A DNA stretch of 64,000 nt from Bacilli bacterium (GTDB taxonomy: Bacteria; Bacillota_I; Bacilli_A; RFN20; CAG-826): contig JAGCCQ010000007.1 of assembly GCA_017651565.1 (NCBI GenBank), forward strand, positions 1-64,000, given 5' to 3'. Below are positions 1 through 64,000 of the stretch, in pieces. Position 1 is the stretch's first letter; every line of letters begins with the position of its first letter. The notes beneath the pieces were generated by a model, which was given only the letters and a program-made list of their open reading frames with translations, had not been told where the DNA came from and searched no databases. Made by a program: the position numbers and the translations under genes.

Positions 1-258
1 ATTTCTTGGTGAGAAACCTTTAGCATTAGGAAAATCGATTTTTAGAGAAGATGATAGTTTTTGAATGAAGAATGTACCATATTTTTGATTTTCACTGATT
101 GCTTTGCCAATTCTAAAATATAAATAAATTAGTTCTTTATTGGATTCATATAGAATCTTGTTTCTAGTGTTTATAATGTCTTGCTTAATTGTGTTTAGAG
201 CATAGCCTAGTTCTTTCATATCTACATGTTGATCTTCTGCTGTATTATTGTTTTTCAT
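1..258 (-). CDS. YhcG-like PDDEXK nuclease family protein, N-terminal part (DUF1016)
   Basis: Only the first 86 codons lie in the window; the frame is open to base 1 and continues off the left edge. The visible part has the look of the DUF1016 N-terminal domain of YhcG-type proteins: a helical stretch ending in ELIYLYFRIGKAISE, then a segment FIQKLSSSLKIDFP and the closing GFSPRN motif. In known full-length members (about 330-350 aa) a PD-(D/E)XK nuclease domain follows; it cannot be seen here. The start at 258 is set by an AGGAGG site 8-10 bases upstream. The gene follows the broken RhuM-like gene in the same direction and has the same leader sequence. Such genes are often found in restriction-modification and other accessory islands. 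Family call fairly sure, function inferred. Confidence 0.75.
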   Translation of the reverse strand, partial: MKNNNTAEDQHVDMKELGYALNTIKQDIINTRNKILYESNKELIYLYFRIGKAISENQKYGTFFIQKLSSSLKIDFPNAKGFSPRN

Positions 259-312
259 AAAAATACCTCCTATTTATATAGAGAGGCAGTTTTTTGAAAA
301 GTTGATAAAATT
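259..312 (-). repeat. Shared 50-bp leader repeat, copy 1
   Basis: First of three near-identical leaders lying directly upstream of minus-strand genes in this strip (others at 1196-1250 and 1885-1938). Reading toward the gene, each has a TCAACTTTTCAAAAAA-type stretch, a C-rich patch next to CTCTATATAA, and an AGGAG-type ribosome site just before the ATG. This copy begins three bases after the stop of the upstream broken gene. Confidence 0.75.
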
Positions 313-314
313 AA

Positions 315-1195
315 TTAAAAATTGGAAATTTTATCGTTCAGAATATTAGTTACTACATCATTAGGTTTAGTATTCTCCATTAAGTGCATAGTGGTTAATT
401 TCTTTCCTATATTATTTAATGATGAACCTAAAGAATATACCTTATCATCAACAATAATGAATCTATCATGAAATGACTTATTTTCTATAATTTCTACATT
501 CACAAATTCTTCTTTAAATCTTCTTAATATATGTTCGCTAATTCTATTTATTTTATGGGTTATTAAAGAAATATTAATTGTTCTATTTACATTGACAAAG
601 TATTCTAAAAAATAATCATCTAAATACCCATCGATAATGATTATTTGTTTATTAGCAGTTCTTAATAAATAATTAACAAAAATAAATGCGGTAAATAATT
701 GATGTTCTAATAGTACTTTTTCGTTAGGCTTAAATATAGTAATTTCTTTTTCGACTCTATTTATTCTATTTTTTAGCGAAAAAACTTCCGAACATAAATT
801 TGAGTAGTTTTCATTTGTGATTATCGCTCTACTATTTTCAATTGCGTATCCTCTAAGTAAGTATTGTTTTAATACTGAGTTAGCCCATTTTCTAAAAATA
901 ATGCCATTTTTGACTTAACGCGATATCCGATAGAAATTATAACATCGAGATTGAAATATTCTATATGGTGTACTTGCCCTTTAACCTGACGTGCATTTTT
1001 TGCACATGAGCTTTTTTCTTCGAGTTCTCCTTCGGAAAATATATTTTTTATATGTTTAGAAATGACAGTTCTATCTCTATTAAAAAGCAAAGCTATATCG
1101 TCTTTTGATAACCATACTGTATCTTGGTTTGGTTCTATTCTTACGTCTAAAGAAATTTTCTCGTTTTTAAATTTTATAATTTCGTATTTTTCCAT
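315..1195 (-). pseudogene. RhuM/ORF6N-type protein with C-terminal PLD-like domain, broken by a one-base deletion
   Basis: Two reading frames join into one gene of about 293 codons. The first 100 residues match the RhuM virulence-protein type (WLSKDDIALLFNRDRTVISKHI, a helix-turn-helix-like segment, then HIEYFNLDVIISIGYRVKSK). In the visible frame it then runs into a stop, but shifting by one base at the A5 run (plus-strand T run near 905-909) restores NGIIFRKWANSVLKQYLLRG and stays open to 315. The C-terminal part has KQIIIIDGYLDDYFLEYF and HDRFIIVDDKVYSLGSSLNN, the pattern seen in the phospholipase D-like tail of ORF6N/RhuM proteins. One missing A is enough to explain the break. It could be true decay, phase variation at the homopolymer, or a consensus error. 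Domain identity is well supported; function is not known. Confidence 0.75.
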
Positions 1196-1250
1196 AAAAT
1201 TCCTCCTACTTATATAGAGGGGCTATTTTTTGAAAAGTTGACAAAAAAGT
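1196..1250 (-). repeat. Shared 50-bp leader repeat, copy 2
   Basis: Second copy of the leader, directly upstream of the RhuM-like gene. On the plus strand this copy also contains TTGACA (1240-1245), which could act as a -35 box toward the phosphoribosyltransferase remnant at 1275; that is speculative. Confidence 0.75.
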
Positions 1251-1274
1251 TAAATTAATTTTTATAACTTCTGA

Positions 1275-1474
1275 GTGGATGGCTTTTTAGCAGAAGGTAA
1301 CGCTGCTATAGGTCTTATAGACCTTATAAGGGAAGGAAACGCTAATGTAGTGGGAGTTCTGCTGCAATAGAAAAATATTTCCAAGGCGGTCATGAAAAGA
1401 TAGAAAAAATGGGCATACCAGTTTATTGCCCAGCATCAATAAAAGAATTCAAAGATAATAGGCCTTTATTCTAA
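1275..1474 (+). pseudogene. Purine phosphoribosyltransferase (xpt-like) C-terminal remnant
   Basis: The plus strand encodes the C-terminal third of a type I phosphoribosyltransferase: VDGFLAEGNAAIGLIDLIRE, which matches the PRPP-binding loop of xanthine/adenine-type enzymes, then NANVVGV, AAIEKYFQGGHEKIEKM and a tail ending in NRPLF with a TAA stop. A single base is missing near 1358-1360, so the natural frame is broken, and a TGA stands immediately before the fragment. The N-terminal two thirds are absent. It lies in opposite orientation between two minus-strand genes, as expected for the remains of a gene cut by insertion of the neighbouring cassette. No function is expected. Confidence 0.7.
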
Positions 1475-1498
1475 TTTGCATTAATCTTATATATTGCG

Positions 1499-1884
1499 TT
1501 ATTTTCTTTTATTTGTTTTAATACTAATAGATGGTGTGCGCCCTTCTTGGGATAAAGCTTCGTTAGTTAGCTTTCCACCATTTTTTCTTTTCTCTTTAAT
1601 TAAAGATACATATATATCTATTTTTATTTCATCAGATGCTACAAGACGGTATTTCTTTAATTCTTCGCCTTTATGTCTCAACTTATCTTTTCTCAAGTAT
1701 TTTCTAAAATAACTTTTTCATTTGAACTGGGATTAGGATTAACATCAAACTCTACATAGTCTCCTTTTATTCTTGGGCGATCGGTAATTTCAATATTTTC
1801 CCAAGTGCCATCTTCTAAAACACTAATCTCAATAGATGGGTGATATCTGGTTCTTTTGTTTTTAAATATTCTATATTTTTCCAT
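1499..1884 (-). pseudogene. Unknown small protein, broken by a one-base deletion
   Basis: Two overlapping short frames (1884-1693 and 1696-1499) read best as one 128-codon gene. The first begins MEKYRIFKNKRTRYHPS and ends soon after the A5 run at 1714-1718; adding one A there carries the reading into SYFRKYLRKDKLRHKGEELK and on to a Lys-rich end at 1499. I do not recognise the family. The middle is acidic and strand-forming (TWENIEITD, GDYVEFDVNP), the end basic and helical. It has its own AGGAG site and the third copy of the shared leader. The break has the same form as in the RhuM-like neighbour: A5 where A6 would restore the frame. Confidence 0.55.
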
Positions 1885-1938
1885 AAAAATAACTCCTACT
1901 TATTTAGAGGGCCTATTTTTTGAAAAGTTGATAAAAAT
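1885..1938 (-). repeat. Shared 50-bp leader repeat, copy 3
   Basis: Third copy of the leader, upstream of the unknown small gene. It differs from copies 1 and 2 at only a handful of positions over about 50 bases. Confidence 0.7.
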
Positions 1939-2014
1939 AATTAAAATCAGGAGATTTTCCCAATGGTAAAAACTCTAATAAATCTCTCTATTATTAATAT
2001 AGATATATATAAAG

Positions 2015-2050
2015 AAAAGGACATGAGTTTTAACTGCTTAATGTCCTTTT
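2015..2050. terminator. Bidirectional intrinsic terminator
   Basis: Perfect 10-bp arms (AAAAGGACAT and ATGTCCTTTT) around a 16-base loop. It ends the minus-strand operon of the 1434-aa surface protein and has U-rich tails on both strands. Confidence 0.8.
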
Positions 2051-2056
2051 ATAAAA

Positions 2057-5000
2057 TTATGGATTTGGCTGTGGTTGAGTATTGCCTGAATTGGTAAATA
2101 GGATATATTCAGAGCCACTAGCAGTACGAATATAGAACACACCTTCTCCAATGTAATAAACTGTTACAGCAGGGTTAGCACTTGTTGAAGTAGGGCTGGA
2201 ACCACTTAAACCAAATTCGAATATGTAGTAGCCGCTATCAGTAATTACAGTTTCTTTTTCAGGATAGTCAGTAACAGCAGCTAAACAACCATAGTCTGAA
2301 TAGATAAAGTTTTCTGTAACTACTTCGTTTGCTTCACGAGTATATTTGAATGTACCTATAACTTGAGGAGTTACTGTAGTACCACTAGTAGTATATCCTC
2401 CATCGGATTTAGTGAAGTCATACCATTTAGTCCATTCACCACTTTCGATTGTATCTGATACAGCAATAGTAATTGTTGGGTAAGGATTATTTTGACTTAC
2501 TACAGCAGGAACTTGAGTGTAGGAAACAACTCCGTTCATTCCACTTGTTAATTCAAAATTAGTTGCCAAATATTCAACTGTTAAGGTGAGCTGAGCGTTA
2601 ACATTTCTAAAGATAACTTCAATGCCGCTACTATTATTTGAGATATGGAGATAATAGCCAGTTGTGAATGTAGGTCCATCTCCTACCCAATCGTAACTAT
2701 ACTTAGCTATCAAAGTATAATTTGAAGTAAAACTAGTCTCGTTATATTCGATAGTTGTAGTGGCATAGTTATGAGCGGTGCTGCCTGAGCCTTCTGTTAC
2801 TATTGTAGTGATTTGCCTAATATAATTGTGCGTTATAGTGTTGTAATCGTAGTCAGTTATCCGTCGGATACGCCGCTGCGTTTGTCCTCCGACAGATCCG
2901 CCACTTAACGTCATACCATCACCAATATACTTAGATATTATAGCCGGATCGCTAGTAACTGTGATGGTGTTACCGTTTCGACTAATTGTATAAGTTCCAT
3001 CTGCATTAGGTGTTATAGTTCCATAGTAGGAATTCGTATCATCAATATTTAAAATTCCTGATCTAACAAGAGCATAAATGTCGTCTAAGTCTGCATTTTC
3101 ATCGAAGTCTGGGATAGCTCCAATATATTGTGCTCCATATGGAATGTCTCCTGAAATTGTGTCAACTACAAACATTTCATTTAGAGTTTTTCTATTTACT
3201 GTTTGAGCTGCAGCAGAAATATCTAGATAAATCAAATATCCTCCACAGCCACCTTGACAAGAACCTAGAGCATACTCTCCTTCATTAACAGGAATTTCAA
3301 AATAGTATATTCTTTTTGCATCAGATTGGTGGTTAGTATAATCAGGAATAAGAGTTGCATTTACGCCAATCCATCTTGTATCAAAAGCAAAAACATATTC
3401 TTCACCATTTACATAGAAATGCGTTTTATCTGTTGGTCTATTAGTAATGGTGGAATCATCAGACCATTCACCGTTTTCATATAAATAAATGTTATCTGCT
3501 ATTGGATCATCATTGTTTTTGTAAACGTATTTGATTTTCTCCATTGAAATAATATTATCGTTTGCATCACGCTCAATTTTGTGCAAAGCGAAGAAACTAT
3601 TATTATCATTGTGGTAGTTACCAGCAAAGAAATTAATGTAACCTTTTTCTTTCAACTTAAAGTCGACAGAATCTTCAGGCATTTGATAATTATCCTTATA
3701 TTCGTTGTTAATTAAAACTCTATCAGCTGTAATCAGTTTATCCATACCAATGCTAGAATTCATAAAGTGAATACCACTAACATATGTTGAATCAGTATCT
3801 AATGTATCTTCTAATTGTTGCAATGCAGTAGAAAATTTAACGAAGTTTAGACTTCCACTATAGTTATTGCTTGTTGCAACGCCATTTGTATTAAATGTTA
3901 TCGGGCTTAGCTGAGTGTTCCCGTTATAACAACTATCATTGATGGTATATAAATTTTTGCCGGTTCCAGTAAAACTACCATTGGAGTACGAGCTAGAGAT
4001 TCTTGCGATATCATATTGCGAGATACGAACGTCACCAAAGTTACCAGTTTGAAGAGTGGTTGTGTTTTGTCCATTATATCTATCATAATATCCACCAACA
4101 ACATATCCAGTATTCATTGGAGATGTGTAGAAATGTTCAACACTGATTTTGCCTTGCTGATAGTTAAAAGGATTGTCGTTACCTTTCAAACTATCTCCAT
4201 TAACAGTAAGTGGAATATATCCAGGTTGTCCTGATCTTTCGGTTATACCAGATGATAAAGTGAATCCAGCTTCTGTTGTCCCAGTATATGCAAAATTTTG
4301 AGTATTTAAATCATAGTTTCTTTCTGTGAGAGTTATTAAGGTATAGTCATTTGTTTGAGTTGAAGTACTGGTCCAAGAAGTATTACTTAGTCTTAAGTAA
4401 CGATTGTTGCTATATCTAAAATAGTACTGATTTCCACTTGTTGTTACTGTCCAAGATCCTGTATTAGTATTGCCTTCAAGACCACTATTGGTAGCTCTAA
4501 TATAATATGTGTTTCTATTGTAAACACAAGAAATTGTAACAGTTGATCCATTAGTCGGAGTTGGACTAATTGTAAATTCTGTAGCGCTTGCGAGGCTGGC
4601 AGTTGAACCAATACTTCCACTATAAGTGAGATATCTATAATTATTATTTGCCGAAATAGCGTATGTAATGTTATCTTTATATTCTGCTTGTAATTGGCCA
4701 TTCACTATAGACCAATCAGTTACGCTTGATTCTCCTACGCTAAAAGATGTTCCGTTATAATTTAAGTAGAAAACTTTTTCTTGAAGATCATTATTAGCGC
4801 TATTGTATCCGTTTATAGTTTCACTTACTTCTGCGTGTGCTACTAAAGCGCCATTTTTAAGATGCCATTTTGCAGCATTAGATGAATTTGCGGTAGTGGT
4901 TAAAGTGCCGGTATTAGAAATAGCAGTAAAGTTTCCAGTGTTGTCGCTTGTAGTTCTAACATAATAACAATTGTCTATTTGACTGTCATAATGCAATTCA

Positions 5001-6361
5001 TAAACTGTCTTAGCGGTACTTTCGCTGATATCTGTTAAGCCACCAACATAAGCTTTATGGTCTGTATTAGGAGCGTTTTCGCCAGTATTTCCACTTTGAT
5101 TAATAAAATAGTAGCTCCCAATAGTTTCGCCAGATACATATTCACTATCTGCAGCGACCGTTTTATCGGATGAATAGTAAACAGGTTTAGTAAAACTTGA
5201 ATACATTCTTCCGTAATGTCTATTATCGTAGAGGACATTCGTGTCTATTAAATCGCCATTTTCATCGTATATTTTTGTTTCTTTTTTTGGATACTCAGGA
5301 ATTGTTCCGTCACTTTTTCTTCCATCCATAAATCTCGATTTATAGATTCTTTGCAACATCTTTGCCATGTCAACAGAACCACCCCAAGAAGTTCCTGAAC
5401 TGTTGCTGACATAAGTTTTAGTTGTTGCTTTTGGGTCATATACTTGTTCGTTAACTAAATCGACAGTACGTTTATAATTAGGCTCAACAAAACCAAAAGC
5501 AATGTATTCTGATAGGTTTGTTGTGCCAATATTTTGGACAGATGCTAGTCCACTTTCAAAACTTAGGGATGCGCCATGAATTCCAACATTTGTTACAGTT
5601 GCGTTAGAGTAACCTGCAACAGCACCAGCTAAGGCATGTGCTGAATCTGTTGATGCAACAATTGTAACGTTATCTAAATAGAAATTTTGAACATAGTTAC
5701 CAGCGGTAGTGTATGTAACTAAAACATTATTGTCGTTTGTGTCGAGTAACTCATGAATAGTACCATCGCTATCAATGATTGATGAAGGTACGACATTTGT
5801 TGATTCAGTAGTACCTAATACACCAAATAATCCAAGTATTTCGTAAGAATCACTGTGAGTATTACTTCCTGATGGATGCCTTGGGTCTTTTGTGTATTCG
5901 CTATAATCGTTAGAAATAGTTAAATCGGTAATAACGTGACCATTACCATCAAAGGAACCAACAAAAGGATATTTAACAGTGCCAATAGGTGGAATTACAT
6001 AACTTTCGTCGTTACTGATATCCATATCTAAGTCTTTTGAAAGAATGAAATGATATTGTTGTTTAAGAACGTATTCGCCTGTATTTTCATCTAATACTGC
6101 TTCATTGAAGTAGCCCATTTCTTGCAGCCAAGAAAGGTAATATAACTGAATTGGACGAGCAATTTCAAATGGACTAGCAGCAGTGCCATCTCCACTTTCA
6201 AAATATGAACCATGAATGTTTCCGTCAACGCTAATAGGTGAAGATGTATCTGAATTAAACCAAGATATTGTAGGAAGCAAAATGGACATGCCAAAAGCAC
6301 ATGCGCTCACACCGAGTATCATTGCTTTAGTATTAAGTTTCTTAAAAATCTTAAGTGCCAT
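2057..6361 (-). CDS. Giant secreted surface protein with SipW/TasA-like signal (1434 aa)
   Basis: A very large exported protein of unknown precise function, probably a matrix or adhesin component. The N-terminus has a basic start, a hydrophobic segment (about residues 14-33) ending in Trp34-Phe35, then a short linker and VDGN; this resembles the alternative signal of SipW-processed TasA-type proteins rather than a normal signal. Residues 60-150 include SPFEIARPIQLYYLSWLQ and PFVGSFDGNGHVITDL, a GLUG/beta-helix-like adhesin segment. The middle is rich in Ser/Thr/Asn/Tyr strand repeats. Residues about 708-1050 are homologous to residues 1149-1450 of the other giant at 7674 (shared HFM, PEDSxDF, INFFAG/ISFFAG, GEYALGS motifs). 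The end is Pro/Gln-rich with no LPXTG motif or membrane anchor. An AAAGGA site precedes ATG 6361, 16 bases after the short partner gene. No cognate signal peptidase lies in the window. Confidence 0.8.
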   Translation of the reverse strand: MALKIFKKLNTKAMILGVSACAFGMSILLPTISWFNSDTSSPISVDGNIHGSYFESGDGTAASPFEIARPIQLYYLSWLQEMGYFNEAVLDENTGEYVLKQQYHFILSKDLDMDISNDESYVIPPIGTVKYPFVGSFDGNGHVITDLTISNDYSEYTKDPRHPSGSNTHSDSYEILGLFGVLGTTESTNVVPSSIIDSDGTIHELLDTNDNNVLVTYTTAGNYVQNFYLDNVTIVASTDSAHALAGAVAGYSNATVTNVGIHGASLSFESGLASVQNIGTTNLSEYIAFGFVEPNYKRTVDLVNEQVYDPKATTKTYVSNSSGTSWGGSVDMAKMLQRIYKSRFMDGRKSDGTIPEYPKKETKIYDENGDLIDTNVLYDNRHYGRMYSSFTKPVYYSSDKTVAADSEYVSGETIGSYYFINQSGNTGENAPNTDHKAYVGGLTDISESTAKTVYELHYDSQIDNCYYVRTTSDNTGNFTAISNTGTLTTTANSSNAAKWHLKNGALVAHAEVSETINGYNSANNDLQEKVFYLNYNGTSFSVGESSVTDWSIVNGQLQAEYKDNITYAISANNNYRYLTYSGSIGSTASLASATEFTISPTPTNGSTVTISCVYNRNTYYIRATNSGLEGNTNTGSWTVTTSGNQYYFRYSNNRYLRLSNTSWTSTSTQTNDYTLITLTERNYDLNTQNFAYTGTTEAGFTLSSGITERSGQPGYIPLTVNGDSLKGNDNPFNYQQGKISVEHFYTSPMNTGYVVGGYYDRYNGQNTTTLQTGNFGDVRISQYDIARISSSYSNGSFTGTGKNLYTINDSCYNGNTQLSPITFNTNGVATSNNYSGSLNFVKFSTALQQLEDTLDTDSTYVSGIHFMNSSIGMDKLITADRVLINNEYKDNYQMPEDSVDFKLKEKGYINFFAGNYHNDNNSFFALHKIERDANDNIISMEKIKYVYKNNDDPIADNIYLYENGEWSDDSTITNRPTDKTHFYVNGEEYVFAFDTRWIGVNATLIPDYTNHQSDAKRIYYFEIPVNEGEYALGSCQGGCGGYLIYLDISAAAQTVNRKTLNEMFVVDTISGDIPYGAQYIGAIPDFDENADLDDIYALVRSGILNIDDTNSYYGTITPNADGTYTISRNGNTITVTSDPAIISKYIGDGMTLSGGSVGGQTQRRIRRITDYDYNTITHNYIRQITTIVTEGSGSTAHNYATTTIEYNETSFTSNYTLIAKYSYDWVGDGPTFTTGYYLHISNNSSGIEVIFRNVNAQLTLTVEYLATNFELTSGMNGVVSYTQVPAVVSQNNPYPTITIAVSDTIESGEWTKWYDFTKSDGGYTTSGTTVTPQVIGTFKYTREANEVVTENFIYSDYGCLAAVTDYPEKETVITDSGYYIFEFGLSGSSPTSTSANPAVTVYYIGEGVFYIRTASGSEYILFTNSGNTQPQPNP

Positions 6362-6377
6362 GCGTTTCCTTTCTGCC

Positions 6378-7271
6378 TCATTCGACTGAGACGATAATGT
6401 CTTTTAAATCGTTGCCTAATGTAACGTCGTTTGCTCCCAAACCATTAATTTCAGTAAAGTCATCGTTTTCAGTGAACTTTTCAATTAATGATTCGTTGTA
6501 GTTTATGTAAAGAAGTACATTTAAGTGGTTTACATTGTTGATAGTTGTAACCGAAGTATATTGTAAAGTGAGAATAATCGAATCACGTTTACTATTTCCG
6601 TTTACTGCATCAATTATTACGAAATTTAAAGGAGTGATAGTAGGGGCAGCTGGAGGCTGTGGATTTATACCTGCTTTGAAGTAAGCGTCTGCTGCTTGCA
6701 TAAATGCGCTTACATTAGTGATATTATCTAAATCCTGATCAGTGCTATATGTTGTGAATGAATTATAGTTACTAAGTTGTCCTATCGAAAAGTCTGCTCC
6801 ACTAGAAATAAATTTGTATGTAGTTATGTCGCTTGGATCGTCTGGATCAGGATCGACAGCACTAGTGTTTCTAGTTATTTCAACAGTTACAGTTTTTGGA
6901 TCTTGAGCAGTTGCTGCAGGGACATCAGTTCCATATAGATGAATTCTTACCAATGCACCTGTATATGAATTTTGATGAATGAAGATAGTATCGTATGTGT
7001 TTAGTCTTAAATTCTTTAAGTCAAATTTCGGTGAACCATCAAGTTCTGAATCTACATCGGTTGCATCACCGTTATAGTCTTTTGTAAATTTGTAAACATA
7101 GAACTTTGCATGAGCATCATAAATATTTCCGCTAACAGTTTGACTACTTCCAACTTTTCGGTTTTCCATAAACCACGCTAAAGCAGCCGCACAAACGGCG
7201 AATAATGAAAAAAAGCACATAGATGCTGCGCCAATATATTTCAATGTTTGTTTGTTAATTTTGTTCATCAT
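6378..7271 (-). CDS. Short secreted protein with SipW/TasA-like signal (297 aa), partner of the giant
   Basis: First gene of a two-gene operon with the 1434-aa protein. It has a hydrophobic N-terminal segment (residues about 12-32) ending in Trp33-Phe34, then QTVSGN, the same layout as the other three surface proteins here and similar to TasA/camelysin-type precursors. The mature part has the DLKNLRLNTYDTIFI and ALVRIHLYG patterns that also occur, in diverged form, in the 263-aa protein at 12784, so the two are probable paralogs. By analogy with TasA systems it could be a fibre subunit and the giant its decorated partner; this is inference. Start 7271 has no clear ribosome site; the next codon is also ATG. 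I found no c-di-GMP aptamer upstream of this operon. Confidence 0.75.
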   Translation of the reverse strand: MMNKINKQTLKYIGAASMCFFSLFAVCAAALAWFMENRKVGSSQTVSGNIYDAHAKFYVYKFTKDYNGDATDVDSELDGSPKFDLKNLRLNTYDTIFIHQNSYTGALVRIHLYGTDVPAATAQDPKTVTVEITRNTSAVDPDPDDPSDITTYKFISSGADFSIGQLSNYNSFTTYSTDQDLDNITNVSAFMQAADAYFKAGINPQPPAAPTITPLNFVIIDAVNGNSKRDSIILTLQYTSVTTINNVNHLNVLLYINYNESLIEKFTENDDFTEINGLGANDVTLGNDLKDIIVSVE

Positions 7272-7285
7272 TTGTCAGAGAAATT

Positions 7286-7302
7286 ATTAGTCAGTCACTA
7301 AT
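7286..7302. promoter_or_regulatory. Palindrome upstream of the short surface-protein gene
   Basis: ATTAGT and ACTAAT arms separated by five bases, about 15 bases before the ATG at 7271. A TATAAT-like hexamer on the minus strand (7301-7306) overlaps it. It may be an operator; no convincing -35 box was found. Confidence 0.3.
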
Positions 7303-7534
7303 TATAACCCCGCACGTAAATAGTTTTACTTATATGAAGTTAATATGCAAGAACTAAATTATAATAATTTAACGATTTCCCTTTAAAATCGTAAAATTGT
7401 CATAAAAAGTGTTAATTATAAGTGTAATAGCAATTCATACTTGTATGTGTTTAGATTAGCACTCTAATTTGATTCTTTGATTTTGTATAAAAACCAAAAG
7501 AAAAGCCTGTTTAACGAAAAAATGTAAAAAAATA

Positions 7535-7563
7535 TTGGTATAGTTATTAACTATATGTATAAT
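7535..7563 (+). promoter_or_regulatory. Sigma-70-type promoter for riboswitch and giant gene
   Basis: TTGGTA (7535-7540), 17-base spacer, TATAAT (7558-7563). Transcription would begin near 7570, just before the aptamer. The spacer contains the palindrome TAGTTATTAACTA (7541-7553), a possible operator. Confidence 0.75.
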
Positions 7564-7573
7564 GAAATTGTAT

Positions 7574-7640
7574 AAGGGCAAAACTACAGAAATGTAGCGA
7601 CGCAAAACTAAAGGGTCTTAAAAAGATAGCCAGTTGCCGG
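7574..7640 (+). ncRNA. c-di-GMP-I (GEMM) riboswitch aptamer
   Basis: The leader has the GEMM-I signature in order: GGGCAAAAC, a hairpin CTACA-GAAA-TGTAG with the GAAA tetraloop, the conserved GACGCAAAAC, GGGTCT pairing with AGATAGCC for the second stem, and the closing TTGCC that pairs with GGCAA of the 5' strand. It lies between a good promoter and the start of the 1613-aa surface protein. A near-identical copy stands upstream of the 263-aa gene (13585-13655). Known GEMM-I RNAs bind cyclic di-GMP and control motility, biofilm and surface genes. Confidence 0.92.
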
Positions 7641-7663
7641 AGAAGAAAGGCAACTTTTTATTT
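7633..7663 (+). terminator. Riboswitch-controlled terminator (expression platform)
   Basis: GTTGCC (7633-7638) can pair with GGCAAC (7649-7654), followed by TTTTTATTTT. The left arm includes the TTGCC that closes the aptamer stem, so the two structures exclude each other: ligand-stabilised aptamer should prevent the terminator, giving an ON switch by antitermination (inference from pairing). Confidence 0.85.
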
Positions 7664-7673
7664 TCAAAAAACT

Positions 7674-10600
7674 ATGTTTAAAGCCAAAAGAAAGATTGTA
7701 ATTACATCGTTAATTTCAATGATTGGCGTCCTTATAGGGGCTCTATCAGTTTCTTTAACATGGTTTGCAAAAATGAACTCAATTGACGATCTTGAAATTG
7801 GTGGGTCTGTCTTATCTCAATATTTTGATTCTGGAACTGGCACAGACGCTGATCCTTTTGTTATCACTCGTCCAAAACACTGGGAGAACCTTGTTTGGTT
7901 ACATAATAACGTTAGTAATTTCTATCAAGCTATCACTGATAATGAAGTAAGTCCTGAGCAACAAAATGACCAAGGTTATTATTTCCAAGTTGGCAAATTA
8001 AACGAAACTTTAAATGATGGAGTTTACTATGTTTACGATTATACAAACGAAGGATTAATCAATCCTAATAACACTCTTTTAAATAGTAGAACTCTTAACC
8101 TTCAAGGTCTTGGTTCATTAATTCCTATTGGATGCGACACTAAACCATTTTTGGGTGTTTTAAATGGGCACGGTATTTGTGTTTCTGGTTTTGATATTCT
8201 TGGATACGAAGATATAAATTATAACCTACAACATGATGTAGGAGAAGATGGATTTAATGATGTTGGAATCTTTGGATATATTGGCAACGATTCAGCTGTT
8301 AATAATATTTATTTTGATAATTTCACAATTCATTTAGCCAATGCTAGTTCTATTCGTTCAAATAACTCTCAATTACATAACGAAAGCTTCCATACTTCTG
8401 TTGAAGACGGAGATCCTGACATTTGTTTTGCTGGCTACATAGCTGGACATATGCATTATTCTTCATCTGTTGAAGATGTTTATATTAATAACTGCACCAT
8501 TGAAAGTGGATGTGCTTCCACTGTTGGTTTTGGCTATTTTGGTGTTGTTGAAGAACAAAATGGTAATCCTAAGTCAACTCCGCTACAAGAAATTCAAGAA
8601 ATTAAACAAGCTGGTGCTGATAATAACTTTGGTGGTTCTCTTGATTTCTATACAGTTTATGAAAGACTTTCTCAAATTTATGCAACGGCTCCATCGACTA
8701 GCTATTATGTTGATAATCAAACTTTAGTTGTAAACGATAAAACTGGTACTTTAACAGGTGAAACAAAAGATTTAAATGATCCAGATAAAGATTCCATTTA
8801 TCATCACGAAACGCAAGTAACAGCATGGTCTAGCCATGGCTATAAGTACGTCGATTATGATGATTATGGTGGTGGTGTCTTTAACTTCTCAGATGATAAC
8901 GACTTAATGAGCAGTAATAATCCTAACATTTATCAATGTTTAAATGGTTTGAGTACTCATTACACAAAAACTGTTACTACTTATACGTTCTCAGATACAG
9001 CCTATGGTTGTTTCCTTATTCAAAACGGAGATTATTATTTAAATCACAGATATTATCCGACTGTTCAAGCAGAAACAGATGAAAACTATGCTGCTGGATG
9101 GAATTTTACTGGCAATGATACAGGCAATCTTTATACAAAGGTATTTGATGTTACATATTATTTAAACCGCTCAAATTATTCTTTAACAATGAGTACAACA
9201 CCTTCTACTACTTGGACTAAAAATACTGATGGCGAAATTTATACAGTCGTTAATGGTGCTAATTATTATATAGATTATGATAATGGTTGGTGTTTATCTC
9301 CGTATAAAGATAGGTACACAATCAATGATGGAAATGGTCATTATTTAACTTGCACTAATTCTAATATTGGTAACTCAGGTTCAGCTGCAAACGCGACAAA
9401 ATTTATTCTTGCTAATCCTTCTGGTGATACCACGATTTTATTTAAATATAATAATAATTATTACTATTTAAGTAATACAAACGAATCTTTGGCTATTTCT
9501 ACTACAGCTAAAACATGGAATAAAGAAGGAGATTATTACTATACAACTATTCAAGGCCATAAATATTTCTTAGTTTATAGTGGTGGTTGGACTTTACAGG
9601 TTGAAGATGGAGTTAGATTAGGTGATGGGAATAACCATTACATTACCTCTACAAACAATAGTGCAGTAAGCAATACAGGAACATTAAATAATTCTGTCAT
9701 TTGGCATTTCTCTACTTCATCAGGTGATACTCAAATTTACTATATTAGCGGTGGAACCAAGTATTACTTAAATCATTCAAATGCTGGTGCATTATCAATT
9801 TCATCATCTTCGTCCTCAAATTCTACTTGGAAGAGAAATGGTGATGGCCTTTATTTCTCCTACGGCAATTTTGACTATTACTTAACATATTCTAATAATG
9901 CTTGGAGAGTGGTAGATGTTGAATACTACACTATTAATGATGGAAATGGTCATTATCTTTCGGCAAATGGTTCTAATACGTTCTCAAATGCAAATGCTAG
10001 CGGTGCTACACATTTCTATTTCCAAAACAATCCTTTCATAAATCCTGAAATAATAAATCCATATGGCACAATTAATTATGTTTATAATGGCACAATTTAT
10101 TATTTAAATCTTTCAATTAATGGCTCTTCTGGAACTTTACAGTCTTCTAATTCTAGTAGTAGTACAAGCTGGCTTAATAATGGCAATTCGATTTATTTTA
10201 TAGATAATGAGGTAACTTACTTCTTGGAATATAACAATGGCTGGGTTATTAGAAGGTATGCTGATGCAGGCTACATTACTGATGGAACAAATTATATGAC
10301 CGTAAGCGGAACAACAATTGGAAATACTACTGATGTAAACGCTGCTACTTTGTTTGTATTCTCTATATCTGGCACTAATCCAAGTGGAACTATTCGCGCT
10401 TTGGGAACTACAACTTACTTAACCAATAATAACGGGAGTTTGAGAGCTTCAAGCACAGCTACGATTTGGGAGAACAATGGTTCTAATTTTTATAATGGAA
10501 ATTATTACTTAAAATTTTACGATGGTTCTTGGACATTGGACACTGACAATTATGTAGGATTCTATATTGCTAAAGGCGATTATTATTTGATTTATAATGG

Positions 10601-12515
10601 TTCATCACTTTTGGGTTCTACAACCCCATCAACTATTTGGATTCCTTCTGCTGGGTCTTTCTCTAGTGATCCTGGAACAATTAGAATAGCGGGTTCAACC
10701 AATCAATACCTATATATTAGTACTGGATCAGGTACAACAGTTAGCGTTGGTTCGTCGAGGTCCTGGATTTTGACCAATGGTACTATAGCTTATCGGTATA
10801 GCAACAGATATTATTACATTTCTGCTATTTCAACTAGTGGTGTTACGGCCACAAGAACTGGCACAAATGGAACAGTTCCTAATAGTGCTGCTTTAACATT
10901 TACTCAAGCTGTTGGCTATTCAAAAACTACTATTTTGGATAATACTTTAAGAAATACTATTTCAACAAAAATGGAGGTTTCTAAACCACAAATTACAAGA
11001 ACTAATTATGCTGCAAACAAAAATAGTAGTTCTGACTTCTCTCATACTGAAGACTACTCATTACAATACTCTGCTCAACAATTACAAGAATGCATAAAGT
11101 CTACAGAAACTAATGTAAAGAGCGGACAAGTGACATATTTCCCATTACGTGTAGATAAGGTAGAAGGAACTAATAACTATCCAACTGGATGGCCAGCTTC
11201 AGATAAGAATACTGGCTATATTATTAGTGGATCTAACCTTGAAGGTAGTAGTTCAACTGATGCAGATCAAAAACAATGGGGCGATATTCGTATTTCAGGT
11301 TGGGCAAAAAGCAATATTGCTGGTTCATATTCTAATGGTGCATTCTCAACGATTTATACTGTTGATGGTACAAATTCAAATACGATTAGACAACTAAACG
11401 CTAATGAAAAAGCTGATAGTGATTATCAACATGCTTTATCTGAATTTGGAACAACATTAACTAAGAACTCTAGAGTTTTTGGTATTCACTTTATGGATGC
11501 TGCTATTTCTACTAACCATACTCTCAGAGCTAGACAAGCAAAGATTCTTGGACAAACTTATTATGATTACGAATTACCTGAAGACTCAATTGACTTCAAC
11601 GTTTATCAAAGAGGAAAAATTAGTTTCTTTGCTGGTGAATATTTCACAAATAATAATGCATTCTTCTCATTACATAGAATCTTTAGAGACTCAAATAATA
11701 ACATCACTTCTATTAAAGAAATCTCTGAAATTTATGCTCATAGTTTAAGACCAAATAAAACAAACTATGTTTATAAATTCACTGATAATACTTATACAAA
11801 CGCAAATGGTACTTATACTGGTGAAACAACAAGAGATAGTAACTATAGCTCTACACCTGTATTTAAGACGTCATGGATTAAAGCTCCATCAGGCTTGAGC
11901 ACAAGTAGTCAAAGATTATTCTATTTCTCCATTCCTTGTAATGCTGGTGAATATGCATTAGGTTCTGTTAGTGGTAAAACTGGTGCTTACTTATGTTACC
12001 TTGATATCGCTGCTAATGGTGGTGATGCTGTTCTTGAGTATATGAAAGACCCTGTAAGTATCAACGCATTTGATGTTGACTTCAGATCTCCTGGCGATGT
12101 TTCTCCACATTGTATTATTCAACTCGGTGCTGAATTGCCTACTGTAAGTACTAATACAAGCAATTTACAAGTTAGTGTTATTTTTGTAAGGGATCCATCT
12201 ACTTTACCTAACGGTGACGATTATAAGGCTTATTACCCGACAGGAGGTGGAATATACATCATCCGGATAACGAATAAAACGGGTCAAATGTTTAAACTTA
12301 GTGTATTACTGGTCGATGACGATGACGACTTATATAGTGAGTACACGTTTGCATACCGGTTGATTTACACGAACGAGGACCACACAGATACCGTAATTGA
12401 CGGTACTACCCTCTACGATGGTTTGGAAACTGAGGTAGATTTTTGGCAAAGAATGGCTATCTTTGACATTCCTAGTTCTGGGGAGGCCGTTGAAGACGAT
12501 TATAAAGATGAATAA
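7674..12515 (+). CDS. Giant c-di-GMP-riboswitch-controlled surface protein (1613 aa)
   Basis: Exported protein with the atypical signal ending in Trp30-Phe31. Residues 55-180 carry a GLUG/beta-helix-like region (DPFVITRPKHWENLVWL; PFLGVLNGHG). From about 444 to 1060 there are five to six tandem units of 100-115 residues, starting near 444, 547, 646, 751, 866 and 962 with lines such as INDGNGHYL. Each unit seems to hold three 35-residue strand repeats with YYL/YFL motifs, so a string of beta-trefoil-like domains is likely (inference). Residues 1149-1450 match residues 708-1050 of the giant at 2057. The last 110 residues use different codons and are very acidic; no sortase motif or anchor. Probably an extracellular carbohydrate-binding matrix or adhesion protein made when c-di-GMP is high. 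No ribosome site is seen; the terminator's U-tract ends 10 bases before ATG. Confidence 0.82.
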   Translation: MFKAKRKIVITSLISMIGVLIGALSVSLTWFAKMNSIDDLEIGGSVLSQYFDSGTGTDADPFVITRPKHWENLVWLHNNVSNFYQAITDNEVSPEQQNDQGYYFQVGKLNETLNDGVYYVYDYTNEGLINPNNTLLNSRTLNLQGLGSLIPIGCDTKPFLGVLNGHGICVSGFDILGYEDINYNLQHDVGEDGFNDVGIFGYIGNDSAVNNIYFDNFTIHLANASSIRSNNSQLHNESFHTSVEDGDPDICFAGYIAGHMHYSSSVEDVYINNCTIESGCASTVGFGYFGVVEEQNGNPKSTPLQEIQEIKQAGADNNFGGSLDFYTVYERLSQIYATAPSTSYYVDNQTLVVNDKTGTLTGETKDLNDPDKDSIYHHETQVTAWSSHGYKYVDYDDYGGGVFNFSDDNDLMSSNNPNIYQCLNGLSTHYTKTVTTYTFSDTAYGCFLIQNGDYYLNHRYYPTVQAETDENYAAGWNFTGNDTGNLYTKVFDVTYYLNRSNYSLTMSTTPSTTWTKNTDGEIYTVVNGANYYIDYDNGWCLSPYKDRYTINDGNGHYLTCTNSNIGNSGSAANATKFILANPSGDTTILFKYNNNYYYLSNTNESLAISTTAKTWNKEGDYYYTTIQGHKYFLVYSGGWTLQVEDGVRLGDGNNHYITSTNNSAVSNTGTLNNSVIWHFSTSSGDTQIYYISGGTKYYLNHSNAGALSISSSSSSNSTWKRNGDGLYFSYGNFDYYLTYSNNAWRVVDVEYYTINDGNGHYLSANGSNTFSNANASGATHFYFQNNPFINPEIINPYGTINYVYNGTIYYLNLSINGSSGTLQSSNSSSSTSWLNNGNSIYFIDNEVTYFLEYNNGWVIRRYADAGYITDGTNYMTVSGTTIGNTTDVNAATLFVFSISGTNPSGTIRALGTTTYLTNNNGSLRASSTATIWENNGSNFYNGNYYLKFYDGSWTLDTDNYVGFYIAKGDYYLIYNGSSLLGSTTPSTIWIPSAGSFSSDPGTIRIAGSTNQYLYISTGSGTTVSVGSSRSWILTNGTIAYRYSNRYYYISAISTSGVTATRTGTNGTVPNSAALTFTQAVGYSKTTILDNTLRNTISTKMEVSKPQITRTNYAANKNSSSDFSHTEDYSLQYSAQQLQECIKSTETNVKSGQVTYFPLRVDKVEGTNNYPTGWPASDKNTGYIISGSNLEGSSSTDADQKQWGDIRISGWAKSNIAGSYSNGAFSTIYTVDGTNSNTIRQLNANEKADSDYQHALSEFGTTLTKNSRVFGIHFMDAAISTNHTLRARQAKILGQTYYDYELPEDSIDFNVYQRGKISFFAGEYFTNNNAFFSLHRIFRDSNNNITSIKEISEIYAHSLRPNKTNYVYKFTDNTYTNANGTYTGETTRDSNYSSTPVFKTSWIKAPSGLSTSSQRLFYFSIPCNAGEYALGSVSGKTGAYLCYLDIAANGGDAVLEYMKDPVSINAFDVDFRSPGDVSPHCIIQLGAELPTVSTNTSNLQVSVIFVRDPSTLPNGDDYKAYYPTGGGIYIIRITNKTGQMFKLSVLLVDDDDDLYSEYTFAYRLIYTNEDHTDTVIDGTTLYDGLETEVDFWQRMAIFDIPSSGEAVEDDYKDE

Positions 12516-12547
12516 GGGCGGGCATAGTTTTATGAACGCCCTTTTCT
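12516..12547 (+). terminator. Intrinsic terminator of the 1613-aa gene
   Basis: GGGCG and CGCCC arms around a 16-base loop followed by TTTTC; it starts directly after the stop codon. Confidence 0.85.
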
Positions 12548-12614
12548 ATTAAATTAAAGAGAAGATAGAAAGCTAAGAAAATGTCGAATAGGTCTAATTT
12601 TATCTAGAATTTGG

Positions 12615-12662
12615 CAATTAAAAAGATGTAGCATTGACCACATCGTATTCAATCTTTTTAAT
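12615..12662. repeat. Inverted repeat between convergent surface genes
   Basis: Arms ATTAAAAAGAT and ATCTTTTTAAT around a 26-base loop in the gap between the two convergent genes. It may be an additional weak transcription stop. The rest of 12548-12727 shows no gene. Confidence 0.4.
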
Positions 12663-12727
12663 GAAATATTTTTCTTAATATAGTAGTATTGTTGTTGCTG
12701 ACAAGATTAATAATCTTTGGTTTATTT

Positions 12728-12782
12728 AAAAAAGAAGCTATTGAACGAGGTTAAGGAGTTGTGTTCAACAGCTTCCTTTTTA
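12728..12782. terminator. Bidirectional terminator between convergent surface genes
   Basis: Thirteen-base arms GAAGCTATTGAAC and GTTCAACAGCTTC (one mismatch) with A6 on the left and CTTTTT on the right, so it can stop transcription from both sides. It ends the 263-aa gene on the minus strand. Confidence 0.85.
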
Positions 12783-12783
12783 A

Positions 12784-13575
12784 CTAGATTGAAGTGTGCG
12801 TATCAATAATTATTCTCCAAATGTCTGATGAGAATGTAATTTCTTGCGAACCTGTAAAGACTGTTAAGTCGAAGGTTGCCTCCGCATTGGCTTGATAATA
12901 CGCAATCAAGTCAGTGTTGTATGTATATTCGATGTATAAGTCAGTTGTGTAAGCACCAACGTTAGAAGATTGTGCTAGTGGAATACTATGATCTTCTATT
13001 GAGTTAGTTGGTTTAGAACCAGTTACGTCGTCTCCATTATTTGTTAAGATAACGAATTTAGACATATTACTGATGCCATTGAAGACAGTTTTGCATGAGC
13101 TGTAGATTGTAGCGACACTTGTTTCGTCGATACCGCCTGCAATATTGTCATAATATTTAAATTGGATTAAGTTAGAAATATTTGTATCTACGTATTCTGG
13201 ATTATTTATGTCAAATAATGGGCCTCTACAGTCAACAGTTAATGATAAATATGTGTTTGCAGGAACTCCATTAGGATATTGAAGAGTCAATTTTAAGAAC
13301 TTACGTGCGTATACATTTCTAGTAGTAATGAAGCAATCGTATGGTTCTAAGTTCATATCAGTTGTTTCGATAGGTTCGTCGTGTTGATAATCCCATGTGT
13401 AGATATGCTTAGCAAGGATGTCGACATTTTGTTCATTACGAGATGAGACAACCATACCAGATGCTGATACAGTTCTATTTGCGTTAAACCATGCAACAGT
13501 TGCAGTTAAAAGAGTCGAGAGGTTAATCCCGACAAAAGAAATGCCAGCTACAATGATTTTAGTCTTCTTTTCCAT
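12784..13575 (-). CDS. Short c-di-GMP-riboswitch-controlled secreted protein with SipW/TasA-like signal (263 aa)
   Basis: Hydrophobic N-terminus (residues 6-28) ends in Trp29-Phe30 followed by NANRTVSASG, the same unusual signal as its three neighbours. The mature part is strand-rich (KFLKLTLQYPNG, YLSLTVDCRG, LYIEYTYNTDL) and ends without an anchor. It looks like a diverged paralog of the 297-aa protein at 6378; both are TasA-like in size and signal. The gene faces the 1613-aa giant across a shared terminator and has its own promoter and c-di-GMP-I aptamer, so both should respond to the same second messenger. No ribosome site precedes ATG 13575; the aptamer's last stem base is only nine bases away. 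A structural fibre subunit is a reasonable guess, not shown. Confidence 0.78.
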   Translation of the reverse strand: MEKKTKIIVAGISFVGINLSTLLTATVAWFNANRTVSASGMVVSSRNEQNVDILAKHIYTWDYQHDEPIETTDMNLEPYDCFITTRNVYARKFLKLTLQYPNGVPANTYLSLTVDCRGPLFDINNPEYVDTNISNLIQFKYYDNIAGGIDETSVATIYSSCKTVFNGISNMSKFVILTNNGDDVTGSKPTNSIEDHSIPLAQSSNVGAYTTDLYIEYTYNTDLIAYYQANAEATFDLTVFTGSQEITFSSDIWRIIIDTHTSI

Positions 13576-13584
13576 TTAAATCAT

Positions 13585-13655
13585 ATCGGTAGCTGGCTAT
13601 CTATTTAATAGACCCTATAGTTTTGCGTCACTACATTTCTGTAGTTTTGCCTTTA
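13585..13655 (-). ncRNA. c-di-GMP-I (GEMM) riboswitch aptamer, second copy
   Basis: On the minus strand the order is GGCAAAAC, CTACA-GAAA-TGTAG hairpin, GACGCAAAAC, GGGTCT pairing with AGATAGCC, and a closing CTACCGAT. Most of its first 45 bases are identical to the aptamer at 7574. The closing stem has one mismatch. There is no terminator between aptamer and gene, unlike the other copy; the stem ends nine bases before the start codon, so control of translation start is more likely. Confidence 0.9.
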
Positions 13656-13663
13656 TCGGTTTT

Positions 13664-13692
13664 ACTATAGCTACAAAGTTAAGATTTTGCAA
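13664..13692 (-). promoter_or_regulatory. Promoter of the second riboswitch and 263-aa gene
   Basis: On the minus strand TTGCAA, 17-base spacer, TATAGT; the predicted start of RNA is just before the aptamer. Confidence 0.75.
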
Positions 13693-13842
13693 CAAAAATT
13701 TACAATATTTGTTTTATAGGGGTTTTTATTATATAAAAGGGATTATTTTATACTTAATTAATATTATCTTGAAGAGTGGATAAATTGATTCAAAAATAAA
13801 ACATTAATAAAATATTAATCAATAGTGATAAGGAATAGAAAT

Positions 13843-14337
13843 ATGGACAATAATAACCCTTTTGATTTATTTGATAATAAGTGGGCTTTAGTAAGTGCAG
13901 GAAGCATTGATAATTTTAATTGTTGCACTGTTAGCTGGGGTAGTTTAGGTATACTATGGGGTAAGAAAATAGTTACTATCTATGTTTATCCATCTAGGTA
14001 TACATGTGACTTCTTATTAAGCAATGAATATTTCACAGTGAGTGTGTTTGATAAAGAATATAAAAAGGATCTAGCTATCTTAGGTAGTAAGTCTGGTAGA
14101 GATATAGATAAAATAGCGTTAACTAAATTAACTCCTAAACCTATCAAGGAAAGTGTTACATATAAAGAAGCTAACCAAGTTTTCTACTGTAAGAAAATAT
14201 ACTTTGGTCAATTTAATAAAGATAATGTAGCGAACGAAATAAAACAAAACTATATTAATAATCCTGGTTCATTCCCAAGAGACAAGAGTGGCGAGTGGCA
14301 AACTCACTATATGTTTGTTGGAGAGATAATAGAATAA
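13843..14337 (+). CDS. Flavin reductase-like FMN-binding split-barrel protein
   Basis: A 164-aa soluble protein of the flavin reductase-like family, which bind FMN in a split barrel. Visible family features are the opening ALVSAGSIDNFNCCTVSWGS (test-of-substrate strand with Thr and Gly), TIYVYPSRYTCDFLLSN and FTVSVFDKEYKKDLAILGSKSGRD, which correspond to the phosphate- and isoalloxazine-binding loops. The start at 13843 is preferred over an upstream GTG at 13825 because an AAGGAA site stands eight bases before it. It is followed by a separate small membrane-protein gene. Family members are often annotated only by fold; the natural substrate cannot be told from sequence. Confidence 0.8.
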   Translation: MDNNNPFDLFDNKWALVSAGSIDNFNCCTVSWGSLGILWGKKIVTIYVYPSRYTCDFLLSNEYFTVSVFDKEYKKDLAILGSKSGRDIDKIALTKLTPKPIKESVTYKEANQVFYCKKIYFGQFNKDNVANEIKQNYINNPGSFPRDKSGEWQTHYMFVGEIIE

Positions 14338-14411
14338 CCTTTATAAATAATTAATTGTTAAAGGATTGTTTGTGTTATTATTTTTTACGTATAAATTAAA
14401 GGAAGACGATT

Positions 14412-14777
14412 ATGAAAAAGATTAGTACATTACTTATTGTGTTAATTGTAGCTGCTATCATCATTGCTATTTCGTTTATTGATGGTGGCGCAGTATGGCA
14501 CAAGATATTCATAGCTTTAGGCATGGCATTGTTTGTTTTGGTTGCAGCTTTATTCTTAGCTAGAACATTGCCTAAGAACGGAAAGATAGATACGTATGCG
14601 CTCATAATCTTATTTGTTATATTAGCGGGTTATGGTTTCTATTGTTTATTAAACGGAATGACTGGTTGGGTAAGAGGCTGGCCACTTTGGGTTAAGATTT
14701 TAGTCCCATGCTTATTAGTTTTATTAGCGGTAGCTGCTATTGCATTAGACAATAATGGTGGCAAACGTAAAAAATAG
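14412..14777 (+). CDS. Small membrane protein, four predicted helices
   Basis: 121 aa with hydrophobic segments at about 5-23, 31-50, 61-79 and 91-112, short loops (GAVWHK, KNGKID, TGWVRGWPLW) and a basic tail GGKRKK, so the C-terminus is probably cytoplasmic. AAAGGAAG precedes the ATG. I do not recognise a family. It has its own terminator, so it is either monocistronic or the end of a two-gene unit with the flavin reductase-like gene. Confidence 0.65.
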   Translation: MKKISTLLIVLIVAAIIIAISFIDGGAVWHKIFIALGMALFVLVAALFLARTLPKNGKIDTYALIILFVILAGYGFYCLLNGMTGWVRGWPLWVKILVPCLLVLLAVAAIALDNNGGKRKK

Positions 14778-14798
14778 TAATTGCATTTAATTATTGAA

Positions 14799-14832
14799 GC
14801 CTTCTAGCGATTAACGTTAGAAGGTTTTATTA
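14799..14832 (+). terminator. Intrinsic terminator
   Basis: CCTTCTA and TAGAAGG arms, 11-base loop, TTTTATTATTTT tail. Confidence 0.85.
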
Positions 14833-14949
14833 TTTTCTAATGCAAAACTAGTTTGCATATTGGTAACTATTGGTTTCATCTCGTATATTCGAGTTGTCAT
14901 TTTCATTTAGGGGGTTACATTTATTTTTGTTTTGTGAGTAAATATTTGC

Positions 14950-16245
14950 ATGGATAAAGTTGAATCAGTATTTAAAAACAAAAATTATGTATTAACGTTC
15001 TTAGGGGCGTTCGTTAGTAATATAGCAGCGTTACTTCTTAACTTTGCTACTAGTTACTATATTCTAGATATCACAGGCAATAATGCTTTATATCAGGGAA
15101 TATATTTATTTGTTTGTGGTATTACTTTCGTTGTTGTTTCGTTATTTAGTGGCGTTTTATCTGATAGATTTAATAAAGCTAAGATAATGTATCTATGTGA
15201 CTACGCGAAAGGAGCGGTAATTGTCGCAGGTGGACTACTTCTTTTGATATTCCAAGGAAATAATAGTGCTCAATTAGTTTTGCTCTTTATATTGGCTGTT
15301 TTATATAACATCATTGCAGCCATATTCTCTCCTGCTAGTCAATCCTTGCTTCCTTTTATATTAAAAGAAGAACAACTTCAACAAGGTAATGGCATATTAA
15401 CAGGAATGAATGCGTTTGTTTCTATATTAGGCGCTGTTCTTGGTGCTCTTTTATACTCTATCTTACCAATATATGTTTTGATGTTTCTTATTGGTGGGTG
15501 TTATGTAGGTTCCGCAATTAGTGAAATGTTTATTCGCTATTTTGAAGAAAAGAAAGAAGATAAATTAACTATCGGTGTTGTATTCCAAGAATTGGGAGAT
15601 TCATTTAGATACTTATTAACAAAAAGAGCGATTGCAATGTTTTGCGTAATCGCGTTATTTGTTAATTTCTTCTTCACTCCATTAAGCTCTAACTTTATTC
15701 CTATATTTGTTAAAACAGATGTAGCAGGTTATGAAAATTATTTATTACATGATGTATTTACACCTGAAATGTGGGCCGCAGTTATATCTATTTGTATAGG
15801 CGTAGGCACAATTATTGGTGCTTTAGTATTATCTATGAGAAAGCAAATGGATAAAGTATCCAAGTTTATGAAGACAATGTTCGTTATTCTTGCAGGGCTT
15901 ATTGTTGGTTGCTCATTGCTATACTTCCTCTTGGTTGATAGAGGTAATAACGTTAATACTTATTTAATAATGTTCTTAATAATAGTTTTACTTATGGGTG
16001 TTGTTATTTCCCTAGTTAATGTTCCATTAGGAACTGTTCTTGCTAGAAACGTAGATAAAAACATGTTAGGTAAAGTTCAATCTTTAATTAATATTGGATC
16101 ACAAGGATTAACTCCTTTAGCTTCTTTCCTTGGCGGATTAGTTATTCAATCAGCAGGAAATAGTGTTTTGCTATTTGGATGTTCTGCAGGTTTTATTTTA
16201 ATTACCTTAGTATTTGTATTGAATAGAACCGTTAATGAATTATAA
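14950..16245 (+). CDS. MFS transporter, DHA3/macrolide-efflux type
   Basis: 431 aa with about 12 hydrophobic helices. Between helices 2 and 3 it has the MFS motif-A pattern GVLSDRFNKAKIMYLCD. The segment FSPASQSLLPFILKEEQLQQ followed by GNGILTGMNAFVSILGAVLG is typical of DHA3-type drug efflux proteins (MefA/YfiS relatives), and the second half repeats the pattern VNVPLGTVLARNVDKNMLGK. It is probably a proton-driven exporter of hydrophobic compounds; the substrate cannot be predicted. No ribosome site is evident before ATG 14950. It stands alone and is convergent with the ATPase gene that follows. Confidence 0.85.
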   Translation: MDKVESVFKNKNYVLTFLGAFVSNIAALLLNFATSYYILDITGNNALYQGIYLFVCGITFVVVSLFSGVLSDRFNKAKIMYLCDYAKGAVIVAGGLLLLIFQGNNSAQLVLLFILAVLYNIIAAIFSPASQSLLPFILKEEQLQQGNGILTGMNAFVSILGAVLGALLYSILPIYVLMFLIGGCYVGSAISEMFIRYFEEKKEDKLTIGVVFQELGDSFRYLLTKRAIAMFCVIALFVNFFFTPLSSNFIPIFVKTDVAGYENYLLHDVFTPEMWAAVISICIGVGTIIGALVLSMRKQMDKVSKFMKTMFVILAGLIVGCSLLYFLLVDRGNNVNTYLIMFLIIVLLMGVVISLVNVPLGTVLARNVDKNMLGKVQSLINIGSQGLTPLASFLGGLVIQSAGNSVLLFGCSAGFILITLVFVLNRTVNEL

Positions 16246-16263
16246 GCTCATAAGTTGTTCTGT

Positions 16264-17643
16264 TTATGCGTTATATATATCATCAATTGTGATTAAAATG
16301 TAGTTTTCTGGATCATTAATTGAAAAGCCAGATTTGGAAATAAAACCCAATTTGTTGTATTCAATATTCTTTTTTGACAACTGATATTTTTCTTCATTAA
16401 CAACAGAATCATCAACTAATTCTTTTGTAAATTTAACTTCATAAAAGTCGTATCCATTTTTGTTCATTGTTACAACATCAAATTCCCCATTTGTTTTGTT
16501 AATTGGGTCGTCATAATAATATTTTCCAACTTTGTATAGCGGTGGGTTTATTTTTCTTTCAATATTTTGTTTTATAAGATATTGAGCACTTATTCTTTCA
16601 AATTCTTTTGGAACAAAATGTTCATAGAAATCTTCTTTAATAAACTCATTAAAAAAGTCTTTGCTGTTCATTGTTCCAAAAAATGACAATCTTCTAAAGA
16701 TGTATTTGTAATAGAATAGCGTTAATCTATCACAAATTTCGTAAATAGCTTTCTTTTGACTCTCATCATTAATTGGAGAAACCCTACTAATTGCATCCAT
16801 ATCTTCTAATTTTTTTAAAACATCTACTAATGTTGGAGAAGATGTGACGTGTGATTTATTCAAAATATCTGAAAACTTCTTATTTCCTGCTGCAATAGCA
16901 GTGAATGTTTCGTTTGCATTAGCCATTTTATTAATTTCTAATGCTACAAAGTCTTTTGCTTCAGTTAAAAGTCTAGAATTAGGAGATGCAACTAAATTAA
17001 TGATGTTTTCTTCAACACTAAGCTTATCATCAATGAATTGGTTGTAGTAAGGCACACCACCAAAAACAGAGTAAATGGCTACTTTATCCTCATTAGTCAT
17101 TAAGGGATAAAATTTTGCTGAATCATAGTAGTTCATTTGTCTTACATTTATCTTTATTGAGAATCTACCATATAGAGGATTTTTACTACTTAATATTTCT
17201 TTCATTACAGCAACGTATGATCCACATAAAATAAATTTTAAATGGCATTTATTTTTATATTCGTCAACTATTGTTTGGATAATACTGTCTAAAGAATAAT
17301 TATTTTTTCTTAAATATGGATATTCATCTAAAACAAGTACGACTGGTTTATCTAAAGATTGTGTAAAAATAAATTTTAAACATTCTCTAATAGAAACAAA
17401 ATTTGGAGTAGGCATATTAAAAACTTCAGAAATTTTTTCAGAAAGAAATTTTGCATTTGTTTTCTCTGATGCATCAACACATTCATAATATAAGCTAATT
17501 AAATCCGTATCCTTATAGGATTCTTTAATGAGTTCACTTTTTCCAATTCTTCTTCTTCCATAGACTACAATGCCTTCATAATCATTGCTTTCGTACGCCT
17601 TTTTCAAGATGCCTAATTCGTCTTGTCTTCCAATAAAATTCAT
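16264..17643 (-). CDS. Archaeal-type AAA ATPase with DUF234 nuclease-like C-terminus
   Basis: 459 aa. The N-terminus NFIGRQDELGILKKAY leads into Walker A VYGRRRIGKSEL; Walker B is VVLVLDEYPYL, and a sensor-like region KFILCGSY follows. The C-terminal part has the DUF234 pattern with a PD-(D/E)XK-like core: GEFDVVTMNKNGYDFYEVKF (Asp...Glu-x-Lys). This ATPase family is common in archaea and anaerobic bacteria, usually as isolated genes; role unknown, suspected in DNA or defence processes. The start at 17643 is chosen over a longer form because AGGAGG lies eight bases before it. It is a single gene convergent with the MFS gene. Confidence 0.85.
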   Translation of the reverse strand: MNFIGRQDELGILKKAYESNDYEGIVVYGRRRIGKSELIKESYKDTDLISLYYECVDASEKTNAKFLSEKISEVFNMPTPNFVSIRECLKFIFTQSLDKPVVLVLDEYPYLRKNNYSLDSIIQTIVDEYKNKCHLKFILCGSYVAVMKEILSSKNPLYGRFSIKINVRQMNYYDSAKFYPLMTNEDKVAIYSVFGGVPYYNQFIDDKLSVEENIINLVASPNSRLLTEAKDFVALEINKMANANETFTAIAAGNKKFSDILNKSHVTSSPTLVDVLKKLEDMDAISRVSPINDESQKKAIYEICDRLTLFYYKYIFRRLSFFGTMNSKDFFNEFIKEDFYEHFVPKEFERISAQYLIKQNIERKINPPLYKVGKYYYDDPINKTNGEFDVVTMNKNGYDFYEVKFTKELVDDSVVNEEKYQLSKKNIEYNKLGFISKSGFSINDPENYILITIDDIYNA

Positions 17644-17700
17644 ACTTTTGCCTCCTGGTAAGTTTATTATAAACAATGCGATACATCATGTAAATATGTT

Positions 17701-17736
17701 ACTCGGTTTTTTCCGAGTCGGTTTTTTCCGAGTAAC
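17701..17736. repeat. Tandem CGGTTTTTTCCGAGT repeat with hairpin potential
   Basis: ACTCGG-TTTTTT-CCGAGT followed directly by a second CGG-TTTTTT-CCGAGT. Arms can pair within or between units. It lies just upstream of the ATPase gene in the gap to the symporter gene and could be an operator or a weak terminator. Confidence 0.5.
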
Positions 17737-17775
17737 TTTTTTTACGTACGTTTGTATTGATGATTTTCGTAGAAA

Positions 17776-17812
17776 AAGACTAGAAATTTTTGAAATCTCT
17801 AGTCTGTTTTTG
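17776..17812. terminator. Bidirectional intrinsic terminator
   Basis: AGACTAGA and TCTAGTCT arms with T-rich tails on both sides; it ends the symporter gene on the minus strand. Confidence 0.8.
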
Positions 17813-17825
17813 ATTGAACTTTTAA

Positions 17826-19655
17826 TTAATATTCGATTGTAACTGGTGTTCTACCATTAGCAACTCTAAGAGCGTTGAACTCTTCAAGAACCTTAGCTTC
17901 TTCAGCTTTGTATCTTTCTAATTGCTCTGGAGTCATCTTGGCTTCTTTAGCTTTGATTTCGTTTTCAATCTTAACTCTTTCTTCAGGCATTACCCATGTA
18001 CCACCTTCAGCTTCAACAGCTGCTTTTTGGTCTTGAGCGATTGCGATGTTATCAATCTTAGTGAATTTTTCAACTGTCATGAAGAAGAACATAATGCCCA
18101 TTAATAAGTAACATACACCTTCAACACCAAAGCCTAAGATTGTGTGAACAATTTTCTTAGTTTCGACATCTGGGAATGCAGAGTTAATACCAACGATAAT
18201 ACCGTTACATAATCCACTCATAGCGACCATGATTGAACCATAAACTGCCATTGTGAATCCGTCAGTTCTCTTTCCATATACTGCTTCTTGGTGATCAAGG
18301 ACTAATGCCATAACAGCAATAGCGATGTACATTGCAGGGCAAGTACCAAGTGCTTTAATAATGAATGAGATAACAGCTAACAAACCAGAAGTTGAAATGT
18401 CTGCTTGACCTAAGAAGTCTTTTATTAAGACATTTTCTTGTAAATTTGAGAATAATCCAAAGAATGCAATAGCACCACCAAGTAATGCTAAGAATCCACT
18501 GAATGCAATTGTTTTGGATTTGCCAATTTTTGAAGCAATCATCCAAGCAAGTGGCATACCTAATGCAGTAGGAATAGCGCCTAATGTGTTAATAACTGAT
18601 GATAATGAGTTACCACCTGTCATAGCTTGTGAATAGAATGACATATCGTTATTCTTCATCATTCCACCAAATTGATATAAGAAGAAGAATACAATGATAA
18701 TCCACCAGTATTTATCGTGTAAGCAGATTTTTGCTTGCTCACCCATAGATATTTTCTTAACTTCTTTGTTACCTTTTGCTTCTTCTGCAATCTTAACTTC
18801 TTCTTCAGTGATTCTTTCTCTAGTGAAGAAGTATTCAATAATACAACCAGCGATTAATGTAACGATCATAACGATCATTAAAACGAACCATTTTTCATTA
18901 GCTGCTGCACGAGTAACTTCAGTAGTGTAATCTACACCTTCAGTTAAACTCTTTACTTCTAAGAAGTCATTTGTGAATTTTGCAGTTAAGCTGTTTGCTT
19001 TAATATATGCATCTGAGTAGTTATATTTTGGTAATAAGTGTAGTACGTCGACCAAAACGCCACCAAACATACCAGAAACACCTGCTGCTGCTAATTGAGC
19101 AACCATGATACATGTACCTAATAAGCCACGAGATTTGCCGTCTCTAGTAGATAAGTTAACTAATGCACTATGTGATGTGTAGTAAAGTGGCCATGCTAAT
19201 GCGTAATAAAGGTTATAACCAACTGCGACTAAGATAGATGTACCTACGTCGATATCAGTGATACCTTCTGCACTGTGGCTAGGGAATAAGAATAAGAACA
19301 AGAATGAAACAAGAATAACTGGCATACCAAGTAAGATAAGTGGTCTTGCCTTTCCTGCTAAAGTTGGTCTTCTTTCTAATAATCTACCAACGAATAAGTT
19401 ACCTATAACAATTAAGATTGAGCTGAAGATAGGTAATAATGTTTCGAATAAAGGTGCCCATTCACCCATACCTAAAACTTTGTCCCAGTATTGGACTAAC
19501 CAAACGTTAATAATACCGTTTGAAATAAGAGCGAGAAGTGGACCAAGCAAATAACCTAACCCTGCTTCAGGGAAAAGTTTAACGTTTGCGGCTTTGACTT
19601 TGCTTCTCATTAGCGGACTGTTAAAAAACCCGCCATTTTTAGAATCTTTTGCCAT
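17826..19655 (-). CDS. GPH/MelB-type sugar:cation symporter-like MFS protein
   Basis: 609 aa with about 12 membrane helices. The opening is basic, then GYLLGPLLALISNGIINVWLVQYWDKVLG; AWPLYYTSHSALVNLSTRDGKSRG resembles the loop after helix 4 of GPH family members (MelB, XynB-like). Between helices 6 and 7 is a basic cytoplasmic loop, and a charged 75-residue coiled tail (EEAKVLEEFNALRV) follows the last helix. GPH proteins import glycosides with Na+ or H+. No glycosidase or kinase gene adjoins, so the substrate is open. AGGAGA lies before the ATG. The gene is divergent from the pseudouridine synthase gene. Confidence 0.75.
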   Translation of the reverse strand: MAKDSKNGGFFNSPLMRSKVKAANVKLFPEAGLGYLLGPLLALISNGIINVWLVQYWDKVLGMGEWAPLFETLLPIFSSILIVIGNLFVGRLLERRPTLAGKARPLILLGMPVILVSFLFLFLFPSHSAEGITDIDVGTSILVAVGYNLYYALAWPLYYTSHSALVNLSTRDGKSRGLLGTCIMVAQLAAAGVSGMFGGVLVDVLHLLPKYNYSDAYIKANSLTAKFTNDFLEVKSLTEGVDYTTEVTRAAANEKWFVLMIVMIVTLIAGCIIEYFFTRERITEEEVKIAEEAKGNKEVKKISMGEQAKICLHDKYWWIIIVFFFLYQFGGMMKNNDMSFYSQAMTGGNSLSSVINTLGAIPTALGMPLAWMIASKIGKSKTIAFSGFLALLGGAIAFFGLFSNLQENVLIKDFLGQADISTSGLLAVISFIIKALGTCPAMYIAIAVMALVLDHQEAVYGKRTDGFTMAVYGSIMVAMSGLCNGIIVGINSAFPDVETKKIVHTILGFGVEGVCYLLMGIMFFFMTVEKFTKIDNIAIAQDQKAAVEAEGGTWVMPEERVKIENEIKAKEAKMTPEQLERYKAEEAKVLEEFNALRVANGRTPVTIEY

Positions 19656-19730
19656 AAAACTCTCCTATAAATCTTTAATATAATACCACACACGTATTAA
19701 AATACAAAAAGTGATAATATAAATGACAAC

Positions 19731-20429
19731 ATGAAAAGTTTAGATGAAATTATAATTTACAAAGACGACAATATTGTTATTTTAAATAAACCTTCTTTTT
19801 TGTTATCGCAAAAAGATGGTACTGGGGAGGTATCTTTGGAAGATTATGTTCAAGAATATTTCCGTAACAAGAATGCGCGTTTAATTAATAGATTAGATAA
19901 GGACACAACTGGTTTGATTGTGTTTGGTTTAAACGAGCCAACAATCAAATATTTCAATGAAGTTTTTTCTAATCACGAGAAAGTAGAAAAGAAGTATTTA
20001 ACATTAGTAAGTGGACAAGTAACTGAACCAGGAGAAGTAAACGCCCCTATTAGAAAAAACTTCCAATTAAAGAAAATGGTAGTGGCTTCTGAGAAAAATG
20101 GTGGTAAGAAAGCGCTCACTTTATATAAACCAATTAATGTATTTGATGACACTACTCTTTTAGAAGTTACTTTAAAAACAGGAAGAACTCATCAAATTAG
20201 AGTTCATATGTCTTATATTCGTCATCATGTCATTGGAGATTATAAGTACGGTGACTTCAAGATAAATAACAAATATAAGAACGAATATGGGTTAACAACA
20301 CAGTTCTTACATAGCTATTCATTAACGTTTAATTGCTTAGATGGAAAATATAAATATTTAGATGGTAAACATTTTGTTTGTGACCTTCCAGAAGGCCTTA
20401 AAAATATTTTAAATTCAAAAGTAGGGTAA
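19731..20429 (+). CDS. RluA-family RNA pseudouridine synthase
   Basis: 232 aa, catalytic domain only, no N-terminal S4 domain. It has the RluA-family start DNIVILNKPSFLLSQ, the catalytic motif LINRLDKDTTGLIVFG with the nucleophilic Asp in RLD (residue about 55), and the later TLLEVTLKTGRTHQIRVHMS and HHVIGDYKYGD motifs. These enzymes isomerise uridine in rRNA or tRNA; the RNA site (RluC/RluD/TruC type) cannot be settled by sequence alone. There is no Shine-Dalgarno site; a GATAAT -10-like box lies 12 bases before the ATG, so the leader is very short or absent. Confidence 0.88.
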   Translation: MKSLDEIIIYKDDNIVILNKPSFLLSQKDGTGEVSLEDYVQEYFRNKNARLINRLDKDTTGLIVFGLNEPTIKYFNEVFSNHEKVEKKYLTLVSGQVTEPGEVNAPIRKNFQLKKMVVASEKNGGKKALTLYKPINVFDDTTLLEVTLKTGRTHQIRVHMSYIRHHVIGDYKYGDFKINNKYKNEYGLTTQFLHSYSLTFNCLDGKYKYLDGKHFVCDLPEGLKNILNSKVG

Positions 20430-20507
20430 TACATAACATATCTTAATGAAATAAAAAGCATTAAAAAATATGCAATTAGCAAAAAAACGCATTTTGAGTG
20501 AAAATTT

Positions 20508-20528
20508 CTAATATATTAAATATATTAG
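20508..20528. repeat. Perfect 21-base palindrome
   Basis: Ten-base arms CTAATATATT and AATATATTAG around one A, between the pseudouridine synthase and the oppA promoter. No T-tract follows, so it is more like an operator than a terminator. Confidence 0.5.
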
Positions 20529-20571
20529 GAATATTTTAAAACTCAATTTTTTAGATTTTTAAAAAAAATTC

Positions 20572-20601
20572 TTTACACATTCGTTATCACGTATGTATAA
20601 T
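20572..20601 (+). promoter_or_regulatory. Promoter of the oligopeptide transporter operon
   Basis: TTTACA (20572-20577), 18-base spacer, TATAAT (20596-20601). Confidence 0.8.
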
Positions 20602-20606
20602 AAGCC

Positions 20607-20681
20607 AAATCATTTTTAGGAGATGATTTTCTAAAGGACGGATACAAAATAAAGTCATTTGCTACTTATTTAAAGGTATCC
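20607..20681 (+). promoter_or_regulatory. Structured 5' leader of oppA
   Basis: Two hairpins in the 100-base leader: AAATCAT/ATGATTT (20607-20629) and a longer one with GGATAC/GTATCC (20640-20681) whose inner arms AAATAAAGT/ACTTATTT also pair. The ribosome site AGGAGG (20693-20698) stays free. I do not recognise a known riboswitch; it may stabilise the abundant oppA message. Confidence 0.45.
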
Positions 20682-20705
20682 ACCTATTCATTAGGAGGTA
20701 GAAAA

Positions 20706-22904
20706 ATGAAAAAGAAAATCCTATTTCTCTCTTCTGTAGCTATTTTAGCTTCTGGTGGCCTTGCTGCATGTAGTGATAATGGAGAAGGACCTGAAGTTGA
20801 GAAGGAATTCAAAAGCAATGCTGAAGCACTTGGCATTTCTAAAGATGCTCTTCAAGAAATGGTATTAGGCGATTACGATGAGCTTTATAGAAAAGCTGCT
20901 GCAATCACTGATCCAGCAAAGACTGACGAAAGATTTAAAGCTTTTGCTAAAGCTGAATATGAATTAATTTATGGTTCAGGTCTTGTCATTCCTTGGTTAG
21001 CACAAAACGGTACTACAGCTTCTGTTTCTAAGACAATTCCTTGGCAAGCTGGTAGAGCTTCTTACGGCTTAACTAGTGACAAATTCAAAAACGTTGTTGC
21101 TACTAACGCTGCTATGACTAAAGAAGAAAGAGCTAAAGTTACTGCTGCATATGATGATGCAAAAGCAAATCAACCTGCACCTTTCGAAGCTGATCAAGAC
21201 GGTTGGGTCTCATTAGCAAACCAAAATGCAAACCCTGCATTTGCTGATGATGGTTCCTACACAGTTGGTAGTGGTGAAAATGCTGTTACATTCGCAGGCA
21301 CAAGAATTAAAAAGGAATTAAAGACAACTTATTCCAAAGAACCTGAAAAAGCATTCTTAAACTACTTAACAAATACTTGGACTTACAACTCATACCATTA
21401 CTGTAATATGGTCGACGGCTTAGTCGAAAACGATAAGTTCGGTAATGTTGTTGGCGCTCTTGCTGATAAATATAAAGTTGAGAGTTTGGCAGATGGCAAA
21501 CAGGTTTGGACATTCCATCTTAAAGATGCTGAATGGGTTGATAATAAAACTGGTGAAAAGAAATATGATGTCGTCGCTGATGACTTCGTTGCTGCAGCTG
21601 AATACGTCCTTAATGGTCAAAACGCAGCTGGTGCTGCTAACTTAATGACTGGCTTCATCGATGGTGCTGCAAAATATAATGAAGACACATCTGCTGAAGG
21701 CGGAACTGGTGATTTCAGTAAAGTTGGTGTTAAAGCAGTCGATTCCAAAACAATCCAATACACATTAATTGAAGAAACTCCATTCTTCATGACTGTCTTA
21801 ACTTATTCTCCATACTTACCAGTCAACCGTACATTCTTAAATACACAAGGTTCTGATTTTGGTAAAGATGAAAATAAATTATTGGTTAACGGTGCATTCA
21901 GAATCACTGAACACGAAACTAGTGGTCATATGATTTACACAAAGAATGATCGTTACTATGATAAAGAACACGTTTATCTCGATACAGTTAGACGTCAATT
22001 CATCGCTGGTGATAAGACATCAGCTGATATCCGTGGCATGTATGAAAACGGTGAAATTGATTCCTTCAGCGTTAACGTAAAAGATAGCGATGGTTGGAAG
22101 AAATACGTTACTGGTCCAGATGGAACTGGTTCACAAAAGAATCCATATGCATCTGACTGTAACGCAATCACTTCATTCGGTACTGCTACTTACATTGGTT
22201 ACTTCAACTTCAACCGTAGTGGTTGGGAATACACAAACCAAGAAAACAACAAAAACTACAATGATAAGCTCTACACAGCTAAAGCTTTACTTAATAAGAA
22301 CTTCCGTAAAGGTTTCTTATATGGCTTAAAAGTTGAAGAAAAATTAAAAATGTATTCACCTGATGATCCAATCGACTGGTGTATGAGAAGCTATACTAAC
22401 AACGAATTAGTTTCTTGCAACGGTAAAGATTACACTGAATATGTTGATGCATACTATATGGAACAAGCATTAGTTGAAGATCCAAACTTCTCATTAACTG
22501 GCATTAGAAATAAAGCTAATATGGTTAACGGCAAAGCAACAGATCCTATCTACAATGCTGAAAAAGCAAAAGCATACTTTGCGAAAGCAAAGAATGAATT
22601 AATCTGTGCTGGTGTTCCTGCAGATGCATTCCCAATTAAGATTGATGTTATCGGTGACCAAGATATCGAATCTCGTGCATATGATGATGCAATGTATAAA
22701 GCATTAACTGATGCATGTGGTGAATTTGTCAAGATTAACTCAAATATCCCACAAAACGATGAACAAGATACTCTTTGGGGTTCAGTCGTCAACAACTATG
22801 ACTTCTCATTATGGTCAGGTTGGGGCCCAGACTACGCAGATCCTAACACATATCTCCATACTTTCTGTATCAATGGTGATATGGTTGAACAATTAGGCTT
22901 TTAA
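20706..22904 (+). CDS. oppA: Oligopeptide-binding lipoprotein, apparently permuted SBP_bac_5 (OppA-like)
   Basis: 732-aa lipoprotein with lipobox LAAC (Cys22). It captures peptides outside the membrane for the permease encoded downstream. Residues from about 205 show the family start (YHYCNMVDGLVENDKFGNVV, VWTFHLKDAEWVDNKTGEKK, DVVADDFVAA). The protein ends right after SGWGPDYADPNTYLHTF, where normal members have about 100 more residues. That missing end seems to be at the N-terminus: residues 57-135 (DELYRKAAAITDPAKTDERF, FAKAEYELIYGSGLVIPWL, YGLTSDKFKNVV) resemble the usual C-terminal helix and strand. A circular permutation is the simplest reading; duplication plus truncation is the alternative. 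The gene is followed by a strong hairpin that should lower downstream expression. Confidence 0.85.
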   Translation: MKKKILFLSSVAILASGGLAACSDNGEGPEVEKEFKSNAEALGISKDALQEMVLGDYDELYRKAAAITDPAKTDERFKAFAKAEYELIYGSGLVIPWLAQNGTTASVSKTIPWQAGRASYGLTSDKFKNVVATNAAMTKEERAKVTAAYDDAKANQPAPFEADQDGWVSLANQNANPAFADDGSYTVGSGENAVTFAGTRIKKELKTTYSKEPEKAFLNYLTNTWTYNSYHYCNMVDGLVENDKFGNVVGALADKYKVESLADGKQVWTFHLKDAEWVDNKTGEKKYDVVADDFVAAAEYVLNGQNAAGAANLMTGFIDGAAKYNEDTSAEGGTGDFSKVGVKAVDSKTIQYTLIEETPFFMTVLTYSPYLPVNRTFLNTQGSDFGKDENKLLVNGAFRITEHETSGHMIYTKNDRYYDKEHVYLDTVRRQFIAGDKTSADIRGMYENGEIDSFSVNVKDSDGWKKYVTGPDGTGSQKNPYASDCNAITSFGTATYIGYFNFNRSGWEYTNQENNKNYNDKLYTAKALLNKNFRKGFLYGLKVEEKLKMYSPDDPIDWCMRSYTNNELVSCNGKDYTEYVDAYYMEQALVEDPNFSLTGIRNKANMVNGKATDPIYNAEKAKAYFAKAKNELICAGVPADAFPIKIDVIGDQDIESRAYDDAMYKALTDACGEFVKINSNIPQNDEQDTLWGSVVNNYDFSLWSGWGPDYADPNTYLHTFCINGDMVEQLGF

Positions 22905-22933
22905 TTAAAAGTAGTTTGAACTATAATAGCAAA

Positions 22934-22968
22934 ATGGGAGGAGATAACTCCTCCCATTCTTTTTTTTC
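22934..22968 (+). terminator. Intergenic terminator between oppA and oppB
   Basis: Perfect 10-bp stem (ATGGGAGGAG and CTCCTCCCAT), 4-base loop, then T-rich tail. It would let only part of the transcription continue into the permease genes, giving more binding protein than transporter. Its CTCCTCCC arm could also pair with the following AAGGAGGG ribosome site. Confidence 0.85.
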
Positions 22969-22987
22969 AAAAGGAGGGACAAGTAAA

Positions 22988-24151
22988 ATGGATGAAGTTA
23001 TTAAAAACGGAAATAGAATAACTTTTAAAGATAAAGTCTTGCGTGTTTTTAAAAGCATTTCTAAAGCTATACATAATCCAACATTTGTATACATCTTACG
23101 TCGTATTGTTTCGTCTTTATTTACATTATTTTTATTAACTGCCATTGTTACGGCATTAATGAGATTTTTACCAGACATAAAATTCTATCCAATCAAGGAC
23201 TACAACATGCTTCGTGGAAAATTAGGTCCAGAAGGTGCTGATAGATGGAGAGATTTACAACTTTATTTAGTTGGAAGAAGACATAGAGATGGATCACAAG
23301 TCTCTGTTTTAGAATCCATATTAACTTATTTCTATTGGATTTTGCCTATTCCAAAAGCCGTTCCAATTAAATGGAACACTTCTTATACGCAAGTTAAAGA
23401 GTATTATCAAGCATTCTGTTATTTTGGCCAAGCTAAATCAATTAGTGGTACTCCATATATTACAGATTTATTCGTAGAAAAAATGGGCATCTCATTTAAG
23501 ATCTCTATTTGGACTACTGTTTTATGTTATGTTTTCGCAATTCCTCTTGGTGTCTTTATGGCAAAGAAACCAGGTGGATGGTTCGATAAAATTGGTAACG
23601 TATTTATCGTTTTAAACTACGCAATACCGGCATTGGTTTTCTATTTGCTGATGTGCAGCTGGATGGGTAAGAGTGATGGCTTCTGGGGATGGGGCCAATT
23701 CGGTAGTTTCTATGTTAAGGAAAAATGGCAATCAATTATTCCTCCGATCTTTTGTGTTGTCTTCCTGTCTATTCCTGGCGTCGCGATTTGGATCAGACGT
23801 TTCATGGTCGATGAGTTATCATCCGATTATGTTAAATTTGCGCGCGCTAAAGGCTTATCCGAAAATAGAATCATGTTCACACACGTCTTAAGAAACGCTT
23901 GTGTTCCATTAGTTAGAAACTTACCAGCAACATTCATTGGTGCTATCGTAGGTTCTTACTATATCGAGTATATTTGGTCTATTCCAGGCACTGGTAGATT
24001 ATTAACTGGTGCGTTAAGTGGTTCGACACCAGATATTCAATTAGTTCAATCTCTTACATTCTTGTATGCAGCTTTAAGTATGATTTCATTCTTGCTTGGT
24101 GATATCGTTACTGTATTTGCTGATCCAAGAATTAAGATTTTAAGTGATTAA
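22988..24151 (+). CDS. oppB: Oligopeptide ABC transporter permease OppB
   Basis: 387-aa inner-membrane permease. It has a cytoplasmic N-terminal tail, a first helix (YILRRIVSSLFTLFLLTAIV), a long outside loop of about 100 residues, and five further helices. The EAA motif that contacts the ATPases is DYVKFARAKGLSENRIMFTH. Start 22988 is chosen because AAGGAGGG lies ten bases before it; an upstream TTG at 22916 would read through the terminator hairpin. The family usually has about 310 residues; the extra length is in the first periplasmic loop. It pairs with OppC to form the channel. Confidence 0.9.
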   Translation: MDEVIKNGNRITFKDKVLRVFKSISKAIHNPTFVYILRRIVSSLFTLFLLTAIVTALMRFLPDIKFYPIKDYNMLRGKLGPEGADRWRDLQLYLVGRRHRDGSQVSVLESILTYFYWILPIPKAVPIKWNTSYTQVKEYYQAFCYFGQAKSISGTPYITDLFVEKMGISFKISIWTTVLCYVFAIPLGVFMAKKPGGWFDKIGNVFIVLNYAIPALVFYLLMCSWMGKSDGFWGWGQFGSFYVKEKWQSIIPPIFCVVFLSIPGVAIWIRRFMVDELSSDYVKFARAKGLSENRIMFTHVLRNACVPLVRNLPATFIGAIVGSYYIEYIWSIPGTGRLLTGALSGSTPDIQLVQSLTFLYAALSMISFLLGDIVTVFADPRIKILSD

Positions 24152-24163
24152 GGAGGGACAGAT

Positions 24164-25120
24164 ATGGCAAAAGATATTCAACCAGAAGCAATTCAAAACG
24201 AAAACGACTTATTTGTTCGCGTTCCTATCAACGAGACTGAATCAGAACACTTAGCAGCTGAACCATATTCTTATTGGAAATCAGTTTTTAGAGTCTTTAT
24301 TAAAAAACCATCAGCAATCATTGCGATCGTTTGTATGTTCTTAATGATTGTTGGTATTATTGTTGTTCCTATTTGCGCGTATGAAGGCGCATACGAATCT
24401 AATATTGCTATTGCTAACTTAGCACCTTCAGGAGAACACTTCTTTGGTACTGACTTAGCTGGTAGAGATTTATTCTTCTGTTGTTTTAAAGGATTATCTA
24501 AATCATTATTTTTAGCATTCATTACTTCTATTATTAATGTCATTATTGGTACTGTTGTTGGTCTAGCATGGGGTTATTTCCGTAAGTTAGATCCAATTAT
24601 GATTGAGATTTATAACTTATTTAGTAATATCCCTAGCTTATTACTTTATATGTTATTATCCTTCGTCTTTACTAACGCATTCCCTAGTATGACGCCTGAG
24701 CTAAGACTTATCTTTGCTTTGTGTAGTATTGGGTGGATTGGCGTTGCGTTATTTATTCGTAACCAAACAATTATTATTACAAACCGTGATTATAACGTTG
24801 CGTCTATTACATTAGGTACACCTGCTAGAAGAATTATGATGAAGAACTTACTTCCATACTTATTAGCAGTTATTATCACTGAACTTTCATTAATGCTCCC
24901 AGGCATGATTTCAAGTGAAGTTACTATGTCATTCTTCGGTGTTGGCTTACCTGTAGAAACAATTTCTATCGGTGCTATTCTTGATGCTGGATACCGTTAC
25001 TTCACATCAAAACCATGGCAATTACTTGCTCCTGCTGGAACATTAGCATTCATTATTTTTACATTCTACTTATTAGGCTTAGCATTATCTGATGCTCTTG
25101 ATCCTAAGAAACATAGATAG
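24164..25120 (+). CDS. oppC: Oligopeptide ABC transporter permease OppC
   Basis: 318 aa, usual family length. Starts with a cytoplasmic tail and YWKSVFRVFIKKPSAIIAIV, has the outside motif EHFFGTDLAGRDLFFCCFKG typical of OppC/DppC, and the EAA motif region YNVASITLGTPARRIMMKN. Six membrane helices. An AGGAGGG site precedes ATG 24164, twelve bases after the stop of oppB. It forms the second half of the peptide channel. Confidence 0.92.
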   Translation: MAKDIQPEAIQNENDLFVRVPINETESEHLAAEPYSYWKSVFRVFIKKPSAIIAIVCMFLMIVGIIVVPICAYEGAYESNIAIANLAPSGEHFFGTDLAGRDLFFCCFKGLSKSLFLAFITSIINVIIGTVVGLAWGYFRKLDPIMIEIYNLFSNIPSLLLYMLLSFVFTNAFPSMTPELRLIFALCSIGWIGVALFIRNQTIIITNRDYNVASITLGTPARRIMMKNLLPYLLAVIITELSLMLPGMISSEVTMSFFGVGLPVETISIGAILDAGYRYFTSKPWQLLAPAGTLAFIIFTFYLLGLALSDALDPKKHR

Positions 25121-25135
25121 ACTGGAGGGAAGATT

Positions 25136-27025
25136 ATGTCAAATAAAGAAACATTAGTTGAAGTAAGACAACTCGAAGTCCAGTTCTCTGTTAGAAATAG
25201 AATTTTAACTGCGATTAGAAAAATTGACCTTGATATCTATAAAGGTGAAACAATTGCAATCGTCGGTGAATCTGGCTCTGGTAAATCTGTTTTTACAAAA
25301 ACATTAACAGGTATGCTTGATGAAAACGGCCACGTTTCAGGTGGAAGCATTAAATATGAAGGCTATGATTTAGCTAAATTTAAAACAAATAATGATTGGT
25401 TAAAGATTCGTGGTAAAAGAATTGCTACAATTTTCCAAGACCCAATGACTTCATTAAACCCATTACGTAGAATTGGTAGTCAAATTACAGAAGTCATGTT
25501 ATTAAACGCTTCTAAAGTTAAGAAGATGTTTAATGAATATGTTTTAGAATCTCGTACTAATTGGAGAAACCTTATTACTGAGCGTCATAAGCGTAAAGAC
25601 GAATTATATGATGCTGTTAAAGCATTAATCAATAATCGTGATAAAGAAATCGATGATGTTTTAAGCGAGAACGCTAAAGACATTGGTAGTAAGTTACACG
25701 AAGCTGATAAAGAGTATAATGAAGCTCGCTTCGCTTTAGAAAAAGTTCAAAATAGTGAAATTGTTAAAGCTGATGGCGATGAAGAAAAAATCAAATCTAT
25801 TAAAGCTGCATATGCTCCTGAATTTGCAAACATTCAAAATAGATATGACGCTAAAGTAGCTGCAATCAATGAAGAAAGAATGGCTCTTCAACACGATAGT
25901 GACACTAAGATTGCAAACATTAAAGAAAAATATGGCAAGTCTATTAATGAAGCAAAAGCAGAAGCAATTGCTGGCGCTAAAAAATTAGACGAAGAATATA
26001 AACCAAAGATTCAAAAGGCTAAAGAGATCTATAAAGAAGACCAAAAGAAAGCAAAAATCAAAGTTCGTGAATATGTAAATCAACAAAAAGATATTTACAA
26101 AAAGAAAGTTGAAAGGATTCTTCAAACTGGTAAACCAGTTAAAGAATATAACAAGGAATGTAAGGATGCTTTGAAAAAGAAAATTGCTTCAATAAAAGCA
26201 AATGAAAAAGATCGTTATAAGAGAAAAGATCAAATTGCTCTAGCAAAGAATGAATATAAAGAAGCTCTTAAACAAAATAAGACTAAAAAAGATTTAGCTG
26301 AAGCAAAAAGAGAATATGAAACTTCTTTAAGATTCACAAAAGCTCAAGCTAAAGAAGAAGCAATTAGATTGTTGGCTAAAGTTGGTATCAAAAATCCTGA
26401 AAAGAGATACTATGACTACCCATTCCAATACTCTGGTGGTATGAGACAACGTGTTGTTATCGCTATTGCACTTGCATGTGCTCCTGACATTTTAATTTGT
26501 GATGAACCTACAACTGCATTAGACGTTACTATTCAAGCTCAAATCCTTGAATTAATTAAGGAATTAAAGAAAGAATATGGCTTAACAGTTATCTTCATTA
26601 CTCACGACTTAGGCGTTGTTGCTGAAATTGCTGATCGTGTTGCTGTTATGTATGCTGGTCAAATTATTGAGTATGGTACAGTTGATGATGTCTACTATAA
26701 CCCTGCTCACCCATACACATGGAGCTTATTATCATCTCTTCCACAATTAGGTGAAAAGGGTGAAACATTATATTCCATCACTGGTACTCCTCCATCATTA
26801 TTTGATGAAGTTAAAGGTGATGCATTCGCTCCTAGAAACCCATATGCTTTAGCAATCGACTTTGTTAAAGAACCACCTATGTTTAAGATTAGTGACACTC
26901 ACTATGCTAAAACATGGTTATTAGATCCTCGCGCTCCAAAAGTAGAACGCCCAGCAATCATCGGCGAAATCACCGCTCGTGTTGCTAAGATTTACGCACA
27001 AGGAGGAGACGAAGATGAAAAATAA
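25136..27025 (+). CDS. oppD: OppD-type ABC ATPase with large coiled-coil insertion
   Basis: 629 aa, nearly twice the usual OppD length. Walker A GESGSGKS is near residues 44-51 and the Q-loop [12 protein letters not shown] near 99-110. The normal helical domain is then interrupted from about 125 to 400 by a highly charged, Lys/Glu/Ala-rich coiled coil, before [16 protein letters not shown] (signature), [11 protein letters not shown] (Walker B) and FITHDLGVV (H-loop). The C-terminal oligopeptide-binding region with AHPYT is present. All catalytic motifs are intact, so ATP hydrolysis is expected; the insert could be a scaffold or gate. It overlaps the start of oppF (27015) by 11 bases, so translation is probably coupled. 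Confidence 0.88.
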
Positions 27026-29582
27026 GTTATTGAATCAATATACTATTGCTCACTATACAACTGCTGATAGAGAATATATATTTAATAATTCAAAATTAGT
27101 TAACGGTTTTCCTCTTTACTATCCTGTTAAGAATAGTGTAGGAAAGAGACTCATTATTAGCTTTGTTGATGCCTATATTTGTGATTTAAACAAGAATAGA
27201 ATTGATGATGAAGTTGCTAGTTTTGATTTATTAGAACAAGACGTCTTTGATCCAAAAGATCCTATTGCTGCAACTAAAGTTAAATTTATTAAGGCTTTAT
27301 TCTCAGAAAATTATTTAGTCCAAGGCGGTGTCTATTTTAAAGGTAGATATTACACTAGTAAAATGACAGTTCCTAAGGCTAAGTTCCTTTTAAAGAGCTT
27401 TATCAATAGCTACTTCTATATTGAAGATGCTGACATGTTAAAAGAAAAGTTCTTTGAAGATGGTGATAAGATTCCATTCTGGCCAACTAAGTCACATAAT
27501 GACAGCAAGATTTTAATGTTCTCCGCTGTTAACGCAACTATTCAAAATAAGAATGCTCCAGACAGTATTGTCGGACCATATAACTTTGATATTTATGCTG
27601 GAGAGACACTGGACTTTAATGACCCTAATGATATCAATAGAATCGAAGTCATTCGTTCTTTAGTTGATAAAGACCGTATTGTTAAAGGATTCTATTATAA
27701 AGGTGTCTTATTACAAGACAGCTTATCTAATGAATTCAAAGAATATTTAATTAAAAACTTCATTAAGAAGAATTTCGTAGTGGAGCAAAAGCAACACTTA
27801 TTAACTTATGTTCCTAAAGATCCTGCATCTGGCTATCCAATGTTCTGGCCATGTTTTGATAAGGCTAGAAGACCAATTTGTGTTTCTGTTATTAACGCTT
27901 CTGCTTCATTCATTAAGAGTGAAAAATACACAAACTTCGATATTTATGATGATGAAGTATTTGATTTAATGAATGAAGAGTATCAAATCAAATTAAAAAT
28001 CATTCGTTCATTATTCTATAAACAAGGTGTTATTTCAGGTGCTTTATACTTTGACGGCTTACTTGTTAACTATAATGCATTTGATAAAAACAACATTGAA
28101 CACCGTAAGAGCAAAGTTGAGAAAACTTTAAAGATTTATATTACAAATAGTGAAGACTTCCTTAACATCAACAGTAGATTTACTACTGCTGATAGAGAAA
28201 GATTAATTCGTCTTTCTTCTTACTATGATGATTATTTCCCAAATAATCTCACTGAAGTCCCAACATATTTATTTGGATATGACCCAAAAGGTGATTCTAT
28301 TTTAAATATCGTTGACGCTAACTATATTGATGCTAATGGTGATTATGCTTTTAAAGAGAATATTAATTTTGAACTTAAGAAAGATGCAAAAATCACTAAT
28401 CGTGATGTAGCTAATCTTCTTTATGCTATCTATGATGAAACAACAAAAGTTAGAGGTGGTGTTTACTATAAAGGTAAAAACATCGCTAAAAACAATAATG
28501 CTTTAGCGGCTGAATTCTTAAAATTAATGCCTGAAATTATTTCTAACTATAGTGATGAATTTGCTGATCACAAGATGAATCCAGCTGATGTATTAACTTT
28601 AGATAGATATTCTAACTTACCACTTTTCTGGCCAACTAGTGACGCAGAAGGCAGAAGAGTACTTCTTTCAGTTGTTGATGCAGATATTTTCTTTAAAGTT
28701 GGACATGGTAACATCGTTAAAGCTGTTAACAACGCTACATTTGACATCTATGAAGGCGAAACATTCGGACTTGTTGGTGAATCTGGTTCAGGTAAAACAA
28801 CAATTTCTCGTGCTATCTTAGGTATTAATAAGCTCACTAAAGGTGCTATCTATTTTGGTGGTAAATTGATTTCATCAAAGATGAGCAAGAGTGAAACTTT
28901 AAAGACTAAGAAGAACATTCAAATGATCTTCCAAGATCCTGCAGCTAGCTTAAACGAAAGAGCTAATGTTGACTATATTATTTCTGAAGGTCCTATTAAC
29001 TTTAAGATGTTCAAGAGTAGAGAAGAACGTCTTGCTAAAGTTACATCCTTATTAAATAGTGTTGGTTTACTACCTGAACACTTATCAAGATACCCACACG
29101 AATTCTCTGGTGGTCAACGTCAAAGAATCGGTATTGCTAGAGCGTTAGCTATTGAACCATCTTTGGTTCTTGCTGATGAACCTATTTCCGCTCTTGATGT
29201 TTCTATTCGCGCTCAAGTTTTGAACTTATTAAAGAAGCTACAAAAGGATAAGGGTCTTACTTATTTATTCATCGCTCACGATTTATCAATTATTCGTTAC
29301 ATAAGTGATAGAATCGCAGTTATGCATAGTGGATTTATTGTTGAGTTAGGTGCTGCTGAAGAAATCTACACTCATCCATTGCATCCATATACTCGTTCTT
29401 TATTAACTGCTATTCCTCAACCTGATCCAAGAACTAAAGACAAACGTAAGAAAGTCCCTTATAATCAAGGGGATATAGTTTACGAAAAGTGCGTATGGAA
29501 GGAAATGAAACCTGGTCACTTTGTACTTGTTAACGATAAACTTGAAGAGGATATTAAAGAACGTATCAAAAAGATGAAATAA
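27015..29582 (+). CDS. oppF: OppF-type ABC ATPase with four degenerate N-terminal half-domain repeats
   Basis: 855 aa; the usual OppF has about 320. Only residues about 535-790 form a complete ATPase: GESGSGKTT (Walker A), [12 protein letters not shown] (Q-loop), [15 protein letters not shown] (signature), [10 protein letters not shown] (Walker B), IAHDLSII. Ahead of it are four degenerate copies of the N-terminal half of the same domain, at about 31-150, 154-270, 275-400 and 416-530. Each has an FWPxxD/PTYLFGYD-like entry, a FDIYxGE-like strand, and a GxxYFxGxL strand, but Walker A is lost (for example [16 protein letters not shown]). They may be a non-catalytic stack that binds OppD or the permeases. 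Start 27015 is set by a GGAGGAG site seven bases before it. Confidence 0.88.
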
Positions 29583-29584
29583 AT

Positions 29585-29926
29585 ATGGAAAATCAAGTTA
29601 AGTTCTTCTCTAGATATAACTTATTCTACATGTTAGGTGTTGTGGGTATTCCAACAATAATTGGTGGTATATTAGCACTTATATTTAAGGATTTATTATA
29701 TCTAGAAGCAATGTATGTCATCATCGGTCTAATTGACTTAGTTATTATTACAGTAAGACTAAGAATTAGAGATGGACAAAACTATAAAAAATACAAATCG
29801 ATTAAAGAAGACAAAACTACAGATGACTATAAAAGATGGGTTTATTTCCAATACATAGTCGCGATTTCTGGGGCAATTGACTTAGTACTATCAGTTATAG
29901 TCTTTGCAATTAGTACTTCAATTTAA
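29585..29926 (+). CDS. Small membrane protein following oppF
   Basis: 113 aa with three likely helices (15-38, 41-60, 93-112) and a basic cytoplasmic loop (RLRIRDGQNYKKYKSIKED). It starts three bases after the oppF stop, with a weak ribosome site, so it is co-transcribed and perhaps translationally coupled. I do not recognise a family; a role as an accessory of the transporter is possible only by position. Confidence 0.6.
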   Translation: MENQVKFFSRYNLFYMLGVVGIPTIIGGILALIFKDLLYLEAMYVIIGLIDLVIITVRLRIRDGQNYKKYKSIKEDKTTDDYKRWVYFQYIVAISGAIDLVLSVIVFAISTSI

Positions 29927-29937
29927 GGAGGTTAGTT

Positions 29938-30288
29938 ATGAACAAATTTAAAATTATTAGATTAAGTATTGCAACAGTTTTAGTCGCTGGTGCAATTACT
30001 TTCGGAGTTCTCGGCGGGCAAAAAGTTTCCGCTACTGTTCAATATGCTAACGAAGTAAATGAATGTTCTGAAAAAATTGATAAATTAATGGTTAGTGATA
30101 CTACTTATGAATATAACAAACCAGGAACTGAGAACTATAACAAAGTTAAAGCTTGGGAAGAAGAGCGTAAATCTGCTGAAGAAAAATACAATGAGCATGA
30201 AAAGAATTTAGCTCTCTTTGCATCTTTAGGATTTGTGTGTATATTCGCACTTATCTATCTTGCAGTTGATTCTTTAAAAGTTAGATAG
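29938..30288 (+). CDS. Small membrane-anchored protein with extracellular coil
   Basis: 116 aa: an N-terminal helix (9-29), a charged outside segment of about 55 residues with helical heptads (AWEEERKSAEEKYNEHEKN), then a second helix (91-111) and a short basic tail. AGGAGG precedes the ATG, and the gene is the last of the transporter operon before a terminator. No family recognised. A periplasm-facing hairpin between two membrane segments might help position the lipoprotein, but this is only a guess from the arrangement. Confidence 0.55.
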   Translation: MNKFKIIRLSIATVLVAGAITFGVLGGQKVSATVQYANEVNECSEKIDKLMVSDTTYEYNKPGTENYNKVKAWEEERKSAEEKYNEHEKNLALFASLGFVCIFALIYLAVDSLKVR

Positions 30289-30304
30289 TTTTATAGAAAT
30301 AAAG

Positions 30305-30329
30305 ATTGCCGATTGGCAATTTTTATTTT
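30305..30329 (+). terminator. Terminator of the opp operon
   Basis: ATTGCC and GGCAAT arms, 4-base loop, TTTTATTTT tail. Confidence 0.9.
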
Positions 30330-30402
30330 GCTAAAATTTAAAACTATCTATATAAAACTTTTATGTTTTATAAATTTATTATGCTAAAGTATTACATATT
30401 AA

Positions 30403-31764
<1,362 letters not shown>

Positions 31765-31843
31765 TTTTAACCAAGTAACCTTTATTTTATAAATAAAAAT
31801 GGTATGATTGTAGTGTCTAAAGAAAGGCAGGGTTTTATTTCGT

Positions 31844-31948
31844 ATGAAATTTAAGAAAATTACTAATGAAATTACTAATGAAAAAACATTTGTTTTTACT
31901 ATGCCTTACATGATGCAAACTCCTTCTTATGCACGAATGTGCCTTTAA
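31844..31948 (+). CDS. Possible Met-rich leader peptide ahead of metG (34 aa)
   Basis: A short ORF between gdhA and metG with an AAAGG-type site about 17 bases upstream. It reads MKFKKITNEITNEKTF, then FTMPYMMQTPSYARMCL; five of 34 residues are Met, four of them in the last 15. A small hairpin (GCAC-GAAT-GTGC) overlaps its end. Its position just before the methionyl-tRNA synthetase gene suggests a leader whose translation could sense charged tRNA-Met, but no terminator or anti-terminator follows, so this stays speculative. Confidence 0.3.
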   Translation: MKFKKITNEITNEKTFVFTMPYMMQTPSYARMCL

Positions 31949-31997
31949 GTTTTAATTAGTTATTAAGATTTAAAAGATTTATTAAAAGGAGAATACT

Positions 31998-33596
31998 ATG
32001 TCAAACAAGAAAAGATTTTATATAACAACACCTATTTACTATCCAAGTGCAAAGTTACACATTGGACATGCATACACAACTACTTTATGTGATATTTACG
32101 CTAGAAACAAAAGACTCAGAGGTTATGAGTGTTACTTTTTAACTGGTGCAGATGAGCATGGTCAAAAAATTGAAAAGAACGCAAAAGCAGCAGGCAAAAC
32201 ACCTCAAGAATTCGTTGACGGTATCGTTGAAGGATTCCACAAATTATGGGATGTATTAGAGATTTCTAACGATGATTTCATTAGAACTACTCAAGATAGA
32301 CACGTTAAAGTCGTTCAAGATATCTTCTCTAAGATGTTAAAGAACGATGATATTTATCTCGGTGAATATGAAGGTTGGTACTGTAAGGAATGCGAAGCAT
32401 TCTGGACAGATACACAAGTCGGAGATGAACATCTCTGCCCTGACTGCAATAGACCAGTAGAAAAAGCAAAAGAAGAAAGCTATTTCTATAAAACAAATAA
32501 GTATTTAGATAAATTACTTAAGTTCTACGATGATAATCCAAAGTTCTTAACTCCAGTATCACGTAAGAACGAAATGATTAATACATTTATTAAACCAGGA
32601 TTAGAAGATTTATGTGTTTCTAGAACTTCATTCTCATGGGGTATTCAAATTAGAGAAAACCCAAAGCACGTTATCTATGTCTGGTTAGACGCACTTACTA
32701 ATTACATTACTGCATTAGGCTATGGTAGTGATAACGAAGAGAAATTCAAAAAGTTCTGGCAAGACCCTGATTGTGAAATTATTCACGTTATTGGTGCAGA
32801 TATCACTAGATTCCACGCTATTTACTGGCCAATGTTCTTAATGAGTTTAGGTTTAAGATTACCAGATAGAGAATTTGTTCATGGCTTATTAATGATGAGA
32901 GACTCTAAGATGAGTAAATCTAAAGGTAATGTTGTTGATCCATACCCATTAATTGAAAGATATGGTGTTGATGCAGTTAGATATTACTTAGCTAGAGAAA
33001 TCAATTTCGGTAGTGATGGTAGCTTCTCACCAGAACAATTTGTCGAAAGATGTAACTCAGATTTAGCTAACTCTTTAGGAAACTTATTAAATAGAACAGT
33101 TTCTATGATTATCAAATACTTCGATGGTGTAATCCCTGAATATAAAGGCAAGGTCACACCATTTGATGGAGAAATTGAATCATTCACTGAAACAGTTATC
33201 AAGAGCTATGAAGACTTAATGGATGATTTAAAAATTACTGATGCATTAGCAATAGTGAATGAATTATCCAATAGAGCTAATAAGTACATTGATGAAACAA
33301 CACCATGGGCATTAGCAAAAGATGAAGCTAAAAAAGACGAACTTGCTAGTGTTATGTACCATTTAGCTATGTCTATCTTTGTATGTGGTATGTTATTTAA
33401 ACCAGTACTTGTTAAATCAAGTGACAGAATCTTTGATCAATTAGGTATCGCTGAAAAAGATAGAAAATACGAAAACATCCATAACTATGGCGTATTAAGC
33501 GGTCTTAAAGTTGATAAGGGTGAGCAACTCTTCCCAAGATTAGATGCTGCAGTTGAAGTTCAATTCATCAAAGATTTAATGGGTGAAAATAAGTAG
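31998..33596 (+). CDS. metG: Methionyl-tRNA synthetase
   Basis: 532 aa. Class I signature YYPSAKLHIGHAY (HIGH at residues 21-24), zinc-knuckle cysteines CKECEAFW and CPDCNRP, and the loop KMSKSKGNVVDPYPLIERYG with KMSKS near 304. The anticodon-binding helix bundle follows (EQFVERCNSDLANSLGNLLN). It has no C-terminal tRNA-binding (Tbp111-like) domain that many Gram-positive enzymes have, so it ends at the anticodon domain. An AAAGGAG site precedes the start. The stop codon abuts the stop of the convergent regulator gene with no gap. Confidence 0.96.
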   Translation: MSNKKRFYITTPIYYPSAKLHIGHAYTTTLCDIYARNKRLRGYECYFLTGADEHGQKIEKNAKAAGKTPQEFVDGIVEGFHKLWDVLEISNDDFIRTTQDRHVKVVQDIFSKMLKNDDIYLGEYEGWYCKECEAFWTDTQVGDEHLCPDCNRPVEKAKEESYFYKTNKYLDKLLKFYDDNPKFLTPVSRKNEMINTFIKPGLEDLCVSRTSFSWGIQIRENPKHVIYVWLDALTNYITALGYGSDNEEKFKKFWQDPDCEIIHVIGADITRFHAIYWPMFLMSLGLRLPDREFVHGLLMMRDSKMSKSKGNVVDPYPLIERYGVDAVRYYLAREINFGSDGSFSPEQFVERCNSDLANSLGNLLNRTVSMIIKYFDGVIPEYKGKVTPFDGEIESFTETVIKSYEDLMDDLKITDALAIVNELSNRANKYIDETTPWALAKDEAKKDELASVMYHLAMSIFVCGMLFKPVLVKSSDRIFDQLGIAEKDRKYENIHNYGVLSGLKVDKGEQLFPRLDAAVEVQFIKDLMGENK

Positions 33597-34889
33597 TTAC
33601 TTATTAACTATCCAATAGCCAGTTTTCTTAGAACCTTTCCTAGTGATAAGGTTCTTTTCTTTTAATTCTTTAAGAATTGTTTGTACTGTTCTTCTGGTTT
33701 TGCCTATTTTATTCCCTATATCTTCTGCCTTAATGAATGGCTTTTGAGAAATTATAGAAAGAATTGCTTTATCAGGTGACAAGTATTTGTTCTTATCATT
33801 ATAGAAGAAGTATGTGAACTCTAATTCGTTCTTATTTTGTTTAATTAAATAAGGTTTAATTTCCTTCTTTGTTTCGAATAATATTTTATATCCAGAACCA
33901 TTTAAAGAAGCGTAGCCTTGGTAAGATAGTACCTTAGCTACTAAATTATTACTAATAATAGGTCGTACACGCGTGAAACCAAAATCTTCTGGCGAATATT
34001 CGTCTGGAAATTTTCCAGGGTTTATAACGCTTATTTTGTAAGGGGTTAAAGCAATTTTTATTTCGGTTGCATAGTTATAGTTTGCATGCATAAAAGCATT
34101 TACTACTATTTCATCAATTATTCTTGCTGGATAATCTTTGCCTTTAATATTGAACTTCGTATAGTACGTCTCTTTTAGATAAGGGAGCGCAAAATCTAAT
34201 AAAGATATAATATTTCCCTTTAAGAACTTTGATTCAACAAGTTTTGTAGAGCTTTCGTTGCTGAATGTATTTATTGTTATTGATAGTGGTAACTTTTTGC
34301 TAAATAAAAGAACGGCAGCCTTTGTAGCTTTATTGTTTTTGATTAGTTCCCAATCATTTAGACACTTTTTTAAAGAAAACTTCTTAGATTTTGGGGAATA
34401 TTTCTTTGCTTTGATTGAATACTCAAATACGTTTTTAACTAATTGCTCATCGATACCCTTTAAGCCATTTGGTATTTCTTCGTCCTCAATAAAATGAGGC
34501 TTATCGAAGAATTTGATCTCTCTCATAATTGATTCATAGTCTAAAGTTCTAATATCGTTATGTTCTTTAAGATAGTATTTAGATTTATAACAATATGGTT
34601 TATAAGCGCCTTCGAAAGATACTTTTAATACATTATTGTTTTGTTCTAAACGGGAGATTAAAGGATATACTTTTGGAACAATGCTGTTTTCAAAATCTTT
34701 AGATATTAACGAAATGGTCGATTCGTTGCATTTAGTCCCAACTACATCGCCGTTTGATTTAACACCGAAGAATAATGTGCCTTTGCTATGCTTGTTTAAA
34801 ACTCCCACAACAAAAGGAATGTATAGATCTGCCTTTTGATAATCTTCAAAATATAAAATTGATTCGTCGCTTTGTGGTAATTTATACAT
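33597..34889 (-). CDS. AlbA_2/HATPase-type transcriptional regulator (Schlafen-like)
   Basis: 430 aa. The N-terminal AlbA_2 domain is visible as VGVLNKHSKGTLFFGVKSNGDVVGT; a HATPase_c_4 region has IDEIVVNAFMHANYN and later VINPGKFPDEYSPEDF and NGSGYKILFE; the C-terminus is a winged helix (KAEDIGNKIGKTRRTVQTIL, ending GYWIVNK). This family is annotated as ATP-binding transcriptional regulators, mostly without known targets. Its tail resembles that of the Fic protein at 47383. The gene appears to be leaderless: on the minus strand TTCACA, 17 bases, TATGAT, six bases, then ATG. No ribosome site. Confidence 0.82.
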   Translation of the reverse strand: MYKLPQSDESILYFEDYQKADLYIPFVVGVLNKHSKGTLFFGVKSNGDVVGTKCNESTISLISKDFENSIVPKVYPLISRLEQNNNVLKVSFEGAYKPYCYKSKYYLKEHNDIRTLDYESIMREIKFFDKPHFIEDEEIPNGLKGIDEQLVKNVFEYSIKAKKYSPKSKKFSLKKCLNDWELIKNNKATKAAVLLFSKKLPLSITINTFSNESSTKLVESKFLKGNIISLLDFALPYLKETYYTKFNIKGKDYPARIIDEIVVNAFMHANYNYATEIKIALTPYKISVINPGKFPDEYSPEDFGFTRVRPIISNNLVAKVLSYQGYASLNGSGYKILFETKKEIKPYLIKQNKNELEFTYFFYNDKNKYLSPDKAILSIISQKPFIKAEDIGNKIGKTRRTVQTILKELKEKNLITRKGSKKTGYWIVNK

Positions 34890-34895
34890 ATTTGA

Positions 34896-34924
34896 ATCAT
34901 AACAACATAAGAAATTATTGTGAA
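34896..34924 (-). promoter_or_regulatory. Promoter giving a leaderless mRNA for the AlbA_2 regulator
   Basis: TTCACA (34919-34924 on the complement), 17-base spacer, TATGAT (34896-34901), then six bases to ATG 34889, so RNA should start at or next to the initiation codon. Confidence 0.7.
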
Positions 34925-35073
34925 GTAATTTTGAAAGCGTTTTTATTTAATGTGAAATATTGAATAATTCGAAAATCAATAAAAACTGTATTCTAGATAT
35001 CTGAAAAGCATATTTCAGACACAAAATTCTTTTTTCTTGTTTTTCAATTTGTGCGCGCATATTATAAGTCCGC

Positions 35074-37323
35074 ATGTTATATTTGATTAGCGCACTCGTT
35101 GGAGTTTTAGTTACTGGGATATTTCATCTTCTAAAAAGATTTAAAGGTTATTCAACTGATAAATTCGAAAAGATTATTTCATTATGCTTTGCTTTAATCT
35201 TTGCAGTTAGATTCTTTGTTTTCAGAAATTTACAGACTTACGAAGAGTATTATGTTGTTTTTGAATCATTCGGCGGATATCAAAACGGCTTCTTGAATTT
35301 TATAGGAAATATATGTGGATGGTTTGAAATAACAGCTGCTATTTTCATCTTTTTAAGACCTTTCTTTCAATTCAAAACTAGCATATGGTACGTCAAGTAC
35401 TTCTCAATAACAGTTTATCTTGTTTGTTTCATAGGATTATTACCTATGGTTTCGATGATTCAAGGTACTTACGATATTACATTTGTTAGTGTGATGGTAG
35501 CTGTTGAAGTAGGCGCTGGATTAGCGATAAGTATTTATTATCATTTAAAAGACTTACATCACCATATAAGTAAACATTCTTATTTAGAAGTAGGTCTTGC
35601 AGCAACATTTTTTAATTTAGCGACAATGCCTATCTATATTCCATATTTCCTATTTGGATTAGGAGATAAGACACATCAACCAATTGATTTTTCTATTTAT
35701 CATAGAGTGTATATTTACCTTCTCATAATATTAATACCTGTTTTACTATATTTCTCTTTGAGAAATGCTCATCAATATAAAATAAGATATTTCTTACTAG
35801 TTATATCGTTAGGTACTTGCATAGGCTTTTTTGGAAAATATGATTGGACTGATTTGGTCCAACCATGGAATTGGCCGTTACATTTATGTAATACTGCAAT
35901 GATTTTGATGGTGGTAGTTTTGATTTTTATGCCTAAAAGATTGTTCTACTTTACATACTTTATTAATGTTTTTGGCGCAGCGCTAGCAATTTTAATGCCT
36001 AACTATGATGCATTAGAAGCAAGAGGACTATTATGCATTTTTAATCCTACGGTAGTGCATTTCTGGTTTAATCATATGATTGCTTTTTGGATGCCTTTGT
36101 TATGTGTTGCTCTAAAACTCTATGAAAGACCTAAACTTAAACAATATGGTTATTCAATTATTGGCTTTGCCGGATATTTCTTATTGGCTTTTGTTCTCAA
36201 TACAATCTTTACCGGATTCAAAGGTACTGTTGTTCACTATTTTGGTAGAGATTTTACTATTTGCGATACAAACTTTTTCTTTATAAATGATACTTTTATC
36301 GCTAAAAAGTTGGGTAATTGGGCAGAGAAAATATTCGCATTAGACTTTGTCATACCTATAAATGGTAGGGATTTTACTATCCATCCAATATATCAGTTAA
36401 TTTTCTTTGGAACGTATATACTTATTGGCTTTGGAGTGTGGTTCATATATCAATTATTCTTTGATATAGCAGATTCGCATTACGACCTACACATCAAACT
36501 TAAAGGTATTAGATTAGACAAGATCGCATTACAAGGTAGTTTACAAGGAAGGAGCTTAGATGAGCCTATGGATAAAGATTCAGTTAACCAATTAAAGTTA
36601 GAACATTTCTCAAAAAGATATAGCACCAATAAGTACTATGCTGTTAAAGACGCTAATTTAGAAGTAAACTGCGGAGAAGTATTTGGTTTTTTAGGCCCTA
36701 ATGGTGCAGGTAAATCAACTATTATTAAGTCAATTGTAGGTATTCAACCTATTACAGAAGGCAAAATTACGATCTGTGGCTATGATATTAAAGTTCAACC
36801 AGTTCAAGCAAAAAGCAGAATAGGGTTTGTCCCAGATCACTATGCTCTTTATGAAAAACTTACTGGTAGAGAGTATTTAAACTATATTGCTGATATTTAT
36901 GACGTATCTCAAGAAGATAGAGATGCACGTCTTTCTGAATATATAAAGATCTTCGAATTAGAAGCATCTATTGATAACAAAATTAAGACTTATTCCCATG
37001 GTATGAAGCAAAAAATTACCTTAATTTCTGCTTTAGTCCATGACCCTAAGTTATTAATTCTTGATGAACCTTTAACTGGATTAGACCCTACATCTATTTA
37101 TCAAGTTAAAGAACAAATGAAGAGACACGCTAGAAAAGGAAACATAGTTTTCTTCTCTTCACACTTAATTGATATTGTTGAAAAGTTATGTGACAGAATC
37201 GCAATTATTAAAAAAGGTCACATTAAATGTATTACTACTGTAGATGAAATCGAAAAGACAGGCATGTCATTAGAAGATTTCTACATGTCAATCATTAACC
37301 AAGATGAGGATAAGAATGAATAA
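35074..37323 (+). CDS. YwaF/TMEM164-like membrane domain fused to an ABC ATPase
   Basis: 749 aa. Residues 1-480 form a multi-helix membrane domain; residues about 270-310 have WNWPLHLCNTAMILMVVVL and 325-350 FNPTVVHFWFNHMIAF, the conserved His-rich patterns of the YwaF (TIGR02206/TMEM164) family. From about 510 a complete ABC ATPase follows: FLGPNGAGKST (Walker A), YSHGMKQKITLISALV (signature, with SHGMKQK as in CcmA/NatA types), LILDEPLTGLD (Walker B), FFSSHLIDIVE. The two domains are normally separate proteins. It overlaps the permease gene (37316), so it is the energising unit of the ABC system encoded here. There is no ribosome site; TATAAG lies five bases before ATG. Confidence 0.85.
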   Translation: MLYLISALVGVLVTGIFHLLKRFKGYSTDKFEKIISLCFALIFAVRFFVFRNLQTYEEYYVVFESFGGYQNGFLNFIGNICGWFEITAAIFIFLRPFFQFKTSIWYVKYFSITVYLVCFIGLLPMVSMIQGTYDITFVSVMVAVEVGAGLAISIYYHLKDLHHHISKHSYLEVGLAATFFNLATMPIYIPYFLFGLGDKTHQPIDFSIYHRVYIYLLIILIPVLLYFSLRNAHQYKIRYFLLVISLGTCIGFFGKYDWTDLVQPWNWPLHLCNTAMILMVVVLIFMPKRLFYFTYFINVFGAALAILMPNYDALEARGLLCIFNPTVVHFWFNHMIAFWMPLLCVALKLYERPKLKQYGYSIIGFAGYFLLAFVLNTIFTGFKGTVVHYFGRDFTICDTNFFFINDTFIAKKLGNWAEKIFALDFVIPINGRDFTIHPIYQLIFFGTYILIGFGVWFIYQLFFDIADSHYDLHIKLKGIRLDKIALQGSLQGRSLDEPMDKDSVNQLKLEHFSKRYSTNKYYAVKDANLEVNCGEVFGFLGPNGAGKSTIIKSIVGIQPITEGKITICGYDIKVQPVQAKSRIGFVPDHYALYEKLTGREYLNYIADIYDVSQEDRDARLSEYIKIFELEASIDNKIKTYSHGMKQKITLISALVHDPKLLILDEPLTGLDPTSIYQVKEQMKRHARKGNIVFFSSHLIDIVEKLCDRIAIIKKGHIKCITTVDEIEKTGMSLEDFYMSIINQDEDKNE

Positions 37324-39019
37324 AATTAAATCAATTTGGAGAAAAATGAAGCCACTTGTCCTCTTCCAATTGAGTGACAAGCTTGATTTTCTATGGATGA
37401 AGTCTAAAAAGGACGCTATCCGTAAAGTTGTTTTTAGTGTTCTTAAATTTGCTGTAATCGTTGGCGCTATTTCTCTAATCCTATGGTTATTCAGTTTCTT
37501 AGGAATTATTAACTCATCAGAAATGGTGGACTTATATGTATTGTTCTTCACTTTGATAATGGGAATATTGCTGATTAGTGATACCCATCATCTCATGAAG
37601 TCTCTATACTATGCTGAAGATAACAAACTTTTAGTAACGTTTCCTGTTACTTCCACAATGTTATTCTTCTCGAAGATTTTAGACTTCTTCATATTTGACT
37701 TTATTAAAAATTTAGGATTATTGATACCTGTATCGTTTGGTTTTGCTATAGGTGGAATCATACTTTGTCAAATACAGGTAGTGACTTTGTTCTGGCTTTT
37801 GATACCTTTGATTATAGCTAGTGCAATTATTGTTTTGGTCGCAAGCTTGCTATCTGTTCCTTACTTATTTATTTATAGATTATTCAAACTAGCACCTGTA
37901 TTAGAGTTAATTTCTCTTTTAATCGTTACTACATTAATCATTATCGGAGTTGTTAACGTCATTAACTTAATTCCTGATGATATTGATTTAATCATGCAGT
38001 GGCCAGCGATGAGAAATACTGCTCAGAACTTTATTTCTGATTTATGCGAAAAGGTTTTACCATTTACATTCGTTGTTAGGATGATGTTTGGCAAACATGG
38101 TGCAGGCTATCTTGGCTATAGATTGCTTGGTTCGTGCTTTGTAGATTTCGCATTATTAATAGGTGCATTCGCTGCTTTATTATTGATCTGTTATCTTGCA
38201 ATTAAACCATTCTTCTTCTACATGATGACTAAATCGTTTGAGTTCGAAAAGAATGTTATTGATGAACCAAAACCTAACAAAAAGCGCGAGAAGTATCTAA
38301 CGTTCATCAATAAAGAACTCATTTTAAATATACGTGATATTGATATTTCTGGATCATTCTTACTCATTTACATACTTGCTCCAATTTTGTTGTACTTCAT
38401 CAACAACGTTTATGCAGCAATCGCTACTAACTTAGATGGTGAAATGATGATTTTCGGCTTTAATATGCTACTTATGTTGCTACCATACTTAGCAAGCAAT
38501 AGTGTTATAGCGACAATTTATTCTAGAGAAGGTAGAGCAGCATACATGAAGAAGACTAAGCCAATTAGTTTAATCTTTCCATTATCGAGTAAGGTATTAG
38601 TTTACGTAATCTGTTCTTTAGTTTCGATTATTGCTTGTGGATTTGTATTTGGCACGTATGCAGCAAAAACTAACTTAGAGGTTGCGTGTACTGTTTTATT
38701 AACTATTTCAGTTTATTTAATGACGCTTGGACATATGTTCTATAGTGCGACCTTAGATATCATGAATCCTCAAAATGAAAGCTATGCAACTACTGGCAGT
38801 AGTGAAAATAACCAAAATGAAAACAGATCTACTATTGTTGCATTTGTTGGTTCATTGATTTTTGCGTTCCTTGGATATTTATTTATGGTCGAATGCCATA
38901 GAGAAGATGGCTTCTACTTGATAGCGTATATTAAATTACTTGCTATAGCTTTAGTAGTGGCAGGAAGTAGCTTCTACTTATTTGTTATGAAGATAAGGGC
39001 ATATTATTACGAGAAATAG
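37316..39019 (+). CDS. ABC-type export permease, large multi-helix (putative ABC exporter)
   Basis: 567 aa with about 12-14 hydrophobic segments, no signal peptide and no ATPase motif. It resembles the large permeases of the putative ABC-exporter family that work with NatA-type ATPases: a long cytoplasmic N-terminus (KLDFLWMKSKKDAIRK), DTHHLMKSLYYAEDNKLLVT as the conserved loop after helix 2, and a late region YSREGRAAYMKKTKPISLIF. The ATG overlaps the end of the ATPase-fusion gene by eight bases. Substrate unknown; the next two genes encode secreted Ig-like proteins that may be substrates or partners. Confidence 0.75.
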   Translation: MNKIKSIWRKMKPLVLFQLSDKLDFLWMKSKKDAIRKVVFSVLKFAVIVGAISLILWLFSFLGIINSSEMVDLYVLFFTLIMGILLISDTHHLMKSLYYAEDNKLLVTFPVTSTMLFFSKILDFFIFDFIKNLGLLIPVSFGFAIGGIILCQIQVVTLFWLLIPLIIASAIIVLVASLLSVPYLFIYRLFKLAPVLELISLLIVTTLIIIGVVNVINLIPDDIDLIMQWPAMRNTAQNFISDLCEKVLPFTFVVRMMFGKHGAGYLGYRLLGSCFVDFALLIGAFAALLLICYLAIKPFFFYMMTKSFEFEKNVIDEPKPNKKREKYLTFINKELILNIRDIDISGSFLLIYILAPILLYFINNVYAAIATNLDGEMMIFGFNMLLMLLPYLASNSVIATIYSREGRAAYMKKTKPISLIFPLSSKVLVYVICSLVSIIACGFVFGTYAAKTNLEVACTVLLTISVYLMTLGHMFYSATLDIMNPQNESYATTGSSENNQNENRSTIVAFVGSLIFAFLGYLFMVECHREDGFYLIAYIKLLAIALVVAGSSFYLFVMKIRAYYYEK

Positions 39020-39022
39020 ATT

Positions 39023-39469
39023 ATGAAAAAGAGCACAATATTTTTACTCATCTTAGTTTATATAGTTTCCTTCATCATAGTAGGTCTTTTCGGCATTCAA
39101 ACTAGAGCGTATGACGCGATTATTGATGTTGAAAGCATTTCTTTAAAAGCAGTTGAAGGAACTGGAGTTACTGGAGAGTACGACGCAAAGAAAAAATTAT
39201 ATAAGTTTAGAACATATTATGAGGACAATTTAATTGTTCAACTAAAGGCAGAGGTTTTACCTGCTAATACAACTTATAAAGCAGTTAAAGTCGTTGCCGA
39301 TACTGAGTTAGCTACATTCGAAGTTGTAGAGGATGTATTTATAAACATTACAGTAAAAGGAGAAGGATCGGGTGTAGTAGATTTTAGTGTTGCATCAACA
39401 GATGGAAAAGATTTAACAGTACACGCAAAATTACTAATTTTTATGGAGGACACATATGAAAACGATTAA
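39023..39469 (+). CDS. Membrane-anchored extracellular protein, Ig-like
   Basis: 148 aa. One N-terminal hydrophobic helix (about 5-26) with no lipobox or clear cleavage site, then a strand-rich outside domain (IIDVESISLKAVEGT, FINITVKGEGSGVVDFSVAS) that resembles bacterial Ig-like (Big_2-type) folds. It starts four bases after the permease stop and overlaps the next gene by 14 bases, so it is in the same operon. Function unknown; possibly an accessory of the export complex. Confidence 0.6.
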   Translation: MKKSTIFLLILVYIVSFIIVGLFGIQTRAYDAIIDVESISLKAVEGTGVTGEYDAKKKLYKFRTYYEDNLIVQLKAEVLPANTTYKAVKVVADTELATFEVVEDVFINITVKGEGSGVVDFSVASTDGKDLTVHAKLLIFMEDTYEND

Positions 39470-41942
39470 GAAATTTGTAACAGGAATTAGTTTAGCTTTA
39501 TCTGCAGGAGTGGTAATTGGTTGTTCACCAGCAGGCAATCCACCAGAAGCTCCACTTGTTTTCGACAAACTAAACATTGAAAAGGATAGTATTTCTTTAG
39601 GCATTGGTGAAGAAAAGACTTTAAACGTAGAAGTTAATGCAAATAAAGAGACTTATGATGAGAAAATTGTTTGGACTTCATCTGACGAAAAGATTGTTAC
39701 TGTTAGTCAAGACGGAACAGTTAAGGGTGTTAGTGCTGGTAGTGCAGTGGTTACTGCTAAGATTGGTACTTTAACAGATACTATAGCCGTTACAGTAACT
39801 GAAGATGAACCTACTTATACGTTCATGGGTCTAACAAAAAAGAAAAGTTTTGTTACTTCGAAAACAAATAAAGGTGAGCAAACAAATAAGGAAGAAGAGT
39901 TCAAAGAATTAAACAAGCCTTACATTGTTGGAACAGAAAACCCATTCATTGTCTTACCAAACTTAACTATTGTTGATGATGATTTTGATGATTATGATAA
40001 CGAAACAGAGTCCATCAAAAAGTGGAATCAAGACTTCAAATATACAGTCTCTAAAATCGTTGACGGAAATAAGAGCACTGCTCCAACATCGGACTACTCA
40101 ATTATCAGTAACAGAGAAGGCAAAATTAAATTCGCTGAATCCGCAATTGGAAATAGTTACGAGATTAAAGTTACTGCTGGTGGATTATCTCCAACAGTAG
40201 AGGGTAGAGCATCCGCTTCTGTTTCATATGAAGTAAGCGTTGTTAAAGGTTATAACGTTTATACTGCAAAAGAATTAGGTTACATCGACCAACGTCATGG
40301 TGATGGTCCTGACGCACAAGATTGGAAAACAGGTGACGTTGCGGGATTCCGTCCTATGTGGGATCCATTTAAACAAGCAAATGGATTACGTACAGATTAC
40401 AATCCGGATTGTTTAATTCTTCAGGACAACATTAAAGTCACTAAAGATGATATCCCTTCAACATTCTTTTATACTGCTGAAGAATTAAAGAACGCAAACG
40501 ATGCTAAAGCTATTGGAAGTATGAAGGATTCATGTGAGTTGTATCTTTACATGGGTTTAGATCAAAATTCAGCTAACCAATTTGACTACAACATGGAAAA
40601 GACTTTAAAACTTTATGGTAACTACTTCACAATCGACTTCTCAGCGTTTCCATTGGTTAAACGTGCATGGGGTGAAAAGACAGAAGAAGGCAAAGTTGTT
40701 AGCCACGCTACAGCATTTAGATGCCAATATGGTTCTTTAGACTTTTCAGATATTAAATTATTAGGTAACTCAAAACGTGCTATTACTGAAGAAGATACAG
40801 TTAACGCTGGTGGCTTAATTATGTTTAAAGTCACTCATTGTTCTAAGACTGTTGCTACAAATAACGTTATCTCAAGACAATGTTTCATCACATACATGGG
40901 TGAAGAACCAAGTGAATCAAATCCAAATATCTTAGAATTCAATATTAAGAACTGTAAGTCTTATGACTCATACAACTGCCACCTATATAACTATTGTGGT
41001 GTTGTTAATGTAGAAAATTCTGACTTTGGTATGTGTGGTGGGCCAGTCTTAATTGCTGACCACGGCAGATTCGCTGATGCCGATGGAGCTGAAGTACTCG
41101 ATGTTAATAATTTAGTTTATAAAGTAAATGGTTATGCTCCAACTTCTGTATTTAAGAATTGTACATTCAATAACTATGTTGCAGGTAGTGAAGCATGGTT
41201 TACACAAATGGGTGCTTCAGGTCTAGTTCCTGATATCAAAGCATTAAGTGATTTATATTATCCATACGGTATGACATTTGCTGTTGATCAAAATCATAGA
41301 CCTCTTATTGTCTCTACTGCATCAAGCGATACTATCTCAATGTTTAACTTTATCGCTTTAAACAAAGTATCTGGTGAAAGCTTATCAGCTGTTCAATCCC
41401 CTGCTTGTGGTAGTATCAGATTTATCAATACTGAAAAAGACACTGATAACACTTATAACTACGCCGCTCCTAATAAAGAAGCAGTTGATGGAGCAAAAGA
41501 AATTATGGATGCTTTAGTTGCTGCTCAAGCACTTCCTGTAGATCAACAAGCTAGTGCAGTTCCTGGATTAATCGCGTTAGCAGATAAATATGGTGTTGCT
41601 TATTCACAAGATTGTAGCGATTTAGTTGCTAACTTAACTACTTATTGCCAACAAGTAGGTGCTAGAGAATTAACTACACATGCTTCGTTAAGAGGCGCTA
41701 ATGCTGCTGGTGGTCCAGTTATGCAAAATGGTGATGCTTTTGTTTGTTACAACCAAAGAACAAGCGATAAAACAAATACTTACTTCTTGCAAGACATTAG
41801 TAATGCTGTGACTTGGCAAACAAGTTCACCAAATATTGATCCTATTGGTTTAAATCATAAGTTTGTAACAAATAGAAGTGCTGAAACAGCTCTTTACTAC
41901 AAAGGTATGATGCTTGTTATTGGATTAAATTATTTAAACTAA
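39456..41942 (+). CDS. Surface lipoprotein with Big_2 domain and beta-helix-like region
   Basis: 828 aa. The N-terminus has a lipobox-like VVIGC (Cys about 23), so it is attached to the outer face of the membrane. Residues about 40-115 are a Big_2 domain: IVWTSSDEKIVTVSQDGTVK and GVSAGSAVVTAKIGTLTDTI. The middle contains a right-handed beta-helix-like series (KLYGNYFTIDFSAFPLVKRA, FNIKNCKSYDSYNCHLYNY, FKNCTFNNYVAGSEAW) as in polysaccharide-binding or adhesin proteins. It is the last gene of the ABC operon, before a strong terminator. It might be an adhesin or substrate of the ABC system; the substrate is not known. Confidence 0.7.
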   Translation: MKTIKKFVTGISLALSAGVVIGCSPAGNPPEAPLVFDKLNIEKDSISLGIGEEKTLNVEVNANKETYDEKIVWTSSDEKIVTVSQDGTVKGVSAGSAVVTAKIGTLTDTIAVTVTEDEPTYTFMGLTKKKSFVTSKTNKGEQTNKEEEFKELNKPYIVGTENPFIVLPNLTIVDDDFDDYDNETESIKKWNQDFKYTVSKIVDGNKSTAPTSDYSIISNREGKIKFAESAIGNSYEIKVTAGGLSPTVEGRASASVSYEVSVVKGYNVYTAKELGYIDQRHGDGPDAQDWKTGDVAGFRPMWDPFKQANGLRTDYNPDCLILQDNIKVTKDDIPSTFFYTAEELKNANDAKAIGSMKDSCELYLYMGLDQNSANQFDYNMEKTLKLYGNYFTIDFSAFPLVKRAWGEKTEEGKVVSHATAFRCQYGSLDFSDIKLLGNSKRAITEEDTVNAGGLIMFKVTHCSKTVATNNVISRQCFITYMGEEPSESNPNILEFNIKNCKSYDSYNCHLYNYCGVVNVENSDFGMCGGPVLIADHGRFADADGAEVLDVNNLVYKVNGYAPTSVFKNCTFNNYVAGSEAWFTQMGASGLVPDIKALSDLYYPYGMTFAVDQNHRPLIVSTASSDTISMFNFIALNKVSGESLSAVQSPACGSIRFINTEKDTDNTYNYAAPNKEAVDGAKEIMDALVAAQALPVDQQASAVPGLIALADKYGVAYSQDCSDLVANLTTYCQQVGARELTTHASLRGANAAGGPVMQNGDAFVCYNQRTSDKTNTYFLQDISNAVTWQTSSPNIDPIGLNHKFVTNRSAETALYYKGMMLVIGLNYLN

Positions 41943-41973
41943 TATAACAATTCGTTAGATTATCAATTGAAAC

Positions 41974-42000
41974 AAGGAGAATTCGTTCTCCTTTTTCTTT
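41974..42000 (+). terminator. Intrinsic terminator with TTCG loop
   Basis: AAGGAGAA and TTCTCCTT arms with a TTCG loop and T-rich tail. The tail overlaps a possible -35 region of the following gene. Confidence 0.88.
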
Positions 42001-42026
42001 TAGGCATATACACATATAATAGTTGT

Positions 42027-44387
42027 ATGATTTCTCTTAAAAGAATAGTCAAGATTTATAAACAAGGTGCAATTGAAAGCAAGGCTCTTGATGGCCTTTC
42101 TTTAGATTTGCCAAATAAAGGCTTAGTTGCTGTTTTTGGCGCATCTGGTTGCGGTAAGTCAACAATGTTGAACATTATTGGTGGTCTAGATTCATTTGAT
42201 TCTGGAGAGTTTATTTTTGAAGGAAAGAATGTCAATGATTTCTCTAAAGGAGAATGGGACTCCTATAGAAACCAACATGTAGGCTTTGTTTTCCAAAATT
42301 ATTACTTGATGCCTCATTTAAATGTTAGAGATAACATCGCAATAGCTTTACAAATGAGCCATCAAGACGAAAAATTGAACGAAAGAGTTGAAGATGTATT
42401 GAAAGAAGTGGATTTAGAAGGATTTAAAAAGAGACTTCCAAAGACACTTTCTGGTGGTCAACAACAAAGGGTTGCAATCGCTAGGGCGATAGTAACAAAT
42501 CCTACAATTCTTTTAGCGGATGAACCTACTGGTGCGTTGGATGCTAAAAACTCTGTTTCTATCATGAAACTTCTTAAGAAGATTAGTAAAGATAGACTAG
42601 TTTTGTTAGTCACTCATGATGAAAAATTAGCGCATGAATATGCAGATAGAATTGTTGAAATTTCCTATGGAAAAATCATCAGTGATAGTCAAAAAGAGGC
42701 AGTAACTGAGGAACAAAAAGAAGTTAACTTAAAGAAGACTAGATTACCTATTTTAACTTCACTTAAATGGGCACTTGGTAACTTATGGAAAAAGAAGAGT
42801 AGAACTATCCCTCTTATTATTGCAGGTGGCATTGGATTCCTTTCAGTAAGCATCGTTATGTCCATTACTACTCAAGTTAACAACTTCTCAGTTGAAGCAA
42901 CTGCAAATTCACTTACAAAATACCCAGTATCAGTTAACTGTTATGCGAAAAATAGTTCTGAAGGACATACACAAGTACTTAAGCAGTTCCCTGAAGAACA
43001 AAATATCATTATTGAAAAGATTAACTTAGTCGATAGAGACCATGTTCCACATATGCAAGAAAAATTCATTGAGTACATGGAGGCTATGCCTGAGGAATAC
43101 TATTCAGGCAAATACAGTAATTCTAGAATCTATTTCAATATGCTTACTATGGTTGGTGAAGGTGAGTATAGAGCGCTTACTTCACCTGGATATTACTCTA
43201 AATTGCCTGACGATGATGATTTTATTCAAACTCAATATGACAAACTCTATGGTGAATTCCCTAAAAATAAATACGAAATGATGCTTTGCATCGATACTTA
43301 TAACCGTGTTGATGTTGATGACTTATACGCAATTGGTTTTGATACTAGTGCAGATAAGATTAGTTTTGATGATGTAATTGGGAAAGAATACCATTATATT
43401 CCTAACGATAATTATTACGTTGAAGTACCTGAAAATAGCGAAACAGGTGCGAAACTTAGCTACAAGAGGCCACAAAGAACAGCGTATAAAGATCTTTATG
43501 AAGCGAATACAGAAGTTACTCTTAAAATCTCGGGAATTGTTCGTCAAAAATCAGTAGACTCATCTATTTTTAGCACGCCTCTATTGTATAGAGATGCATT
43601 AGGTAAAGATATTATAAATGAATGTAAAAATAGCAAAATTGTGAAGAAACAAATTGAATACAAGGATGCAGGACCTGATGGTGGACCAATCAATGTTTTA
43701 ACTGGTTTGCCTTTTACAGAAAAAGACAATGGAACATATATTTATACACCACAATATCAATATGAATCTAACTTACTTAATTTTGGCAACGAAGATTATA
43801 TTTTGTCTCTTTATTACTGCACATCCACGTTTGAAGATAGATTAAAAATTGCAGAATATTTTAATGCTTTTGAACAAGACGAAGATTCTGATTATGTATT
43901 TAAAATTAGAGACTATTTAGAGTATGTTTCTACTTCGTTAAGTACGTTAATTACTACATTCTCTACAATACTTTTAGTGTTCTCTCTTACAGCTGTTGTA
44001 GTATCTATGATACTCACTATGGTATTAACGTATATTACAATTATTGAAAGGTATAAAGAAATTGGACTACTTAGAAGTTTAGGCGCAAGACGGATAGATA
44101 TTTTAATAATGTTTTTAACTGAAAGCTTCTGGATAGGTCTATTAGCAGGTATTGTTTCAATTGTTTCAGCAATATTTGTTTCGCCTGCTTTAGGTGGTGC
44201 GATTGTTAATTTGGTGAGAATGTATGATACAGAAATGTTAAATACGGTACCATTAGACCTAGGTAGTTTAGTTGGCTGGGTTATCCCTGTAATCATTGGT
44301 GGCGCAATAATTTCTAGCATTATAGCTAGCCTTATTCCAGCGATGATTGGCGCAAATAAAAAACCAGCAGAAGTATTAAAAGAGTAA
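42027..44387 (+). CDS. MacB/FtsX-like ABC transporter, ATPase fused to permease
   Basis: 786 aa. The first 230 residues are an ATPase of the LolD/MacB class: GASGCGKSTMLNIIGGLDSF (Walker A), FVFQNYYLMPHLNVRDNI (Q-loop), LSGGQQQRVAIARAIVTNP (signature), LLADEPTGALD, LLVTHDEKLA. A helix near 265-290, a large outside domain of about 330 residues, and a three-helix FtsX permease (ITIIERYKEIGLLRSLGARR) follow. Such one-chain proteins export peptides or extract lipoproteins or antimicrobials. ATG 42027 is used because TATAAT stands six bases before it with no ribosome site, a leaderless start; a longer reading from 41967 would begin inside the terminator. Confidence 0.88.
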   Translation: MISLKRIVKIYKQGAIESKALDGLSLDLPNKGLVAVFGASGCGKSTMLNIIGGLDSFDSGEFIFEGKNVNDFSKGEWDSYRNQHVGFVFQNYYLMPHLNVRDNIAIALQMSHQDEKLNERVEDVLKEVDLEGFKKRLPKTLSGGQQQRVAIARAIVTNPTILLADEPTGALDAKNSVSIMKLLKKISKDRLVLLVTHDEKLAHEYADRIVEISYGKIISDSQKEAVTEEQKEVNLKKTRLPILTSLKWALGNLWKKKSRTIPLIIAGGIGFLSVSIVMSITTQVNNFSVEATANSLTKYPVSVNCYAKNSSEGHTQVLKQFPEEQNIIIEKINLVDRDHVPHMQEKFIEYMEAMPEEYYSGKYSNSRIYFNMLTMVGEGEYRALTSPGYYSKLPDDDDFIQTQYDKLYGEFPKNKYEMMLCIDTYNRVDVDDLYAIGFDTSADKISFDDVIGKEYHYIPNDNYYVEVPENSETGAKLSYKRPQRTAYKDLYEANTEVTLKISGIVRQKSVDSSIFSTPLLYRDALGKDIINECKNSKIVKKQIEYKDAGPDGGPINVLTGLPFTEKDNGTYIYTPQYQYESNLLNFGNEDYILSLYYCTSTFEDRLKIAEYFNAFEQDEDSDYVFKIRDYLEYVSTSLSTLITTFSTILLVFSLTAVVVSMILTMVLTYITIIERYKEIGLLRSLGARRIDILIMFLTESFWIGLLAGIVSIVSAIFVSPALGGAIVNLVRMYDTEMLNTVPLDLGSLVGWVIPVIIGGAIISSIIASLIPAMIGANKKPAEVLKE

Positions 44388-44420
44388 TAAATTTCTTATA
44401 AAAAAATAAAAGCGTTTCTT

Positions 44421-44449
44421 TTGATTTTAAAAAACGTAACCCCTATAAT
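44421..44449 (+). promoter_or_regulatory. Promoter of the 432-aa unknown gene
   Basis: TTGATT (44421-44426), 17-base spacer, TATAAT (44444-44449). Confidence 0.8.
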
Positions 44450-44482
44450 CGATACCAAAGTAATTTAAAAGGGGAAAATTTT

Positions 44483-45781
44483 ATGTTACTTACAACAATT
44501 GCATCTGTTGCATTTGTGGCGCTTACAGGATTACATGAAGAACAAAGAATATTTACGCGCCCAAAAGATTCAGATGTCTTTTTAGCTACTTCTTATTATA
44601 CTCACGCCTCAGAAGTAGCTACTATTGAGTATCTTGATTTTGCTACAAGTGTTTCAATGTATGAAAATCTATTAACGAAACGTGAACTTATTACAGTTCC
44701 TGGCGTGAGAAAGGGGAAGAAGAAAGGGGAGGTTATTACCGAAGAACAAGCTCAAGCCAACTTAATGTATGACACTATGATGCATTATTTGTGTATGGAA
44801 GCTCGTGAAAAACCTACCTATTTGGCCTATAGTACATACTACAGTGTAGCAAGAAAAGGTAGTAATTGGGAGCCTAACTACGATAAGAAAATTGGCTACA
44901 CAGAATTCAAGTTTGTGAATGATGATGGTTTGATTGGAACTTTTGTATTTGCTGATGACCTTGATTTAGAAGGATTAGCAGAGGAAGAAAATGTATTTGT
45001 TTACGACGCGCTTAAAAATTTGGAAGTATTAGACAATTTCTGGACTTTGGTTGCTGAATATAATCCACTTAAAGCACATTATAAGAAATTCTCTTTAGAA
45101 AAGAGCGCTGATGCAGATTTTTCAAGCAACAAATGGTTTAGTGTAGTAGATACAGCTTTAGATATGTCTTTAGCAACTTTGTATGCAGATAAATATTACA
45201 CTGATACTACTGTTAATTCAGGCAATGGTGAGAATCAGCAAGGGACAATGAGCTTCCTCGACATTTTATACCCAATTATTGACTACCTACTATGGTTGCA
45301 TTCAATCGGTGTTTGGGAAAGAACTGGAATTGATTTCAAAGACCAAATTAATGTTATGAAAGTAGGAATTGATCAAGACTTGTTTAAAGACGATTGGAAA
45401 AACGGCATTGTTGTCGTTAATAATCCTTTTACTAATTCTGGATCAGCGGGTACCATGGGAATTATAGACATTTTATTCCCAATTCTTGATATCTTATTAC
45501 AATGGCATTATATGGGCTATTGGGAATATGAAGCTATTGATATTGGTGCACAAGTTCTTACTGTAAAAGATGGTATTGAAGCTGGAAAAGCTGCTGTCGC
45601 TAAGTTGAAACAAAATGATTGGGTTGGTGCTAATTTTGCAAAAATCACCGTTTTGCAAGTTGCGAGCCCAAGGATTTATGATAAAAACTTTGGTACAACT
45701 TTAGATTCAGACACTTATTCAAAAATCGAGACAAATATCGATAATCCTAAATCACTCTTCCAAGCAATTATGACAAAATAA
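44483..45781 (+). CDS. Unknown protein with an internal duplication (432 aa)
   Basis: I do not recognise this protein. It begins with a short hydrophobic stretch (MLLTTIASVAFVALTG) that may be a signal or a helix, then a mostly soluble acidic region. Two similar segments of about 41 residues stand near 252-295 and 328-370: MSFLDILYPIIDYLLWLHSI and MGIIDILFPILDILLQWHYM, each followed by an acidic ID...V...GI part, so it arose by internal duplication; each copy could form an amphipathic or membrane helix. A GGGG-type ribosome site and a good promoter precede it, and terminator hairpins follow. It is a single gene. Confidence 0.65.
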   Translation: MLLTTIASVAFVALTGLHEEQRIFTRPKDSDVFLATSYYTHASEVATIEYLDFATSVSMYENLLTKRELITVPGVRKGKKKGEVITEEQAQANLMYDTMMHYLCMEAREKPTYLAYSTYYSVARKGSNWEPNYDKKIGYTEFKFVNDDGLIGTFVFADDLDLEGLAEEENVFVYDALKNLEVLDNFWTLVAEYNPLKAHYKKFSLEKSADADFSSNKWFSVVDTALDMSLATLYADKYYTDTTVNSGNGENQQGTMSFLDILYPIIDYLLWLHSIGVWERTGIDFKDQINVMKVGIDQDLFKDDWKNGIVVVNNPFTNSGSAGTMGIIDILFPILDILLQWHYMGYWEYEAIDIGAQVLTVKDGIEAGKAAVAKLKQNDWVGANFAKITVLQVASPRIYDKNFGTTLDSDTYSKIETNIDNPKSLFQAIMTK

Positions 45782-45847
45782 TGACTCTTCTATTCTAGTT
45801 TTCTACAGAATGGAGTCATAAAGAAAAACTTCAAAAACTATCAATTA

Positions 45848-45888
45848 TAAGGCGCTATGTCGGGTAATGACATATCGCCTTATTTTTA
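45848..45888 (+). terminator. Intrinsic terminator of the 432-aa gene
   Basis: AAGGCG-c-TATGTC pairs with GACATA-t-CGCCTT around a short loop, then ATTTTT. The following 45889-46162 is AT-rich with no gene seen. Confidence 0.85.
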
Positions 45889-46096
45889 TCAAAAGAAAGG
45901 CAAAAATTAAGAAAAGAAAATCTTCCAATGTAATATTCAAAAACAACTAATTTTAGACTTTTAAATTTATTTAGAAGATAAAACGCAAAATTTTAAAGCT
46001 ATAAATTAGTTCTAGTGTGGAATTGAATAAAATTAAATTGTCTTAGAAGTCATAGTATTAAAACAGTTATTGAGTTAAGTTTTTAAAGTTGCAGTT

Positions 46097-46109
46097 ATTA
46101 CATTGTAAT
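46097..46109. promoter_or_regulatory. Palindrome upstream of the rpsF operon
   Basis: ATTACATTGTAAT, perfect dyad with TACA/TGTA half-sites, in an otherwise featureless AT-rich gap 54 bases before the -35 box of rpsF. It may be a repressor site of the TACA-N-TGTA type, but is too far from the promoter to be sure. Confidence 0.3.
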
Positions 46110-46162
46110 CATCAAAAAAGCATATTAAGACTTAACTAAATGGAAAACTTTTACGAAATAAA

Positions 46163-46191
46163 TAGACAGTAGGGTATTATTTTAATATAAT
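46163..46191 (+). promoter_or_regulatory. Promoter of the rpsF-ssb-rpsR operon
   Basis: TAGACA (46163-46168), 17-base spacer, TATAAT (46186-46191). Confidence 0.82.
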
Positions 46192-46214
46192 AACCACGCT
46201 ATGTTAGCAAAACT

Positions 46215-46247
46215 TCTTGCTACTATTCGCTTAGTAGCCGAATGACC
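46215..46247 (+). promoter_or_regulatory. Candidate S6:S18-binding leader hairpin
   Basis: GCTACTA and TAGTAGC arms around TTCGCT, with CCG directly at the 3' base of the stem and about 20 bases before ATG. A hairpin with a CCG element in rpsF leaders is known to bind the S6:S18 complex and give feedback control; the match here is by shape and motif only. Confidence 0.5.
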
Positions 46248-46264
46248 AAAAGGAGGTAAATAAA

Positions 46265-46555
46265 ATGCGCAATTACGAAATTATGTACATTTTAAGAGCT
46301 GATTTAGACGAAGCTGCACGCACTGCAGAAAATGAAAAGTTAGCAAAACTTATCACTGACAATGGTGGTAAAGTTAACAAAACTGACTTATCCTGGGGTG
46401 TAAAGGAACTTGCATACGAAATCAAGGACCAAAAGAAAGGCTTCTATGTCATCTTAAAAGTTACTGCAGGAGATCAAGCATTGTACCAATTCAATCGTAA
46501 GATCAAAATCAATCCTAACGTTTTACGTCACATTATTGTTGTCGATCACGAATAA
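46265..46555 (+). CDS. rpsF: 30S ribosomal protein S6
   Basis: 96 aa, normal length. The start MRNYEIMYILRADLDEAAR and the later LSWGVKELAYEIKDQKKGFY and NPNVLRHIIVV are typical of S6, which binds the platform of the small ribosomal subunit together with S18. An AGGAGG site is five to eight bases before ATG. First gene of the conserved rpsF-ssb-rpsR operon. Confidence 0.97.
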   Translation: MRNYEIMYILRADLDEAARTAENEKLAKLITDNGGKVNKTDLSWGVKELAYEIKDQKKGFYVILKVTAGDQALYQFNRKIKINPNVLRHIIVVDHE

Positions 46556-46569
46556 GGAGGACAGATTAC

Positions 46570-47004
46570 ATGGTTAATCGTGTAGTATTAGTAGGTCGCT
46601 TAACACGTGACCCAGAATTAAGAAAAACCCCTACAGGTGTTAGCGTTGCAAGTTTTACTCTTGCAGTTGATAACACAAGAAAGAATCCTGATGGAACAAG
46701 AGGCACATGCTTCTTGAACTGTACAGTATTCAGAGAACAAGGCGAAAATCTTGTTAAGTTCTGTAGAAAAGGTTCATTGGTAGGTGTCGATGGCAGTCTA
46801 AATCAACGTAACTTTGTCCGTCAAGACGGTACAAAGGGTAGTGTTATTGAAGTAAGTGTCGATAGTGTTACATTCTTAGAACCAAAAGGAAACAACGCAA
46901 CTGTTAAAGCAGATGACGAAGTTTCATTCGATGATGTTCCAAGTGATAATGCTGGTGAAAACTTAGATTCAATTGATTTGCCAGATGACGATCTTCCATT
47001 CTAA
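46570..47004 (+). CDS. ssb: Single-stranded DNA-binding protein
   Basis: 144 aa. OB-fold start MVNRVVLVGRLTRDPELRKT, then SVASFTLAVDN and FLNCTVFREQGENLVKFCRK, an acidic, low-complexity linker, and the conserved acidic tip DLPF at the C-terminus that recruits replication and repair proteins. It binds ssDNA as a tetramer. It lies between rpsF and rpsR, as in most Bacillota, with an AGGAGG-type site before the start. Confidence 0.97.
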   Translation: MVNRVVLVGRLTRDPELRKTPTGVSVASFTLAVDNTRKNPDGTRGTCFLNCTVFREQGENLVKFCRKGSLVGVDGSLNQRNFVRQDGTKGSVIEVSVDSVTFLEPKGNNATVKADDEVSFDDVPSDNAGENLDSIDLPDDDLPF

Positions 47005-47023
47005 TTAGAAAGGAAAATGAAAT

Positions 47024-47251
47024 ATGGCTTTTAGAAAAGTTAGACCACACAAAAAAGTATGTGTCTTTTGCAAAAGTAAATCCAAATTCATCGACTATAA
47101 AGATGTTGAATTATTAAAAACAATGATTACTCCTAACGGAAAAATTTCCGCAAGAAGAGCAACAGGAACTTGTGCAAAACACCAAAGAGAATTAGCAAAA
47201 GCAATTAAAACAGCTAGATTCATGGCTTTATTACCATACGTCGCTGACTAA
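47024..47251 (+). CDS. rpsR: 30S ribosomal protein S18
   Basis: 75 aa. [20 protein letters not shown] has the CxxC-type start of S18 and [21 protein letters not shown] the rRNA-binding helix. S18 forms a dimer with S6 on the subunit platform. Last gene of the operon, with an AAAGGA site before the ATG. Confidence 0.97.
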
Positions 47252-47265
47252 TTGAAATAAACTAG

Positions 47266-47289
47266 TTATAATTACCGTCTATTATGGGC
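47266..47289 (+). repeat. 24-bp direct repeat flanking fic, left copy
   Basis: Matches 48349-48372 at 22 of 24 bases, with the core TTATAATTACCGTC and then TTATGGGC. The left copy overlaps the rpsR terminator; the right copy sits at the end of the fic gene. Confidence 0.7.
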
Positions 47290-47298
47290 GGTTTTTTT
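47274..47298 (+). terminator. Terminator of the rpsF-ssb-rpsR operon
   Basis: ACCG and CGGT arms with an inner loop, followed by TTTTTTT. Confidence 0.75.
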
Positions 47299-47334
47299 GT
47301 ACAATTATAATCCTAAAGGGCAAATGTAACAAAA

Positions 47335-47360
47335 TTGCACTTTGGAATTGCACTTTGGAA
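47335..47360 (+). repeat. Two tandem 13-bp repeats in the fic promoter
   Basis: TTGCACTTTGGAA twice in a row; each copy begins with a -35-like TTGCAC. Confidence 0.8.
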
Positions 47361-47376
47361 GAATATGTGATAATAT
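47348..47376 (+). promoter_or_regulatory. Promoter giving a leaderless fic mRNA
   Basis: TTGCAC (47348-47353), 17-base spacer, TAATAT (47371-47376), then six bases to ATG 47383. Confidence 0.65.
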
Positions 47377-47382
47377 TTTCCT

Positions 47383-48354
47383 ATGGAAAATAAATATGCA
47401 AATAAGTACCTTATAGAAACAGGAATTGGCCTACAAGATGTTGACGGACTAAAAAATTCTTCTTATTTTTTGTCCCAAGCTGATAGGTATATCAAAGGGG
47501 AAATATCATTAGAAGAATTAGACAAGATTGTTAGTTTGTATTATGAGAATAAACCCAACGATGGCGAAAGAACAGAAGAAGCTGATATAGTGTCGAATAG
47601 GATTGCACAAATCATTTCAGATGATTCTTTTATATTTACTGTTGGTCAATTAGTCAGTATTCATAAGCGTTTATTTGAAGGGATATTTAACCACGCCGGA
47701 AAACTACGGGATTTCAATTTCATTAAAAGAGAATGGGTGCTCGATGGAAGATCTGTTATTTATGGTGATTACCACGAACTCAGTTCCATATTAGAATATG
47801 ATTTTGAAGTAGAGAGAAAATTTAAATATGATGGTCTATCAGATGACGAGGTTATCGAACATTTAGCAACCTTTATTTCTAATCTATGGCAAATTCATGC
47901 ATTTCAAGAAGGAAATACTCGCACTACGGCGGTATTCTTTATTAAATATTTAAGAACCTTAGGTTTCGATGTGGCAAACGATGTTTTCGCTAAAAACGCA
48001 TGGTATTTTAGAAACGCCCTTGTGAGAGCTAACTTTAGATTCATAAGAAAAGGTATATATGATAATAAAACATATATCATTTTGTTTTTAAGAAATTTAT
48101 TACTCCATGAGCGCAATGTTTTAAAGAATAGAGACTTACGTATTAACATTGACAAACAAAATGAAGATCCGGTATCAAAAGAAGCCCGTCTTATTAAACT
48201 AATGAAGGAAAATCCAAAAATAAAAGTAGATGAATTAGCAAACACAATCGGTATATCACCACGAACCATAAAAAGTGTTATTGCTATTTTAATTAAAGAA
48301 AACAAGATTAAAAGAATTAACGGTAAAAGATTCGGGTACTGGGAGATCTTATAA
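47383..48354 (+). CDS. Fic-domain protein with C-terminal winged helix
   Basis: 323 aa. The Fic motif HAFQEGNTRTTAVFF (HxFxxGN.R, near residues 172-186) is intact with the catalytic His, and the GKLRDFNFIKREWVLDG stretch is typical of Fic proteins that carry AMP to target proteins. An inhibitory motif is not obvious. The C-terminal 60 residues form a winged helix-turn-helix (VDELANTIGISPRTIKSVIA, then RFGYWEIL), related to that of the AlbA_2 regulator at 33597. The gene lies just after the ribosomal operon, between direct repeats, ahead of a YefM-YoeB pair; it may be a toxin-like or signalling cassette. Confidence 0.88.
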   Translation: MENKYANKYLIETGIGLQDVDGLKNSSYFLSQADRYIKGEISLEELDKIVSLYYENKPNDGERTEEADIVSNRIAQIISDDSFIFTVGQLVSIHKRLFEGIFNHAGKLRDFNFIKREWVLDGRSVIYGDYHELSSILEYDFEVERKFKYDGLSDDEVIEHLATFISNLWQIHAFQEGNTRTTAVFFIKYLRTLGFDVANDVFAKNAWYFRNALVRANFRFIRKGIYDNKTYIILFLRNLLLHERNVLKNRDLRINIDKQNEDPVSKEARLIKLMKENPKIKVDELANTIGISPRTIKSVIAILIKENKIKRINGKRFGYWEIL

Positions 48355-48372
48355 TTACCGTCCGTTATGGGC
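48349..48372 (+). repeat. 24-bp direct repeat flanking fic, right copy
   Basis: 22/24 match to 47266-47289. It begins at the stop codon of fic. Here the right half of the terminator hairpin is missing. Confidence 0.7.
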
Positions 48373-48388
48373 TTTAATTTACTTTAAT

Positions 48389-48441
48389 TGTACATAATAT
48401 TGTACATATGTACTTGATAGCGTACATTTCTATGTTATAAT
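48389..48441 (+). promoter_or_regulatory. Autoregulatory operator/promoter of yefM-yoeB
   Basis: TGTACA at 48389 and 48401, TGTACT at 48409, CGTACA at 48421, then TATAAT (48436-48441). YefM is known to bind palindromes with a TGTACA core, so these look like its sites. Confidence 0.78.
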
Positions 48442-48461
48442 GTGAGCAGGAGGAAATACTT

Positions 48462-48713
48462 ATGGCAGTTACTAATATATCTGTGCTTAGAAAAAATCTC
48501 TTCAGTTCTATCGATAATGTCATTGAGTACAATGACTCTATTACTGTGAGTACAAAGAATGGAAACGCAGTTATTATCTCTGAAGTTGAATATAATGCAA
48601 TGCTTGAAACTATTTATCTAGTTTCACAAAAAGGATTGGTTGAAAGAATTAAAAAAGGAGAAAAAGAAGATATTTCTTCTATGTCAACTTATAACCCTAA
48701 CGAAGAATGGTAA
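48462..48713 (+). CDS. yefM: YefM/Phd-family antitoxin
   Basis: 83 aa. The start MAVTNISVLRKNLFSSIDNV is the DNA-binding fold of Phd/YefM antitoxins, with ITVSTKNGNAVIISEVEYNA in the middle and an acidic, flexible end that would cover the toxin. It binds the upstream TGTACA sites and neutralises the following toxin. AGGAGG lies before ATG. Its end overlaps the toxin start region, so translation is coupled. Confidence 0.93.
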   Translation: MAVTNISVLRKNLFSSIDNVIEYNDSITVSTKNGNAVIISEVEYNAMLETIYLVSQKGLVERIKKGEKEDISSMSTYNPNEEW

Positions 48714-48715
48714 CT

Positions 48716-48982
48716 ATGTGGATAATTAAGTTCACAAAAAACGCTGAAAAAGATAAAAAGTTTTTAAAAAACGCAGGGTTAGAAGAGAAGACTAAAAAAC
48801 TATTAAATTTAATTTCGAATAATCCATTTCAAATACCACCTAGTTACGAAAAACTAGTTGGTGATCTTGAAGGATATTATTCTAGAAGAATCAATCTACA
48901 ACATAGACTTGTCTATAAAGTTTATAAGGAAATAAACACTGTTGTAATTCACTCAATGTGGTCGCATTACGGAGATAATTAG
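48716..48982 (+). CDS. yoeB: YoeB/Txe-family mRNA interferase toxin
   Basis: 88 aa. MWIIKFTKNAEKDKKFLKNA is the typical start, and the end GYYSRRINLQHRLVYKV plus VVIHSMWSHY matches the RelE/YoeB fold; Arg, His and the C-terminal aromatic residues are present. YoeB cuts mRNA in the ribosomal A site. The start at 48716 fits family alignments; an ATG at 48707 that overlaps the yefM stop is also possible. Ends directly at a terminator. Confidence 0.93.
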   Translation: MWIIKFTKNAEKDKKFLKNAGLEEKTKKLLNLISNNPFQIPPSYEKLVGDLEGYYSRRINLQHRLVYKVYKEINTVVIHSMWSHYGDN

Positions 48983-49006
48983 GAGAGAAAATCTCCTTTT
49001 TATTTT
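48981..49006 (+). terminator. Terminator of yefM-yoeB
   Basis: AGGAGA and TCTCCT arms, 5-base loop, TTTTATTTTC tail. Confidence 0.88.
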
Positions 49007-49011
49007 CATTT

Positions 49012-49041
49012 GTTGATTTACGAACGTCGTAAATATAGAAT
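49012..49041 (+). promoter_or_regulatory. Promoter with operator palindrome in the spacer
   Basis: TTGATT (49012-49017), 18-base spacer and TAGAAT (49036-49041). Overlapping it is the perfect dyad ATTTACGA-acg-TCGTAAAT (49016-49034), a likely repressor site. Confidence 0.55.
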
Positions 49042-49060
49042 TATCACAAATAAAAACGAT

Positions 49061-49816
49061 ATGAGAAAACAACACTTTGAATGGTCATTTGTAGTACTAG
49101 GTTTAGTTTTAACAATTTATGGAGGTTATTCTTTAATTTATAACTATGTAAATGATAAAGATATACCTGGTTTAGGCATAGCTTTCCTCATTGTTGGTGT
49201 AGCTTTGCTGTTACTTTATTTTGCTTTGTTTGCTATTTCTTGGTTTCAAAAGAAAAGAATAGTACCTGATCAAGAGGAACCTATTGATGAACCTTTAATA
49301 GAAGAAGCATCTACTGAAGAAGTGGAAAAACCTATTGAAGAAGAAGTTGTTGAAGAGGAAGAAATTGAAGATTCAAAGGATGATTATGATTCTTTGTATG
49401 AAAAATATACCCCTAGAGAAAGAATAGCTTATCAAAGAAATAGAAGCATTTATGATTCTGATGGCGGTTCTGGATACGTTAAAAAGGCTGGATATGGCTC
49501 AGTTTTAAGAATAGAGAATAATAGGATTTTAGATATGAGAACTAATACTTATTATTCAATTGAAGGAAATATTGTTAGTGAGTTAGGTAGTGGACCTGTA
49601 TTTGAAATATCTGGAAATAGAATAAAGTCTGCATTCGGCGGCTACTTATATGAAATCTCAGGAAATAACGTCAATAAAGTTTATGGAGGTTTCTATGCCT
49701 CTTTTAGCGGCAATTATCTTCAAATTAATGACCTTGAATGTGTATATGAAATTTCTTGCAGTCTTAATTCTAAGCAAAGGCTTGCAGTAGTAGCACTTCT
49801 TTTTGGATGTTATTAA
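49061..49816 (+). CDS. Membrane protein with acidic linker and beta-repeat tail
   Basis: 251 aa. Two N-terminal helices (about 7-27 and 40-62), then a very acidic linker (EEVEKPIEEEVVEEEEIEDS), then short beta repeats: SVLRIENNRILDMRTNTYYS, VFEISGNRIKSAFGGYLY, EISGNNVNKVYGGFYASF. These resemble a small solenoid or propeller built from 18-20 residue units. I do not recognise the family. Start 49061 is the first ATG after the promoter; the mRNA leader is about 12 bases with no clear ribosome site. Confidence 0.65.
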   Translation: MRKQHFEWSFVVLGLVLTIYGGYSLIYNYVNDKDIPGLGIAFLIVGVALLLLYFALFAISWFQKKRIVPDQEEPIDEPLIEEASTEEVEKPIEEEVVEEEEIEDSKDDYDSLYEKYTPRERIAYQRNRSIYDSDGGSGYVKKAGYGSVLRIENNRILDMRTNTYYSIEGNIVSELGSGPVFEISGNRIKSAFGGYLYEISGNNVNKVYGGFYASFSGNYLQINDLECVYEISCSLNSKQRLAVVALLFGCY

Positions 49817-49853
49817 AAGTTAAATAATCGACAACTTTTAATTTTTTGCTTTT

Positions 49854-49879
49854 ATATGATTGCATATATGATATCATAT
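49854..49879. promoter_or_regulatory. Two overlapping palindromes before the MNT-HEPN pair
   Basis: ATATGATTGCATAT (near-perfect) runs into ATATGATATCATAT (perfect 14-base dyad), about 20 bases before ATG 49898. Likely binding site for the antitoxin, which has an RHH-like N-terminus. Confidence 0.55.
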
Positions 49880-49897
49880 TTTTGGAGATGGATTATT

Positions 49898-50353
49898 ATG
49901 GATTTGGATAAGATGAATTATATTTCTAATTATAATAAGGAGAATTATAAGATGTATCAATTTCGTGTAAAGAAAAATAATTCAGACTTAATCACAAAGC
50001 TAGATAGTGTAAAAAATAGAAACGAATATATTACAAATTTAATTTTGAATGATATTAATCCAAATGTTTTAACTATTAAGCAAATAAGAGAAAGAATTGC
50101 ACCTATAATGAGGAAATATAATATTAAAGAAACATACTTGTTTGGTAGTTATGCAAGAGGCGAAGCAAATCGAAATAGTGATATAGATTTATATTGTGAT
50201 AAAGGTGACGTTGATACTTTATGGAAGCTCTCCGCTTTTTCTAATGAGTTAAAAGAAGCATTAGGAAAAGATGTCGATATAGTTACCATCGGAACACATC
50301 TAGACGATATTTTCAAAAGTGAAATTGAAAAGGATATGCTAAGAATATGTTGA
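49898..50353 (+). CDS. MntA-like nucleotidyltransferase antitoxin with N-terminal RHH-like segment
   Basis: 151 aa. The C-terminal 95 residues are a minimal nucleotidyltransferase: YLFGSYARGEANRNSDIDLY gives the GSxxRG...DxD motif, and ALGKDVDIVTI the third carboxylate. In HEPN-MNT systems this enzyme AMPylates and silences the HEPN toxin. The N-terminal part MYQFRVKKNNSDLI plus NRNEYITNLIL looks like a ribbon-helix-helix DNA-binding segment, unusual for MntA. A start at 49952 is also possible because AAGGAG stands nine bases before it; that start keeps the RHH-like segment. The stop overlaps the toxin start. Confidence 0.85.
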   Translation: MDLDKMNYISNYNKENYKMYQFRVKKNNSDLITKLDSVKNRNEYITNLILNDINPNVLTIKQIRERIAPIMRKYNIKETYLFGSYARGEANRNSDIDLYCDKGDVDTLWKLSAFSNELKEALGKDVDIVTIGTHLDDIFKSEIEKDMLRIC

Positions 50354-50715
50354 ATCTAAAAGATATACGTATCCTTCAATTAATTAGAGAGCATTGTTCT
50401 AGCATTCAAGAAGTAATTTCTAATATAGATGAAGAAGATTTTTTGAAAGATAAAGTAAAGAGTAATTCTATTTGCTTTGATATTTTACAAATTGGTGAAT
50501 TAACTAAATCTTTTACTGATACGTTTATATCAAAATATGATGGAATGCCTTGGAAAGATATTAAAGGGATGAGAGATTGGGTTGCACACGGATATCATAA
50601 CATTGAAATAAGTCGAATTTGGCAAACAGCTAAGAAGGATATCCCATCACTTAATAAATATTGCGAATATGTTTTGGAAGAAAACAAAATTACTCATTTT
50701 GAAAAGAAATTATAA
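50347..50715 (+). CDS. HEPN-family toxin (HepT-like)
   Basis: 122 aa helical protein. The motif RDWVAHGY (Rx4HxY) is the RNase active site of HEPN toxins, preceded by SICFDILQIGELTKSFTD and followed by ISRIWQTAKKDIPSL. In pairs with MntA it is an RNase, probably against tRNA, held inactive by AMPylation of the Tyr. The ATG overlaps the antitoxin stop by seven bases. Confidence 0.92.
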   Translation: MLNLKDIRILQLIREHCSSIQEVISNIDEEDFLKDKVKSNSICFDILQIGELTKSFTDTFISKYDGMPWKDIKGMRDWVAHGYHNIEISRIWQTAKKDIPSLNKYCEYVLEENKITHFEKKL

Positions 50716-50745
50716 AAGCATCTCAGGAAAAGTAGATAAATTTTA

Positions 50746-51234
50746 ATGGAAAACTATAATAAAGAAATTAAATTACACATACATATACCTACATTTAATG
50801 ATTTATGGTTCCGTCAGCTTTTGCTTTCTGACAAAGAAACCATGTCATATAACGATCGTTGGGGTGGCACTATTGATTGGCCTGAAGAGGCATGGAAAGA
50901 TTGGTATGATTGGTGGATCTTAAATCACGAGAATAAAAGATACTATCGTTACATAACCACTGAGGATAATGTATTTATTGGTGAAATTGCTTATCACTAT
51001 AGCAAAGATTATAAAGGCTATATGGCTAATGTCATCATATATGCAAAGTATAGAAAACAAGGATATGGTCTTAAAGCATTAGAGATACTATGTGAAGAAG
51101 CTAAAAAGAATGGCATCCCATTTTTATACGATGATATTGCTATAGATAATCCTGGGATTTCTATTTTCTTGAAATTAGGTTTTAAAGAAGTAGACAGAAA
51201 CAGTGAAATTATTTTATTAAAGAAAGATTTATAG
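50746..51234 (+). CDS. GNAT-family N-acetyltransferase
   Basis: 162 aa. The acetyl-CoA-binding motif is YRKQGYGLKALEILCEEAKK (R/Q-x-x-G-x-G type), preceded by the strands FIGEIAYHYSKDYKGYMANV and followed by IAIDNPGISIFLKLGFKEVD. The opening WRFRQ-like region (LWFRQLLLSDKETMSYND) and Trp-rich part (WPEEAWKDWYDWW) recall ribosomal-protein or aminoglycoside-type acetyltransferases, but no substrate can be assigned. No Shine-Dalgarno site before ATG 50746. Confidence 0.85.
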   Translation: MENYNKEIKLHIHIPTFNDLWFRQLLLSDKETMSYNDRWGGTIDWPEEAWKDWYDWWILNHENKRYYRYITTEDNVFIGEIAYHYSKDYKGYMANVIIYAKYRKQGYGLKALEILCEEAKKNGIPFLYDDIAIDNPGISIFLKLGFKEVDRNSEIILLKKDL

Positions 51235-51240
51235 AATACA

Positions 51241-51269
51241 TTGTCCTTTTAGGACAATAATAGTATAAT
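51241..51269 (+). promoter_or_regulatory. Promoter with inverted repeat, leaderless start
   Basis: TTGTCC (51241-51246), 17-base spacer, TATAAT (51264-51269), six bases to ATG 51276. The inverted repeat ATTGTCC-TTTTA-GGACAAT (51240-51258) covers the -35 box and half of the spacer, so a repressor could bind there. Confidence 0.68.
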
Positions 51270-51275
51270 TTACCC

Positions 51276-52037
51276 ATGAGTTTTTTGTATTTAGTTACTA
51301 TAGGAATTTTGATTTTATTATTTATAGGAATACTTCCTTTGATGAAGCGTTTTAAAAATATAAAAATCACTAATATTGTGTTTGTTAGCATTATTTTCGT
51401 TTGTTATTTAATAATGGTAATTCTTGGATACATACATAATGGTATACATGATTGGAATTTCCATATTTTATTACCTACTGCAAACGTAAGCCCTTTTATG
51501 TTCTTTGTAACTCCTTTGTATCTTGTTCTTCCAAAGAATATAAGAAAATATTTTGGAACATTAATCGCTATTTTGTTGATTGGTATGATTTTGTCGCCTG
51601 TACTTACTTGTGTAAATTTCTTCCGTATCGGTTATAAGTTTCATCCACGTTTTGTTATTGATTACTTTATTCATATAGTTCTTGCTTTATTTGGTGTGTA
51701 TCTTGTCCAATCAGGGCAAGTTGAACTTAATAAGAAGAACTGTTTAGTTGCAGCAGGAATCATTTATGGAGTCTGCTTCATCATGACAATTTTAAACTTA
51801 ATATTTGATGCTTCATTCTTCGGTCTTTCATTGAGAGGAAAGCACAGTATTTATAATATGGTATTAGTTAGTAACTCCTTCTTATCTGCTCTTATTTACT
51901 TTGCTGGATTAGCTATTGTTTTAGCTATTAGTTTTGTTTTACAAAAATTATTATTAAGAGTCTTGAAAAAAGAAGTTAAATCTAATTTAATATATGAAAA
52001 TAAGGAAAACGAAAAGGTAAAAGATGGATCACGCTAG
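51276..52037 (+). CDS. Multi-pass membrane protein, YwaF/TMEM164-like
   Basis: 253 aa with seven or eight hydrophobic helices. The pattern DWNFHILLPTANVSPFMFF, followed by LVLPKNIRKYFGTLIAIL, is related in layout to the LPLHLCN/helix pattern of the YwaF (TIGR02206) family, and to the N-terminal domain of the fusion at 35074; the match is weak. It overlaps the HD-GYP gene by 14 bases, so the two are co-expressed and could form a membrane sensor with the phosphodiesterase. The mRNA starts at or near the ATG (see promoter). Confidence 0.6.
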   Translation: MSFLYLVTIGILILLFIGILPLMKRFKNIKITNIVFVSIIFVCYLIMVILGYIHNGIHDWNFHILLPTANVSPFMFFVTPLYLVLPKNIRKYFGTLIAILLIGMILSPVLTCVNFFRIGYKFHPRFVIDYFIHIVLALFGVYLVQSGQVELNKKNCLVAAGIIYGVCFIMTILNLIFDASFFGLSLRGKHSIYNMVLVSNSFLSALIYFAGLAIVLAISFVLQKLLLRVLKKEVKSNLIYENKENEKVKDGSR

Positions 52038-53154
52038 AAAAAACATAATGAGAATATCAAAATTGCTCTACATTATTGCGAAGATTGTAGTCATTTTTAC
52101 GATTTTCATGATTGTTTTTGTTACTACTTGTTCTGTTATTTCTATATTTGTTGAAAATGCAGAACTTCGTGAGGGTGTAATGAAATACTTACAGTCACAA
52201 GGTTCTTTATCAAACTTTGGGTACTTTGGATTAGAGATATCTGATGATTATATGACATCAGTCATAGTAGGAACTTCTTTCCATTTTGTTACGAACTTTG
52301 TCATCATGCTTTATGCACTTGTTTTTACTAGAATTCTTAAAAAGGTAAGTAAAGGTGAACAACCATTCACCAAACAAAACGCAAAGAAATTATTTATTAT
52401 GTCAATAGTGGCTTTGTTGTTTATTGCAATGAACCCTATTTTATCTCTTGCATTATTCCTTGTTGGTATATTCATTTCTAACTTATTTAAGTACGCTACT
52501 TATTTAAATGAGAAGAGCCAACAAACTCAACACATTCAAGAATCTATGATTATTTCAATGGCTGAAGTTGTTGAAAATAAGAGTGACCAAACTGGTCAAC
52601 ATATTAGAAGAGTAGCGGAATACTCCAAAGTATTAGCTATGCAACTTGGCTTTACTGAAGAACAAGCAGATGTTATTAAAATGGCATCTATGATGCATGA
52701 TATTGGAAAATTATTAGTCCCTTCAGCAATATTAGAAAAACCAGGAAAACTAACTGACGAAGAATACGCTGAAATAAAAAAACATACAACATACGGCGAT
52801 AAATTGCTTAAAGATGTTGAAGGTGAAGTATTAATTTGTGCTAGAAAGATTGCTTATGAGCATCACGAAAGACCTGACGGAAAAGGATATCCTAGAGGTC
52901 TTAAGAAAAACAGCATCAGTATAGAAGGCAAAATTGTTGCTGTTGCTGATGTTTATGATGCATTAACAAGTAAAAGAACATATAAAGATGCTTGGGATTC
53001 TAAACAAGCATATGATGAAATTGTTAAAAATAGTGGAACTCAATTTGATAAGTCTGTAGTTAAAGCATTTGTAGATGCTTATGACAAAATAGATGAAATT
53101 AGAGAAAAGTTTGCAGATGCTCAACCTCAAGTTCTTGCGCCTACTGAAACATAA
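52024..53154 (+). CDS. HD-GYP c-di-GMP phosphodiesterase candidate with membrane sensor part
   Basis: 376 aa. Three to four N-terminal helices (about 10-35, 72-100, 118-155), a short linker (EKSQQTQHIQESMIIS), then an HD-GYP domain: SDQTGQHIRRVAEYSK, MASMMHDIGKLLVPSAILEK (HD at about 224-225), CARKIAYEHHERPDGKGYPR (GYP motif near 280-290), VAVADVYDALTSKRTYKDAW. All metal-binding residues are present. The family hydrolyses c-di-GMP to pGpG/GMP. The overlap with the YwaF-like gene suggests one operon. Together with the riboswitches at 7.6 and 13.6 kb it suggests an active c-di-GMP network. Confidence 0.9.
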   Translation: MDHARKNIMRISKLLYIIAKIVVIFTIFMIVFVTTCSVISIFVENAELREGVMKYLQSQGSLSNFGYFGLEISDDYMTSVIVGTSFHFVTNFVIMLYALVFTRILKKVSKGEQPFTKQNAKKLFIMSIVALLFIAMNPILSLALFLVGIFISNLFKYATYLNEKSQQTQHIQESMIISMAEVVENKSDQTGQHIRRVAEYSKVLAMQLGFTEEQADVIKMASMMHDIGKLLVPSAILEKPGKLTDEEYAEIKKHTTYGDKLLKDVEGEVLICARKIAYEHHERPDGKGYPRGLKKNSISIEGKIVAVADVYDALTSKRTYKDAWDSKQAYDEIVKNSGTQFDKSVVKAFVDAYDKIDEIREKFADAQPQVLAPTET

Positions 53155-53163
53155 AACTTATTT

Positions 53164-53199
53164 GGACTAAATCTTTAAAGAACCTTTTGGTCCTTTTTT
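53164..53199 (+). terminator. Terminator between the two HD-GYP genes
   Basis: GGACTAAA and TTTGGTCC arms with one G-U pair, then TTTTTT. Confidence 0.8.
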
Positions 53200-53259
53200 G
53201 TTAATTTTTGTATATAAAAGAATAAAAAAGCTCCATTTTTATTGTAAAATATAAGTAAG

Positions 53260-54597
53260 ATGATATTTGGAAATAGAGACGATAAGGAAAAAGTATATTT
53301 AGATGCACTCAAAACCGCTAATACCTATAATCTTAAAGTATTAGTTGTAATGGTGTTTTTAAGCATACTAGCTTTAGTGTTAGATGAAATTGGCGTTTTT
53401 GCTACACCTAGAACTATAATGCTTATTGCTTCTTTTGTTTCTGTTGGGGTATTTCTTGTTCCAATTATTATTTATTTTGTTCATGATAAATTGTTAAAAA
53501 AAGAAAATCCTATTATTGAGACAAATCTATTAAAGATAATAATCATAGTTGCTTCTTTTTTAGGTGTTACTTGCATAATTGTTACATTGGCTTTCCATGT
53601 TCTTTTAGGTATAGGAATTCCTATGTTAATGGCGGCTCAATATAGAAATAATAAAAAACTAATAACCGCAGTATTTATTGCGTCTATGATATTAGTTCCA
53701 ATTAGTGTATATGGAACGTTTTTCTTTGGAACTATAGACCGCAATATTTTAAAGATTGCAACTGAAGATATAGATAAATACTCAACTTTCACTCAAAGAT
53801 TAGAATTAGCAACTTCAAAGAGAATGCTTGAATTATTCTTACATTATGTTCTCCCACGTGCATTATGTGTTGTCGCTATGGAAGTATTAGTTATTGGAAT
53901 CATTAACCGTAATAAGTTAATGCTAGAAAAACAAGGAGAGCTCTCTGAAAAAGTTCAAAGAGAGATGCAACACACTAGTGAGATTCAATTAAATATCATT
54001 GAAGACTTAGCAGCAGTTGTTGAAACTAGAGACTGTGAGACTGGTGAACATATTGCAAGAACTAAACAATACGTGAATATGATTGCTAATATTTTAAAAA
54101 AGAATGATAAATATAAAGATGTATTAGATGAAAAAACAATAGATCAGTACACTGAAGCAGCTCCTTTACACGATGTAGGTAAGATAGCTATTAGTGATAC
54201 TATATTGCTTAAACCAGGCAAATTAACTCCTGAAGAGTATGAACAAATGAAGGTCCACACAACTAAAGGTGGAGAGATGATATATAAGATATTTAAAAAT
54301 CTTAAAGATGAAGCTTTTATAAAACATGCTCATGATATTGCTTTATATCATCATGAAAAATGGGATGGAACAGGCTATCCTGAAGGAATTAAGGGAGAAG
54401 AGATTCCTCTTAGTGCTAGAATTATGGCTATCGCTGATGTTTATGATGCTCTTGTTTCTAAAAGAGTATATAAAGATGCGATGGATCCTAATGATGCATT
54501 TGATATTTTAGAAAAAGATGCTGGAAGTCATTTCGACCCTAATATAATTGAAATAATCAAAGAATATAGAAAAGATTTTGTTGATAGTGTGAAGTAA
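53260..54597 (+). CDS. Second HD-GYP c-di-GMP phosphodiesterase candidate
   Basis: 445 aa. Five or so N-terminal helices (25-45, 52-72, 85-115, 125-150, 190-215) form a membrane part unlike that of the first HD-GYP protein. A coiled linker (SEKVQREMQHTSEIQLNIIE) leads to the catalytic domain: CETGEHIARTKQYVNMIANI, APLHDVGKIAISDTILLKPG (HD near 304), ALYHHEKWDGTGYPEGIKGE (GYP near 364-374), MAIADVYDALVSKRVYKDAM. All key residues are intact. Own promoter region with a TAAAAT box nine bases from the ATG, no ribosome site, so it is probably leaderless. Two such enzymes with different sensors would tune c-di-GMP for different signals. Confidence 0.9.
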   Translation: MIFGNRDDKEKVYLDALKTANTYNLKVLVVMVFLSILALVLDEIGVFATPRTIMLIASFVSVGVFLVPIIIYFVHDKLLKKENPIIETNLLKIIIIVASFLGVTCIIVTLAFHVLLGIGIPMLMAAQYRNNKKLITAVFIASMILVPISVYGTFFFGTIDRNILKIATEDIDKYSTFTQRLELATSKRMLELFLHYVLPRALCVVAMEVLVIGIINRNKLMLEKQGELSEKVQREMQHTSEIQLNIIEDLAAVVETRDCETGEHIARTKQYVNMIANILKKNDKYKDVLDEKTIDQYTEAAPLHDVGKIAISDTILLKPGKLTPEEYEQMKVHTTKGGEMIYKIFKNLKDEAFIKHAHDIALYHHEKWDGTGYPEGIKGEEIPLSARIMAIADVYDALVSKRVYKDAMDPNDAFDILEKDAGSHFDPNIIEIIKEYRKDFVDSVK

Positions 54598-54707
54598 TTA
54601 ATATTCTACTGTTAGTTGATTTTTGCTTGTTTTTATTAACTCAACCAGCGGTATGTATACTATTCATTCATTTCATTTTAAATTTTTAAGCGAAGGAGGC
54701 AAAAGAC

Positions 54708-55325
54708 ATGTTGGATTTAGAAAAAATCGGCTCATTCATCCAAGAACGCAGAAAGTTAAAAGGATTAACTCAATTAGAATTAGCTAATGTGTTACACGTA
54801 ACTGATAGAGCTATATCTAAATGGGAATGTGGTAGAAGTATGCCGGATTCATCCATTATGTTAGATCTTTGCAAAGTGCTTGAAATTAGTGTCAATGAAT
54901 TATTGACCGGGGAGGTTTTAGAAATGAATGATTATAGTAAACAAGCAGAAATGAATTTATTGGAAGCAGTAAAAAATAAAGAAGAATCAGATAGAATGCT
55001 TCTTAGAATGGAAATCTTGATTGGAATTATTGCGATTATTATTGGCATCACACCAATCTTTGTAGCAGCTTTTGTTAGTACTTTAGAGACTTGGCAAAGA
55101 GTGTTATTAATTGTAGGAGGATTCTTAATGTTTATTCCTTTAATTCTTGTAGCGTTAAGAATTGAACAAAAAGCAGGTTACTATGAATGCCAAGAATGCC
55201 ATCATAGATACGTCCCAACTTTCTGGCAAGCTCTTATGGCACCACATGCAGGTAGATCTAGAAAAATGAAATGTCCACACTGTGGTAAGAGAAACTATCA
55301 TAAAAAAGTAATTTCAAAAGAATAA
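54708..55325 (+). CDS. XRE-family regulator with membrane segment and zinc ribbon
   Basis: 205 aa. An N-terminal helix-turn-helix (IGSFIQERRKLKGLTQLELA, AISKWECGRSMPDSS), a helix-rich linker, two membrane helices (about 99-121 and 129-148), and a C-terminal zinc ribbon with CQECHHRYV and CPHCGKRNYH. Membrane-tied XRE regulators of this design are common in gut Bacillota and their signals are not known. AAGGAGG precedes the ATG. It is monocistronic with its own terminator. Confidence 0.82.
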   Translation: MLDLEKIGSFIQERRKLKGLTQLELANVLHVTDRAISKWECGRSMPDSSIMLDLCKVLEISVNELLTGEVLEMNDYSKQAEMNLLEAVKNKEESDRMLLRMEILIGIIAIIIGITPIFVAAFVSTLETWQRVLLIVGGFLMFIPLILVALRIEQKAGYYECQECHHRYVPTFWQALMAPHAGRSRKMKCPHCGKRNYHKKVISKE

Positions 55326-55345
55326 TCGTTCCTGTTTTTAAAAAT

Positions 55346-55373
55346 GGTTTGCAATTAAAGCAAACCTTTTTTG
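55346..55373 (+). terminator. Intrinsic terminator
   Basis: GGTTTGC and GCAAACC arms, 7-base loop, TTTTTTG tail. Confidence 0.9.
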
Positions 55374-55454
55374 TAGTTAGGATGAAAAGTTATTGATATG
55401 AATGTTTGTTTTTCTTAAAATAATTGCATTGATTTATGTAACGGGGGAAATAAC

Positions 55455-55886
55455 ATGGTTACTAGTAAATTTGCTAAGGGTGTATTAATTACAACAATTA
55501 TTGCAATTATTATTTTTGGAATTCCTAATTTAATTGCTATTCCTACTACAATCGCAGCTGGTGAAGTTGCAGGTGGTATCGCAGGTCCTGAATATGCAGG
55601 CGCAGTTGATGCAGCTATTGATTTGATCATCTTTATTTTAGTTTTACTTTTAATAGCTGGTGTTTTCACAATTATTGCTGGATTCTTACTATCTTTAAAA
55701 GGAAAGTGGTGTTTAGGATGTATTGTTTTGTCAATTGTCTTAGGCGCATATGAAGTCATTGCATTTTTCTCATCGCTTGGTGATGGTAGTACTGGTGCTG
55801 TATTATTAGCATTAGCTAACGCTGCTAACTTTATTGTTATGGCAGTAATGGCTATTAAGATGAAATCTGATATTTATATTGCTTAA
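55455..55886 (+). CDS. Small membrane protein, four helices
   Basis: 143 aa with helices at about 9-30, 55-82, 88-108 and 113-135. An Ala/Gly-rich outside loop (AAGEVAGGIAGPEYAGAVD) separates the first two. The order resembles small DUF4064-like membrane proteins of Bacillota but I cannot assign it with confidence. GGGGG precedes the ATG. The AlkD-like gene starts 12 bases after its stop, so the two could be in one operon. Confidence 0.6.
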   Translation: MVTSKFAKGVLITTIIAIIIFGIPNLIAIPTTIAAGEVAGGIAGPEYAGAVDAAIDLIIFILVLLLIAGVFTIIAGFLLSLKGKWCLGCIVLSIVLGAYEVIAFFSSLGDGSTGAVLLALANAANFIVMAVMAIKMKSDIYIA

Positions 55887-55897
55887 ATATAAAGAAG

Positions 55898-56566
55898 ATG
55901 ACATACGTAGAGTTAAAAGACTTTTTATTATCCAACGCTGATAAGAAATTTTCTGAATTTTCTAAGACTTTATCTAATAGTGAATACAAAGTAATAGGGG
56001 TTAAAAATCCTGTTTTAAGAGACTTAATCAAGCAACACGTTAAGGATGAAGAACTCAAAGTAGAAGACTTCAAAATAGGCGAATATCTAGAAATAGATTT
56101 CGTCTATTTTGGTCTTTCTTTAGTTAGACTTAAAAGTATAGATGAACAGTTTAAATTCTTAGAGACGAATATTAAATACGCAAAATCATGGGCAATAACA
56201 GATACTGTTTCCACATATCTAAAGAAACATGATTTTGATAAGTATTTCGCATTCTTTAAAAGACTTTATAATTCTCCACATACTTATGATAGAAGAATGG
56301 CTTACATTGTAGGCCTTAAGCATTATAAGGATAAACGTATTTTAGATGTACTTCCTTATATATCAATGAACGATGAATATATGGTAATGATGGCGGAAGC
56401 GTGGCTATTAGCTACAGTTGCTATTCAATTTCCTAATGAAGTATTTGAATATTTAGTAGGTTGTAAAGATATTACTTTGAAAAGAAAAACTATTTCTAAG
56501 ATTAATGAATCGTTTAGAATTAGTGATGAATTAAAAATCAAATTTAAAGAGTTAAGAAAAGAATAA
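55898..56566 (+). CDS. AlkD-like DNA alkylation repair protein
   Basis: 222 aa, all helical, of the HEAT-like repeat AlkD/DNA alkylation repair family. Visible family parts are KVIGVKNPVLRDLIKQHVK, YAKSWAITDTVSTYLKKHDF (with the conserved W and D), SPHTYDRRMAYIVGLKHY and YMVMMAEAWLLATVAIQFPN. AlkD-type enzymes remove positively charged alkylated bases without flipping; the key Trp/Asp/Arg positions appear conserved here. No clear ribosome site (AAAGAAG, weak). Confidence 0.87.
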   Translation: MTYVELKDFLLSNADKKFSEFSKTLSNSEYKVIGVKNPVLRDLIKQHVKDEELKVEDFKIGEYLEIDFVYFGLSLVRLKSIDEQFKFLETNIKYAKSWAITDTVSTYLKKHDFDKYFAFFKRLYNSPHTYDRRMAYIVGLKHYKDKRILDVLPYISMNDEYMVMMAEAWLLATVAIQFPNEVFEYLVGCKDITLKRKTISKINESFRISDELKIKFKELRKE

Positions 56567-56634
56567 TTTTCTTGAACAAATAGACGTGATTTAAAACGTT
56601 ATATTGGTATAGAAACTTTAAGAAAGGAGCAAAG

Positions 56635-57444
56635 ATGAATAAAAAAAGATCGGCCGTATTTATGACCTTAATGCTTGTTGCTCCTTTATTAACGGGTTTT
56701 ACTGAAAGTGATTTTATCAAGAAAACAGAAGATTTTAATATAGACTTCACAGACTTAGGAGAAGTAGGCGATTCTTATAAGAAATATAAAGCAGTTATTA
56801 CAAATAACACGCTTTTCCCTATTTATCCAAATGCATTTGAGTATCAAAATAAAAAATATGATTTTGTAAGAGCTAATGATCCAATCCAACAACCTGTATC
56901 AATTGTTTTAGGCAAATCTTCATGTGAATTTTTCTTGATTGTTCCTAAAGAAGCAGATGTAAGTAACTATACATATCAAGCAGATTCCTTTGTAGAGGTG
57001 GAATCTAATGGTTCAGTAAAAGGGCCATATAATATCAGTTATTCTCATGAAAACTACGAAGACTGTGAATTAGTCAACGTTGGTAGTAGATCTTATGACT
57101 TAAACCATGAGTACGTTTATACATACTTATTTGATGTTTCATATGATAATGAGCATTATTATTCAATGTGCTGTCAAGGACGTTATGACTCTTTATATTT
57201 GTTTGTAACTAAAAACACTGTGATTAGTGAATTGACTGTTAATGAAGTCACTCCTTATCGAGTTTATAAAGAACCTGAAATTAAACGATCTAGTAGCAAT
57301 GGCTCAAAAGCATTTCTTATAGCATTGATTTTTATCATTTTCATGCCAATTTTGATTTTGGTTGCTTTCGGAATCATTATCGGCGTGATTATTTACGTTG
57401 CTTCTAAGAAAAAGAAGAAAAAACAAAATAATTCTAATTTTTAG
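56635..57444 (+). CDS. Exported protein with C-terminal membrane anchor
   Basis: 269 aa. A signal peptide (MNKKRSAVFMTLMLVAPLLTG), a strand-rich outside part of about 195 residues (YKAVITNNTLFPIYPNAFEY, SCEFFLIVPKEADVSNYTYQ, YVYTYLFDVSYDNEHYY), one C-terminal helix (about 228-258) and a Lys-rich cytoplasmic end. AAAGGAG precedes the ATG. Family not recognised; the fold could be an Ig-like sandwich. It stands alone. Confidence 0.65.
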   Translation: MNKKRSAVFMTLMLVAPLLTGFTESDFIKKTEDFNIDFTDLGEVGDSYKKYKAVITNNTLFPIYPNAFEYQNKKYDFVRANDPIQQPVSIVLGKSSCEFFLIVPKEADVSNYTYQADSFVEVESNGSVKGPYNISYSHENYEDCELVNVGSRSYDLNHEYVYTYLFDVSYDNEHYYSMCCQGRYDSLYLFVTKNTVISELTVNEVTPYRVYKEPEIKRSSSNGSKAFLIALIFIIFMPILILVAFGIIIGVIIYVASKKKKKKQNNSNF

Positions 57445-57544
57445 TATTTATTAATAGATAGTAAATATCCATAGTTTTATCTCGAAAACTTGTCATTTTT
57501 TCTATTTTTGTTTTGAAATGAAAATATAAACAAGGAGATTTTAT

Positions 57545-57901
57545 ATGAAGACATTAGGCAATATTATTTGGTTTATCGTTGCTGGTTTATGGGCAGCTCT
57601 TGCTTACTGCTTAGTTGGCTTAATTTTGTGCATTACAATTATTGGCATTCCTGTTGGTAAACAACTTTTCAAAATGGCAAAACTTGTACTTCTTCCATTT
57701 GGCAAAGAAGTTAATTCTGATTTCAACAAACACCCAATAGCTAACGTCATTTGGATAGTTTTGTGTGGTTTTGAAATCGCTCTAGGTTTCATTTTTATCG
57801 GTCTAATCTTTTGCGTTACAATCATCGGTATTCCATTTGGAAAACAATGTTTCAAATTAGCTAAATTGAGCTGTATTCCATTTGGTGCAACTATCGATTA
57901 A
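57545..57901 (+). CDS. YccF-domain small membrane protein
   Basis: 118 aa made of two copies of a YccF-type unit: LGNIIWFIVAGLWAALAYCL with LCITIIGIPVGKQLFKMAKL, then VIWIVLCGFEIALGFIFIGL with FCVTIIGIPFGKQCFKLAKL. The repeated IIGIP(V/F)GKQ motif defines this family. About four short helices; function not known. AAGGAG precedes the ATG and a terminator follows. Confidence 0.88.
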   Translation: MKTLGNIIWFIVAGLWAALAYCLVGLILCITIIGIPVGKQLFKMAKLVLLPFGKEVNSDFNKHPIANVIWIVLCGFEIALGFIFIGLIFCVTIIGIPFGKQCFKLAKLSCIPFGATID

Positions 57902-57929
57902 TCAATTTTGAAATTAATACGAATATTTA

Positions 57930-57954
57930 GGGCAAATTTTTGCCCTTTTTTATT
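57930..57954 (+). terminator. Intrinsic terminator
   Basis: GGGCAAA and TTTGCCC arms, 2-base loop, TTTTTT tail. Confidence 0.9.
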
Positions 57955-58020
57955 TAAAAAATACATACTTATGTGTAAACTTAAATATATAAATCTTGTT
58001 TAACAAAAGGGGTAGTGAAT

Positions 58021-59952
58021 ATGAAAAAAGCACTAAAACTATTACCACTTGTAGCGGTCGTTTCAGCAATTGCAGCTATTAGCGCAGCAAAAGAAAACCT
58101 TGGCGTAAAAGCTGCTTCAGGACAATATGCTGCAAGCCCATTACCATCAACTATTTGTTTGGATGATTACGAAGCAAACGATATTCGTGCATATTATTCA
58201 GAGTTGAATAACAAATCTGAAGAAGATAGAAAAGGCCAAAATCTCTTAGCTAGCTTGAAGCCTATCCTAATGAAAGACCAAAAATATTACAGCTATGATA
58301 GTGGAAATGCTATTTGGCAAATATATGAAATTTCAGATAGAGACTGGGAGAGATCGCCTGCAACTGCTATTACACAAGGGACATATGATCCTGCAACAAA
58401 TACAATTACAAATTATAAATATGGATCAATGAATGATAAAAAGGACAATCCATATGTCCATGCTTTATATGTTGATCGTTCACAAGAAAATCCAAAAACA
58501 GCTTGGACAGCTCATAACCCTAGATCAAATAGTGCTTGTATTGAAAGAGAACACATTTGGCCAAAATCACATGGTTTTGATGCTGATGAGGTTCCTGGCG
58601 CACGTGGTGACCCAATCCATTTATGGGCAGCTGATGGGGGTGCGAATGGTTTACACTCTAACTATTTCTACGGAAATGTTGATTTGACAAAGACTTACAA
58701 AAATGCTCGTGATGATTATTCATGGGATGGGAACAATTACTTAGGATTCAGCAAGACTGTACCTGATTCAAATCAAAAAGTATTCGAACCACAAGATTGT
58801 GACAAAGGTGATATTGCGCGTTCTGTGTTTTACATGGTTGCTAGATATAATAATGTTGCTGGTGACGATACCGCAATCGATAGTGCTAACCCAAATCTAT
58901 TCTTAGGTGATGATGTATCTAAAAGTGAAGAAACAGGCACATCCACAGCTACAACACCATATTCTCTAGGTGTATTATCAGACCTTCTTGAATGGAATAA
59001 GTTAGACCCTGTTGATGAATACGAAATTCATCGTAATAACTTAATTCATAGAAACTTTACAAATAATAGAAATCCATTCATTGATTTCCCTAACTGGGCA
59101 GACATTATTTGGGGTGGAGTAACAAAAGCAGCTAATCCTGCATCAGATCCTTTAAATGGTGGCAATCCAAATGCTATTTCTGATTTCGTAATCAATGATG
59201 TTAACTATGGAACAGCGGTAAACCCAGCAGCTACTGCAATTACTGGAACAGTTAGTTTTGGATATTCAAGAAACGAAAATGGTCCTTTCAGCAGTGAAAA
59301 ACCTACTGAAGCAGGAACATGGTATTGTGAAGCAAAATCTGTTGCTGAAGGTGATTATAGCGCTGATACACAAGTTAAATCATTTAGAATAATTGGTAAA
59401 CCTAATACTGTTACAGTTGAAATTAGTAATGACATCAAAGAAGGTAGCACAATTGCGCCAACAGGAACCGCTCTTCAAGGGGATGTCTCGTTTGTATATT
59501 CAAGTAATAAAGAAGGCCCATATTCTCCAGAAGTTCCTTCAGAACCTGGAACTTATTGGGTTAAGGCTATTTCTGTTAATAGTGGTGAATATGAATCTCA
59601 AGAATCAGAACCTAAAGAATTCAAAATTTCTGAAGCCACAGTAATTGATACAATCAAAGATAAAGTCGATTCATTAAAAGATGAAGATGGCAAAATTTTT
59701 GGTTTGCCACCTGTTGTCTTCTATGTTATCGTCGCTGCTGTTGTAGTTCTTATTGTATTTATTGTTCTTGTGATCTTCATTAAAATGAGTAATAAGAAGA
59801 AAAAGAAAGTAGGCAAAAAAGTTGCTAAAGAATTAGGTGTTCCAGTTCCAAAGACAACTTCTGCGAATAGCAAATCTACTGCAAAGAAGAAATCAACTTC
59901 TTCTAGCAGTAAATCAACTGCCAAGAAATCAACTTCAACTAAGAAGAAATAA
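58021..59952 (+). CDS. Membrane-anchored endonuclease I family protein with Lys-rich tail
   Basis: 643 aa. A signal (KALKLLPLVAVVSAIAAISA), then an endonuclease I (EndA/NucM) domain with REHIWPKSHGFD and DPIHLWAADGGANGLHSNYF (His-Asn active site and Mg-binding part), then two Ig-like repeats (ISDFVINDVNYGTAVNPAAT, TVEISNDIKEGSTIAPTGTA, each closing with a GTW/GTY line). A helix (about 562-586) spans the membrane, and a 55-residue tail full of Lys, Ser and Thr is expected inside the cell. EndA-type enzymes digest extracellular DNA for uptake or defence. ATG 58021 is chosen over GTG 58015 because AAGGGG lies at the right distance. The tail is unusual. Confidence 0.85.
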   Translation: MKKALKLLPLVAVVSAIAAISAAKENLGVKAASGQYAASPLPSTICLDDYEANDIRAYYSELNNKSEEDRKGQNLLASLKPILMKDQKYYSYDSGNAIWQIYEISDRDWERSPATAITQGTYDPATNTITNYKYGSMNDKKDNPYVHALYVDRSQENPKTAWTAHNPRSNSACIEREHIWPKSHGFDADEVPGARGDPIHLWAADGGANGLHSNYFYGNVDLTKTYKNARDDYSWDGNNYLGFSKTVPDSNQKVFEPQDCDKGDIARSVFYMVARYNNVAGDDTAIDSANPNLFLGDDVSKSEETGTSTATTPYSLGVLSDLLEWNKLDPVDEYEIHRNNLIHRNFTNNRNPFIDFPNWADIIWGGVTKAANPASDPLNGGNPNAISDFVINDVNYGTAVNPAATAITGTVSFGYSRNENGPFSSEKPTEAGTWYCEAKSVAEGDYSADTQVKSFRIIGKPNTVTVEISNDIKEGSTIAPTGTALQGDVSFVYSSNKEGPYSPEVPSEPGTYWVKAISVNSGEYESQESEPKEFKISEATVIDTIKDKVDSLKDEDGKIFGLPPVVFYVIVAAVVVLIVFIVLVIFIKMSNKKKKKVGKKVAKELGVPVPKTTSANSKSTAKKKSTSSSSKSTAKKSTSTKKK

Positions 59953-59956
59953 AATT

Positions 59957-59990
59957 AAAGTCGGGAATTTCCCGACTTTCTTTAATTATA
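59957..59990. terminator. Terminator between convergent genes
   Basis: AAAGTCGGGAA and TTCCCGACTTT arms with a CTTTAATT tail on the plus strand; it can also serve the minus-strand gene. Confidence 0.85.
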
Positions 59991-59995
59991 AAAAA

Positions 59996-60433
59996 TTAAT
60001 CAGCGTATTTTTCGATGATGTCTTGTTCTGGAATCGTGATTCTTTCATCGATTGCGCAGACGCATAATCCAAATCTTATAATAGTGTTTTTAAGATCTGA
60101 TTCACATTGTTCAATTATCTTATCTAGTTCATCATAACTAGTCATTTTTCTAAAATCATTAACGATAGCTTCGATTTCTTTATAATTATCATCTTTATCC
60201 ATATTAAAGATGTAGTTGAATAATGCCCATTCGCTAGGTGCAATTACTTTATCTGCATCAATATATGATGCGAATAAGTTAACAGAGAATAAGAATGCTT
60301 GATTCTCATCTTTTGCGAATTTACTAAACTCTTTGAATATTTCAAAAAAGTATTGTCTAGCTTGTTTAGCCAAGCTATCTTGGGTGTCATTTGCGTAACC
60401 CATATATACTTTTTCCCATTCTTTTTTAGTCAT
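59996..60433 (-). CDS. Small cytoplasmic helical protein, possibly TerB-like
   Basis: 145 aa, all helical, acidic, no signal. Segments SLAKQARQYFFEIFKEFSKF, DADKVIAPSEWALFNYIFNM and CAIDERITIPEQDIIEKYAD have the spacing of TerB-like metal-sensing domains (D-x-R-I-x-x-x-E), but the match is weak. Start 60433 is used because GGAG stands six to nine bases before it; a TTG further out is not needed. Convergent with the endonuclease gene. Confidence 0.55.
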   Translation of the reverse strand: MTKKEWEKVYMGYANDTQDSLAKQARQYFFEIFKEFSKFAKDENQAFLFSVNLFASYIDADKVIAPSEWALFNYIFNMDKDDNYKEIEAIVNDFRKMTSYDELDKIIEQCESDLKNTIIRFGLCVCAIDERITIPEQDIIEKYAD

Positions 60434-60553
60434 GATTTTCTCCAAACATTGTCCTATATATTATGGGGTATTCACTTAAAAAAGACAAATATATAACAAA
60501 ATAGTCATATTTTAATAAATATGAGTATATAATAACCTCGGAGAATAAAAGAT

Positions 60554-62035
60554 ATGAATAATATACCAAACGTCAAAGTAGGAATTGTCGCTGTTAGTAG
60601 AGACTGTTTCCCTATTGAATTATCAATTAAAAGAAGAAAAGCATTAGTTGAAGCATATAAAAAGAAATATGACGCTAATGATATTTATGAATGCCCTATA
60701 TGTATCTTTGAAAGTGAAACACAAATGGTGGAGTCGCTTGAAGATATTAAGAAGAATGGATGTAATGCATTATGTGTCTATTTAGGTAACTTTGGTCCTG
60801 AAATTTCAGAAACATTATTAGCTAAGTACTTTGATGGACCTATTATGTTCTGCGCTGCCGAAGAAGAAAACATTGATGTCTTAAGTAGTGATAGAGGTGA
60901 CGCATATTGCGGCATGCTCAACGCATCATATAACTTAAAACTTAGAAATGTTAAAGCATACATTCCTGAATCCCCAGTTGGTGATGCAGAAGAATGTGCA
61001 GATATGATTAAGGAATTTATTCCAATTGCTAAAGCAGTAGTTGGTTTAAAGAACTTGAAAATTATATCCTTTGGTCCAAGACCACAAAACTTCATGGCAT
61101 GTAACGCTCCAATTAAACAACTCTTCAATATGGATGTTGAAATTGAAGAAAATAGTGAACTTGATTTATTTGAATCATTCAAGAAGCACGAAGGTGATCA
61201 AAGAATTGATGAAGTTGCTAAAGATATGGCTAATGAATTAGGTACAGGTAATAAGATTCCTAGTATCTTACCTAAGTTAGCTCAATATGAATTAACTTTA
61301 TTAGACTGGGTCGAAGGTCATAAAGGCTGCAAAAAGTATGTAGCTATCGCAGGTAAATGCTGGCCAGCATTCCAAACAATGTTTGGTTTCGTCCCTTGCT
61401 ACGTTAACTCAAGATTGACAAGTAGAGGTATCCCAGTATCATGTGAAGTTGATATCTATGGCTGCTTAAGTGAATACATTGGTTCATGTATCAGTGAATC
61501 CGCAGTTACATTGCTAGATATTAACAATACATTACCTAAAGAACTCTACAACAAAGATATCAAAGGTAAATATGATTATGATTTCAGAGATACATTCATG
61601 GGCTTTCACTGTGGTAACACATGCTCAAGTTTACTTTGTAACCCAACTATGAAGTATCAAAAGATTATGGCTAGAAGCTTACCAGTCGAAGTCACTAATG
61701 GTACTTTAGAAGGCGACATCAAACCAGGAGAAATTACTTTCTATAGATTACAATCTACTGCAGATAACCACTTATACGCATATGTTGCTGAAGGAGAAGT
61801 TCTTAATGTACCTACTCATTCATTCGGTAGCATTGGTGTATTCGCAATTAAAGAAATGGGTAGATTCTATAGACATGTATTAATTGAAAATGGATTCCCA
61901 CATCATGGCGCAGTTGCGTTTGGTCATTATGGAAAGACACTCTTCGAAGTATTTAAGTACTTAGGAGCAGAAAAGGTTGATTATAACCAACCAGCAACTC
62001 TTCCGTACGCTAGTGAAAATCCATTTAAAAAGTAA
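60554..62035 (+). CDS. L-fucose/L-arabinose isomerase family protein
   Basis: 493 aa. FucI-type proteins convert L-fucose to L-fuculose or L-arabinose to L-ribulose. The family regions are VGIVAVSRDCFPIELSIKRR at the N-terminus, a Rossmann-like ISFGPRPQNFMACNAPIKQL, the middle AIAGKCWPAFQTMFGFVPCY and CEVDIYGCLSEYIG (with catalytic Glu and Asp of the metal site), and FMGFHCGNTCSSLLC near the end with a metal-binding His. The order of these matches the L-fucose isomerase fold, although the protein is shorter than typical FucI (about 590). No kinase or aldolase gene adjoins. The ribosome site is CGGAG. Confidence 0.85.
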   Translation: MNNIPNVKVGIVAVSRDCFPIELSIKRRKALVEAYKKKYDANDIYECPICIFESETQMVESLEDIKKNGCNALCVYLGNFGPEISETLLAKYFDGPIMFCAAEEENIDVLSSDRGDAYCGMLNASYNLKLRNVKAYIPESPVGDAEECADMIKEFIPIAKAVVGLKNLKIISFGPRPQNFMACNAPIKQLFNMDVEIEENSELDLFESFKKHEGDQRIDEVAKDMANELGTGNKIPSILPKLAQYELTLLDWVEGHKGCKKYVAIAGKCWPAFQTMFGFVPCYVNSRLTSRGIPVSCEVDIYGCLSEYIGSCISESAVTLLDINNTLPKELYNKDIKGKYDYDFRDTFMGFHCGNTCSSLLCNPTMKYQKIMARSLPVEVTNGTLEGDIKPGEITFYRLQSTADNHLYAYVAEGEVLNVPTHSFGSIGVFAIKEMGRFYRHVLIENGFPHHGAVAFGHYGKTLFEVFKYLGAEKVDYNQPATLPYASENPFKK

Positions 62036-62051
62036 TTATTACTTTTAAATC

Positions 62052-62080
62052 AAAAAAGAGGCAGCGGTGTCTCTTTTTTA
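62052..62080. terminator. Terminator after the isomerase gene
   Basis: AAAAAAGAG and CTCTTTTTT arms around a ten-base loop; works on both strands in principle. Confidence 0.8.
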
Positions 62081-62147
62081 GTGCAAACTTTTTGCAATAA
62101 TTATTAAAAGTTTATAAAATAAAATCAGTTATTCAAAGGAGACATAT

Positions 62148-62660
62148 ATGGCAAAAAAAGCTGATAACAAAAAAATTATTTTTTTAGTAGCCCTTGTTTT
62201 TGGTGTTGCAGCAATTTTAATGAACTTATTACCTGCAATTACATTCAAAGGAACACTTTTGGGTGTTGAAGCAACAGCTAGTTTCAATGGCTTCCAATTA
62301 ATGTTTGGCGCTGAAGATGTTCCTGCAAAAGCAGATGTTGCTGGCATTTTTTCATTTAATGGCACGGTTTCAACAAAATTAGTTGTAACATCATTAATCG
62401 CATTCATTCTTATGGTAGTTGGTGTTGTTTCTGCAGTTCTTGTTAAAATCATCAACAAAAAACAACAATTCCTTATTAAGGTTATTGCTGCTGGTGCATT
62501 AGTTGCTGGTGCTGTTTTAGCAATCGCATTAACAAAAGCAACATTCGTTTCTGCTAATGAAATTGGTGATTCTGCAAAAGATTTATATAGTCTTGGCATT
62601 GGTGCTATTTTAAGTGGCGCATTTGCTGGTATTGCTGGCGTCGGCGTTTTACTTTCATAA
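62148..62660 (+). CDS. Membrane protein with four helices
   Basis: 170 aa. Basic start (MAKKADNKK), then helices at about 10-30, 79-98, 108-127 and 145-168. The loop between helices 1 and 2 (FKGTLLGVEATASFNGFQLM) is outside and strand-like. AAAGGAG precedes the ATG; the VWA lipoprotein follows 57 bases later, so the two may be one operon. Family not recognised. Confidence 0.6.
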   Translation: MAKKADNKKIIFLVALVFGVAAILMNLLPAITFKGTLLGVEATASFNGFQLMFGAEDVPAKADVAGIFSFNGTVSTKLVVTSLIAFILMVVGVVSAVLVKIINKKQQFLIKVIAAGALVAGAVLAIALTKATFVSANEIGDSAKDLYSLGIGAILSGAFAGIAGVGVLLS

Positions 62661-62717
62661 TTTTTTTGAACAGATAACCTTCTCATAATTCGTTGTTTTT
62701 AGTGAGAGGTACAAAAT

Positions 62718-64000
62718 ATGGAAAAAAACAACATTAAAAAATTAGGTGTCAAGTTGTTTTTGGCGCCTTTTCTTATTGCTCTTGGTGCATGTAATGCGTA
62801 TGGCAAAAATTATGTAGATGAGAATTGTGACTGGTTTGAGCCAGGCATGGCTGCAGATGTAGATGAGAATTGTGACTGGTTTGAGCCAGGCATGGCTGCA
62901 GATGTAGATGAATATTTTATAGGAAGGGAAGATACAAATTCTTACAAAGAAATTAAAGAGAAGGATTTTATAAAAACCTCAGAAAACGATAAATCAACAT
63001 TCAGTCTATGTTCAACAACAAGCGCTTATACAAATATAAGAAATATGGTCATGAACTATAATATGATTCCTGATAAAAATGCTATAAAAATTGAACAAAT
63101 GTTGAATTACTTCAGGTATTCATATCAAGTAAATGGAGATGATGACCTTCTTATCTTTAACGAAGTAAGTGATTGTCCATGGAATAGCAATCACAAATTA
63201 GCATCTATTGCGGTCAAGGCAAAAGAAGCAAAAATTGAAGAAGGTTCTTGTAATTTTGTATTTTTAATCGATGTTAGTGGCTCGATGAGTGAAGAAATGG
63301 CACTTATTAAAAAATCGTTTAATATGTTGCTTAGAAACATTAGCGATAACGATAGAATTTCAATTGTTACTTACGCAAATAGAACAGAAACTGTATTAGA
63401 TGGTGCGTCAGGTGACCAAAAAGACCTTATTAAACAAAAAGTAGATGGTTTGATGGCTAGTGGCGGAACTTATGGACAAGGTGGAATCCAAAGAGCGTAC
63501 GAAATTGCTAATAAGCATTTTATTGAAGGTGGTAACAATAGAGTTATTCTAGCTACTGATGGTGATTTTAATATTGGTATTAGTAATCAAAATGAACTTG
63601 AAGGTTTCATTGCTAGTAAAAGAGAAACTGGTGTATATCTAACAGTTTTAGGTTATGGAATGGGGAATTATCATGACAATACCGCTGAAACATTAGCTAG
63701 AAACGGTAATGGAAATGCATTCTACATTGATAATGAGTCGACAGCTGAAAGACTATTTGAACAAGGAATATCTTCAACATTTGAAGTTGTTGCTAAGGAT
63801 ACAAAAACACAAGTAGTATTTAACGCAAATCAAGTTGAATCTTATAGACTACTTGGCTATGAAAACTCAATGCTAACTGACAAAGATTTCCATAATACAG
63901 AAAAAGATGCAGGTGAAGTTTTATCTGGTGACGTTACTGTTGCAATGTATGAAATTATTCCAACTCAAGATGTTGATTTAACCGACAACTTATTCACTAG
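62718..64000 (+). CDS. YfbK-like VWA-domain lipoprotein, cut by the right edge
   Basis: The frame is open from ATG 62718 to the end of the window (427 codons) and continues beyond it. A lipobox-like LGAC (Cys25) follows a hydrophobic start. An N-terminal YfbK-type segment is seen in STFSLCSTTSAYTNIRNMVM and KIEQMLNYFRYSY and SDCPWNSNHKLASIAVKA. The VWA domain has the metal-site motif FLIDVSGSMSEEMALIKKSF (DVSGS near 186-190) and later GGTYGQGGIQRAYEIANKHF and VILATDGDFNIG. In the gut Bacillota, such proteins are surface-exposed; partners are unknown. A tandem 45-base duplication lies just after the lipobox. GAGAGG precedes the ATG. Confidence 0.85.
   Translation, partial: MEKNNIKKLGVKLFLAPFLIALGACNAYGKNYVDENCDWFEPGMAADVDENCDWFEPGMAADVDEYFIGREDTNSYKEIKEKDFIKTSENDKSTFSLCSTTSAYTNIRNMVMNYNMIPDKNAIKIEQMLNYFRYSYQVNGDDDLLIFNEVSDCPWNSNHKLASIAVKAKEAKIEEGSCNFVFLIDVSGSMSEEMALIKKSFNMLLRNISDNDRISIVTYANRTETVLDGASGDQKDLIKQKVDGLMASGGTYGQGGIQRAYEIANKHFIEGGNNRVILATDGDFNIGISNQNELEGFIASKRETGVYLTVLGYGMGNYHDNTAETLARNGNGNAFYIDNESTAERLFEQGISSTFEVVAKDTKTQVVFNANQVESYRLLGYENSMLTDKDFHNTEKDAGEVLSGDVTVAMYEIIPTQDVDLTDNLFT
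62814..62903 (+). repeat. Tandem 45-base duplication inside the VWA lipoprotein gene
   Basis: Two identical 45-base units (62814-62858 and 62859-62903), in frame, each coding VDENCDWFEPGMAAD, then a further seven-base partial copy. Exact identity suggests recent slippage. Confidence 0.92.

Follow-up and report, generated by a model that had tools for sequence, protein, structure and literature searches.

The window analysed here, a stretch of 64,000 nucleotides from a Bacilli bacterium, raises the question of what controls a gene for a secreted protein of 1613 amino acids (7674-12515, + strand), which the initial annotation had placed under a c-di-GMP-I (GEMM-I) riboswitch with an antitermination platform. 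We found the open reading frame and, at the place claimed for it, a sigma-A-like promoter (7535-7563, +) made up of a -35 box TTGGTA (7535-7540), a spacer of 17 nt and a -10 box TATAAT (7558-7563). The covariance search that the annotation had called for bore out the aptamer, with a full-length match to the Rfam model RF01051 at 7567-7641 (+; model positions 1-87) scoring 63.7 bits (E 4e-10) against a gathering score of 35 bits. G20, A47 and the ligand-contact strand GCC (7636-7638) could be read off the Rfam alignment, in a numbering (G20, A47, C92) that we take to carry over from Vc2; no stable P1 was seen for this aptamer. In our assessment it is very likely that the element is a class I c-di-GMP riboswitch working as a transcription ON switch for the 1613-aa gene.

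This riboswitch (riboswitch 1) lies in the 5' UTR, and its expression platform is a terminator (7632-7664), again where it had been claimed. The left arm AGTTGCC (7632-7638, +) pairs with a right arm GGCAACT (7649-7655), which runs into the U tract TTTTTATTTT (7655-7664), arm and tract together spanning 7649-7664 (+) and the tract stopping 9 nt upstream of the start of the 1613-codon open reading frame at 7674. The stem has only 7 bp (-9.9 kcal/mol), and its right arm arises in 0.03% of shuffles. All seven letters of the left arm also serve the aptamer, AGUU (7632-7635) as the base of P3 and GCC (7636-7638) as the unpaired ligand-contact strand according to the Rfam alignment, so aptamer and terminator are mutually exclusive and an ON switch is predicted. 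The initial annotation was right that TTGCC is common to both structures but wrong in making it a closing helix with GGCAA, a pairing seen solely in a plain energy fold and absent from the Rfam alignment; since the shared strand is basal P3 plus contact strand, the mutual exclusion still stands. We propose that RNA polymerase would start near 7570 and transcribe the aptamer first. Without c-di-GMP, AGUUGCC would quit the aptamer and pair with GGCAACU, forming an intrinsic terminator ahead of the 1613-aa gene, whereas bound c-di-GMP would hold AGUUGCC in P3 and against the ligand, and the polymerase would read through.

The availability of related genomes allowed us to assess this design by comparison. 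Of 114 related genomes, 36 contained RF01051 matches (74 in all; four copies in the genome studied here), and 73 of the 74 relatives' aptamers could be retrieved with their flanks, 72 being usable for a scan of the arms. When the left arm was set at 11 nt, 40 of the 72 had a right arm with a U tract behind it, against 4.3 at random places; because this short arm missed shifted terminators, we also scanned with a longer one and found a U-tract hairpin re-pairing the 3' strand of the aptamer in about 59 of the 72, against a background of 13.5. Arms belonging to the same RNA pair at -15.8 kcal/mol and swapped arms at -12.7 kcal/mol (SD 0.28), with no swap out of 5000 being as good. Indeed, the left arms AGUUGCC, AGCUACC, AGCUGCC and AGUUGCA each meet matching right arms, i.e. 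the aptamer strand and the terminator covary, which supports the anti-termination ON design proposed in the annotation, as an OFF design would not need such covariation. Furthermore, 52 of 66 related aptamers have a -10 box (5/6) at a distance of 15-26 nt upstream of the P2 GC, compared to 8.5 (maximum 15) at random places.

A second c-di-GMP-I aptamer, absent from the initial annotation, lies in the same window at 13584-13660 (-), downstream of a promoter (13664-13692, -) with TTGCAA (13692-13687), a 17-nt spacer and TATAGT (13669-13664). It keeps A47 and scores 66 bits with RF01051. We considered an assignment to the c-di-GMP-I-GGC variant (RF03167) and rejected it, because position 47 is A and not G and the score of 59.9 bits barely exceeds the cut-off of 59. 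The competing hairpin of this riboswitch 2 (13543-13597, -) pairs GCCAGCTAC (13597-13589) with GTAGCTGGC (13551-13543), which lies within the coding sequence of a 263-aa protein: the start codon sits in the loop, the hairpin ends in codons 9-11, and a U-rich stretch, ATTTCTTTTG, follows, its U tract being interrupted. The hairpin has a predicted energy of -19.0 kcal/mol and its 9-mer occurs in 0.01% of shuffles. Between this genome and the related genome G001, synonymous changes affect 1 of 15 conserved codons among the first 16 codons of the 263-aa gene, compared to 91 of 207 in the rest (p 0.005), and no such suppression is seen in the 1613-aa gene (6/13 versus 380/910), where the hairpin is not part of the coding sequence. 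The comparison of these two genomes supports a putative constraint at the RNA level on the coding hairpin. Riboswitch 2 would follow the same ON logic, and its hairpin may act by terminating transcription, by occluding the start codon or in both ways.

Several other explanations have to be weighed against an ON switch acting on transcription. Cd1 of Clostridioides difficile has the same aptamer class and a transcriptional terminator, and c-di-GMP could likewise favour the terminator here, through an unseen antiterminator; the class I switches of C. difficile, Cd1 among them as the switch of flagellar genes, are OFF switches, though their architecture differs, and in Cd1 the terminator can form alongside the aptamer (PMC9262584; PMC11477304). 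In riboswitch 1, however, coexistence is impossible, as the terminator takes its left arm from the P3 and contact strand of the aptamer itself, and this sharing is preserved by compensating changes across the relatives, which leaves an OFF switch very improbable. A decayed, functionless riboswitch could be imagined given that the host is represented by an incomplete metagenome assembly (74% complete), but it is hardly credible, for this genome and G001 both retain an intact aptamer core, the changes in P3 preserve pairing, and the ortholog in G001 keeps the terminator arms of riboswitch 1 while the loop differs. The start codon in the hairpin loop of riboswitch 2 and its interrupted U tract would fit a control that acts mainly on translation, via ribosome access, and not on termination. 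We consider this unlikely, since at riboswitch 1 the hairpin is followed by its U tract, 9 nt before the start codon, with no sequestered ribosome site, and a U tract is common to most relatives. A clear Shine-Dalgarno sequence precedes 15 of the 32 genes in the window and none is clear at the 1613-aa gene; as this gene shares that trait with about half of the others, a translational layer may nevertheless be present.

An A at position 20 is the letter associated with cGAMP riboswitches, and Hypr cyclases carry a Ser where c-di-GMP cyclases have the canonical Asp. About half of the related aptamers (35 A, 31 G), including one on contig C34 of this genome, have this A, which could mean that riboswitch 1 senses 3',3'-cGAMP, as GEMM-Ib RNAs do, or another dinucleotide. 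Both aptamers in the window, however, have G at position 20 and thus lack the A by which GEMM-Ib is recognised, and this genome, in which five GGDEF and four EAL matches exceed the cut-off, has three intact GGDEF/GGEEF domains, all of which keep the canonical Asp and not the Hypr Ser. Moreover, Bc2 of Bacillus thuringiensis has the corresponding A yet responds to c-di-GMP (PMC4933901), so A20 is no proof of cGAMP. We find a ligand other than c-di-GMP highly implausible for riboswitch 1, and judging from the sequences c-di-GMP is the expected ligand of both window aptamers. Two further observations concern c-di-GMP signalling more broadly: a class of related operons with long leaders mostly has A at position 20 (14 A, 3 G), which may tune affinity or ligand choice, and the window contains two tandem membrane HD-GYP proteins (52024-53154 and 53260-54597) that are possible c-di-GMP phosphodiesterases.

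What the two riboswitches control was assessed from the proteins themselves. The 1613-aa protein (target 1) begins with a hydrophobic signal ending in TWF, followed by a conserved beta-rich N-terminal region, repeats at about 430-1090 and a conserved region at 1125-1450. The 263-aa protein (target 2; 12784-13575, -), which has an AWF signal, is encoded convergently with it. Neither target matched a Pfam or NCBIfam family above cut-off, the best Pfam match of target 1 being Fascin at a sub-threshold 20.3 bits (cut-off 23.1). In a structure model of target 1 (residues 31-660) the repeat part is confident only at about 445-645, where the modelled repeats resemble the beta-trefoils of FGF1 and fascin (for FGF1, target TM about 0.5-0.56 with E > 0.001), and the repeat region is probably beta-trefoil-like. 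A reading of the targets as TasA/camelysin homologues was rejected, given the missing Pfam and NCBIfam matches and the absence of any significant match in the PDB to the fold modelled for the 263-aa protein (mean pLDDT 61); the adhesin-like top fold matches of this model (SdrG, Bbp) had E > 1e-3 and TM near 0.2 and were discarded as well. As the two libraries recognise neither target above cut-off, an adhesin role is something we infer.

Target 1 matches the large second genes, and target 2 belongs to the family of the small first genes, of riboswitch-led small-plus-large operons in relatives. Many relatives carry the small and the large gene in a single operon, an arrangement that suggests that targets 1 and 2 may be partners, whereas in the window the two genes stand apart and have a riboswitch each. 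The window also encodes a 297-aa protein of the small partner type with an AWF signal (6378-7271, -), for which no aptamer was found, and a secreted protein of 1434 aa (2057-6361, -) related to target 1 across target-1 residues 1148-1523.

The TasA-like signal described in the initial annotation is supported. Aromatic residues of the type seen in SipW substrates close the h-region of both signals (TWF and AWF), and the 23 small target and target-like proteins that we aligned all have A28-W29. A signal of the form A/S/T-aromatic-F/L/I/M/Y occurs in 59 of 71 riboswitch targets and in 130 of 403 other open reading frames (p 9e-16), a background raised by the inclusion of second operon genes. SipW-type peptidases are present in sister riboswitch operons, two of which (in G104 and G088) pass the SipW model TIGR02228 with 68.5 and 65.2 bits (cut-off 51.85). 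No match to TIGR02228 was obtained in the genome studied here; it does encode a divergent SipW-like protein (G000:C58:2334-3188) that is 68% identical to a G001 operon protein, itself scoring 34.5 bits and thus below cut-off. The peptidase gene lies beside an EAL gene on contig C58, apart from the riboswitch operon on contig C63, which is consistent with a contig break. We infer that the targets would be processed by SipW.

The operon type headed by the C63 riboswitch encodes, in relatives, two further proteins of AWF type together with an AAA ATPase, a signal peptidase of SipW type and an EAL protein. In two such riboswitch-led operons (L063:5304-8526 and L052:4694-7762) the ATPase is of the AAA_5, McrB-like kind and lies beside the SipW-type peptidase, in what is not an obvious defence setting; the protein that follows it has no Pfam match and looks McrC-like (DUF2357-like) by eye only. 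The C34 riboswitch of this genome leads genes for secreted proteins of 288, 1015 and 1348 aa, the last of which weakly matches a leucine-rich-repeat adhesin. In four relatives (L085, L095, L096 and L071) GGDEF diguanylate cyclases, one of them GGDEF-EAL, lie directly downstream of class I aptamers, and a feedback on the c-di-GMP level is possible there. At high c-di-GMP such a regulon, including the SipW-type peptidase, EAL and GGDEF proteins, would build and tune a surface coat or a layer of adhesins. On balance, and with considerable reserve, we favour the view that c-di-GMP, acting via class I ON riboswitches, serves as master control for a surface-protein system of SipW type in this Bacilli lineage, with one RNA design for small and large AWF cargo, for the operon of signal peptidase and AAA-ATPase and for feedback cyclases and phosphodiesterases, some of the platforms (the coding hairpin, a doubled 3' half) being unusual.

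In Bacillus subtilis, tasA is under the control of SinR and is not known to be controlled by a riboswitch. The tapA-sipW-tasA system resembles the one proposed here in the aromatic residues near the signal cleavage site, the dedicated ER-type signal peptidase and the secreted matrix protein (PMC10269814), but neither Pfam, NCBIfam nor a fold search detects TasA homology in the targets described here. It is already known that a class I ON switch can have an adhesin-like target: Bc2 of B. thuringiensis is a c-di-GMP-I RNA upstream of the collagen adhesion protein Cap that terminates without ligand and reads through with c-di-GMP (PMC4933901). This was determined by experiment for Bc2 and is predicted here, for a target likewise taken to be a surface adhesin. 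The differences are the A of Bc2 where the window aptamers have G20, a target of 1613 aa that is unrelated to Cap and has a TasA/SipW-like signal, and the SipW operon, of which the passages of PMC4933901 on Bc2 make no mention. The GEMM-Ib riboswitch of pilM in Geobacter metallireducens is also an anti-termination ON switch with mutually exclusive aptamer and terminator, by experiment (PMC9262584), and differs in its ligand (cGAMP), its target (pilus assembly) and its Gram-negative host.

The part that looks new is the regulon around SipW-type cargo; in a text search for papers containing both 'c-di-GMP riboswitch' and 'TasA', the titles and abstracts of the three matching papers held no link between a riboswitch and a TasA/SipW layer. 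The riboswitch places giant secreted proteins that family libraries do not name in a regulatory context, in a lineage known only from metagenomes, and leads to the prediction that c-di-GMP can exert direct control, through RNA, over a TasA/SipW-like surface layer. According to a review of C. difficile, c-di-GMP riboswitches usually do not control c-di-GMP enzymes (PMC11477304); the regulon described here, contrary to that pattern, includes them.

Two variations on the class I design were observed among these genomes. In some RNAs (G000:C34:40550, L046; G001:C65:176, L064; G048:C1:190913 and 178481, L099) a single aptamer 5' half precedes a duplicated 3' half (GATAGCCAG...), whose copies lie 51-56 nt apart and each have their own terminator-like hairpin; the arrangement may check the signal in two steps. 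In four genomes of one genus, GEMM-I-like RNAs scoring 30.6-39.5 bits with RF01051 lie upstream of a carboxynorspermidine synthase gene (L110:2716-2805, -; L109:2718-2804, -; L108:1355-1444; L106:1341-1425). Their core is altered, with an A21-U46 pair, U at position 47 and a changed contact strand, and their P2 covaries; these polyamine-operon RNAs are possibly a riboswitch variant with another ligand.
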